From assembly GCA_017439675.1 (NCBI GenBank), contig JAFSIQ010000016.1:1-38937 (forward strand): DNA of 38,937 nt, read 5' to 3'. Below the pieces are notes generated by a model. The model was not told where the DNA came from. It worked only from the letters and a program-made list of their open reading frames with translations, and ran no database searches. The position numbers were made by a program, and so were the translations under genes. Below, piece by piece: positions 1 through 38,937 of the stretch (its first letter is position 1; every line of letters starts with the position of its first letter). Origin of the DNA: Lachnospiraceae bacterium (GTDB lineage: Bacteria; Bacillota; Clostridia; Lachnospirales; Lachnospiraceae).

Positions 1-29
1 CCCACCATATTCTTTTAAAAAGAATATAA

Positions 30-103
<74 letters not shown>

Positions 104-126
104 ACGTTACGTCTTTGCGTAACAAA

Positions 127-197
127 AGCGGGTGATGGGAATCGAACCCACGTATCTAGCTTGGAAGGCTAGTGTTCTACCATTGAACTACACCCGC
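127..197 (-). tRNA. tRNA-Gly(TCC)
   Basis: Minus-strand cloverleaf with acceptor GCGGGTG/CACCCGC, anticodon stem CTAGC/GCTAG and loop CTTCCAA (anticodon TCC, reading GGA). The T-loop is GTTCGATTC. It is the middle gene of the leftward tRNA cluster, and CCA is not encoded. Confidence 0.95.
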
Positions 198-215
198 ATA
201 TCAATAGTTGAAAAA

Positions 216-290
216 TCGGGGTGACAGGATTCGAACCTGCGACCTCTTGATCCCAAATCAAGCGCTCTAGCCAAACTGAGCCACACCCCG
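216..290 (-). tRNA. tRNA-Pro(TGG)
   Basis: Minus-strand cloverleaf with acceptor CGGGGTG/CACCCCG, anticodon stem CTTGA/TCAAG and loop TTTGGGA (anticodon TGG). The T-loop is GTTCGAATC. It is the promoter-proximal member of the cluster and lies just downstream of a consensus promoter at 322-350. Confidence 0.95.
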
Positions 291-321
291 TTTTCACGGT
301 GTCATCGCTGACGCAACAACT

Positions 322-350
322 ACTATAACAAAATGCATTTGACTTGTCAA
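322..350 (-). promoter_or_regulatory. tRNA cluster promoter
   Basis: On the minus strand TTGACA (345-350), a 17-bp spacer and TATAGT (322-327) form a near-consensus housekeeping promoter. Transcription should start near 315, just before tRNA-Pro. Confidence 0.8.
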
Positions 351-416
351 CCATTATTTTCAACTTTTGTGAAATTATATTGACCTGTTTGAGTGCCCTC
401 AAACAGCACGTCTGTT

Positions 417-445
417 ATATTACCAAATAAATTTCCATTTGTAAA
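417..445 (-). promoter_or_regulatory. second upstream promoter candidate
   Basis: On the minus strand TTTACA (440-445), a 17-bp spacer and TAATAT (417-422). It lies upstream of the tRNA promoter. A 9-bp hairpin (385-393 with 398-406, loop TGCC) lies between the two promoters but has no T-run, so it is more likely a leader or processing structure than a terminator. Confidence 0.45.
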
Positions 446-508
446 GTACTTTTTTTATTTTTATTTGTGCTTAAATGCATATTGGCACATTTCATCTTGT
501 CATACCCT

Positions 509-1468
509 TTAATATTCTGACATAGCCACATCATCATTGTCCTTCGAAACCGACTTTACCACTTCTCTCACAATACTTCTCGGTCTTCCCTTAATTTCCT
601 CATAAATTCTTGCTATGTAATATCCAATAATGCCAAGACTAATCATAATCAAACTTCCAATAAGTAGTAAAAGCAAAATCAGAGTGGTGAATCCCTCCAA
701 GGCATGTCCTGTTGCCCACTTAATAACCGAATGCAAGCCTAATATAATGGCAAACACAAAGAATAACATTCCCGACACGGTTATCAACTGCATTGGTGCC
801 GTTGTAAATGATGTAATACTGCCGATAGCATATCGTACCAACGATTTAACAGACCACTTGGTGGTACCGAACACTCTTTCCTTTACATCAAATTCCACCA
901 CTGCACTCTTAAAACCCAACCAGGAAGAAAGAGCACGGAAGAAAATATTACGTTCAGAAAGCTTCACATATTCATCCACTACCTTGCGGTCCAACATCTT
1001 AAAATCAGAGGAACGATACATTTCAATACCAGTAGACTTACTAATCAGCTTGTAAAACAGCTTAGCAAATCCTTTGTATAACAGATTTTCCTTTCCACGG
1101 GAACGCTTTACTCCTTCAACAATTTCAAAACCTTGCTCCCACATAGCATACATATCAAGCAAAGTCTCTGGTGGATGTTGTAAATCACAATCCATCACCG
1201 CACACACATCACCAGTAGCATGAGAAAGACCAGTAAAAATAGCGGATTCCTTCCCAAAATTTCTAGAAAATGACAAGCCCACAATTTGTGCATCCGATAC
1301 TTCCTGAGACAATTTGCGAATCACCTCAAAGCTATTGTCTTTCGAACCATCATTGACATATACAAGTTCAAATGGAATCCCTTTCGGTGCCAACACATCA
1401 CGAATCGATTCGTATGCCCTTACAATATTATCTTCTTCATTATACACTGGTAACACTATAGATAACAT
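509..1468 (-). CDS. membrane-anchored GT2 glycosyltransferase (GtrB/DPM1-like)
   Basis: Family 2 glycosyltransferase of the polyprenyl-phosphate sugar transferase type, about 319 aa, which typically moves a hexose from a nucleotide sugar onto undecaprenyl phosphate at the inner membrane face. The N-terminus has the GT-A start LSIVLPVYNEE, then VNDGSKDNS and the metal-binding stretch DCDLQHPPE. VFGTTKWS precedes two C-terminal membrane helices, and the tail is basic. I chose the ATG at 1468 over the upstream ATG at 1489 because GAGGAG lies 7 nt before it and the family begins here. The actual sugar and acceptor cannot be read from the sequence. No partner flippase is adjacent, so it may decorate a wall polymer or glycolipid. 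Confidence 0.88.
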   Translation of the reverse strand: MLSIVLPVYNEEDNIVRAYESIRDVLAPKGIPFELVYVNDGSKDNSFEVIRKLSQEVSDAQIVGLSFSRNFGKESAIFTGLSHATGDVCAVMDCDLQHPPETLLDMYAMWEQGFEIVEGVKRSRGKENLLYKGFAKLFYKLISKSTGIEMYRSSDFKMLDRKVVDEYVKLSERNIFFRALSSWLGFKSAVVEFDVKERVFGTTKWSVKSLVRYAIGSITSFTTAPMQLITVSGMLFFVFAIILGLHSVIKWATGHALEGFTTLILLLLLIGSLIMISLGIIGYYIARIYEEIKGRPRSIVREVVKSVSKDNDDVAMSEY

Positions 1469-1627
1469 GTCTTTCTCCTCACACTTCATGCTTCAATCAG
1501 TATTTCTATTACCCTATGGCTTACTTTTTCTTGTATACTGTTATAATACAATCACTACATGCTTCGCACTCTCGCAATTGCTCCACATCATTCGCATTTC
1601 GACTTGCCAGATTTTATAACACACAAA

Positions 1628-1654
1628 GGGAACCATTGCCATGCAATAGTTCCC
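1628..1654 (-). terminator. terminator-like hairpin after the Asp-rich protein gene
   Basis: A 12-bp stem with one mismatch (GGGAAC arms, 3-nt loop). On the minus strand it is followed by TTTGTGTG. It lies 26 bp past the stop of the 1680-1949 gene. Confidence 0.6.
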
Positions 1655-1679
1655 TCAACCATCTTCCAATTACAAGAAA

Positions 1680-1949
1680 TTATGCCTCTGGCTTAACGGT
1701 CGGCTTAACGTCCTCATCATCATCAAAAAAATCGTCATCAAAATCGTCATCAAAATCGTCATCAAAGTCTTCTAAATAATCTGGTGTAAGATAACGATAT
1801 ACAGCATATGCAATACCTGCAATTGCTGCAACCGCACCAATAATAGCAAGTACCCAGATTACTCTTCTAGTCGCCTTCTCCTGTGGATCCTCACGCTTAA
1901 TCAAATCCTGAATCTTAGCTGCATTGATTAAATCATCTAAATTCTTCAT
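1680..1949 (-). CDS. small single-pass membrane protein with Asp-rich tail
   Basis: Unrecognised 89-aa protein. Residues 1-27 are charged and soluble, about 29-51 form one hydrophobic helix, and residues about 58-78 are almost only Asp and Phe in a repeated FDDD pattern, ending in a short Pro/Val/Lys segment. The ATG at 1949 has GGAAGG upstream. The acidic repeat is encoded by reiterated GATGAC/GATTTT codons, so its length may vary by slippage. With a positive N-terminal segment the Asp tail would probably lie outside the membrane, where it could bind cations or basic polymers; that is inference. It sits between the glycosyltransferase and pcrA on the same strand, with its own terminator-like hairpin. 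Confidence 0.75.
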   Translation of the reverse strand: MKNLDDLINAAKIQDLIKREDPQEKATRRVIWVLAIIGAVAAIAGIAYAVYRYLTPDYLEDFDDDFDDDFDDDFFDDDEDVKPTVKPEA

Positions 1950-2169
1950 AACTCATACCTTCCTTTCAATTCCATCATCCAAACAATCATTGTGACTTAA
2001 AACCGCTATTGACAGTTCGGACTCACTACGTGCCTATAGTATATCACAAAAACATTGAGTTTACTATATAAAAATATCATTTCTGCAAAGTTATTTTCAC
2101 AAGAGCCCCTCTTTATTAGTATATTCTATTACAAAACCATCTGCGCAAAAAACGTTGTTGCATTTTTTC

Positions 2170-4455
2170 TTAATCTTCTATCTTCTTTAATTTTGCAAAC
2201 GACGCAAACATTCGCTTTGTTCCTGCGGTTTCAAAATCCACCGTCACCTCATAGTCCTTTCCGCCGGATACGAGACTAGTAACCACACCTTTGCCAAATT
2301 TCACATGCTGCACTGTATCCCCCACTGTGTAATCCACCTCTAAACGCTCCACTCTAAACTCTTTTCCAAAAGTTGGGGTGGTACTGAAGGAAGGTGAACC
2401 TGTCTTTCGATATGTCTGGCTCATCGCTCCATAAGAATATGGCTTTGCCGTCACACTAGCAGTTTTTCCTGACATACTATCCCTTGCCTGTTGTAACATT
2501 TCTGTCTGCTTACGAATCGCAAAAGATCCATTGCCATTCATGGAGATAACATCCTCTGGAATTTCCTTCACAAATCGGGACACCGGATTATAATTGGTTG
2601 TTCCATGCATCATTCGTTGTCTCGCTGCACTCAGAAACAACTGCTCCTTAGCTCTAGTAATTCCTACATAACAAAGTCGTCGCTCCTCTTCCACTGCGTC
2701 TTCATCATCCGAATTAAGTGCCATACCACTTGGAAACAATCTATCCTCCATTCCACCCATAAACACACAAGGGAACTCTAATCCCTTAGCACTATGTAGT
2801 GTCATAAGAAGTACCTTATCCTCTGATTCCACGATGTTATCTACATCTGCAACCAATGCAATTTCCTCCAATAGCTCGGATAGGTTCGGAACCTCCGCCT
2901 CCTCTTCGTAAGTCACAATCTTATTCTTAAGCTCAGTAAGATTCTCCATTCGCGCTTCCGCCTCATCAGTTCCCTCCGCAATCAATTCATCCCAGTAGCC
3001 GGTACGTTCCAAAATGGCATCGTAGAGCTCGCTGAGTTTCGCTCCATCCTTTAGCATATTTCGAAAATCCATAATTAAATCCGTAAACGCTTCCACCTTG
3101 CTCACAGCTCTACCTACACCCGGCACATTGGAAACCTCAAACAGGGCCTCTAACAGACTCATTTCAAAATTATCTGCATAATCCTGTACCTTATCAACCG
3201 TGGCGGTACCAATGCCTCGCTTTGGCACATTGATGATACGGCGTATTGACATGTCATCCTGTCCATTATCCACAGCCTTTAAGTAGCATACCAAATCCTT
3301 TACCTCTTTACGACCATAGAAGTTCTGTCCACCAATAATCTTATATGGAATGTTGCGCATCAACAGCTTTTCCTCAAAGATACGGGATTGGGCATTGGTG
3401 CGATATAAAATGGCAAACCGATTGTAATCACATCCATCCTTGCTTCTCTGCTTTATAATCTCATTCACAGCGGCTTCCGCTTCCTGATATTCTGTGTCAT
3501 AGAGAGAAAATGATACCTTATCACCATCCGGTGCCTCTGTCCAAAGCGCCTTAGGCTTACGCCCTTCATTGCAGGCAATCACGCCATTAGCAGCCTTCAA
3601 AATATTACCGGAAGAACGATAATTCTGCTCTAGCTTAATCACCTTTGCTTCTGGATATTCCTGTTCAAAATTAAGGATGTTATAAATGTTAGCACCTCGG
3701 AACTTATATATGGACTGGTCATCATCACCCACAACACAAAGATTGCGGTACTTAGATGCCAACTGCTTAATCAACAAAAACTGAATATGGTTGGTATCTT
3801 GATACTCGTCCACCATAATGTAGCGAAAACGCTCCTGATAGCTATCTAATATCTCAGGGTGAAACTGGAATAGCTCCACGGTCTTATACAACAAATCATC
3901 GAAATCTAACGCATTGTTTTGCTTCAAACGCTGCTGGTATTCATTATAGACCCGGGCAATCTGCATTTTGCGGTAATTGCCACTGGCTTCTCTATCATAC
4001 TCTACAGGAGACACAAAACGCTCCTTTGCCTTTGATATTTCACTCATCAGCATGCGTTCTGGATACTGCTTTGGGTCCATATTAAGCTTCTTGAGACAAC
4101 TCTTTACAAGTGTCTTTTGGTCATCACTGTCATAAATAGTGAAATTCGTCTCATAATCTAATTCCTTAATATATCGCCTCAAAATTCGAACACAGAGAGA
4201 GTGGAAGGTAGACACCCACACGCTGTGAGCACCATACGAAACGATATTATCAACACGTTCTCTCATCTCCTCTGCCGCTTTGTTGGTAAAAGTAATCGCC
4301 AATATATTATATGGATTCACGCCCATTTCTTCTATTAAATATGCAACCCTGTGTGTCAATACTCTGGTCTTACCAGAACCTGCACCGGCCAACAACAGCA
4401 CCGGTCCTTCTGTCTGTTTCACGCCTTCAGATTGTCTGTCATTTAATCCTGCCAT
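2170..4455 (-). CDS. pcrA: ATP-dependent 3'-5' DNA helicase PcrA/UvrD
   Basis: Superfamily 1A helicase, about 761 aa, acting in repair, replication restart and removal of RecA filaments. Motifs appear in order: Q-motif area LNDRQSEGV, Walker A AGAGSGKT near residue 26, motif Ia AITFTNKAAEEM, Walker B VDEYQDTN, motif III VGDDDQSIYKFRGA, motif IV LEQNYRSS, motif V TLHSAKGLEF and motif VI CYVGITRAKE. The C-terminus carries the Tudor-like region VGDTVQHVKFGKGVV seen in Firmicute PcrA. I prefer the ATG at 4455 to those at 4473 and 4461 because AAGGGG lies 7 nt before it and family members start close to LNxxQ. It is a stand-alone gene behind a consensus promoter, divergent from metF. Confidence 0.97.
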   Translation of the reverse strand: MAGLNDRQSEGVKQTEGPVLLLAGAGSGKTRVLTHRVAYLIEEMGVNPYNILAITFTNKAAEEMRERVDNIVSYGAHSVWVSTFHSLCVRILRRYIKELDYETNFTIYDSDDQKTLVKSCLKKLNMDPKQYPERMLMSEISKAKERFVSPVEYDREASGNYRKMQIARVYNEYQQRLKQNNALDFDDLLYKTVELFQFHPEILDSYQERFRYIMVDEYQDTNHIQFLLIKQLASKYRNLCVVGDDDQSIYKFRGANIYNILNFEQEYPEAKVIKLEQNYRSSGNILKAANGVIACNEGRKPKALWTEAPDGDKVSFSLYDTEYQEAEAAVNEIIKQRSKDGCDYNRFAILYRTNAQSRIFEEKLLMRNIPYKIIGGQNFYGRKEVKDLVCYLKAVDNGQDDMSIRRIINVPKRGIGTATVDKVQDYADNFEMSLLEALFEVSNVPGVGRAVSKVEAFTDLIMDFRNMLKDGAKLSELYDAILERTGYWDELIAEGTDEAEARMENLTELKNKIVTYEEEAEVPNLSELLEEIALVADVDNIVESEDKVLLMTLHSAKGLEFPCVFMGGMEDRLFPSGMALNSDDEDAVEEERRLCYVGITRAKEQLFLSAARQRMMHGTTNYNPVSRFVKEIPEDVISMNGNGSFAIRKQTEMLQQARDSMSGKTASVTAKPYSYGAMSQTYRKTGSPSFSTTPTFGKEFRVERLEVDYTVGDTVQHVKFGKGVVTSLVSGGKDYEVTVDFETAGTKRMFASFAKLKKIED

Positions 4456-4493
4456 TTTCATACCCCTTATCATTCAAGACTAATTCTTTTTCT

Positions 4494-4522
4494 AGTATAA
4501 CTTTTCTTTCATTTGCCTGCAA
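4494..4522 (-). promoter_or_regulatory. pcrA promoter
   Basis: On the minus strand TTGCAG (4517-4522), a 17-bp spacer and TATACT (4494-4499). It lies about 40 bp upstream of the pcrA start. Confidence 0.75.
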
Positions 4523-4592
4523 CCAGATTTTGTGTTACACTAACGTAAGTTACATATTATGGAAAGAATATTTATAGAAAGGATATTCTGTT

Positions 4593-5462
4593 ATGATTAA
4601 AGATATTTTTAAGCAGGGGAAAACTGTATTTTCCTTTGAGGTATTTCCCCCAAAGAAAAATGATGAAATATATGATATATACAAGACTCTGGATACGCTG
4701 AAAACATTAAACCCTGATTTTATCAGCGTGACTTATGGTGCGGGGGGGAGCAATTCCAAAAAAACAGCTACCATTGCATCCTATATTAAGAATATATGCG
4801 AAGTAGAGCCAATTGCCCACATGACTGCTGTGGCGATGGATGAAGAATTCCTATCTCAATTTTTACAAGAATTAAAGGAAAAAAACGTCTCCAATGTATT
4901 GGCACTTCGAGGCGACCGCCCGAAAGATATGAGCGATGAGGATTACGAAAACCGCAAGTTTTTATTTGCAGAGGATATCATACATATTATTAGGGAACAG
5001 TCCGATATCTGTGTGGCTGCCGCCTGTTATCCAGAAATCCACCCTGAGTCTGATTCCCGCGAAAGTGACCTTATATACTTGAAACAAAAGGTCGATGCAG
5101 GTGTTAATTTCCTAATTACACAGATGTTTTTTGACAATAACAAATTTTATGAATTCAGAGAGGCTGCTGAGAAGCATGGCATTCATGTTCCAATTTCCAC
5201 CGGTATTATGCCAATTACAACAGCAAAGCAATTAGGAACTAGCGTCAGTCTATCCGGTACCTCTGTACCGCAGCCACTGAGCAACTTAGTTGCCAAATAT
5301 GCAGACTCACCGGCAGATCTTAGAAAAGCCGGTATTGAATATGCGATTCGTCAGATTGAAGATTTAATTGCAAATGATGTAGATGGTATTCACATTTACA
5401 CCATGAACAAAGCAATAACTGCCCATGAAATCATGGAAGGGTTACACAGGAATGAGGGATAG
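4593..5462 (+). CDS. metF: methylenetetrahydrofolate reductase
   Basis: 289-aa MetF-type flavoprotein that reduces 5,10-methylene-THF to 5-methyl-THF, supplying methyl groups for methionine and, in acetogens, the Wood-Ljungdahl route. The TIM-barrel start FSFEVFPPK carries the conserved Glu (about residue 16). Family motifs SVTYGAGGS, HMTAVAMDEE, LALRGDRP and AACYPEIHPES follow, and FLITQMFFD lies in the flavin barrel. AGAAAGGA lies upstream of the ATG. The length matches the bacterial MetF class, without the C-terminal regulatory domain of eukaryotes. The next gene starts 2 bases after the stop, so the two are translationally coupled. No S-box or T-box leader is visible in the 110-bp gap to pcrA. 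Confidence 0.95.
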   Translation: MIKDIFKQGKTVFSFEVFPPKKNDEIYDIYKTLDTLKTLNPDFISVTYGAGGSNSKKTATIASYIKNICEVEPIAHMTAVAMDEEFLSQFLQELKEKNVSNVLALRGDRPKDMSDEDYENRKFLFAEDIIHIIREQSDICVAAACYPEIHPESDSRESDLIYLKQKVDAGVNFLITQMFFDNNKFYEFREAAEKHGIHVPISTGIMPITTAKQLGTSVSLSGTSVPQPLSNLVAKYADSPADLRKAGIEYAIRQIEDLIANDVDGIHIYTMNKAITAHEIMEGLHRNEG

Positions 5463-5463
5463 A

Positions 5464-6195
5464 ATGAAACAGCCAAGCTTTAGTGAATTGAAAACCTTAA
5501 TTGAAGAGTGGAGCTACGTGGAATACATTTCGCCGGAAGATATTCCTTCCATTGAATTGTACATGGACCAGATTACCACTTTTATGGAGAAACACTTGAG
5601 TGGTAATAAAAGAAACGAGGAAGATAAAATCCTCACCAAGACCATGATTAACAACTATTCCAAAAATGATTTGCTACCTCCGTCCAACAAAAAGAAATAT
5701 TCAAAGAATCACATTATTTTACTCATTTATATTTATTATTTAAAAAATTTCTTGTCCATTACAGATATACAGAATCTTCTCACCCCTATGAGTGAGAATT
5801 ATTTCGAAAAAGAAGATGGATTAACTATGTCGACAATATATTCAGATTTGATACGCATCGAGTCTGAATATGGCATCGACATCCGAAAGAGCATATCTGA
5901 TATCTACGAGATTGCAGAACGGGAGTGTCCAGAGGACAACGACTACCTAAAGACTCTTATGCTGATTTTATTGTTGAGCTACGATATCTATGTCAAGAAG
6001 CAGGTTGTGGAAAAACTAATTGACTCCATCCCTGTAAAACCAACAGGTAAAGACACGAGCAAAGAAGCAAAACAACAGGAAAAGAAAGCGAGAGGAGCTT
6101 CTAAGCAACAGAGTAGAAAGGTCAGGGAAACTGCAAAAGCACAAGCAAAAGCAGATAAAGCCAAGTCAAGCCGCCAAAGAAAAGCGGCGGAATAG
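5464..6195 (+). CDS. DUF1836 protein with basic C-terminal tail
   Basis: 243-aa protein of the DUF1836 family, found mainly in Firmicutes and predicted to contain a MerR/winged-helix-like DNA-binding fold. The core around residues 45-175 has MINNYSKNDLLPPSNKKKYS, a DUF1836 hallmark, then KNHIILLIYIYYLKNFLSI. The last 50 residues are almost entirely Lys, Arg, Ala and Gln and look disordered and nucleic-acid binding. I chose the ATG at 5464 because GAGGGA precedes it closely; an in-frame ATG at 5425 would overlap metF. It follows metF directly, which suggests co-transcription, but no functional link is known to me. The role is unknown; a regulator is the simplest guess. Confidence 0.8.
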   Translation: MKQPSFSELKTLIEEWSYVEYISPEDIPSIELYMDQITTFMEKHLSGNKRNEEDKILTKTMINNYSKNDLLPPSNKKKYSKNHIILLIYIYYLKNFLSITDIQNLLTPMSENYFEKEDGLTMSTIYSDLIRIESEYGIDIRKSISDIYEIAERECPEDNDYLKTLMLILLLSYDIYVKKQVVEKLIDSIPVKPTGKDTSKEAKQQEKKARGASKQQSRKVRETAKAQAKADKAKSSRQRKAAE

Positions 6196-6250
6196 ACAAT
6201 ACTCCAATCGAATTGATGACGAACCCTTTCAATAGAAGGTTCTAGAAAGA

Positions 6251-6282
6251 AACAGGGAAAAGCATTACTGCTTTTCCCTGTT
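6251..6282. terminator. bidirectional terminator between convergent genes
   Basis: A 13-bp perfect stem (6251-6263 with 6270-6282, 6-nt loop) has T-rich sequence on both exits. It ends the metF-DUF1836 transcript on the plus strand and the TrpR-like gene on the minus strand. It overlaps the last codons and stop of the latter, whose stop lies in the loop. A weaker hairpin with GAACC/GGTTC arms lies just before it at 6221-6242. Confidence 0.8.
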
Positions 6283-6567
6283 TTCCTTCATTCTGCTAAA
6301 TACCATTTCGTATCCATCTTTTCCATAATTCAAAGAACGATTCACTCGAGATATCGTAGCAGTAGACGCACCGGTCTGTTCTGCAACCTCCATATAGGTA
6401 TTCCCTTCCTTTAACATCTTCGCCACTTCAAAGCGCTGTGCCAAAGACAACAACTCATTGACGGTACACACATCTTCAAAAAAATCAAAGCATTCCTCTT
6501 CTTCTCTCAATGTTAATATTGCTTCAAACAATTCACTGACTGCTTTTGTTCTAACACTTTTCCCCAT
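6265..6567 (-). CDS. YerC/YecD-type TrpR-like regulator
   Basis: 100-aa member of the TrpR/YerC-YecD family, a small helical DNA-binding protein. Residues 33-60 match the TrpR dimerisation helices (CTVNELLSLAQRFEVAKML) and residues about 62-85 form the helix-turn-helix YMEVAEQTGASTATISRVNR. The tryptophan-contact identity is not conserved enough to claim Trp binding, and family members in Firmicutes have no agreed ligand. A GGAG lies about 10 nt before the ATG. It is monocistronic, downstream of the amylase gene on the same strand, and its 3' end is embedded in the bidirectional terminator. Confidence 0.88.
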   Translation of the reverse strand: MGKSVRTKAVSELFEAILTLREEEECFDFFEDVCTVNELLSLAQRFEVAKMLKEGNTYMEVAEQTGASTATISRVNRSLNYGKDGYEMVFSRMKENREKQ

Positions 6568-6671
6568 ATTATCTACGCTCCAAATTATATTACACCAACA
6601 CTGTAAAATTTTACTGCATTAAAGTATTCTTATTATAATATAGATACTTCACGGACGCAAGCAAAAAATAC

Positions 6672-8129
6672 TTATAATCTCACAGCTTCGCTTATCCAAA
6701 TGGAAACAGTTTCTCGGTTTACATAAAATTCTCCACATCCGTCATCATCAATCTTTACATTATACTTGGCATTACCCAATGCATCCTTGAAGAACTGACC
6801 TGCAAACTTCTTTCCCACATACATGCGTTTGCTTCCACCTGTACTGTCTGACATAATAACCGCCATACCGGAATTCTTATGCTGGTCATCTCCCTCTCTA
6901 GTCCATCCAACCACATTGTAATCGTCAAAATAGTCATGTTGCGGACCATAGGCAAGACGCTTGCGGAGTTTCATCATTTTGTTAAGCATCTGCTTCTTTG
7001 GTGCAATATTATCATGCGGAATACCATTGTAATCACCGTAAAACACACACGGATATCCGTCCTGACGAAGCATCGTAATCGCATATGCATGCGGCTTAAA
7101 CCAATCCTCTACCCATGACTGTAACGCCTGTCCCGGCTGGGTATCATGGTTATCTACAAAAGTAACTGCGCACATCGGATGACGTGCCACTAAGGTGTCA
7201 TTCAAGATAGTTGCCATATTATAATTGCCATGCGCCTTAGATGCGTCATGAAAATGCATATGTAACGGCACATCGAATAAATCCATCTCATAATTCACAT
7301 TGGCAAGATAACGGTCAAGCTTGTTTACATCCCAATGCCAATACTCGCCCACACAGAACAAATCTCTTCCGCAAGCCTCTCTCATAGCCGGAATCCAATC
7401 TCTGTAAAAATAATGACCAATGTGCTTTACCGCATCAATACGGAATCCGTGCACCCCTGTCATCTTCAGATACCACTGACCCCATTTGTAGAGTTCATCT
7501 TTCACTTCTTGATTATCAAAGTCAATATCTGCTCCCATCAGGTAATCATAATTACCATTCTCTGCATCTACTGCCTGCTCCCAAGTCTTGCCCACAAAAC
7601 GGAAAATTGCATTTCTTGTAGTCTGTTGGTCCCAGTCTATGCCGTCAAAATGCGTCCAATTCCATGTAAAGTCAGAATACTTACCCTTACGTCCAGGGAA
7701 TGTATACTTGGTCCAACCCAGAATAGTCTTGGCATCTCCAACCATCTGATTGCGACTACAAGCGTTAAATTCCTCCGCCTGAATACGCTCCGTCTCATCT
7801 GCGCCAATCTTGTGATTCAATACAATATCAGCATAGATATCAATGCCTTTTTTCTGAACCTCAGAAATCATCTCTATGTACTCTTTCTTTGTTCCATATT
7901 TGGTAGGGATACTCCCTTTCTGCTTGAACTCACCCAAATCGTACAAATCATATACACCATATCCCACATCTTTATCGCCAGCAGCACCTTTATATGCCGG
8001 TGGTAACCACATAGCTGTAACACCCAAAGTCTTCAGCTTGTCTGCCTCCTCCTTCACCTTTCTCCAAAGGCTATGGTCCGCATCCATATACCACTCAAAA
8101 TACTGCATCATCAATCCGTTATTCTTCAT
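6672..8129 (-). CDS. cytoplasmic alpha-amylase (GH13 subfamily 5 type)
   Basis: 485-aa GH13 enzyme that cleaves internal alpha-1,4 bonds of maltodextrins, glycogen or starch fragments. It begins NNGLMMQYFEWYM, as do B. licheniformis-type and cytoplasmic amylases, and has no signal peptide, so it acts inside the cell. The conserved regions are visible: DIVLNH (residues 101-106), GFRIDAVKH with nucleophile D232, VGEYWHWD with acid/base E262, and FVDNHD with D329. I chose the ATG at 8129 because AAGGAGG lies 9 nt upstream; the longer in-frame ATG at 8183 lacks this site and would add an unrelated segment. It is monocistronic behind a consensus promoter and probably degrades storage glycogen or imported oligosaccharides. 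Confidence 0.95.
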   Translation of the reverse strand: MKNNGLMMQYFEWYMDADHSLWRKVKEEADKLKTLGVTAMWLPPAYKGAAGDKDVGYGVYDLYDLGEFKQKGSIPTKYGTKKEYIEMISEVQKKGIDIYADIVLNHKIGADETERIQAEEFNACSRNQMVGDAKTILGWTKYTFPGRKGKYSDFTWNWTHFDGIDWDQQTTRNAIFRFVGKTWEQAVDAENGNYDYLMGADIDFDNQEVKDELYKWGQWYLKMTGVHGFRIDAVKHIGHYFYRDWIPAMREACGRDLFCVGEYWHWDVNKLDRYLANVNYEMDLFDVPLHMHFHDASKAHGNYNMATILNDTLVARHPMCAVTFVDNHDTQPGQALQSWVEDWFKPHAYAITMLRQDGYPCVFYGDYNGIPHDNIAPKKQMLNKMMKLRKRLAYGPQHDYFDDYNVVGWTREGDDQHKNSGMAVIMSDSTGGSKRMYVGKKFAGQFFKDALGNAKYNVKIDDDGCGEFYVNRETVSIWISEAVRL

Positions 8130-8159
8130 AAAGGATATCCTCCTTTTAGTATCTATTTT

Positions 8160-8189
8160 TGACAATTCTCTCTCACAAAACAATTGTCA
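8160..8189. promoter_or_regulatory. inverted repeat in amylase leader (operator candidate)
   Basis: TGACAATT at 8160-8167 and AATTGTCA at 8182-8189 are perfect 8-bp inverted arms separated by 14 bp. They lie just downstream of the amylase -10 box and upstream of its ribosome site. It may be an operator or a leader hairpin. Confidence 0.4.
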
Positions 8190-8200
8190 CATATGCATTT

Positions 8201-8229
8201 AGTATATCAAATCCGTCCTCAAACTGCAA
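8201..8229 (-). promoter_or_regulatory. amylase promoter
   Basis: On the minus strand TTGCAG (8224-8229), a 17-bp spacer and TATACT (8201-8206). It gives a leader of about 65 nt before the chosen ATG. Confidence 0.75.
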
Positions 8230-8316
8230 GGTGTTGTATCTTCCCTCAAATCAATTGCTTATGACGTATTGTGCCAGATACTGTTCATGAAATTCGTCAT
8301 AAAAATTCTATGTAAC

Positions 8317-8356
8317 GGATGCAGAAAAAGCCACTCGTTCTCTCATTTCTACATCC
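8317..8356 (-). terminator. possible cotJ operon terminator
   Basis: An 11-bp stem with one wobble (8317-8327 with 8346-8356) lies just past the cotJC stop. On the minus strand the exit is GTTACATAG, then a T-run farther on, so this is weak. Nothing else is recognisable in the rest of the 8230-8366 gap. Confidence 0.35.
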
Positions 8357-8366
8357 TCATTTTACA

Positions 8367-8984
8367 CTAATCCAAGCAAGGTGCCTTCTTATCAAATGAA
8401 GGATTAAATGCATAGAAGTTTCTTGCATCCAAGCCTTCCTGTACAAGCCGTAAGCTTTCTCCAAATCTCTGATAATGCACCATTTCTCTCGCGCGGAGGA
8501 ACTTGATTGCCTCATACACATCCGGTTCATCTTTGCAAAGACGAAGAATATTGTCATACGTCAAACGCGCCTTCTGTTCCGCCGCCAAATCCTCATGCAA
8601 ATCCGCAATCGGATCACCGGTAGATTGTAAGGTCGCAGTAGAAAACGGCATTCCACTAGCAGCCTGTGGCCAAATTCCAATCGTGTGATCTACATAGTAC
8701 TGATAGAATCCAGATTTCTCGATTTCACCAATAGTCAAATTCTTGGTCAACTGTGTGATAATGGCAGCAACCATCTCCTCATGATTTAGTTCCTCGGTAC
8801 CTATATCTGTGAGTGTAGCAATCACTCTCTTATCCTTCATGGCATAACGCTGCGATAAATATCTGGTAGAAGCACCCTTTTCACCATCCGGTCCACCCAA
8901 CTGGCTCATAATTGCCATTGCCAGCTTTGGATTTGTTGTTTTTATTTTTACCGGAAATTCCAACATTTTGTTATATGTCCACAT
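8367..8984 (-). CDS. cotJC: spore coat protein CotJC (manganese-catalase family)
   Basis: 205-aa ferritin-like protein of the manganese catalase family, like CotJC of the spore coat. The start MWTYNKMLEFPVKI matches the CotJC N-terminus, and metal-binding carboxylate and His motifs are present in LTDIGTEELNHEEMVAAII and the later REMVHYQRFGESL. The ATG at 8984 overlaps the cotJB stop by one base (TAATG), with AAGGGGG upstream. A longer reading from 9014 would run into cotJB and is rejected. It is the third gene of a cotJABC operon; the products are assembled into the coat or inner spore layers, perhaps with peroxide-removing activity. Confidence 0.93.
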   Translation of the reverse strand: MWTYNKMLEFPVKIKTTNPKLAMAIMSQLGGPDGEKGASTRYLSQRYAMKDKRVIATLTDIGTEELNHEEMVAAIITQLTKNLTIGEIEKSGFYQYYVDHTIGIWPQAASGMPFSTATLQSTGDPIADLHEDLAAEQKARLTYDNILRLCKDEPDVYEAIKFLRAREMVHYQRFGESLRLVQEGLDARNFYAFNPSFDKKAPCLD

Positions 8985-9247
8985 TAGCAACTTCCCCCTT
9001 CCTGCCATGGCCATGGTTCATTTACCCATGTCCATTCCTCTTCACATTTCACACCATAAATGCTTAATGGTCCGTAATTTTTCTCATACACGGCTATCGC
9101 ATCCTTTAAAGTATTTTTTAGATTGTGATACTTGGTCAAAGCACATGCAGATGTGGGATGTGTATCTAAATACAACCCCAACTCAATCACTGCAAAGTTG
9201 GTGCTTCGAATCAACTGTTTCAATTCCTCTTTACACATTTTTTCCAT
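8984..9247 (-). CDS. cotJB: spore coat protein CotJB
   Basis: 87-aa CotJB family protein, the same length I recall for the Bacillus protein. It is helical, with hallmark stretches FAVIELGLYLDTHP and WPWQEGGSC near the C-terminus. The ATG at 9247 was chosen because AGAGG lies 8 nt upstream; the ATG at 9268 sits within the cotJA coding end. It starts 2 bases after the cotJA stop and its stop overlaps the cotJC start, so the three are tightly coupled. CotJB is a coat-associated component needed with CotJA and CotJC in spores. Confidence 0.92.
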   Translation of the reverse strand: MEKMCKEELKQLIRSTNFAVIELGLYLDTHPTSACALTKYHNLKNTLKDAIAVYEKNYGPLSIYGVKCEEEWTWVNEPWPWQEGGSC

Positions 9248-9249
9248 TC

Positions 9250-9774
9250 CTAGCACCTCTCTCCACAAAAGATAAAGTTCAAATCCTTAAAAATAGTTCC
9301 CTGCATCAGACCACATTCTATGTCGTACAAATCTCCCCACTGTTGCCATGGAACATATGCCATAACCACTGGAAATTCACAACCTAAATGTTCCATTTCA
9401 TCATGTCTGTGGCAACTTATCACAGGATTCACCTGACAAACACACTCCACTTCAACTCTTCTGTTTTTCATTTCATGTCTTTCAGGGCAATTCCCCTCTC
9501 TCTCTTCCTTCGCACAACAACTGTTACAATCCTGTCTTCTACGCTGTTCTACACTTACCTCTCTTTTGTATTTTCCCATATTTGCGTCTCTTCGTTGTTC
9601 TACATTTGTTTCCCTTTTGCACTGTTCCATATTCGCTTCTCTTCTGCATTGTTGTGTCATATGGTCACAACGATTCATCGTCTGACTATTACCCACACCC
9701 AAACTGTCACGGCTACATACAGTTGCACCACGAGGACAGCTCATAGAATTGCGATTATTACAATAAGATTCCAC
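9250..9774 (-). CDS. cotJA: CotJA with long Cys-rich repeat extension
   Basis: 174-aa protein; the final 50 residues (EFPVVMAYVPWQQWGDLYDI and on to GTIFKDLNF) are the CotJA domain. Classical CotJA is about 80 aa. Here the first 110-120 residues are an extension rich in Cys, Arg, Glu and Gln, with about four 8-9-residue repeats of the type REANMEQCK, RETNVEQRR, DANMGKYK and REVSVEQRR around residues 44-80. The whole protein has 17 Cys, which suggests disulfide crosslinking or metal binding in the coat. The start is a GTG at 9774 with AGGAG 7 nt upstream. It is the first gene of cotJABC; no convincing SigE or SigK promoter could be fixed in the 90 bp upstream. Confidence 0.88.
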   Translation of the reverse strand: MESYCNNRNSMSCPRGATVCSRDSLGVGNSQTMNRCDHMTQQCRREANMEQCKRETNVEQRRDANMGKYKREVSVEQRRRQDCNSCCAKEEREGNCPERHEMKNRRVEVECVCQVNPVISCHRHDEMEHLGCEFPVVMAYVPWQQWGDLYDIECGLMQGTIFKDLNFIFCGERC

Positions 9775-9862
9775 TAAAATTCTCCTTATTCTTTGGGTAT
9801 ATTACATAATATTCAGAACACACAATTTTGTTCCTACGAAGATATTTCTATACATAATTATA

Positions 9863-9893
9863 AAAGGACTCTATATTATATACAGAGTCCTTT
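9863..9893 (-). terminator. terminator of the SsuABC-like operon
   Basis: A 10-bp perfect stem AAAGGACTCT (9863-9872 with 9884-9893, 11-nt AT-rich loop) lies 13 bp past the ATPase stop, and the minus-strand exit begins TTTTAT. It could also block reading from the plus side. Confidence 0.75.
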
Positions 9894-9906
9894 GAAAGAT
9901 ATAAGT

Positions 9907-10680
9907 CTATGAAAGGGATTCTTCGTTTAACGCATTGTTAAAGATATCCCACATTTCTGCATAACCTTCCGATGAAGGGGTTATCGGACGTGGAAGTGTA
10001 TTTTCCATATCCAGCTTAAAATTACCACTACGAGACATAAGCATAATTCGCGTGCCGAGTACAATTGCTTCCTGAATATTATGCGTAATAAAAATAACAG
10101 TAACATTTTCTGACTTACTGAGTTTCAACAATTCCTTTTGTAGCTTTCTTCTTGTCATAGCATCTAAGCTTGCAAATGGTTCATCCATCAGAATAAGTTT
10201 CGGTTTAACTGCAAGTGCTTTCGCAATGGCAACTCGCTGTTTCATACCACCAGAAAGCTGATGTGGATAGAAGTCCTTATATTGCTCTAAACCTACTTTG
10301 CCCAAGTACTTAAGTGCAATTTCCTCTCTTTCCTTCTTATCCTTGATACCAAACTTTATAAGCGGATAACAGACATTCTGCATCACGGTCTTCCAAGGAA
10401 ATAACTGATTGAAATCCTGGAACACCAAAATTCGGTCCGTATTGGGCTTTCTGACCTCAACGCCATTCACCTCAATGGTTCCTTCAAATTTTTCAAAGCC
10501 AGCAATACAGCGAAGCAATGTTGTCTTTCCACAACCAGATGGTCCCAAAATACAAAGGAAGTCATTCTCATTCAGAGACAAATTCACATCATCTAAAATT
10601 GCCTTTGTACTATCAGAGTCCTCGTAAATTTTGCGCAGATTGGTAACCTGCAATATCACATTCTTATTCTCTGCACTCAT
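9907..10680 (-). CDS. ABC importer ATPase, SsuB/TauB-like
   Basis: 257-aa ATP-binding subunit of a nitrate/sulfonate/taurine-type importer. Walker A is [13 protein letters not shown], the Q-loop is FQDFNQLFPW, the signature is LSGGMKQRVAIAKAL, Walker B is LILMDEPFASLD, and the switch His is in FITHNIQEA. I chose the ATG at 10680, which overlaps the permease stop (ATGA) and is preceded by GGGGGA; an upstream ATG at 10695 is possible. It is the last gene of the binding protein, permease, ATPase operon. Related systems import sulfonates, taurine, nitrate, cyanate or pyrimidine thiamine precursors, and the substrate cannot be fixed from sequence. Confidence 0.9.
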   Translation of the reverse strand: MSAENKNVILQVTNLRKIYEDSDSTKAILDDVNLSLNENDFLCILGPSGCGKTTLLRCIAGFEKFEGTIEVNGVEVRKPNTDRILVFQDFNQLFPWKTVMQNVCYPLIKFGIKDKKEREEIALKYLGKVGLEQYKDFYPHQLSGGMKQRVAIAKALAVKPKLILMDEPFASLDAMTRRKLQKELLKLSKSENVTVIFITHNIQEAIVLGTRIMLMSRSGNFKLDMENTLPRPITPSSEGYAEMWDIFNNALNEESLS

Positions 10681-11444
10681 TGACGAATCCCCCATTTCTT
10701 AATTGTATTCTTCTCAATCACGCGGAAGAAACCGTATTCCACGATAATTCCAATTAAAATAATAACGATTAGTGCCGCAAACACACCTGCAATATCTACA
10801 TTTGTACGCTTCATAAAAATGAACCAACCAATTCCGGCTCCTGCACTGGTTGTACCAAAAATCATTTCTGCACTAATCAAGCCACGCCAAGCTCTTGCCC
10901 AACCAATCTTCATACCGGATAATACATTAGAAAAAGAAGCTGGTAGATAGATATCTTTTACCATCTCAAATTTAGAAAGCCCAAGGTTCTTTCCGCTTTC
11001 AATGTATATCTTCGGAACGGATTGAAATCCGTCAATAATACTTCTAGACATTGGCCAAATGATGGAATGGATTACAATAAAGATAATCGGTCCTTCTCCA
11101 ATTCCAAACCAAAGAATCGCTAATGGAATCAAGGCAACACCTGGAACCAAGTCAAATACGGATACCAACAAATTATATATCTTGTGAAATGTCTTACTTA
11201 TAATGGAAAGGCTAGAAAGCACAAATGCCAGTAGGATTCCAATGGATAAACCTCTCAAAATCAAAGATAAGGAATATCCAACCATACCTGCAAGCTCATC
11301 CTCTGCAAAGCCCGTCCACAAGCTTTTCATAATGGAGCCAATCGATGGGAACATCAGCTCCGGAAATACACCCGTGCGATATACAATTTCCCAAAGTGCT
11401 ATAACTGCTACAATAAAAATTATCTGTACTCTACATTTTTTCAT
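10677..11444 (-). CDS. ABC importer permease, SsuC/TauC-like
   Basis: 255-aa BPD-type inner membrane permease with about six membrane helices. It starts with a hydrophobic helix right after MKKCR and contains the EAA-type coupling loop around YIESGKNLGLSKFEMVKDIYLPA, followed by the AWRGLISAEMI segment typical of SsuC/TauC. The start at 11444 lies 6 bases after the binding protein stop and has only a weak ribosome site, consistent with translational coupling. The stop overlaps the ATPase start by four bases. It forms the membrane channel for the lipoprotein encoded upstream. Confidence 0.92.
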   Translation of the reverse strand: MKKCRVQIIFIVAVIALWEIVYRTGVFPELMFPSIGSIMKSLWTGFAEDELAGMVGYSLSLILRGLSIGILLAFVLSSLSIISKTFHKIYNLLVSVFDLVPGVALIPLAILWFGIGEGPIIFIVIHSIIWPMSRSIIDGFQSVPKIYIESGKNLGLSKFEMVKDIYLPASFSNVLSGMKIGWARAWRGLISAEMIFGTTSAGAGIGWFIFMKRTNVDIAGVFAALIVIILIGIIVEYGFFRVIEKNTIKKWGIRQ

Positions 11445-11450
11445 AAGTCA

Positions 11451-12434
11451 TTAATTTCCCTTTACATTATCATAAACTAACTCAGAGTAATCTGCTGGTG
11501 CTTCCTCAATAAATCCTGCCTCAGCCATAAACTCAGCCATCTGCATCAAACCTGTGGTCTCAACAGAGTATCCACATGCCGGATCCTGTAACCAAGTTAA
11601 CATCGTTTCCTGATCAACGCCTTCGTTTTCACAAAGCATTGCTGCCACTTCTTCTGGATTGTTATTGATATAATCAATAGCATCTGCCATAGCCTTGGTA
11701 ACTGCATCATACAAGTCAGGGTTCTCATCATGCAACTTTGTAGATGCCAAAGCTACAATGAAGCTGTTTCCCTCTGGCCATACATCTGAAATAGAAGAAA
11801 GAGAATGTATTCCTTCTTCCTCTGCCTCTTTAAATACATACGGAGAGGTTGTAAGCTGGCAGTCCACACTTCCTGCAAGAAGTGCTGTCATTCCGTCTGG
11901 ATGGGACATTGCAAGAATATTGTCATCCAATGCATGTGCATCGCCTAACTCCTTCTCTGCTGCCATAGCTAGCAAAATATGCTGAATACTTCCGATATTT
12001 ACAAGCGCAATCTTATTTTCTGGCGTAATGTCACTCAAAGACTGAATATCTGGATTGTTGCTCATAATCTTATGAGGCTGGCTACTCATATTGGAAAAAA
12101 TCTTACATGGTACGCCCTTCTTCACAGCCGTAATAGCTGGAGCAACACCCATTGCACCCACGTCAATGCTGTTCGCCGCAATTCCCTCCGTAATTGCAGA
12201 ACCAGAATTTAACACCTGCCAATCCACAGTTACATCTGGATAATACTTTTCAATCAGCTTCTGCTCTTTCATCACCTGCAATGGTGCATACGCCATGCCA
12301 TACTGATATGCAACCGTCAATGTTGCTCCTTCCTTAGAAGCTGCTTCTCCACCTTCGCTACTCTTACATGCTGAAAGAGAAAACAACATTACAAAGACCA
12401 TCGCCAAAGATAATAGTTTCTTCATTTTGTTCAT
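11451..12434 (-). CDS. ABC importer substrate-binding lipoprotein, SsuA/NMT1-like
   Basis: 327-aa extracytoplasmic solute-binding lipoprotein. The signal ends in lipobox LSAC with the modified Cys at residue 23. A periplasmic-binding type II fold follows (TLTVAYQYGMAYAPLQVMKE, then GIAANSIDVGAMGVAPAI), as in sulfonate, nitrate or taurine binding proteins. I chose the ATG at 12434, where GGAGG lies 8 nt upstream, over the one at 12449. It directly follows the LysR gene and precedes the permease, all on the minus strand. The ligand is unknown; family members bind small sulfonates, aromatic acids or pyrimidines. Confidence 0.92.
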   Translation of the reverse strand: MNKMKKLLSLAMVFVMLFSLSACKSSEGGEAASKEGATLTVAYQYGMAYAPLQVMKEQKLIEKYYPDVTVDWQVLNSGSAITEGIAANSIDVGAMGVAPAITAVKKGVPCKIFSNMSSQPHKIMSNNPDIQSLSDITPENKIALVNIGSIQHILLAMAAEKELGDAHALDDNILAMSHPDGMTALLAGSVDCQLTTSPYVFKEAEEEGIHSLSSISDVWPEGNSFIVALASTKLHDENPDLYDAVTKAMADAIDYINNNPEEVAAMLCENEGVDQETMLTWLQDPACGYSVETTGLMQMAEFMAEAGFIEEAPADYSELVYDNVKGN

Positions 12435-12452
12435 AACAAATTCCTCCATAAA

Positions 12453-13406
12453 TTAAAATTTAGTTATATTTTCAAGAATTTTAATAAATTCTCTACTAGC
12501 GTTTGATAAATATTTATCCGCATGGTAGCCTACAAACATCTCCCGGCTACATATATCTGGATTCAAAAGATAAAATGTCGGATACTTCTTAAAGTTTCCA
12601 CAACGAATCGCCGTTTCTGAAATCAGAGAAATTCCCAATCCCGCATTGGTACAAGAAAGACTAGTAATCATCTGATTTGCATTCATAATCCGAATGGAAT
12701 CAACACTGGCTTCTGCCACCAACTCACGGAACATTTGTCCCATTTGTTGGGACTGCTGTAGCATAATAAATGGGTAATTTTCAAAAGATTTCAAAAACGC
12801 AGCATCTCGGACCGCCATGTCATCTGTAATCCCACCTTCCAAAATAGTATCAAGGGTAATCTGCCATTCCTTATACTGTTCATTCACTACATATTCCGGT
12901 GGTACACATAATAGGATTTTCTCTTCAAAAATCTTCTTATATGTAATATTGGAATGCTTCGGAAAACCAGGAGACAGGAACATATCAATTTCCCCACGAA
13001 ATGTTTTATCTAACATTTCCGGAACCGTTCCATCTAACAAATGTATCTCAATACCAGGATATTGTTGCGAAAAGGTTGCGATTGCCTCTGGTAAGTAACT
13101 AGTGTTAAAACAGTTAGAACCTCCAATGGTCAGCTTGCCAGTCTGAATATTAGTAATGTCCTTTAGCTGTTGCTTCAAGTCCTCCACATCATTTAAATAT
13201 TGTAATCCACGTTGATAATAGATGTTTCCCACCTCCGTCAACACCCATGGCTTTTGGGAACGGTCGAAGATAGGAGCCTGTAGCTGTTCTTCTGCTTTCT
13301 TTAAAGCCGCACTCAATGCCGGTTGTGTGATAGAAAGCTTCTCTGCTGCAATCGATAAATTCTGACTTTCAACTATTACTTTTAAATATGGTATAAACGA
13401 AAACAT
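12453..13406 (-). CDS. LysR-family transcriptional regulator
   Basis: 317-aa LTTR. The N-terminal winged helix (about residues 1-60) has the pattern LSIAAEKLSITQPALSAALKKAEEQL, and residues about 90-300 form the inducer-binding domain. The ATG at 13406 has GAGAGGG upstream. It lies immediately before the SsuA-like gene on the same strand (18 bp), so it is probably the first gene of the operon or shares its control region. It likely senses the imported compound or a metabolite and controls its own operon. Four CATAAA motifs upstream are candidate contact sites. Confidence 0.93.
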   Translation of the reverse strand: MFSFIPYLKVIVESQNLSIAAEKLSITQPALSAALKKAEEQLQAPIFDRSQKPWVLTEVGNIYYQRGLQYLNDVEDLKQQLKDITNIQTGKLTIGGSNCFNTSYLPEAIATFSQQYPGIEIHLLDGTVPEMLDKTFRGEIDMFLSPGFPKHSNITYKKIFEEKILLCVPPEYVVNEQYKEWQITLDTILEGGITDDMAVRDAAFLKSFENYPFIMLQQSQQMGQMFRELVAEASVDSIRIMNANQMITSLSCTNAGLGISLISETAIRCGNFKKYPTFYLLNPDICSREMFVGYHADKYLSNASREFIKILENITKF

Positions 13407-13720
13407 ATTTCCCTCTCCTCGATATAAATATCTACTTATATCACATAAACTACAATTTATATATCATAAACTTTGGGGCATGTCAACCATAAATCATAAA
13501 TTGCAAAAAATTGGAAGAAAGGGATATCCGCTTGGATACCCCTCAGAACATAGATATAAGAACTGCACTCCCCATCAATTGACTAATTGACAGAAATCGA
13601 ACCTTTTGCTCCCCGTCGCCATGTACTCTCATACTGACTTCTGGTTACAAATCCACTATATAACCTTCCTTTTTTTCTTTCCGTTACTCCATGTAATAGG
13701 TTTGTGTTACCTTTGCAGAA
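13407..13720. other. intergenic region with possible LysR binding sites
   Basis: This 314-bp gap holds CATAAA at 13444, 13465, 13488 and 13495; the first is part of ATAAA-N6-TTTAT (13445-13460), a dyad of LTTR type. The rest, 13545-13720, contains no gene, clear RNA fold or T-box/TPP/SAM consensus that I can recognise. Confidence 0.4.
13521..13541 (-). terminator. terminator candidate after second binding protein
   Basis: The stem GGG-TATCC/GGATA-CCC has one bulged base and a GCTT loop. On the minus strand it is followed by CCCTTTCTTCC and then TTTTTT. It lies about 180 bp past the stop of the 13721 gene. Confidence 0.5.
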
Positions 13721-14728
13721 TTACTTTTCTGCCGCCTTTTTGGCAAATTCAGTATTTACCAATTCATTATATGGGGTAGGCTCTGACAATTCTCCTGCAT
13801 CCATTAAAATGTTTTGTAATAGGTCAAAGCTACTTTCCTCAAACAAAAGATTATCCTTCCATGTGTCTTGTTCCTGATAACGTTTTACGATAATCTCTAT
13901 TGTGGATACATCCGATTCCGGAAACTGTGGTGCAATCACCTTGGCAATCTCTTCTGGCGTATGACTATTTACGTATTCCATACCTTTTTGCAATGCATTG
14001 GTAAACTTTTGAATTATTTCGCCATTTTTTTCCATGTACTCCTTTGTCACACAGTAGGAGGTATATGGTACATATCCGGAATCCACACCAAGAGATGCCA
14101 CTACATAACCATCCCCCTCTAGCTCTAGTGCAGTTGCCGAAGGCTCAAATTCCACAGTAAAATCTCCTTGTCCGCCGGAAAATGCAGCCGCAGTACTGCC
14201 AAAATCAATACTCTGGTTGATGTTGACATCCTTTACCGGGTCAATGCCATTCATCTTCAATACATACTCAAACACCATCTGTGGCATTCCACCTTTTCTT
14301 CCACCTAGCACATCACTACCCTTAACCATATCCCATGTAAAATTCTCAATTGGTTCTCTAGAAACCAAGAAGTTTCCTGCACGCTGTGTAAGCTGCGCAA
14401 AATTTACTGCATGATTTTCAGCACCCTCGGTATACATGTATACAGAAGATTCTGCTCCCATAAATCCCACATCTGCTTCTCCTGCAATTACCGCCGCCAT
14501 GGTCTTATCTGCACCAAAACCCGTGACTAAGTCAATATCAATTCCTTCTTCCTCAAAATATCCATTTTCAATTGCTACATACTGCGGCGCATAAAAAATA
14601 GAATGTGCCACTTCATTTAATGTGACCTTCGTTAATTCGCTTTTTTCTTCTTTGCAACCCACACAAACTGTAAACACCATTGCAAGAGACAATAGTCCTG
14701 CTATTACACGTTTCATACTTAATTTCAT
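13721..14728 (-). CDS. NMT1/THI5-like binding lipoprotein, no adjacent permease
   Basis: 335-aa ABC substrate-binding lipoprotein. The lipobox CVGC gives the modified Cys at residue 25. Family features are VTLNEVAHSIFYAPQYVAIE, then GYFEEEGIDIDLVTGFGADK and AVIAGEADVGFMGAESSVY, as in NMT1/THI5-type proteins that bind pyrimidine thiamine precursors, riboflavin or aromatic sulfonates. The ATG at 14728 has GGAG 7 nt upstream; the ATG at 14860 would add an unlikely 44-residue cytosolic segment and read through a terminator. It has no own permease or ATPase in the window, so it may share the neighbouring SsuBC-like pair. No TPP riboswitch was seen upstream. Confidence 0.88.
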   Translation of the reverse strand: MKLSMKRVIAGLLSLAMVFTVCVGCKEEKSELTKVTLNEVAHSIFYAPQYVAIENGYFEEEGIDIDLVTGFGADKTMAAVIAGEADVGFMGAESSVYMYTEGAENHAVNFAQLTQRAGNFLVSREPIENFTWDMVKGSDVLGGRKGGMPQMVFEYVLKMNGIDPVKDVNINQSIDFGSTAAAFSGGQGDFTVEFEPSATALELEGDGYVVASLGVDSGYVPYTSYCVTKEYMEKNGEIIQKFTNALQKGMEYVNSHTPEEIAKVIAPQFPESDVSTIEIIVKRYQEQDTWKDNLLFEESSFDLLQNILMDAGELSEPTPYNELVNTEFAKKAAEK

Positions 14729-14793
14729 GAATTCACTCCAACACTTTTCTCTGATAGTATATGCTACCCCTTCAAAATAGTGCGACCAAAACA

Positions 14794-14841
14794 AAAAGAG
14801 CTTTTGTATGACAACTAACCTCATCATGCAAAAACTCTTTT
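14794..14841 (-). terminator. DegV gene terminator
   Basis: A stem of about 17 bp with one mismatch and one wobble (14794-14811 with 14824-14841, 12-nt loop). On the minus strand it exits into TTTTTGTTTTGG. It lies 49 bp past the degV-family stop and before the lipoprotein gene. Confidence 0.75.
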
Positions 14842-14889
14842 CCTTACTACCTATATTCAATAATCATTACGGGAACGACTGCTCTATAA

Positions 14890-15756
14890 TTACATTTCCT
14901 TTTCCATGAACAATACAGCAAGCATTCCCGGACCGGTGTGTGCACCGATAATAGGACCAATCTTTGTAAGCTCTACACTGGTCGCATCCGTCTCCGCTTC
15001 AACCTTGGCTTTTAATTCTAACGCTCTCTCCTCACAATCGCCATGACCAATAAACACACTGCACTCATTTTCATCCATAGTTTCACGAATTTTAGCAAGC
15101 ATATACTCTACGCCCTTCTTATTGCCGCGAACCTTATTTTCCACATACAGCTTTCCTTTTTCATCTACACTAATAATCGGCTTAATTTTTAGCGCACTGC
15201 CAAGCATAGCTTCCGCAAAGGACAATCTTCCTCCGCGCTGTAAATGAAACAAATCATCTACAGTAAACCAATGTGCTATTCGATTGCGTTTTGCAAGCAC
15301 CCAATCCTTAAGCTCGTCGATATCCAACCCAGCTTCCTTCTTTTCCCCAATCAACTTCATAAAATATCCAAGCCCTGCCGAAGCACACAGGGAATCAATC
15401 ACATATAACTTTCTATCGGGAAAATCCTCTTCTAACATTCCCTTGGCAAGCACTGCGGACTGATAGGTTCCGCTGAGACCTGAAGTAAATGCCACATATA
15501 ATATATCCTCTCCACCTTCCAATATCGGTGTGAACAAATCCACATAAATAGTTGGATTAATCTGAGAAGTTACTGCTGTCTTTCCCTGCTTTAACGCCTC
15601 ATAAAACGCTTCATTGCTCATGTTCCTCTCATCAGGATAATGCAAAATCTCCTCACCATCCAATGTAAATGCCATAGGAACCACAAAAATATTATATTTC
15701 TCTACCAATTCAATCGGCAAATCCAAAGTTGCATCGCTCACTAATCTGTAGCTCAT
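14890..15756 (-). CDS. DegV family fatty-acid-binding protein
   Basis: 288-aa DegV/FakB-type protein. Members hold a fatty acid in a buried tunnel, and FakB paralogues present it to the kinase FakA for phospholipid synthesis. The opening SDATLDLP, the segment TAVTSQINP and the ligand-contacting AFTSGLSGTYQSA are visible, with HTGPGMLAVLF near the C-terminus. The ATG at 15756 has GGAGGG upstream. It is monocistronic between its own promoter and a strong terminator. No fakA is nearby in this window. Confidence 0.93.
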   Translation of the reverse strand: MSYRLVSDATLDLPIELVEKYNIFVVPMAFTLDGEEILHYPDERNMSNEAFYEALKQGKTAVTSQINPTIYVDLFTPILEGGEDILYVAFTSGLSGTYQSAVLAKGMLEEDFPDRKLYVIDSLCASAGLGYFMKLIGEKKEAGLDIDELKDWVLAKRNRIAHWFTVDDLFHLQRGGRLSFAEAMLGSALKIKPIISVDEKGKLYVENKVRGNKKGVEYMLAKIRETMDENECSVFIGHGDCEERALELKAKVEAETDATSVELTKIGPIIGAHTGPGMLAVLFMEKEM

Positions 15757-15836
15757 GTTTCGCCCTCCAACAATTCATCTTGTATGTTTTTCAATGGGAC
15801 CATCGCATTGTTATATTCCCCTACAAACTCCTGCAA

Positions 15837-15865
15837 AATATATCACATATCGTGTAAATCTTCAA
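15837..15865 (-). promoter_or_regulatory. DegV gene promoter
   Basis: On the minus strand TTGAAG (15860-15865), a 17-bp spacer and TATATT (15837-15842). It gives a leader of about 75 nt. Confidence 0.6.
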
Positions 15866-15894
15866 GCTACTTTTATTACCATATGAATGCGATT

Positions 15895-18327
15895 CTATTC
15901 CTCCGCATCCAATTCCTCTATTTCTGGAATCAGTTTCCTCAAAACCTTATACAAGGTATCCACATCCACCGGCTTTGCCAAATGCGCCTGCATGCCTACC
16001 TGTAAAGATTCCTCCACATCCTTATCATAAGTATTAGCCATTAACCCGATAATTGGAACGGTTTCCGCATCCTCCTTACCGGAAATACGAATACATTTGG
16101 TAGCCTCACGACCATCCATCAAAGGCATATGCACATCCATAAGCACTGCATCATAAGTAAATGCCGGTTGTGAGATAAACCGAATAACCGCTTTCTTTCC
16201 ATTTTCTGCCGCATCCACCTCAAAACCAACCACTTCTAACACTGCTCGTAATGCGTCCTGTGCCATATCACTGTCTTCTGCAATCAGAATTTTCTTACCC
16301 TCAAAATTACCAATGCTAGTATTCTTCTTACTTTTGACTGGCTTATTATCCTTTGCATCATTTTGCAATTCAAACCGAATCGTAAAATATAAATGCGTGC
16401 CACTCCCATTCACATCCACACCAATCTGACCTCCCATCAGCTGAATAATTCGCGATGCTAAGGAAAGGTCAAAATGCTGTTCATCTATTACACCGTCTTC
16501 TGCATTATGAGAAAAACCAAAAATACTCTCCTTCATCTTATCAGTCAATCCATTACCGGTATCATCTATCATGAATCTTATATAAACCGATTTGCTATCC
16601 GCTGCTATCTGCTTGGCTGTGAGTCGTATCTCCCCCGAAATCGGAGTGTATGAGATAGAATTGTTAATCAGAGAAACCATTGCCTGATTCAGACGAATAT
16701 CATCTCCCAACAAATGCTTGAACTGGCTTTGTACACTAATATGAAATTGCACATTCTTCTTCTCAATACGCTCTCGCACCGCAATATCAATTCGGTTCAA
16801 GAAGCCTTCCAAATTAAATGGTTGTCTCGCGATGATAATGGAATCCTGATCCACCTTCACAGTCTCTAACAGCGAATCCATAACCTGCATCATATGCTCT
16901 GCATAGCTATCGATATTAGTTAGGCACTCCAACAAGCGCTTCTCGTCATTATATATCTGCTTTGCCACACTAGACATACTCATAATACCACTCATTGGTG
17001 TACGAATCTCGTGGGAGATGTTAGCCAACACCTGACCCTTCAATTCCGCAGCAGAACGCGCAGCCATCAATGACTCACGAAGCTGCTTCTCCTCTTCAAT
17101 CTGCATGCTACGAACCAATTCCACATCCTGAAACAATATATACACCATTACCTCTTTGTTGGTAGTATGTTCAAACAAAATGCGACCACTCATACAGTGG
17201 TAGCCACCCTCATGGGTACGATATCGAAAATCGATTTCCTTCTGGTTAATTCCGCTTTCATATGCACTCTGTAAAAAGTTAATATCAAAACATTCCAAGA
17301 ATTTTTGCTTATCATCTAAGTGCACCTTGGATAGCCACTTTAACACAAAGTCCATACTATAAGAGTGCTTGTTATCCGCCTTCTTTTCCAACATGTTATA
17401 GAAGGTGTCCCGTCGAATCTCCACTGCAATAATATCCTTGTACAAATGTTGCAATGCAAAAATGAATTTCTTGCCGGTCATGTTGCGTGTATCCACAGAC
17501 TGTAAACTACCTAGCTTCTGTAGTGCAAGGAAAATTGCATCGCCCCTATCCGCAGTCTTTACCTTAGTGGAACTCACACGAAAACTGTCCTCCAGATATG
17601 GAAGATACATTACGCTATCTAAATATTCTTCCTCTTCTAATTTGAAGAATGGACAATCTTTACAAGGTGCATTCTCTCCCCGAAACGCCTCGTAACAAAA
17701 ATCACCTGGTTTGATGTTCGGACACTCTTCTTTGGCAAAATTATTGATATAATGAATTCGGTAATCTTCATCTACCATATAAATCATGGTTTTGGTCGCC
17801 TTACTAGCAAGCTTAGAAATTCTCCAATCACTTTCCCCTAACACCTCTTTGTTAAACTGACGCACCAAAACCTCATTCATCAGCTTAAGCAAAACATGTA
17901 AATTGCTTTCTTCCTCTTCCGTCAAATCCTTAATCCGATTCCAGCCAAGTAAAATGTAACCAATCACATTACCATGATTCTTCATCTGAAATTCCACTAC
18001 AGCCTCATAACCGGCAGCAGTATACAGCTCTTTCTCATCCACTGGCAAAACCGTAGTTGCTCTTGCAACAAACATATCACTTTCGTCAAAATGAGCCCGC
18101 TCATCCACCGTTTGAAAATATGGTCCGAATTCCACAGCATGCTTCTTCTCATTACTTTCCCAATCAAACATCACCTCTGGCTGCATCAAATCTTCATCAT
18201 AACGAACAATATATATACTGTCTAACTCCAGTTCGTTAATCATGCGCTCCATAGTCTTCTCAATTCCCTTTGATAAACTGGAGCTTCGCATCAAATCTTC
18301 AATTGTATCTGCATCTAATAATCCCAT
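15895..18327 (-). CDS. soluble hybrid histidine kinase (GAF-PAS-PAS-HisKA-HATPase-REC)
   Basis: 810-aa cytoplasmic sensor kinase with no membrane helix. Residues about 10-155 look like GAF, and about 165-270 like PAS with a CPFF-type Cys cluster (C211, C222, C225). Residues about 295-405 form a second PAS-like domain. HisKA has phospho-acceptor H439 in ANISHEIRTP, and HATPase_c has an N-box at LINNS (553-557) and a G1 box at DDTGNGL (588-594). The C-terminal receiver has D731 in LMDVHMP and K785. The G2 box lacks the usual GLGL (it reads FDLSLAS), and the receiver has M763 where T/S is usual. The ATG at 18327 has GGAG 7 nt upstream. No cognate regulator is adjacent, and the signal is unknown. 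Confidence 0.9.
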   Translation of the reverse strand: MGLLDADTIEDLMRSSSLSKGIEKTMERMINELELDSIYIVRYDEDLMQPEVMFDWESNEKKHAVEFGPYFQTVDERAHFDESDMFVARATTVLPVDEKELYTAAGYEAVVEFQMKNHGNVIGYILLGWNRIKDLTEEEESNLHVLLKLMNEVLVRQFNKEVLGESDWRISKLASKATKTMIYMVDEDYRIHYINNFAKEECPNIKPGDFCYEAFRGENAPCKDCPFFKLEEEEYLDSVMYLPYLEDSFRVSSTKVKTADRGDAIFLALQKLGSLQSVDTRNMTGKKFIFALQHLYKDIIAVEIRRDTFYNMLEKKADNKHSYSMDFVLKWLSKVHLDDKQKFLECFDINFLQSAYESGINQKEIDFRYRTHEGGYHCMSGRILFEHTTNKEVMVYILFQDVELVRSMQIEEEKQLRESLMAARSAAELKGQVLANISHEIRTPMSGIMSMSSVAKQIYNDEKRLLECLTNIDSYAEHMMQVMDSLLETVKVDQDSIIIARQPFNLEGFLNRIDIAVRERIEKKNVQFHISVQSQFKHLLGDDIRLNQAMVSLINNSISYTPISGEIRLTAKQIAADSKSVYIRFMIDDTGNGLTDKMKESIFGFSHNAEDGVIDEQHFDLSLASRIIQLMGGQIGVDVNGSGTHLYFTIRFELQNDAKDNKPVKSKKNTSIGNFEGKKILIAEDSDMAQDALRAVLEVVGFEVDAAENGKKAVIRFISQPAFTYDAVLMDVHMPLMDGREATKCIRISGKEDAETVPIIGLMANTYDKDVEESLQVGMQAHLAKPVDVDTLYKVLRKLIPEIEELDAEE

Positions 18328-18462
18328 TGTACTTCTCCATTTTCTATATTGTCTTATGTAAATATCACTAAATTATCTCTTACAACTATATATTATATCA
18401 CATTACACAGAGCTTTTGTACGATTAGAAAACTATTTTTATTAGTTTTTGACGCACAAAAAA

Positions 18463-18549
18463 TTTACTTTTACTAACTTTTATGTTTAGTATTGACTTCA
18501 TTTTTATAACATGTATAATAGTGATGTTGTTTGTTTAGTAAAAGTAAAC
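18463..18549. promoter_or_regulatory. paired operators flanking the polyamine regulator promoter
   Basis: GTTTAGTAAAAGTAAAC at 18533-18549 lies just after the -10 box, and its inverted copy TTTACTTTTACTAAC at 18463-18477 lies before the -35. A half copy, GTTTAGTA, at 18484-18491 abuts the -35. The right copy is itself a dyad (GTTTA-N7-TAAAC). This is probably the autoregulatory site of the XRE-cupin repressor. Confidence 0.6.
18492..18519 (+). promoter_or_regulatory. promoter of the polyamine operon
   Basis: TTGACT (18492-18497), a 16-bp spacer and TATAAT (18514-18519). It drives the regulator and probably potA-potB-potCD, since all are closely packed downstream. Confidence 0.85.
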
Positions 18550-18639
18550 TCAAAGTTTAAGTTTATTGAGACGCTAGAACCAGTGACAAACCGCACAAAA
18601 TATAAATTCAACTATAATAGACAGGAAGGAAATCACATC

Positions 18640-19176
18640 ATGAACATCGGTTACAAAATCAAGACCCTTCGAGTCGCCAAGAACCTGACACAGGAAGAGC
18701 TGGCAGACCGAGCGGAATTATCAAAGGGATTCATTTCCCAGTTGGAGAGAAACTTAACCTCTCCATCTATCGCTACCCTGGTGGACATCTTGCAGTGTCT
18801 AGGTACGAACTTAAAGGAATTCTTCAACGATGAAGAGGATGACCAAATCGTATTTTCAAAAGAAGACTATTTTGAAAAGAAGGATGATGAACTCGGAAAT
18901 GTAATTGAGTGGATTATTCCCAACGCACAAAAGAATGAAATGGAACCTATCCGTTTAACGTTAACACCCAATGGTTCCACCTATCCAGATTTGCCACATG
19001 AGGGCGAAGAGTTTGGGTATGTGTTAAGCGGTAGCATCAAGATACATATCGGTAATGCCTGCCACAAGGCAAAGAAAGGGGAGTCATTTTACTTCACTCC
19101 TTCTGGCAAGCATTATTTGGAAGCTGGTAAACAAGGGGCAACACTCATATGGGTTTCCAGCCCGCCAAGTTTTTAA
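18640..19176 (+). CDS. XRE-cupin transcriptional regulator of polyamine transport
   Basis: 178-aa regulator. Residues 3-60 form a Cro/CI helix-turn-helix (LRVAKNLTQEELADRAELSKGFISQLE, given here in part) and residues about 105-175 a cupin_2 barrel (LPHEGEEFGYVLSGSIKIHI, then GESFYFTPSGKHYLEA), as in PuuR-like proteins that sense polyamines or related ligands. I chose the ATG at 18640, which has AGGAAGGA upstream; the longer reading from 18511 starts inside the -10 box and is rejected. It is 20 bp upstream of potA on the same strand, and the gene pair XRE-cupin plus pot is common in Clostridia. It probably represses the operon through the paired operators. Confidence 0.93.
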   Translation: MNIGYKIKTLRVAKNLTQEELADRAELSKGFISQLERNLTSPSIATLVDILQCLGTNLKEFFNDEEDDQIVFSKEDYFEKKDDELGNVIEWIIPNAQKNEMEPIRLTLTPNGSTYPDLPHEGEEFGYVLSGSIKIHIGNACHKAKKGESFYFTPSGKHYLEAGKQGATLIWVSSPPSF

Positions 19177-19196
19177 TATAAGGAGGATATTAGGCT

Positions 19197-20270
19197 ATGC
19201 CAAACAAACTAATTGACTTAGTAAACATCACAAAATCCTACGGCGACCATGTTGTATTGGATGATTTGAACTTATACATCAGAGAAAATGAATTCTTAAC
19301 CTTACTTGGACCTTCTGGATGTGGTAAAACCACCACCCTTCGTTTGATTGGGGGCTTTGAACAGCCAGACGTTGGTCAGATTATGTTGGATGGAAAGGAT
19401 ATCACCAACCTTCCTCCAAACAAAAGACAGTTAAATACCGTATTTCAAAAATACGCTCTATTCACCCACATGACCATCGCCGAAAATATCGCATTTGGTC
19501 TAAAGCTAAAGGATAAGAGCAAAGCATATATTGACGATAAGATTAAGTATGCACTTAAGCTTGTAAATTTAGATGGCTACGAGAACCGCAAACCAGACTC
19601 CCTAAGTGGTGGTCAGCAACAGCGTATTGCTATTGCCCGTGCCATTGTAAATGAACCCAAAATCCTTTTGTTAGACGAACCACTTGGCGCATTGGATTTG
19701 AAGCTTCGTCAGGATATGCAGTACGAATTGATTCGATTAAAAAACGAGCTAGGTATCACATTTATCTATGTCACGCATGACCAAGAGGAAGCGCTTACCA
19801 TGAGCGATACCATCGTAGTTATGAACCAGGGTTACATACAGCAAATCGGTACTCCTGAGGACATCTACAACGAGCCTGAAAATGCTTTTGTTGCAGACTT
19901 TATCGGCGAGAGTAATATTATTGATGCGGTAATGCTAGAAGACCGTCTTGTATCCTTCTTGGATACAAAATGGCAGTGTGTGGATGAAGGCTTTGGAAAC
20001 AACACCCCAGTAGACGTTGTCATTCGGCCAGAGGATGTTGTGTTATGTAAACCAGAAGAAGGAACCATTACCGGCGAAGTTACCCACGTAATCTTCAAAG
20101 GTGTTCATTATGAAATGGAAGTTATGGCGGGTGGATATGAATGGTTAGTACATTCCACTGTAATGCACCCCGTAGGGGAAAAGGTGGGAATTAGTGTAGA
20201 CCCATTCAATATTCAGATTATGCACAAACCAGAATCTGAGGATGAGGAGGTAGCATACATTGAAGAATAA
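19197..20270 (+). CDS. potA: spermidine/putrescine ABC transporter ATPase
   Basis: 357-aa ATPase of the polyamine importer. Walker A is [13 protein letters not shown], the Q-loop is [11 protein letters not shown], the signature is [15 protein letters not shown], Walker B is [11 protein letters not shown], and the switch His is in [10 protein letters not shown]. Residues about 240-345 form the TOBE-type regulatory domain ([11 protein letters not shown]). The start at 19197 has AGGAGG upstream, about 10 nt away. The stop lies after the potB TTG start, so the two reading frames overlap by 11 bases. It supplies energy for the PotB and PotCD proteins. Confidence 0.96.
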
Positions 20271-21081
20271 GCACAGCAAATGGCTTGCAATGCCTTTTAC
20301 CGTGTGGGCCACCATTTTCATCATCATTCCACTTTTCATGATTTTGTACTATGGATTTGTGAATGGCGAAGGGACTTTCACATGGGAAAACATCTTAGCA
20401 ATCGGCGAACCGGAACATTTAAAAGCTTTGGGGATTTCCATCGTGTTATCCCTAATTGCCACTGTTATCTGTCTGGTGCTGGCTTACCCCCTCGCTATGA
20501 TACTTTCAAGACTCGGCATAAACCAGAACAGCTTTATTGTATTGATTTTCATATTACCAATGTGGATGAACTTCCTGCTTCGCACCCTAGCATGGCAAAC
20601 ACTGTTAGAAAAGACAGGCGTTATTAACTCCATCCTTTCTTTCCTACATTTACCGGCATTGAATATTATCAATACCCCTTATGCCATCGTACTTGGTATG
20701 GTATACAACTTTTTGCCATTTATGGTATTGCCAATTTACAATGCCATTATCAAACTGGATAAAGACGTTATCAACGCCGCAAGAGACTTAGGCGCCAATG
20801 GTGCCCAGACCTTTACTAAGGTAATCTTCCCTCTTACACTTCCAGGTGTCATCAGCGGAATTACCATGGTATTTATCCCTGCCCTTACCACCTTCGTTAT
20901 TTCCAACCTACTTGGTGGAGGCAAAATTTTGCTAATCGGTAATGTCATTGAACAGGAATTCACCCAAGCTAGCAACTGGAACTTGGGAAGTGGACTTTCA
21001 ACGGTTATGATGTTATTCATCGTAATCAGTATGATTCTATCGTCCATCTTCGACAAAGACGGGGAAGGAGGAATGTTCTAA
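20260..21081 (+). CDS. potB: spermidine/putrescine ABC transporter permease PotB
   Basis: 273-aa inner membrane permease with about six helices. The EAA loop is visible as [20 protein letters not shown], and [16 protein letters not shown] is typical of PotB. The start codon is TTG at 20260, with GAGGAGG 9 nt upstream; no closer ATG has a ribosome site. It overlaps the end of potA, and its stop TAA overlaps the ATG of potCD by one base, indicating coupled translation of the whole importer. Confidence 0.95.
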
Positions 21082-22979
21082 TGAAGAAGTTTATTGAACG
21101 TTTTTACGTGGCTATCATTTTTGTATTTCTCTATGCTCCGATTGTAACCTTGATGGTGCTATCCTTTAACCAGAGCAAGACCCGTTCCAAATGGGGGGGC
21201 TTTACCACAGAGTGGTACTCTGCCTTGTTTAAAAATGATGCCATTATGCAGGCACTCTACAATACGTTGTTCATTGCAATCGCATCCTCAGTAGTTGCTA
21301 CCATCATTGGAACGATTACCTGTATCGCGCTCTACAACATGAAGAGCCGTACCCGTAATGCAATGCTCGCAGTAAACAACATACCTATGTTGAATGCGGA
21401 TATTGTTACTGGTATTTCATTGATGTTGTTATTTATTAGCTTCGGTATGAGATTTGGTATGGAAACCATATTGCTTGCGCATATAACATTTAATATCCCA
21501 TATGTCATCTTAAACGTTATGCCAAAGTTCAAGCAGTTAAACCCTAACACCTACGAAGCTGCGTTAGATTTGGGGGCTTCTCCAATCTATGCCTTTTTCA
21601 AGGTGATTCTGCCAGAGATTATGCCAGGAATCCTTTCCGGATTTTTGATGGCATTTACGATGTCTCTTGATGACTTTATTATTACGCACTTTACAAAGGG
21701 TGCCGGTGTGGACACACTTTCCACTAAGATATATAGTGAGGTACGAAAGGGAATCAAACCGGAAATGTATGCCCTCTCCACCATCATTTTCTTAACTGTA
21801 TTTGTATTATTGCTGATTGTAAATGTTGCACCTGCACAGAAAGAAAAACGCATGGCATTAGAGCGCGAAGCTGCCAAAAATGGTATTATAAAGAAATCTC
21901 TTTTCAAGCCACGCACCAAGAAATGGATGAATCGTATTGTGGCTGTCATTCTTACCATTGCATTGATTATTGGTTCTGTACAGCTTTACAAGAAAAGCGG
22001 TGGAACGAATCAGGTTGTAGTGTACAATTGGGGTGAATACATTGACCCTATCGTGCTTGAGATGTTTACAGAAGAAACCGGAATTGAGGTTATCTATGAC
22101 GAATATGAAACCAACGAGGTTATGTATCCAAAGGTGGCAAGTGGTGCAACCCAGTATGACATCGTATGCCCTTCCGATTACATGATTCAGAAAATGTTGG
22201 AAAATGATATGCTCGCAGAAATTGATTTTGACAACATTCCAAATATCAAACATATTGATGAGAATTACATGATTCAGTCACGTGAGTTTGACCCAGAAAA
22301 CAAATACAGTGTTCCTTACTGCGTTGGAACTGTTGGTATTCTTTACAACAAGACTATGGTAGAGGAGCCAATCGATTCCTGGGACGTACTTTGGGATGAG
22401 CGTTACAAGGACAACATTTTGATGCAGGATTCGGTAAGAGATGCATTTATGGTGTCTTTGAAGCGACTTGGATATTCTATGAACTCAACAAATCCAGATG
22501 AATTGGAAGAAGCTAAGGAAGATTTGATTGCGCAAAAGCCATTGACACAGGCTTACGTTGTGGACCAGGTTCGCGATAAGATGATTGGAAACGAAGCTGC
22601 TATTGGCGTAATTTATTCCGGTGAAGCCATCTATACACAAATGGAAAATCCAGATTTGGAATATGTGATTCCAAAGGAAGGAACCAATGTATGGATTGAC
22701 TCCTGGTGTATCTTAAAGGATGCTCCGAATAAGGAAAATGCGGAAGCATTCATTAATTTCCTATGTCGCCCAGATATTGCGCTAATCAACTTTGAGTACA
22801 TTACCTATACCACTCCAAATGTGGAAGGCCGAGCATTAATTGAAGACGAAGCAATCCGTAACAGCGAGATTGCTTTTCCGGATTTGTCAAAGTATGAAAA
22901 CCTAGAAACCTTCCGTTACTTAGGAGAAGATGCCGACCGCATGTATAACAATTTATGGAAAGAAGTAAAGTCAGAGTAG
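21081..22979 (+). CDS. potCD: fused permease and substrate-binding protein PotC-PotD
   Basis: 632-aa fusion. Residues 1-250 are a PotC permease with about six helices and EAA loop EAALDLGASPIYAFFKVILP (159-178). A basic linker (about 253-282) and an extra helix (about 284-303) lead to an external PotD polyamine-binding domain that starts near residue 310 (VVVYNWGEYIDPIVLEMF). PotD features are YDIVCPSDYMIQKM, the ligand-pocket stretch VPYCVGTVGILYN and IDSWCILKDAPN. No stop, frameshift or internal ribosome site separates the halves. The fused design tethers one binding domain to the channel instead of a lipoprotein anchor. Such PotCD fusions occur in Clostridia. Confidence 0.95.
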   Translation: MKKFIERFYVAIIFVFLYAPIVTLMVLSFNQSKTRSKWGGFTTEWYSALFKNDAIMQALYNTLFIAIASSVVATIIGTITCIALYNMKSRTRNAMLAVNNIPMLNADIVTGISLMLLFISFGMRFGMETILLAHITFNIPYVILNVMPKFKQLNPNTYEAALDLGASPIYAFFKVILPEIMPGILSGFLMAFTMSLDDFIITHFTKGAGVDTLSTKIYSEVRKGIKPEMYALSTIIFLTVFVLLLIVNVAPAQKEKRMALEREAAKNGIIKKSLFKPRTKKWMNRIVAVILTIALIIGSVQLYKKSGGTNQVVVYNWGEYIDPIVLEMFTEETGIEVIYDEYETNEVMYPKVASGATQYDIVCPSDYMIQKMLENDMLAEIDFDNIPNIKHIDENYMIQSREFDPENKYSVPYCVGTVGILYNKTMVEEPIDSWDVLWDERYKDNILMQDSVRDAFMVSLKRLGYSMNSTNPDELEEAKEDLIAQKPLTQAYVVDQVRDKMIGNEAAIGVIYSGEAIYTQMENPDLEYVIPKEGTNVWIDSWCILKDAPNKENAEAFINFLCRPDIALINFEYITYTTPNVEGRALIEDEAIRNSEIAFPDLSKYENLETFRYLGEDADRMYNNLWKEVKSE

Positions 22980-23030
22980 AAACCTCGTTTTTTTAACATC
23001 CTGACATTCAAAATAATATTTTAAACCCAA

Positions 23031-23068
23031 AACCGCTGATATCGGAATTTCCCCGATACCAGCGGTTT
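23031..23068. terminator. bidirectional terminator between potCD and histidine phosphatase
   Basis: Stem AACCGCTGATATCGG (23031-23045) pairs with 23053-23067, with one A-C mismatch and a 7-nt loop. The plus exit is TTTCATTTTAG and the minus exit is GGTTTTGGGTTT. It ends two convergent transcripts. Confidence 0.85.
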
Positions 23069-23072
23069 CATT

Positions 23073-23690
23073 TTAGTCAAACTTATAGAAAACCTTTGTC
23101 TCATCTACTACCTGATATCCATTTTCATCTAACCTCACAATAATCACGCCACAGTTTCGCTGTAAACCACCGGACCAGTACTCTGCAATTCCATGTTGCT
23201 TCACATGGCACATAATCGCCTTGTTCATGGCTCCATGGGCTACAATCATCACGCGTTGTAATTCATCCTTTTGAGGCTCAATTACCTCTCTCATAAACTC
23301 TGCACCGCGTTCACAGATCTGTTCTAATGTTTCTCCCTTTTCCGGTGCGCGGTAAAGGTCTGGACGGTCAAAGAAATGATGAAATGGATTACTGGTATCC
23401 GCCAATAATTCTTTGAAGTTTTTTCCTTCATTCACTCCAAAATTCAATTCCTTCAACCTCTCATCACGGATAATTGGAATATTTCTATGTCCACGAATCA
23501 AACAAGCAGTTTCATAAGCACGAATCAATGGGGAACTGTAGATTTTGTCAAAGGTAACCATTTCTAAATTCTGTCCAGTTTCTCCTGCTAATGCCCGACC
23601 TTTTTCATTGAGCTCCACATCCGCATTCCCCTGCAAAAGATTACTTGCATTCCAAATTGTCTGTCCATGACGTACGATGTATAGTTCCAT
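23073..23690 (-). CDS. histidine phosphatase family protein (phosphoglycerate-mutase-like)
   Basis: 205-aa member of the branch 1 histidine phosphatases. The catalytic motif LYIVRHGQT has H8, the second conserved His is in MIVAHGAMN, the Arg/Glu pocket is in SSPLIRAYETA, and LKELNFGVNEGKNF is typical of small broad-specificity phosphatases related to PhoE, CobC or GpmB. I chose the ATG at 23690, where AGGAG lies 7 nt upstream, over the ATGs at 23708, 23705 and 23696. It has an unusually long leader (about 215 nt) with a consensus promoter and strong folding. The substrate is unknown. Confidence 0.9.
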   Translation of the reverse strand: MELYIVRHGQTIWNASNLLQGNADVELNEKGRALAGETGQNLEMVTFDKIYSSPLIRAYETACLIRGHRNIPIIRDERLKELNFGVNEGKNFKELLADTSNPFHHFFDRPDLYRAPEKGETLEQICERGAEFMREVIEPQKDELQRVMIVAHGAMNKAIMCHVKQHGIAEYWSGGLQRNCGVIIVRLDENGYQVVDETKVFYKFD

Positions 23691-23792
23691 TTTCATTCTC
23701 CTCATCATTACACTTCAATTATGCCAATCGATTATGTAGACATATTATGTTTAGTTCTTATGTGAACTGGTTGTATTAACACACATACCCAT

Positions 23793-23903
23793 CACCGCTC
23801 AACGTATTACTAAAGAATATTCCGTTTTGTTGTGCCGATAGCTTCCTTGTATAATTCCTACCAATTCACACATACTATCCCCGAAAGGATGGTCCCGGCG
23901 GTG
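23793..23903 (-). ncRNA. candidate structured leader RNA of unknown class
   Basis: A minus-strand domain of 111 nt that begins at the predicted transcription start. Outer stem CACCGC/GCGGTG joins 23898-23903 to 23793-23798. Inside are a UUCG tetraloop hairpin (23877-23890), an alternative GATAG/CTATC pairing (23875-23879 with 23837-23841) and a smaller AATT hairpin with a GGTAGG loop. It does not match the consensus of SAM, TPP, FMN, cobalamin, purine, glycine, ZTP, THF, T-box, 6S, SRP or RNase P RNAs as I know them. It could be a riboswitch for the histidine phosphatase or a separate small RNA. Confidence 0.4.
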
Positions 23904-23911
23904 CATAAGCT

Positions 23912-23940
23912 ATTATAATGTAAACGAATCCCGCTGCCAA
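23912..23940 (-). promoter_or_regulatory. promoter of the structured leader / histidine phosphatase
   Basis: On the minus strand TTGGCA (23935-23940), a 17-bp spacer and TATAAT (23912-23917). Three TGCCAA words (23935, 23947, 23956) and a TCCCG/CGGGA stem overlap the -35 region. Confidence 0.8.
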
Positions 23941-23995
23941 GTTTCATGCCAAACCTGCCAACGGGACTACATAAACATAAGCCTATATCCTACCA

Positions 23996-26266
23996 TTACA
24001 TCTGATAAAATTTCAAATTCTCTTTCAGTTCCGCAGTTATGGTTCCACCTGCTTTTTCATACTTATCATACACGCCTGTGAAGCGTTGTAGCTTCTTCGC
24101 CACTTCGCTCTCAAATTGGGTTATGGTTCCCTGATAGATTGGATTCGCCGAAAGCTCATTGCGGATTGCCTTTACAAACGGACAGTGAATGCTGAGAATT
24201 TCTCTAGTCACCTTATTCAAACGAAAGCTTCCCTTTGATTCAAACTTCATCCAATTGATATAGTCTCTCACAAACACTTCACGGAAATTGTTCTTAGCCC
24301 GAACCAAAGCACCTTTTATCTTTTCCTTGACCTCTGCAGACAAGTCACGATTCTTACGATAAAACTGTAGATATGTACAATATTCTGCGGTAAGAGAATG
24401 TTCTCGCACATCGTTCCAACGGACACCTTCTACCCTACGACACATCTCCCAACGGAAACGTCCCACAACCTCTAACATCATGTCGTCCAAATCCATTGCA
24501 GTGAGAATCGGGAACATAAATCGTCCCGGTGTATTACTGCGCAAACCTGAAATCTCCTGCCACATAGCAACTCTAGAACCCGCATTCGGCATGAGAATAA
24601 TATCTGGCAACACTTCTTTCATAATTCTCTCACAATTGATTCCATGCTCTACATCCGAAAACATCACTTCCCGATAGAACACAGAATAATCCACTTTACG
24701 CACTTCATTCATAGCAAGTTCTAACCGCTCAGCTGTCACCAACATTTTGTCTACAGAATTAATCAAATCTTGTTTACATAATATAGGGGTAAATGTGGTA
24801 ATCTTACCGTAAGTAAGCTTATTGCAGGATGCAAACATATTCTTAATCTCGAATTCCACCATCTTTTCCCGATTATTCTGTAGCATTTCATACTGCTGCT
24901 GATTCAGCTTACCAGTCTTCAACAAATCGGCCAGATAGACCTGATAATCCATTTCCAAATCATTCTTAGACGTCTCTTTCTCACCATGATAGATTGCCTT
25001 CAACCACTCATAAATGGTATAGATATGCTCCGAATGACAAATGTCCATGTGTGCTACTGTATCGTATAATTCCTTTGCTCGTTCCTCTCCCACTAGCGAC
25101 AAATCCATAAATCCAAAATGCAAAAACATTTCTAGCACCGGTGTCAAGGTAGACTCATCCTTCACTGCTCGTAGGAATACCTTCTGGTATATTTCGTAGT
25201 ATAGAGAAGTCAGCTTCTTTCGCAAACCATAAACCTCTTTGTCCATAGAGGTCATATCCGGCAATTCCTGATACTCATGAATCTGATTGCAAATGACAAG
25301 TGCATCATCATCATTATACCCAGCATACTCCAAGATATGTCCAAGGCAGTCTTCCGTGAGAATATCCATCTCCTTGCGTACCACTGCACTTCCCGTTGCA
25401 TTTTCATTGCCAACATTCTCAAAGTCATATTCTTTGAACTCTTTCAAACGACGAATGACTGTTCTTGGATTATATACACCTAATTTGTCTGCCACTTTTG
25501 CAATCAACTGAATCTCTTTTGCTGCCGGTTCAATATCAAACTTCTTAAGCTTAATCTTAATTGCCAAATCAAAGAACAACTGGAACAAGTCACTTTGCAT
25601 ATCGTTCAGCAAAATATCTTTATTATAGGTTAGATAATTCTCCATCTCCCAAACACCCTGGGTGAAACGACGCATTTGAAAAGACGCCTCCATAATGACA
25701 CCAACTGTCATACTGTCATCCTTTTCCATTAGTTGCAAATACTCTTGTAAGTAATTGTGTACAATACTGGCACTGTTATTCACTTCCCATTCCTCCGCCT
25801 TGTGTTGCATCTCAAGAGGATGAAACAACTCCATGCGAAGGAAACTCAACTGTTCAACTTTGTACTTCAAACAGAGATTCTTGTAATCATTAAATACCGT
25901 CTCTACAAACATATGAAACTGTCTTGTCTTGCTGTTCAATTCCGCATACAGCTTCAACATCTGCTGGCGCTGTTCCACCGCTGCTCGCAAGAATATTCCT
26001 CGCAGCTTTTCCTGACCCGACAACAGCTTTTTCAAATCTTCCGCACCATCACAGGTAAACTCCGCCAATACCGTATCTTCTGTTGCGATATAATCACACA
26101 GATACATATCTTTTTCTAATATACCGATTAATGCATTTTTTCCAAGAGAGACCTCTGACACCTCGAACTTCTGTGTCACACTTCCCTCCTGAATCAAATA
26201 CCAATGTTGTACCATATCATTCCGTTTTGCAATTGTCTGTCCACGTTGAAACTTTACTAATTCCAT
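23996..26266 (-). CDS. large cytoplasmic protein with N-terminal cNMP-binding domain, unknown function
   Basis: 756-aa protein. Residues about 1-110 resemble a CRP/FNR-type cyclic nucleotide-binding barrel (VKFQRGQTIAKRND, then WYLIQEGSVTQKFEVSEVS), but no DNA-binding helix-turn-helix follows at the usual place. Residues 110-756 are mainly helical and match no family that I can name; they contain patches such as MPNAGSRVAMWQEISGLRSN and RFMFPILTAMDLDDMM. No signal peptide or membrane helix is present. The ATG at 26266 has AGAGGG upstream. It lies 94 bp downstream of the FtsX permease on the same strand and no strong terminator separates them, so it may be part of the manganese-riboswitch transcript. 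Its role is unknown; a ligand-sensing scaffold or enzyme is possible. Confidence 0.75.
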   Translation of the reverse strand: MELVKFQRGQTIAKRNDMVQHWYLIQEGSVTQKFEVSEVSLGKNALIGILEKDMYLCDYIATEDTVLAEFTCDGAEDLKKLLSGQEKLRGIFLRAAVEQRQQMLKLYAELNSKTRQFHMFVETVFNDYKNLCLKYKVEQLSFLRMELFHPLEMQHKAEEWEVNNSASIVHNYLQEYLQLMEKDDSMTVGVIMEASFQMRRFTQGVWEMENYLTYNKDILLNDMQSDLFQLFFDLAIKIKLKKFDIEPAAKEIQLIAKVADKLGVYNPRTVIRRLKEFKEYDFENVGNENATGSAVVRKEMDILTEDCLGHILEYAGYNDDDALVICNQIHEYQELPDMTSMDKEVYGLRKKLTSLYYEIYQKVFLRAVKDESTLTPVLEMFLHFGFMDLSLVGEERAKELYDTVAHMDICHSEHIYTIYEWLKAIYHGEKETSKNDLEMDYQVYLADLLKTGKLNQQQYEMLQNNREKMVEFEIKNMFASCNKLTYGKITTFTPILCKQDLINSVDKMLVTAERLELAMNEVRKVDYSVFYREVMFSDVEHGINCERIMKEVLPDIILMPNAGSRVAMWQEISGLRSNTPGRFMFPILTAMDLDDMMLEVVGRFRWEMCRRVEGVRWNDVREHSLTAEYCTYLQFYRKNRDLSAEVKEKIKGALVRAKNNFREVFVRDYINWMKFESKGSFRLNKVTREILSIHCPFVKAIRNELSANPIYQGTITQFESEVAKKLQRFTGVYDKYEKAGGTITAELKENLKFYQM

Positions 26267-26360
26267 ATTGCGCCCTCTCTCTGTAGCTTTGGCTACTCAC
26301 ATATTTATATTATAGCCCTTTCCGAGAAAGTGGGCAATGCATTTGTGATAAAATTTTTCA

Positions 26361-28613
26361 TTACTCTACGTTTTTCAACGCCATATCCATCGGCACCTTC
26401 TTTACTTTTCCATATTGCTTCCATGCAATCACCGCATAGGAAAGAATTCCTGCTGAAACCACTGCAACGTAGGCATACGTTGGTACGTAGTATGGGAACC
26501 ACCCCGAAAAGCTGGATGTCATAACAACACATGCATATTTCATCAATTGATCCACCAATGGCAACGTCACAATAATGGATAAAATTACCACAATGGTAGT
26601 TGACATAATGTAAAGTCCTCCAATTTCAGTATTGGTATACCCAAGAATTTTTGTCATGGAGATGGATTGCGCATTCTTCTCAATAATAATCTTGGAAAGA
26701 AGATAGATAATCAGCATGAACATAACCACACCAAAACCAAACATCATATCCATCATAGAGCCCATGGAATCAATCAGTTGTCTCGACGTCTTCGTCATAT
26801 CACTGACCGTAATCTGTGTTGCGATATACATTTCGTCAATATCTTCAATCTCTGTATTTGAGAAATAACCGCTATAATAATCCGCTTCATAGTCAAAGGT
26901 CTCATTGAAATGCTCCTGCGACATAAACACCGCCAAACTGGATGGATAATGATAAATACCTTGAACATCAAAGTTATATTTTTTACCTCCAAACTCTTTT
27001 AACTCAACTGTGTCACCCTCCGATATGTGATATTTTTCCGAAAATGCATCGGAAATATATACTTCATCATCCGCCAACTCAATATCAATATATTCACTAT
27101 CTGCCACAATGCCAAACAAAGTAGCATCCTCTTCACGACCATTTTCTGCTACATAAGTAAGACTTCCTGCACAGTATTTCTCCGCATCCTCTACCTCTGT
27201 ATCTACTGGTGCTTTCAAAATATATTGATAGTCACAAATCATGTTGTCTGCAATATCGTCCTCATACTTGTTCAACAGGGAAGGAAATGCAATTCCAAGC
27301 AATAGAATAACATTTGCAAAAAAGATTCCCACAAAAATCATAATATAATTTGGCATATTCTGAAAAATAATACGCATGCGGAACCGCTTCATGATTCCAA
27401 TCTTAGTATTCAGACGAATTGCCTTTTTCTTTTGTCGCTTACTCAAATCACGACGGAGAAATTTCAGCGGAGAAAGCTTTAATTTACTGACTAAAATCAC
27501 ATAGTTAATTACAATCACAAGAATAACTGGAACTACAGTAGTTTTAATAAATGCATCTGCATTCCACAACACTTCATAGGTGGTTAAACTGTAGCTTGCA
27601 AAGTACATATTCTCCGCAACAGTTCTAAAACAGGTATAGCCTAACACGTTACCAACAAGTGCCGAAAACAAAGTAACTAACACTGGCATTGTCATATAAT
27701 GACGAAGCAGTTCTCCTCTGGAATAACCTGATGCCCTAAGAGTTCCAATTACCGTTGATTCCTTGGCAATCGTATTATTTGTAGTGATTGCAAATATAAA
27801 TGCAATGATTGCCACTACAATATAAAGAAACACCATCATTACCATGTAATCATTTCCCAAATCATTACCAGCGAAATGAATTGCCATATTACAATATTCT
27901 GGAATATATTCTGTCACCATTGCATTGTCAACCAGTACCTCTAATAGGTCGTCTGCCATTTCCTTCGCCTGCGCATCATCTTTCGGTGCCTCATCATACT
28001 TCCATGAATAACTATAGTGGAAACCTCCCTTACCAAAGCTGTCAAAGGTTTCCTCTGTCACAACGCCAATACCGAACATATTGGCATCAAACATCATATC
28101 CGATGGGCTAGAAAGCATGGTGCTGTAATCTGGTAACGCAACAAAACCTGTTACCTCCATTTCCTTAAAGCCAACCTTCAAGGTGTCGCCCACTGCAACA
28201 CCATTGTTCTGTGCATACACTCTATCAATAGCAATTTCATTTGTGTCTGTCGGCATTTCGCCTTCCATCACACATTCTAAGTTTACTTCCTCACGCATTT
28301 TGAACATACGCAAGGTGCTTTCAAAATCCTTAGTATCCTTTTCTATGTAATAATTTTCATAGATTGTTACATCTTCCTTTTCTAATGTTTCAATCAAAGC
28401 TTCATCTGCTTCATAGAAAAGTTCAAAATTACCATCCTCAATATTGTACTTTTCAAAGGTCTCACCAAAGGTAACCTTCATACTTGCAGAAGATACAAGG
28501 AAACCGGAAACAAATCCGATTACTATCAGAAAAAACAAAAAGATTACCAGATATTTTCCAAATTCACTTTTTAATTCCCTTGGTAAACGTTTTATCAGTG
28601 GATTTCTCATCAT
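26361..28613 (-). CDS. FtsX-like ABC transporter permease
   Basis: 750-aa membrane protein with an N-terminal helix (about 21-40), a large outside domain, an FtsX three-helix block (about 260-390), a further helix near 430, a second outside domain and a C-terminal FtsX block (about 625-740). This is the two-FtsX architecture of MacB/LolE/BceB-like transporters, which mostly perform mechanotransmission or export of peptides, lipids or antibiotics. The ATG at 28613 and a second ATG at 28610 both follow AAGGGGG, so the start is uncertain by one codon. It is 9 bp downstream of its ATPase. No histidine kinase of BceRS type is adjacent. Placement behind a manganese riboswitch suggests a link to manganese excess. 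Confidence 0.9.
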   Translation of the reverse strand: MMRNPLIKRLPRELKSEFGKYLVIFLFFLIVIGFVSGFLVSSASMKVTFGETFEKYNIEDGNFELFYEADEALIETLEKEDVTIYENYYIEKDTKDFESTLRMFKMREEVNLECVMEGEMPTDTNEIAIDRVYAQNNGVAVGDTLKVGFKEMEVTGFVALPDYSTMLSSPSDMMFDANMFGIGVVTEETFDSFGKGGFHYSYSWKYDEAPKDDAQAKEMADDLLEVLVDNAMVTEYIPEYCNMAIHFAGNDLGNDYMVMMVFLYIVVAIIAFIFAITTNNTIAKESTVIGTLRASGYSRGELLRHYMTMPVLVTLFSALVGNVLGYTCFRTVAENMYFASYSLTTYEVLWNADAFIKTTVVPVILVIVINYVILVSKLKLSPLKFLRRDLSKRQKKKAIRLNTKIGIMKRFRMRIIFQNMPNYIMIFVGIFFANVILLLGIAFPSLLNKYEDDIADNMICDYQYILKAPVDTEVEDAEKYCAGSLTYVAENGREEDATLFGIVADSEYIDIELADDEVYISDAFSEKYHISEGDTVELKEFGGKKYNFDVQGIYHYPSSLAVFMSQEHFNETFDYEADYYSGYFSNTEIEDIDEMYIATQITVSDMTKTSRQLIDSMGSMMDMMFGFGVVMFMLIIYLLSKIIIEKNAQSISMTKILGYTNTEIGGLYIMSTTIVVILSIIVTLPLVDQLMKYACVVMTSSFSGWFPYYVPTYAYVAVVSAGILSYAVIAWKQYGKVKKVPMDMALKNVE

Positions 28614-28622
28614 CGCACCCCC

Positions 28623-29321
28623 TTACCAATCAAGCTCTACAGCTGGCGTCTTTGTTTCATTGACATAATTCTTCCGAATCATTCCATCGCGAAGCTTGAT
28701 GACGCGGTCTGCCATATCCTTGATTGCATCATTGTGGGTAACCATTACCACGGTGTTACCATATTTCTGATTCACTTCCTCAATAAGCTTCAAGATTTCC
28801 TTTGAGGTATTATAATCAAGTGCACCAGTTGGTTCATCACAAAGAAGAATGTCTGGGTTTTTCACAATTGCACGGCCGATAGCTGTTCTTTGCTGCTGTC
28901 CACCAGAAAGCTGATTTGGCAATTTGTGGCGGTGCTCATAAAGACCAAGGGTATGTAACAGTTCATCCACATCCAACGGATTGTCACTTAAATATGCACC
29001 CACTTCAATATTTTCTTTGATATTCAAATTAGGGATTAGATTGTACATCTGAAAGATGTATCCAAGATGTTTTCTGCGATATAAAGTAAGGGTTTTCTCA
29101 TTCATATCTGCTGTTTTCTCACCATTAATAGAAATGTAACCACTGTCTGCATTGTCAATTCCACCAATAATATTTAACAAAGTGGACTTGCCGGAACCAG
29201 AAGGACCAAGCAAGACACAAATCTCGCCTTTCTCAATTCCCACATCAATTCCCTTTAATACTTCTGTTTTACTCTCACCTTCACCAAAACTTTTTTTGAT
29301 ACTACTGATTTCTAAAAACAT
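28623..29321 (-). CDS. ABC transporter ATPase, LolD/MacB-like
   Basis: 232-aa ATPase of the FtsX-associated class. Walker A is [13 protein letters not shown], the Q-loop is [10 protein letters not shown], the signature is [15 protein letters not shown], Walker B is [12 protein letters not shown] and the switch His is in MVTHND. The ATG at 29321 was chosen because AGGAGGG lies 8 nt upstream; a longer reading from 29375 runs through the second terminator-like hairpin and is unlikely. It is the first gene after the manganese riboswitch and is followed by its permease partner. Confidence 0.95.
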
Positions 29322-29386
29322 ATTTTTCTCCCTCCTGTGACTAGTAGATAACCATACATTGCAAGCATAGCTCATTGTAAATACAA

Positions 29387-29423
29387 AATCCTAACCATAA
29401 CCGCTACCGTTATGATTAGGATT
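29387..29423 (-). terminator. second terminator-like hairpin in the riboswitch leader
   Basis: A 15-bp stem with one wobble (29387-29401 with 29409-29423, 7-nt loop), whose minus-strand exit is TTTTGTATTT. It lies 18 nt after the riboswitch terminator and before the ABC genes. No clear partner strand that would open it was found. Confidence 0.7.
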
Positions 29424-29441
29424 CATCAATTCAATATAAAA

Positions 29442-29557
29442 AGACTCCATGCATAACAATAACGATACACATGAGTCTCGCAATTTAAAACAAGCCAGGT
29501 CTGCGACCATGATGTTGACTTGCCACGTTCTAAGAACGCCTGCTACTCCCTCACAGG
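29442..29557 (-). promoter_or_regulatory. yybP-ykoY manganese riboswitch with expression platform
   Basis: The minus-strand aptamer spans 29468-29557. It has the yybP-ykoY loop GAGGGAGTAGC at the 5' side, hairpin CGTTC/GAACG, then AGTCAACATCATGG with hairpin GGTC-GCA-GACC, a pairing AAGTCA/TGGCTT, and GCGAGACTC at the 3' side. P1 is TGTGAG with CTCATG. The 3' strand of P1 overlaps the 5' arm of a terminator (29470-29478 with 29442-29451, then TTTTTAT), so ligand binding should block termination: ON with Mn2+. This class senses Mn2+. Its downstream genes here are the ABC ATPase and FtsX permease. Confidence 0.85.
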
Positions 29558-29572
29558 ATTTTTGTTGAATAC

Positions 29573-29601
29573 ATAATAACAATGTAAGATTCATTTGTCA
29601 A
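29573..29601 (-). promoter_or_regulatory. promoter of the manganese riboswitch transcript
   Basis: On the minus strand TTGACA (29596-29601), a 17-bp spacer and TATTAT (29573-29578). It lies between the mntP stop (29649) and the aptamer, so the riboswitch RNA starts independently of mntP. Confidence 0.85.
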
Positions 29602-29648
29602 CCAGATTTTTCCATTTGATAATCTTTATCAATTACCGCCTCTGTAAC

Positions 29649-30236
29649 TTAGAACATTCCACTTACAAATATTTCAATACCAATGGCAATTAAGATAATC
29701 CCACCCAATATAGATGCCTTACTTGCAAGCTTTGTTCCAAATCTTTTACCGATGACAACTCCTGTAACACAGATAAAAAATGTTACCATTGCAATAAGCA
29801 ATGCACAAACTACCGCCATAATCCAGTTGTAATCAGAAATAGTGAAACCCACCGATAATGCATCAATAGACGTGGCAATTCCCTGCACTACAAGCGCAGA
29901 TAAACCAAGTGTGGATTGCACCTCTTCTTCATCCTGTCCCGGATGCATACCTTCCCACAACATCTTACCACCAATAAACAATAACAAAATCAATGCAATC
30001 CATGGTATCATCCCTTGAAATCCCTTAAAAATCCTCGCTAGGTTATGTACGCAAAACCATCCTACTATAGGCATCAATGCCTGAAAAAAAGCAAACATGC
30101 CTGCAATTTGGCAAACCTTCTTTGCTTTCATCTTGGGTTCATTTAACCCATTTGCAAGAGACACCGAAAATGCATCCATCGCAAGCCCTACTCCTAATAA
30201 AATGCTATTGGTAACAAATCCCACACCCCAAACCAT
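29649..30236 (-). CDS. mntP: manganese efflux pump MntP
   Basis: 195-aa MntP (DUF204) protein with six predicted membrane helices in two repeated halves. Each half has the key Asp motif: LAMDAFSVSLANG near the N-terminus and TSIDALSVGFTI in the middle. It exports Mn2+ when the metal is in excess. The ATG at 30236 has GGAGG 7 nt upstream. It starts 15 bp after ung, so it is co-transcribed with ung and has no riboswitch in front of it; a manganese riboswitch instead begins just after its stop, which is unusual because this class normally precedes mntP. Confidence 0.95.
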   Translation of the reverse strand: MVWGVGFVTNSILLGVGLAMDAFSVSLANGLNEPKMKAKKVCQIAGMFAFFQALMPIVGWFCVHNLARIFKGFQGMIPWIALILLLFIGGKMLWEGMHPGQDEEEVQSTLGLSALVVQGIATSIDALSVGFTISDYNWIMAVVCALLIAMVTFFICVTGVVIGKRFGTKLASKASILGGIILIAIGIEIFVSGMF

Positions 30237-30251
30237 GTTTCTTCCTCCGTA

Positions 30252-30929
30252 TCACACATTCTCAATCTGCCAATCAATAGGGTCAAGTCCCTTTTCCTGT
30301 AGAAATGCATTGGTTTGGCTAAAATGTTTACAACCGAAGAATCCTCTGTATGCAGAGAGAGGACTTGGGTGTGGCGCCTTCAAAATCAAATGATTTGGAT
30401 TATTGAGTCTTGCCGCTTTGTTCTGTGCTGGCCTTCCCCATAACAGAAACACAATCGGTCTATCTTGTTCATTTAAAATATCCATAACTGCATCGGTAAA
30501 TTGTTCCCATCCGATTCCCTGATGAGAATTTGCCTGGTGAGCACGAACAGTAAGCACACTATTTAACAATAAAACTCCCTGCTCCGCCCACTTTACCAAA
30601 TAACCATTATTCGGAATTGCACAACCCAAATCATCCTGCAATTCCTTATAAATGTTCACCAAGGATGGTGGAATCTCCACTTCCGGTCTTACGCTGAAAC
30701 AAAGTCCATGTGCCTGATTCACATTGTGGTATGGGTCCTGTCCGATAATCACACACTTTACATCTTTAAGTGGAGTCAAATGAAATGCATTGAAAATGTC
30801 ATCTGCTGGCGGAAATATCGTAGCACCACTTCCATATTCGTCATTTACCTTCCTATATAACTTTCTATAATACTCTTTCTTGTATTCCGGCTTTAAGTAC
30901 TCCGCCCAATCATTTGTAATTGCTGGCAT
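30252..30929 (-). CDS. ung: uracil-DNA glycosylase
   Basis: 225-aa family 1 UDG that removes uracil from DNA in base excision repair. The water-activating motif GQDPYH has D65. LLLNSVLTV is the uracil-binding segment, and HPSPLSAYRGFFG carries the catalytic His and the intercalation loop. The length matches the bacterial enzyme. The ATG at 30929 has GGGAGG upstream. mntP follows on the same transcript; the pairing looks positional and not functional. Confidence 0.97.
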   Translation of the reverse strand: MPAITNDWAEYLKPEYKKEYYRKLYRKVNDEYGSGATIFPPADDIFNAFHLTPLKDVKCVIIGQDPYHNVNQAHGLCFSVRPEVEIPPSLVNIYKELQDDLGCAIPNNGYLVKWAEQGVLLLNSVLTVRAHQANSHQGIGWEQFTDAVMDILNEQDRPIVFLLWGRPAQNKAARLNNPNHLILKAPHPSPLSAYRGFFGCKHFSQTNAFLQEKGLDPIDWQIENV

Positions 30930-31029
30930 AATATTTCCTCCCGAGTTTCCTCAATCTCTTTTCTTTCGTCTTTCTTAATTCCGAAGTGACGGAACCCATC
31001 TTCAAATATCATACACCAAAACCAATCCC

Positions 31030-31057
31030 TTGAAAAGCAATAATTATGTGGTACAAT
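31030..31057 (+). promoter_or_regulatory. amidase gene promoter
   Basis: TTGAAA (31030-31035), a 16-bp spacer and TACAAT (31052-31057). The start would be near 31064, so the tandem hairpin repeats lie in the leader. Confidence 0.65.
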
Positions 31058-31162
31058 AGCGATAGCGATTTCACTTGCTTGCAAGGGTGAAATCGCGAGC
31101 TGGATTGCATGCGAAGCAGGCAATATAGCGATAGCATATCCACTTGCTTGCAAGGGTGAAAT
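31056..31162 (+). repeat. tandem 69-bp repeat with hairpins in amidase leader
   Basis: ATAGCGATAGC occurs at 31056 and 31125, and CACTTGCTTGCAAGGGTGAAAT-type sequence at 31072 and 31141, both with a 69-bp period (the second unit is partial). The first unit folds with arms GCGATTTCA (31065-31073) and TGAAATCGC (31088-31096) plus an inner CTTGC/GCAAG. The repeats end about 10 bp before the ribosome site. Confidence 0.8.
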
Positions 31163-31187
31163 GTAATTTACAGGAGGGATTATATAC

Positions 31188-32213
31188 ATGAAGCAATTTT
31201 ATCATTTATCAATGTTGTTTCTCATTGTCATAGGGCTTACATTTTCTTGTCCCATACGAGTTTATGCAACTGAAAACGCTACCTCGAACACCGATAGCAC
31301 AAGCACCACAGACGTAACTTCAGATAACACTACCACAGATACGGACTCTGCTTTTGTTTTTGCATTTACCAAAACGCCACAAACACTGAAGGCTACAAAA
31401 AAATATTCTCTTAAAACAAATGCTCCTTCAGACGCTATAGTAACCTATTCTGTTTCCAATGAAAAATACGCCACCATTACAAAAAAGGGCGTATTAAAGG
31501 GAAAACGTGTCGGAACAGTCACCGTATCCGCAACTTATGCGGGACAAACCATTCAGTGCAAGGTAAAAATCAAAGGAAAAAAGACCATATACATCGACCC
31601 CGGACATCAACGATATGCCGACTTAAGTACCGAACCAATCGGTCCCGGCAGTTCTACCCGAAAAGAGAAAATGACCGGAGGTGCCACCGGTGCATCCACC
31701 GGCATTCCAGAGTACAAATTCACCTTGACCATATCCAAGAAACTGAAAACCGCTTTAGAGCAAAAAGGATATGCAGTAGTACTCAGTCGGACCAAACACA
31801 ATGTAAAAATGGGGAATATTGCCCGTGCCAAGAAAGGCAATAACAGCGGCGCCGACATTTGTATCCGCATTCATGCAGATAGCTTTAGCAGTTCTTCCGC
31901 TCGAGGGGCTAGCGTTCTATATGCTTCATCCTCTAATCCTTATTACGCAGGAAAATACGCAAAGAAAAGCAAAAAATTAGCTACCAAGTTATTAGATGAA
32001 TATTGTGATGCAACGGGAATCTATAAGCGTGGCATCGTGGTTCGCAATGACCTAACTGGCACCAACTGGAGTAAAATGCCAACCGTTCTAATCGAATGCG
32101 GTTTTATGAGCAATCCAACGGAAGACCGCAAACTCAACAATACCGATTTTCAAAAGAAAATGACAAAAGGAATGGTTAATGGTATTGATGCCTACTTCGG
32201 ATATACGAAATAG
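31188..32213 (+). CDS. secreted N-acetylmuramoyl-L-alanine amidase with Ig-like domain
   Basis: 341-aa cell wall hydrolase. Residues 1-28 are a signal peptide ending near VYA. A Thr/Ser/Asp-rich linker follows (about 29-58), then a BIG2-type Ig domain (about 60-128; pattern YSVSNEKYATITKKGVLKGK). The C-terminus is an Amidase_3 zinc enzyme: TIYIDPGHQ with the first His, an Asp/Glu-bearing STGIPEYKF, IRIHADS with the second His, and the catalytic Glu in LIECGFMSN. It cleaves the amide between MurNAc and L-Ala of peptidoglycan. The ATG at 31188 has AGGAGG upstream. It is monocistronic with a long repeat-bearing leader. Confidence 0.93.
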   Translation: MKQFYHLSMLFLIVIGLTFSCPIRVYATENATSNTDSTSTTDVTSDNTTTDTDSAFVFAFTKTPQTLKATKKYSLKTNAPSDAIVTYSVSNEKYATITKKGVLKGKRVGTVTVSATYAGQTIQCKVKIKGKKTIYIDPGHQRYADLSTEPIGPGSSTRKEKMTGGATGASTGIPEYKFTLTISKKLKTALEQKGYAVVLSRTKHNVKMGNIARAKKGNNSGADICIRIHADSFSSSSARGASVLYASSSNPYYAGKYAKKSKKLATKLLDEYCDATGIYKRGIVVRNDLTGTNWSKMPTVLIECGFMSNPTEDRKLNNTDFQKKMTKGMVNGIDAYFGYTK

Positions 32214-32216
32214 AGT

Positions 32217-32819
32217 TTACATAATGCAACTCAAATAATCTGCTAATTGTTCATACTCTTCAAACAAAATACCACTCATACCAACAGAGATAGCCGCATC
32301 CACATTGCTTTGTCGGTCATCTATGAACAGACATTCTTGCGGGAGCAACGCGAAACGCTCACAAAGCAGTTTATAAATAGCAGGATTCGGCTTTCTCATA
32401 CACTCCAGTGCGGATACGATATACCCATCCACTTGATTGTAAAAAGAAAATACCGGCCAATGAACCTGATACATCTCCTTCGGATAATTGGATAACAGAT
32501 ATACCTTGTATCCCTTTTCCTGCAATCTACTTATCATCGGCGTAGCATAATCATACTCCTTAACAAATCCTTCTTTAGTGTCCCAAAATTTTCGAATCTC
32601 CGCCTCATACTGAGGAATAACACTAACAAAGTATTCGATTGCTTTCTCCTCACTCATGGTTCCTTCATCCATCTGGTCCCAACAATCTGACATGACCATA
32701 TATTGATCAAAGGCTTCGATTACAGACTCGTCAAATCCTAGATTACGACAGTGTTCCTTCCAGCAAAAATCCACTAATACCATACCCACATCGAACACTA
32801 TATTCTTAATATTCTTCAT
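32217..32819 (-). CDS. HAD-superfamily hydrolase (YihX-like sugar phosphatase type)
   Basis: 200-aa HAD subfamily IA hydrolase. Motif I is FDVGMVLVDF with nucleophile Asp (residue 10); the usual second Asp is Gly, as in the YihX/DLGN-V group of sugar phosphate phosphatases. Motif II Ser is in LLSNYPKEM, motif III Lys in MRKPNPAIY and motif IV in FIDDRQSN. The cap lies between motifs I and II. I chose the ATG at 32819 with GAGGTG upstream. The longer reading from 33053 only translates the palindromic repeats, which is why the same 14-residue block appears twice in it. It is convergent with the amidase gene, 3 bp apart. Confidence 0.9.
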   Translation of the reverse strand: MKNIKNIVFDVGMVLVDFCWKEHCRNLGFDESVIEAFDQYMVMSDCWDQMDEGTMSEEKAIEYFVSVIPQYEAEIRKFWDTKEGFVKEYDYATPMISRLQEKGYKVYLLSNYPKEMYQVHWPVFSFYNQVDGYIVSALECMRKPNPAIYKLLCERFALLPQECLFIDDRQSNVDAAISVGMSGILFEEYEQLADYLSCIM

Positions 32820-32842
32820 AGTCACCTCATATTTTAAATTCT

Positions 32843-32897
32843 TTCGCCAAATAGACAACTGCATGCAAGCATGCTTGTCTACTTGGCTCATTGTATA
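32843..32897. repeat. palindromic repeat, copy A
   Basis: A 55-bp unit identical to copy B at 32969-33023. It folds as a long hairpin: GCCAA-N-TAGACAA with TTGTCTA-N-TTGGC, around GCATGC-AA-GCATGC. Confidence 0.85.
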
Positions 32898-32901
32898 ATC
32901 G

Positions 32902-32967
32902 AGTAGGCTAATTCCTACTCGCTTGTATACTTCGTACATCATCTCGCTTATCAGCTCGATGATGTAC
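32902..32967. repeat. two further hairpins between the palindromic repeats
   Basis: CGAGTAGG with CCTACTCG (around 32900-32921, 6-nt loop), then GTACATCATC with GATGATGTAC (32934-32967, 14-nt loop). Together with the flanking copies, four hairpins are lined up in the HAD gene leader. Confidence 0.7.
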
Positions 32968-32968
32968 A

Positions 32969-33023
32969 TTCGCCAAATAGACAACTGCATGCAAGCATGC
33001 TTGTCTACTTGGCTCATTGTATA
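32969..33023. repeat. palindromic repeat, copy B
   Basis: Perfect 55-bp duplicate of copy A, 126 bp apart and in the same orientation. It borders the chemoreceptor terminator. Confidence 0.85.
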
Positions 33024-33031
33024 CACAAAAA

Positions 33032-33064
33032 GAAACTGTTGTAAGTATACCATACAACAGCTTC
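33032..33064 (-). terminator. chemoreceptor gene terminator
   Basis: A 12-bp stem with one wobble (33032-33043 with 33053-33064, 9-nt loop), whose minus-strand exit is TTTTTGTG. It lies 25 bp past the stop of the methyl-accepting protein. Confidence 0.85.
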
Positions 33065-33088
33065 TTTGTCCTATACCATATTCCTATT

Positions 33089-34801
33089 TTATAACTGGAA
33101 AATACCAATCTTCTCTTCTAATTCTGCAGCAATTGCATTCAATCCATTTGCCTTATCTGCAATATCAGCTACAATACTTGTAACCTCAACAACTGATGCG
33201 GATGTCTCCTCTGTTGCAGCAGCATTTTCTTCCGCAATAGCAGTCAAATCGTTCACCACATCGACCACATTCACTCTTGCACGATCCATCTCCTGAGCCT
33301 TGACAGCAATCACCTGCATACCATCGATGGACTCTGATACACCTCTTTGGATTTCCACGAAAGCTTCATCGGTACGAACAATATGCTCGGTCTGCTGACC
33401 AATAATTTCCTTAACCTGTCTCATAGTCTGCACAGCCTTCTCTGAGTCAAGCAGTAAGATATTGATAATCTCTTCAATAGTTCTTGCTGACTCGCTTGAC
33501 TGTTCTGCCAACTTCTGAATCTCAGAAGCAACAACCGCAAAGCCTCTACCCTGCTCACCAGCTCTCGCCGCTTCAATGGAGGCATTCAAAGACAACAGGT
33601 TGGTCTCACTTGCGATATCGGTAATTAACTTAGTTGCCTCACCAATCTTAAGAGCTGACTCATTGGTAACCTCTGTCTGTTTTGCAATCACATCAATGTA
33701 CTCACCAGATTGGCGGTTAATCTCACGAAGTTCAGCTAAAATCTGTTTCGCATTGTCATTTGCCTTGCTCATCTCATTAGCAGAAACCATCAACTCTTCT
33801 ACAGTAGCATTGGTATCCTTAACCATATCTCCAATCAAAATAACATTCTCTGTTGCACCCTGTGTTTCCTCTGCTTGATTGCTTGCGCCATTTGCAATAT
33901 CATTCACCGCATTCTCAACCTGTTCCATTGTGGTCGTTGTCTCAGCAGCACCATTATTCAAAACATCTGCGGACTCCACAAGCGACTGACAACTTTCACG
34001 AATTGCATATACAACGCCTGCTAACTCTTCCTTCAATGTTCCAAGCGCACGTGCCATCAATCCAATCTCATCCTTGCGAGCACTCAAGCGGAACTGCATA
34101 GAATTCTCTGTAAAGTCCATATGAGATGCTCTCTCTGTCAACTCTGAAATTCGCATAATTGGATTGACAATCAAAATGGTCACCAAAATCACCATCATAA
34201 TAGAGCCTAAGACAAATATACTGACCACGCCTGCTACACCCTTTTTGTTGATGTTAGCAACTGGTTGGAAAATCTCATCCTCATCTACAGTAACTACCAA
34301 GATATAATCAGCATTTTCGTTCACATAATAAGCAGCATACTTAATTGCACCCTTAAACTCGTAGGAAACCACTTTACTTTCTTCCCACTTGCCTTTTGCA
34401 ATATCTGCTGTTACACCTTTGACCACCTCATTCTCAACCGGTTCACCAATCTTTTCCGGTGTTGGATGATATAACATCGTTCCTTCTGGTGAAACAATGT
34501 AGATATAGCTTGTATCCAAGCCTTCCATACCTACCCCATCCAAATGCTCTGCCAACTCCTCTGAGTCCAATGCGGCATCCTTACCTAACATATCAATCTC
34601 ATCATCAATCACCATTCCATATGATAATGCCAAGTCATGTAAATAATGCTGCGACATGACAGTCATCTCATCCTTTACATTTGGCGAATAAATCAAAATC
34701 ATAACAACTCCTACCACCAAAATAGCAAGTGCTACTAAAGCTGCCAACTTTGTTCGTACGGAATGTAATGTTCCAACTTTCGGAATTAAATTATTACTCA
34801 T
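33089..34801 (-). CDS. methyl-accepting chemotaxis protein
   Basis: 570-aa chemoreceptor. One helix lies at about 18-38, then an extracellular Cache-type sensor (about 40-190; [16 protein letters not shown] is the PAS-like strand pattern), a second helix near 195-215, HAMP (about 216-270) and a long coiled signalling domain. The hairpin tip that binds CheA/CheW is [20 protein letters not shown], followed by [18 protein letters not shown]. The ATG at 34801 has AGGAGG upstream. It implies a motile cell, although no flagellar or che gene is in this window. The ligand is unknown. Confidence 0.96.
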
Positions 34802-34840
34802 ATGTATCTCCTCCTCACGTCCGTAAATTCCATAGCTGTA

Positions 34841-34869
34841 ATTATAGCACTTTTGTACAAAACAGACAA
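34841..34869 (-). promoter_or_regulatory. chemoreceptor gene promoter
   Basis: On the minus strand TTGTCT (34864-34869), a 17-bp spacer and TATAAT (34841-34846). This is a housekeeping-type site and not an evident SigD motif. Confidence 0.75.
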
Positions 34870-34983
34870 GGGAATGTGTAAATAATTTACAATTTTATAT
34901 TTTTTCCACAAAAGACATATCCAGACTCTGTCTCAGTCGTTTTATTCGTCTGTAGGCGTTGAATGAATTTCTTTTTTGGATTC

Positions 34984-35904
34984 CTATTTTTTTATCTTTA
35001 CTTTCTCCACCTTCGACCATTTTCCATAATAAGTTTTTCCATCTATTTTCTTATAGGTTCTCACTTTTACATAGTAGGTCTTTCCCCTTGCAAATTTCTT
35101 TTTTGTTGTATATGTAGTTTGGGAAGTCTTGTATGTCTTCACACTCTTCTTGAACCTCTTCGAAGTGGATACCTTAATCTGAAACTTGTAACCGGAAGCC
35201 TTCTTAATCTTTACTTTAATTTTTCTTCCTTTCATATTTGTCACTTTAGAAATTCTTGCCTGCTTCTGCTTCGCCTTAGCAATCTCATCTGCAACATTCT
35301 CTTCCGTCTCAGTATTTGTATCTGCTGATGCGGTATTCTCATTATCTTGTACAGAATTTGCCAACGGAGTTCCTGTGTACTTGTTCCCTAATTTGCTACT
35401 CCAATCATGGTATGCATCGTCACATTTTGTCCACTGGGCGTAAATGGTTAATTCTGTTACATCAGTTGGAACCCAATCGTCTTTTGTAATCATCTTCGTA
35501 CCTGCCACATCTAGCGACCAGCCTTTTAGACAGTATCCATCTCGGACTACCCCGAGAACTGCAGCACCACCATCTTCTTTTTCATATGAATATCCGGTTA
35601 GACTACCTTCTCCTAATTCAATACCTACAATTTCTTCTGGTAAATATCCGTATGTGCAATATTTTGTAGCAACTAATTTACTATACGCATAGTTTACACC
35701 ACCATTCGCATTAATATTAATTGTGATATGGTCTAGGTATTTCAATCCCCATCTCTCGCCCATATCATAATAACAGCCATTGTAAATTTCACTTTCTACT
35801 TTATCATACTTAACATTATTCCAAGCCAAAGCCGAACCACTCATGGTAAAAGAAATCGCTAATACTAATAAAGCTATTAATACATATCTATTTCTATTAT
35901 TCAT
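34984..35904 (-). CDS. secreted protein with InlB-like repeat and Fn3-like C-terminus
   Basis: 306-aa exported protein. Residues 1-28 form a signal peptide (cut near ALA). The middle (about 55-158) ends in GYCLKGWSLDVAGTKMITKDDW and LTIYAQWTK, which match the Listeria-Bacteroides/InlB B repeat (Flg_new) pattern. A disordered Asn/Glu/Thr stretch follows (about 185-205), and the last 85 residues are very basic and Tyr/Lys rich, resembling a fibronectin III-like domain (SGYKFQIKVSTSKRFKK, then YYVKVRTYKKIDG). No LPXTG or membrane anchor is present; the basic C-terminus may hold it on wall polymers. The ATG at 35904 has AAGGAG upstream. It follows the 143-aa secreted protein by 54 bp. Confidence 0.82.
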   Translation of the reverse strand: MNNRNRYVLIALLVLAISFTMSGSALAWNNVKYDKVESEIYNGCYYDMGERWGLKYLDHITININANGGVNYAYSKLVATKYCTYGYLPEEIVGIELGEGSLTGYSYEKEDGGAAVLGVVRDGYCLKGWSLDVAGTKMITKDDWVPTDVTELTIYAQWTKCDDAYHDWSSKLGNKYTGTPLANSVQDNENTASADTNTETEENVADEIAKAKQKQARISKVTNMKGRKIKVKIKKASGYKFQIKVSTSKRFKKSVKTYKTSQTTYTTKKKFARGKTYYVKVRTYKKIDGKTYYGKWSKVEKVKIKK

Positions 35905-35958
35905 AAATGATATCTCCTTTCATATCGCCACGTTTTCGCATAGTCCTTAAATTGTACT

Positions 35959-36390
35959 TTATTGCCCTACTTCGATTTGGTAACGGTTAAAGTAGATTTG
36001 AGTGGAATTAGTTCCGTTTGGGTCGCCAGTTGAAAATGCTGTATGAATGTCATTAGCTGTTGCATATTGATTATGGCTAAGTTTATTTCCTGCTGCATCA
36101 GTTTCTAAACCATGATACGAACATGTATCTACCCAACTACCACATGTCCTACATTCTTCTGAATAAGTAATCCTAACTTCGCCAGTTCCGCCATAATTTG
36201 TGTTAATCCAATTATATCCACTAGCCACATTCATCCGATTTGTGCCTACATCCAAATTGGTATTCTTAATCTTCGTATATTCATCGGCTATACAGCTATC
36301 AGATGCAACCGTCTTAGTAATAGCAGTTACCGATAAAGTCAACATACAAATTAATAAAGTTGCTACAATAAATCTTAATTTCTTTCTCAT
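35959..36390 (-). CDS. small secreted protein of unknown family
   Basis: 143-aa exported protein; residues 1-29 form a signal peptide (basic start, hydrophobic core, cut near VAS). The mature part is rich in Asn, Thr and Gly and has a CRTCGSWVDTC cluster, so disulfides or a metal site are possible. I recognise no domain. The ATG at 36390 has AGGAGG 7 nt upstream. It precedes the InlB-repeat protein gene on the same strand and the two are probably expressed together, perhaps as surface partners. Confidence 0.75.
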   Translation of the reverse strand: MRKKLRFIVATLLICMLTLSVTAITKTVASDSCIADEYTKIKNTNLDVGTNRMNVASGYNWINTNYGGTGEVRITYSEECRTCGSWVDTCSYHGLETDAAGNKLSHNQYATANDIHTAFSTGDPNGTNSTQIYFNRYQIEVGQ

Positions 36391-36515
36391 AAGCGTTTCC
36401 TCCTAAATTTCCAAATCTTCGCCCATCGCATCATTCCCTATGAAACATTTGCAATTCATCTTTGTGTAATTTGCCATCTTTTCATATCTGAGTTCAATGG
36501 ACTTCTGCACAAAAA

Positions 36516-36545
36516 GAATGACCCAGACACAAGCCCGAGCCATCC
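36516..36545 (-). terminator. tRNA-Leu terminator
   Basis: A 9-bp stem with wobbles (36516-36524 with 36537-36545, 12-nt loop), followed on the minus strand by five T. It lies just past the tRNA-Leu 3' end. Confidence 0.7.
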
Positions 36546-36553
36546 TTACGATC

Positions 36554-36637
36554 TGCGGAAGAAGGGACTTGAACCCTCACGGTATTACTACCACTAGATC
36601 CTTAGTCTAGCCTGTCTGCCAGTTCCAGCACTTCCGC
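36554..36637 (-). tRNA. tRNA-Leu(AAG)
   Basis: Minus-strand class II tRNA with acceptor GCGGAAG/CTTCCGC, discriminator A, anticodon stem CTAGA/TCTAG and loop CTAAGGA (anticodon AAG, reading CUU). It has a long variable arm and T-loop GTTCAAGTC. CCA is not encoded. It lies between the ribosomal protein operon and the secreted protein genes, both on the same strand. Confidence 0.93.
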
Positions 36638-36778
36638 ATATTCTATTATATGTGTTCTCTTCAAAATAAGAACCTTGTATAGATTACTACGTTTTCACAA
36701 AAAATGCAACAAAAAAATCGCAGTTTTTAAAATTCCTTTGCAATCCATATCATTTTTACTTCCACAAGCTATGAGAGT

Positions 36779-36806
36779 GCGGAACAGGTGCATATACACC
36801 TGCTCC
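36779..36806. terminator. hairpin after rplT, weak terminator candidate
   Basis: Arms GGA-CAGGTG and CACCTG-TCC with one mismatch and a 6-nt loop (36779-36806). There is no T-run on the minus exit, so it may be a processing or 3'-end stabilising structure. Confidence 0.35.
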
Positions 36807-36852
36807 ATTTCTCCCTCAACTTATATAAACGGTACACCCGTAATATACGCAA

Positions 36853-37209
36853 CTAAGCTAATTTGCTCTTAGCAACCTCTGCTAACTTTGCAAATCCCTC
36901 TGCATCAGAAACCGCTAACTCTGCAAGCATCTTTCTGTTCATATCAACACCAGCTAGCTTCAAGCCGTACATGAACTTGCTGTATGATAAACCGTTCATT
37001 CTAGCAGCAGCATTGATACGAGCAATCCAAAGACGTCTGAACTGTCTCTTCTTCTGCTTTCTACCAGCATATGAAGAAGTAAGTGCTCTCATAACTGACT
37101 GCTTTGCTACTCTATACTGCTTAGATCTTGCTCCTCTATAACCCTTTGCGAGTTTCAATACTCTGTTATGTCTCTTCTTTGCGCCTAAGCCGCCTTTAAC
37201 TCTTGCCAT
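36853..37209 (-). CDS. rplT: 50S ribosomal protein L20
   Basis: 118-aa L20, an assembly protein of the large subunit that in many bacteria also represses its own operon. The start [30 protein letters not shown] (in part) and the body [16 protein letters not shown]-type region are diagnostic. AGGAGG precedes the ATG. It is the third gene of infC-rpmI-rplT. Confidence 0.99.
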
Positions 37210-37236
37210 TTCTATTTCCTCCTAATTCAATCCATC

Positions 37237-37434
37237 TTATAGATAAGGTAAAATCTTCTTCATTACCTTCTCGTTTGTCTTATCCATCATAGTTGCTTTT
37301 CTAAGATCTCTCTTCTTCTTAGTGGTCTTCTTGGTTAAGATATGACGCTTATAAGCTTTGTTTCTCTTTAACTTACCAGTTCCTGTTTTCTTAAAACGCT
37401 TAGCTGCTGCTCTGTTAGTTTTTAATTTTGGCAT
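37237..37434 (-). CDS. rpmI: 50S ribosomal protein L35
   Basis: 65-aa L35, very basic, starting [20 protein letters not shown] and ending in a KILPYL tail. AAGGAGG precedes the ATG. It sits between infC and rplT with short gaps, the usual bacterial order. Confidence 0.99.
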
Positions 37435-37540
37435 TATAATTTCCTCCTTAAATGTCTGTTATCTCTTATATAATCGGAACCCTGTTCCAGCATATAACGT
37501 AATTCATAGCGGTTCGCATCCAAATGATGCACTCACTCAA

Positions 37541-38047
37541 CTACTTCTTTTCAGATAGAAACATAATCATGCTTCTACCTTCAAACTTTGCAGGCTTATC
37601 CACAACTGCAACATCTTCTAACTGCTTTGCAAAATCATCCAAGATACCCTTGCTTGAATTCACATGGGCAAGCTCTCTACCACGGAAACGCAAGGTAACC
37701 TTAACCTTATCACCCTTTGCCAAGAACTTTCTTGCCTGATTCACCTTAGTATTCAAATCATTGGTATCAATGTTCGGTGATAAACGAACCTCTTTGATAT
37801 CAATTGTCTTCTGTTTCTTCTTTGCTTCTTTCTCTTTTCTCGCAAGCTCGTAACGGTATTTACCATAATCGATAATCTTACATACCGGTGGCTTTGCTGT
37901 TGGAGCAATCTTTACTAAATCAAGCTCAGCTTCCTTTGCTAACTTCATAGCTTCCTTTGCCGACATAATTCCCAACTGTTCTCCATCGGAACCGATCAAA
38001 CGGACTTCCTTATCACGAATCTGCTCATTAATCATTAACTCGCTAAT
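37541..38047 (-). CDS. infC: translation initiation factor IF-3 with ATT start codon
   Basis: 168-aa IF-3, which binds the 30S subunit and checks the start codon. The N-domain begins SELMINEQIRDKEVRLIG and includes MDYGK-like IIDYGKYRYE. The C-domain has KEVRLSPNIDTNDL and KGDKVKVTLRFRGRE. GGAGG lies 9 nt before an ATT codon at 38047, whereas the ATG at 38035 and the one at 38080 are poorly placed; rare AUU-type starts are the known means by which IF-3 limits its own synthesis. It heads the infC-rpmI-rplT operon behind an attenuator-like leader. Confidence 0.93.
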   Translation of the reverse strand: MSELMINEQIRDKEVRLIGSDGEQLGIMSAKEAMKLAKEAELDLVKIAPTAKPPVCKIIDYGKYRYELARKEKEAKKKQKTIDIKEVRLSPNIDTNDLNTKVNQARKFLAKGDKVKVTLRFRGRELAHVNSSKGILDDFAKQLEDVAVVDKPAKFEGRSMIMFLSEKK

Positions 38048-38153
38048 GGCTTTGTACCTCCATAATAAATGTTTAAACAACTATTCTAACACCCCACTAT
38101 TATAATGCCGTTTGTTCCGTGCTTTGCACTCCCACAACCGACTATAACACAAA

Positions 38154-38181
38154 AGAAGTGGACAGCAAACTACCCACTTCT
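38154..38181 (-). terminator. leader terminator of infC operon (attenuator candidate)
   Basis: The 8-bp perfect arms AGAAGTGG/CCACTTCT extend by four weaker pairs, and the minus-strand exit is TTTTGTGTT. The hairpin lies between the predicted transcription start (about 38279) and infC. It fits the attenuation leaders known for infC-rpmI-rplT in Firmicutes, which respond to L20. An upstream 5-bp hairpin (AGAGT/ACTCT, about 38247-38260) is part of the leader. Confidence 0.65.
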
Positions 38182-38286
38182 ATTAGAAAACATACTAAAA
38201 TCATCTAATATTCAACCCGAGTCGCCTCTTGCGCTAAGGTGAGAGTGGATACTCTACTTTGTTGTTATTCGTCACACGACTTGAAT

Positions 38287-38315
38287 AGATTAACATATGT
38301 ATTCCTTAAAGTCAA
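38287..38315 (-). promoter_or_regulatory. infC operon promoter
   Basis: On the minus strand TTGACT (38310-38315), a 17-bp spacer and TAATCT (38287-38292). It gives a leader of about 230 nt. Confidence 0.7.
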
Positions 38316-38359
38316 GGACTTTCTTACACAACATGCAATATTTTTATGCAACCCATTAC

Positions 38360-38576
38360 ATAAGGTATGCTTTCTGTTACGCTATCGTAAACTGTGTCAT
38401 AGGAGCAAAACAATTACCATAAGCAGGTACATCCGAGTCCGTCGGCACTTAGTGAGGCACGAATTGTCGAACTTAGTACCGCTACGCACTCGGAGTAGTG
38501 CGAACGTGCCTGCGATGGTTTGTTTTGTTCCTATGATACCCGTTACATTATAGGTATAACACAAAGCATACCTTAT
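38360..38576. repeat. 217-bp long imperfect hairpin element (MITE-like or structured RNA)
   Basis: Perfect 14-bp terminal inverted repeats (ATAAGGTATGCTTT at 38360-38373, complement at 38563-38576). Further paired blocks run inward: CATAGGA/TCCTATG, CAAAACAA/TTGTTTTG, ACCAT/ATGGT, GCAGGTAC/GTGCCTGC and TCCGAGT/ACTCGGA. It contains no open reading frame of note. It may be a nonautonomous transposable element with TA ends, or a long hairpin RNA. Confidence 0.7.
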
Positions 38577-38813
38577 ACTACATCCTATTCCGGTTGAGGT
38601 TTAAAAATATTTCCACATTTTCTTATATTTTCGTGTTGTACAAATCTGTTTTAACACCTCATAATTATATGATTTTTGTGTTACTCAGTTTTTTTGTTGC
38701 CAAAATGTTGCCAAGGATTATTATAGCAAAATCTTTCAACAATGCAACCTCAATTTGCTTATAAAAGTCAGGTATAAGCGTCATGATCAAGCCTGCTTTA
38801 TTTTATGTGACAT
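38577..38813. other. AT-rich intergenic region with an orphan promoter
   Basis: There is no gene here. It contains a minus-strand promoter candidate (38720-38747) and a direct repeat GTTGCCAA at 38697 and 38708. Nothing else is recognised. Confidence 0.4.
38720..38747 (-). promoter_or_regulatory. orphan minus-strand promoter
   Basis: TTGCAT (38742-38747), a 16-bp spacer and TATAAT (38720-38725). It fires toward the 217-bp hairpin element and infC. No open frame with a good ribosome site starts in the next 350 bp, so it may make a non-coding transcript or a long infC leader. Confidence 0.5.
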
Positions 38814-38937
38814 CTAATGTCTCACATCCCATGATGTAATTTCATCTACAAGTCCCTGCAGATTGGATTGATGAAGATAATGATCCCCTGAAATGATTGA
38901 CACCTTGCTATCCTTATTCGTTATTACGTCCTTGTGA
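38814..38937 (-). CDS. partial CDS, C-terminal end only (possible alpha/beta hydrolase)
   Basis: An open frame enters from the right edge and ends at TAG (38814-38816), giving the last 41 residues of a protein. They include SIISGDHYLHQSNLQGLVDE and end SWDVRH. The G-D-H-Y-L-H pattern followed by a helix resembles the catalytic-His end of alpha/beta hydrolases, but 41 residues are too few to be sure. A weak GACAT/ATGTC hairpin spans the stop codon. Confidence 0.45.
   Translation of the reverse strand, partial: HKDVITNKDSKVSIISGDHYLHQSNLQGLVDEITSWDVRH

Follow-up and report, generated by a model that had tools for sequence, protein, structure and literature searches.

The leader in front of an ABC–FtsX gene pair on the minus strand of the window (the whole analysed stretch of 38,937 nucleotides, contig JAFSIQ010000016.1 of a Lachnospiraceae bacterium) is probably a divergent but genuine Mn2+ (yybP-ykoY) riboswitch, which would act as a transcriptional ON switch for its own ABC–FtsX unit. 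Judged from the tree of the permeases, the pairing of this RNA with the transporter is inherited in one FtsX clade and scattered in other FtsX lineages. The features of the locus are listed below in the direction of transcription, with the evidence for each in brackets; R1 is the covariance model described in the next section.

29649..30236 (-): mntP, upstream of and outside the riboswitch unit (Pfam Mntp, 128.8 bits)
29573..29601 (-): promoter TTGACA-17-TATTAT (11/12 consensus matches)
29468..29561 (-): Mn2+ (yybP-ykoY type) aptamer with P1, a short inner helix, the P2 hairpin and P3 with the L3 loop (R1 match, covariation)
29512..29519 (-): L3 core GUCAACAU, with the adenine discriminating Mn2+ (conservation of UCAAC)
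29443..29477 (-): hairpin 1, its 5' arm being the 3' strand of P1, with a U-rich tail in the window (present in 94/97 leaders)
29452..29461 (-): strand A of the proposed antiterminator, UAUUGUUAUG, located within hairpin 1 (pairs with 29414-29405)
29405..29414 (-): strand B of the proposed antiterminator, CAUAACGGUA, located within hairpin 2, partly in its 5' arm and partly in its loop (duplex with strand A)
29387..29423 (-): hairpin 2, the putative main intrinsic terminator (16-pair terminator-like site, -19.7 kcal/mol)
29328..29336 (-): ribosome-binding site AGGAGGGAG of the ABC gene (sequence)
28623..29321 (-): ABC ATPase of the BceA/MacB/LolD type, 232 aa (Pfam ABC_tran, 119 bits, above cut-off)
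26361..28613 (-): FtsX-type permease, 750 aa (Pfam FtsX, 66.6 bits, above cut-off)
23996..26266 (-): 756-aa protein, weakly matching a cNMP-binding domain and lying outside the unit (Pfam cNMP_binding, 22.1 bits against a cut-off of 27.5)

The stop codon of the ABC gene and the start of FtsX are separated by 9 nt, and the feature of FtsX-type (type VII) systems, a permease and an ABC ATPase in one unit, is present with both proteins above their Pfam cut-offs. Upstream, mntP follows ung (UDG, Pfam 68.8 bits) at a distance of 15 nt, as was expected from the earlier note on this DNA, which had tied mntP to ung. The same note had claimed a promoter of its own for the aptamer, and TTGACA-17-TATTAT indeed lies ahead of it, 47 nt behind the mntP stop. 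Taken by itself, this pattern is weak support, because a scan of 7.5 kb listed 31 sites against 24.4 expected in shuffled sequences; three of the sites, the window promoter included, had 11/12 matches. In 28 of the 29 related units described below, the 75 nt preceding the aptamer include a loose promoter pattern, which starts with TTGAC in 26 cases, a count given without a chance level.

Identity and class of the aptamer

The aptamer forms the first 94 nt of the leader and includes the motifs GGGAGUAG (L1), GUCAACAU (L3) and CGAGA. The fold of the 186-nt leader had a z-score of -4.27 and was better than those of all 200 shuffled sequences. The Infernal search with the Rfam yybP-ykoY model, proposed earlier as a check, turned out negative at the Rfam threshold: Rfam 15 at the gathering threshold gave no riboswitch match in the window leader, and with lax settings RF00080 reached 13.9 bits on the aptamer (cut-off 45, E 0.071). 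Lax matches to models of snoRNAs and miRNAs were put down to chance. Also the window's own genome, which is 70% complete, gave no matches to RF00080, and a separate covariance model, R1, was therefore built from five relative aptamers, the window aptamer among them, with 22 pairs. When RF00080 was run on 20 related loci, some of them situated before mntP, none reached 45 bits, the best among the seven matches listed being 25.1. The gathering score is a threshold set by curators and describes no structural feature of the RNA. The low Rfam score thus reflects the Rfam model more than the window RNA, because all 20 related loci, including those preceding mntP, score below 45. This indicates that the present Rfam model of the Mn2+ class misses many Clostridia members, and a revised model looks needed.

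A DNA search of 26 genomes of the genus found the leader in four genomes, the window's included, at five places. The five aptamers have 22 common pairs with 98.1% of the cells paired, and double changes were present in seven pairs compared with 2.1 in shuffled alignments (0/500). R1 gave the window aptamer, itself a training sequence, a score of 115.8 bits, and matched 8 of the 26 genus genomes and 190 of 397 genomes of the family. As a positive control, the mntP leader of E. coli K-12 was the best of the 12 R1 matches in 6 kb (E 3.6e-4, the next 0.35), which establishes homology to an experimentally known member, one such member having been tried. As a negative control, 40 random loci (680 kb) gave no R1 matches at E 0.1.

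In an alignment of 97 distinct sequences, 17 of the 22 pairs had double changes, the covariation score was 0.522 against 0.251 in shuffles, P1 was paired in 96% of the cells, and structures slid along the alignment dropped to 21–57% paired; the 28 sequences from FtsX units alone had 72 double-change cells against 20 in shuffles, both alignments having been fitted to R1, which favours the model. The outermost P1 pair was unpaired in 15 of these 28 sequences. The L1 motif GGGAGUA was present in 29/29 ABC–FtsX units and 97/98 riboswitch loci, and the L3 motif UCAAC in 28/29 and 94/98, respectively. The adenine of L3 discriminates Mn2+ according to the cited part of PMC6754395. The covariation under R1, the recovery of the E. 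coli mntP leader as top match and the kept core motifs uphold the RNA class that had been assigned from the sequence in the earlier note.

The predicted structure includes only P1, P2 and P3, with an unpaired linker at the possible site of a fourth junction helix, which was not predicted; the aligned E. coli mntP leader is even shorter at this place. The crystal structures of the Mn2+ riboswitch have a four-way junction, as described in the consulted section of PMC6754395; this junction is not taken here to define the class.

Genes under the riboswitch and the pairing with ABC–FtsX

The genes following the RNA were surveyed in 98 riboswitch loci, which are the higher-scoring R1 matches, a subset of those in the 190 genomes, with the window included. 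The first substantial gene on the same strand was mntP in 54 loci, a P-type ATPase gene in 12 and a gene of the Na/Ca-exchanger type in nine. Rarer first genes were GDT1 (two loci), MgtE (one) and a glycosyltransferase (one), and none was assigned in six loci. The ABC gene of an ABC–FtsX pair came first in 11 loci, ten by ORF calling and one (L027, the same as L115) by a full-length tblastn match, and the window and two genus mates make up three of the 11. In addition, one locus had an HlyD–ABC–FtsX set and one a heptad-repeat protein followed by ABC–FtsX. One representative of each target-gene class was checked by Pfam. The ORF picker took overlapping frames at L027/L115 and L327, and genes may likewise have escaped it at some of the six unassigned loci. 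Among the ORFs of the random loci, one of 686 was FtsX-like (Fisher p 6e-9 for 10/98).

The order ung–mntP–RNA–ABC–FtsX is kept in the genus mates L002 and L003. At the other genus-level places the gene directly after the RNA is a second mntP (L005) or a glycosyltransferase gene (L004). The claim in the earlier note that the riboswitch drives the transporter and not mntP therefore holds at the window; as a general statement it does not, since the same RNA precedes mntP in 54/98 loci, including the second mntP at L005/L014.

Some of the loci are unusual in themselves. In the genus mate with L005/L014 (G004:C37) mntP is present in two copies: the copy at L002 follows ung, and the riboswitch precedes the other. 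In L004/L009 (G014:C87) the gene directly following the aptamer (L009 1501-1593, -) encodes a UDP-glycosyltransferase (374 aa, Pfam UDPGT), an unusual target. At L114 (G265:C58, 3195-7000) a leader with a single hairpin is followed by an HlyD-type protein, ABC and FtsX, a MacAB-like set, and at L116 (G358:C28, 2235-12500) the riboswitch is followed by a 665-aa heptad-repeat protein, ABC, FtsX and a further ABC gene, which by resemblance we take to be peptidase-like. The riboswitch–ABC–FtsX unit of L108 (G359:C4, 1-12501) lies between two FeoB genes, and behind it are a FeoB-associated/HMA-like protein, DUF6110 and a P1B-like ATPase. The unit at L109 belongs to another FtsX subfamily.

In a reverse test the GTDB genomes were searched with an FtsX alignment, the query being led by the window protein and the RNA left unused. 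The test set consisted of the best 80 of the 561 FtsX relatives among the matches listed, those nearest to the window protein. An R1 match with E 1.2e-13 or better, always on the coding strand, was present in 29 of the 80, while none of the 40 random loci had the RNA. FtsX is present in these 29 units by construction. In all of them the RNA ended about 800–980 nt before FtsX, and the ABC gene followed it directly (28 units, and L327 by tblastn). The RNA was found in 27 of the first 32 relatives in the list, and among the other five L313 has only 172 nt of upstream sequence. By their record names the carriers are Lachnospiraceae (12), Oscillospiraceae (7), Ruminococcus (5), Clostridium (2), and Clostridia, Ruminiclostridium and Clostridiales (one each), and their sources, where given, are gut sites of roe deer, goat, water deer or sheep. 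The target and the survey of relatives put forward in the earlier note are thus borne out, since 29 of these 80 relatives also have the RNA–ABC–FtsX unit.

Besides ABC and FtsX, no gene was present in more than three of the 29 neighbourhoods, the labels of the sequence search aside and with some contigs ending close. The unit therefore consists of riboswitch, ABC and FtsX, and its place behind mntP appears as a local feature of the window. Of ung, mntP and the cNMP gene around the 29 units, all occurrences were in L296, from the genus mate G003. The earlier note had also brought in the cNMP-domain protein as a possible partner, which was not supported. Among 13 neighbourhoods (the window and L105–L116) its gene follows FtsX in the window and G003 only, and in L110 a relative lies at another place, on the opposite strand. 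Within the reach of the contigs, the gene follows FtsX in one of the 29 units, again in G003. It also has a promoter-like site of its own (TTGCCC-17-TATAAT, 26337-26309, -), and as an operon partner it was ruled out on account of this site and its lack of conservation next to the unit.

That all ABC–FtsX orthologues carry the RNA was ruled out as well, with carriers numbering only 6/59 and 2/80 in two other sets. The RNA was lacking in 53 of the 59 relatives of the first set (12 of the 59 being only 25–28% identical), in 51 of the 80 nearest relatives (some cut by contig ends) and in 78 of the 80 of the further set (20 of them from another subfamily). L136 had a weak R1 match of 27.1 bits, and the same place (L193) was unmatched in a second scan. 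With the filters off, eight further loci gave no convincing R1 match (best 14.2 bits).

The FastTree phylogeny included 166 FtsX proteins, 43 of them with the RNA. The 173 original rows were reduced by four duplicates (L296, L302, L339 and L352), L313 without upstream DNA and two identical rows, and the program gave a long-branch warning for L109 and L112. The window protein was placed in a clade of 31 rows with a support of 99, of which 29 have the RNA; two members with upstream DNA, L308 and L317, lack it. The RNA label changed 13 times on the tree, 12 of the changes being forced by well-supported branches, compared with 38 in shuffles, counts that cannot separate gain from loss. Fourteen carriers were scattered outside the clade, including L349 and L324 from the reverse-test search and L193, whose label rests on the weak match. 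These are over-sampled, because most of them (L105–L116) were included for carrying the RNA.

Two other accounts of the RNA bear on these results. A divergent subclass might sense another ion or metabolite, the link to ABC–FtsX then reflecting that ligand, and the aptamer score far under the RF00080 cut-off and the UDP-glycosyltransferase gene under the same RNA at L009 would agree with this; the account is nevertheless improbable in view of the Mn2+ core motifs, retained nearly throughout the 98 loci, and of mntP as the commonest target of the RNA. More improbable still, to the point of being hardly credible, is that the RNA belongs to mntP, for instance as its 3' end, with the ABC genes as bystanders. 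In the window the aptamer does start 88 nt past the mntP stop, and two genus mates have the same order ung–mntP–RNA, but the aptamer has its own promoter, and in 28 of the 29 units no mntP was found in the DNA covered around the RNA, which still lies just before the ABC gene.

Expression platform and transporter function

The expression platform was compared in 97 leaders, L090 of the 98 loci being too short. Hairpin 1, a termination-side hairpin overlapped by the P1 switch helix, was present in 94 of them. A second hairpin was found in 59 leaders by a detector that demanded a U-rich tail, and its tail is therefore no independent evidence; the detector overlooked second hairpins in L007, L015 and L023. 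The 35 leaders with hairpin 1 alone had a U-run at its end in 33 cases. In the 59 leaders with two hairpins, base pairing is possible between the 5' arm of hairpin 2 and the loop plus 3' arm of hairpin 1. The mean energy of this pairing was -12.4 kcal/mol for the own arms, -9.1 for arms of other loci and -5.9 for shuffles. The own pair beat 95% of the shuffles in 45/59 leaders and the cross-locus median in 51/59, and it beat 95% of the arms of other loci in only 10/59. In the FtsX units, after L309, L319 and L322 were left out of the 29, both hairpins were present in 20 of 26 leaders, 17 of these 20 beat the shuffles, and the means were -14.1 for own, -11.7 for cross-locus and -6.9 for shuffled pairs. 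The duplex of strands A and B in the window has an energy of -14.0 kcal/mol, with p 0.01 against shuffles and p 0.12 across loci, so that it is not exceptional in comparison to other loci.

These pairings may form a relay, in which P1 excludes hairpin 1 and the antiterminator excludes hairpin 2. RNA polymerase would start at TTGACA/TATTAT. At low Mn2+ the 3' strand of P1 would fold into hairpin 1 and hide the antiterminator strand, and transcription would be stopped by hairpin 2 and, in the window, perhaps also by hairpin 1 with its U-rich tail. At high Mn2+ the docking of L1 and L3 around the ion would hold P1 so that hairpin 1 cannot form, and the freed 3' arm of hairpin 1 would pair with the 5' arm of hairpin 2, giving read-through into ABC–FtsX.

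The nearest solved chains of the ABC subunit were BceA, MacB and YtrE. The permease had no significant sequence relative among the solved structures, the best being MacB at E 0.11. Mn2+ exporters such as MntP have acidic or His ligands inside their membrane segments, and FtsX-type transporters act on peptides, lipids and lipoproteins or in mechanotransmission. In 145 FtsX homologues, no Asp, Glu or His was conserved at 90% or more in the hydrophobic segments, as defined by hydropathy. An Mn2+-induced envelope transporter is therefore favoured over an Mn2+ pump. Residues of ligand type marking the riboswitch clade were only Asp510, Met408 and Tyr708, and Asp510 was present in 87% of the clade compared with 18% outside. 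Tentatively, and with nearly as much chance of being right as wrong, ABC–FtsX is read not as an Mn2+ pump but as an FtsX/type VII envelope transporter that would act at the membrane when Mn2+ is in excess and move or pull a lipid, lipopeptide or peptide there. The recurring pairing suggests that the transporter helps cells to cope with excess manganese. It is also conceivable, if doubtful, that the FtsX clade is a dedicated envelope defence of gut Clostridia against manganese stress, driven by ATP and wired through a relay riboswitch. A general role in divalent-metal stress could be considered here, because the wider family is partly found in neighbourhoods with Fur, DtxR, CsoR, FeoB or P-type ATPases.

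Both the relay and the envelope function have to be weighed against other accounts. Two ordinary terminators in a row, of which only hairpin 1 is regulated and without any relay helix, are a rather unlikely arrangement. A one-terminator switch is possible in the window because also hairpin 1 has a U-rich tail (UUUUUAUAUU directly behind it); among the 94 leaders with hairpin 1 the 35 without a detected second hairpin mostly end in a U-run, as in L. lactis, and few own arm pairs (10/59) stand out from those of other loci. Against this, a strong U-tail (6 of 8) follows hairpin 1 in only 22 of the 59 two-hairpin leaders and hairpin 2 in 40, although hairpin 2 was picked for its U-richness; with an unregulated second terminator the operon would stay silent, and the arm-to-arm fit exceeds the shuffles in 45/59. 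For the transporter, the alternative is that ABC–FtsX itself exports Mn2+ or a metal complex as a new type of efflux system doing the work of MntP. The other targets of the RNA, which are mostly known or likely cation exporters, the clade-marking Asp510 and the unit between two FeoB genes (L108) agree with this, as do the 16 of 60 orthologue loci with FeoB, FeoA, Fur, DtxR, CsoR, a P1B-type ATPase or MntP, compared with 1 of 40 random loci (p 0.001). The metal-gene neighbourhood is a lead, because the metal seeds were taken from the case loci, which favours the result; the 60 loci were drawn from an orthologue list with loci already in use passed over, two of them have the RNA, one of these being among the 16, and the 40 random loci and 20 loci of another FtsX subfamily were hand-chosen. 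Metal genes were present also at 4/20 loci of that subfamily and in 3/12 riboswitch neighbourhoods (L105–L116, chosen for carrying the RNA), two of these via the adjacent mntP. With no conserved Asp, Glu or His in the hydrophobic segments, ligand-type clade markers limited to three residues, the peptide, lipid, lipoprotein and mechanotransmission roles of FtsX-type transporters and an mntP already next door in the window, the exporter is judged unlikely, and the envelope transporter is preferred.

Near 9 of the 60 ABC–FtsX orthologue loci there was a heptad-repeat protein similar to that of L116. The gene names P1B and heptad/YhgE-like are presumptive labels of ours: Pfam gave only E1-E2_ATPase for the protein named P1B and nothing above cut-off for the heptad/YhgE-like one.

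Comparison with known systems

The yybP-ykoY riboswitch of L. lactis (RF00080) shares with the window the L1 motif GGGAGUAG and the UCA core of L3. Also the P1 switch helix with its 3' strand continuing into a terminator-side hairpin is common to both, and the ON logic of the window would follow from this likeness; in the portion of PMC11087558 used, P1.1 stabilised by Mn2+ prevents one terminator in L. lactis and gives an ON switch. The window differs in having two hairpins with a possible relay strand compared with the one terminator of that account (PMC11087558), in the lack of a predicted fourth junction helix, in scoring below the Rfam cut-off and in its ABC–FtsX target. In the extract of a review (PMC11477304) Mn2+ riboswitches are called OFF switches, which we take to be a slip. 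The E. coli mntP leader (PMC11647493, PMC9603457, both cited in part) was the top match of R1 and has the same core motifs as the window; unlike the window, its switch is translational, as stated in the relevant part of PMC11647493, and its target gene is another one. The ABC ATPase of the window is closest to BceA and MacB of the MacB/BceAB/LolD-LolF systems, with which the unit shares FtsX domains, and the differences from these are the lack of an adjacent HlyD partner in the window unit and of a significant solved relative for its permease.

The riboswitch class and the FtsX-type transporters are already known, while the target, the inherited pairing and the possible relay platform appear to be new. 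The proposed relay-type platform differs from the L. lactis model. Many targets of yybP-ykoY RNAs are transporters of unknown substrates according to the cited passage of PMC3766115, and these could include ABC genes. In the open-access literature, no paper joining an Mn2+ riboswitch with an FtsX transporter was found, and published target lists could name ABC genes. Riboswitch targets have repeatedly revealed gene functions. Through a pairing that is passed on within one clade and also turns up in further lineages, an orphan FtsX-type ABC transporter gains a candidate physiological signal, Mn2+ excess, which makes its function directly testable.

The remaining part of the window includes some further features. 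At about 21081-22979 (+) one frame of 632 aa seems to be a fusion of an ABC permease with a further domain, the permease being presumably of the PotC type by resemblance. Repeats lie at 31060-31175 and 32840-33020: a short unit, TTTCACCCTTGCAAGCAAGTG, is present twice between ung and an amidase gene, and the start of a HAD-like frame has two copies of another unit, read as MSQVDKHACMQLSIWR. An L20 leader at 38144-38265 (-) scored just above its Rfam cut-off (59.7 vs 58.7 bits).
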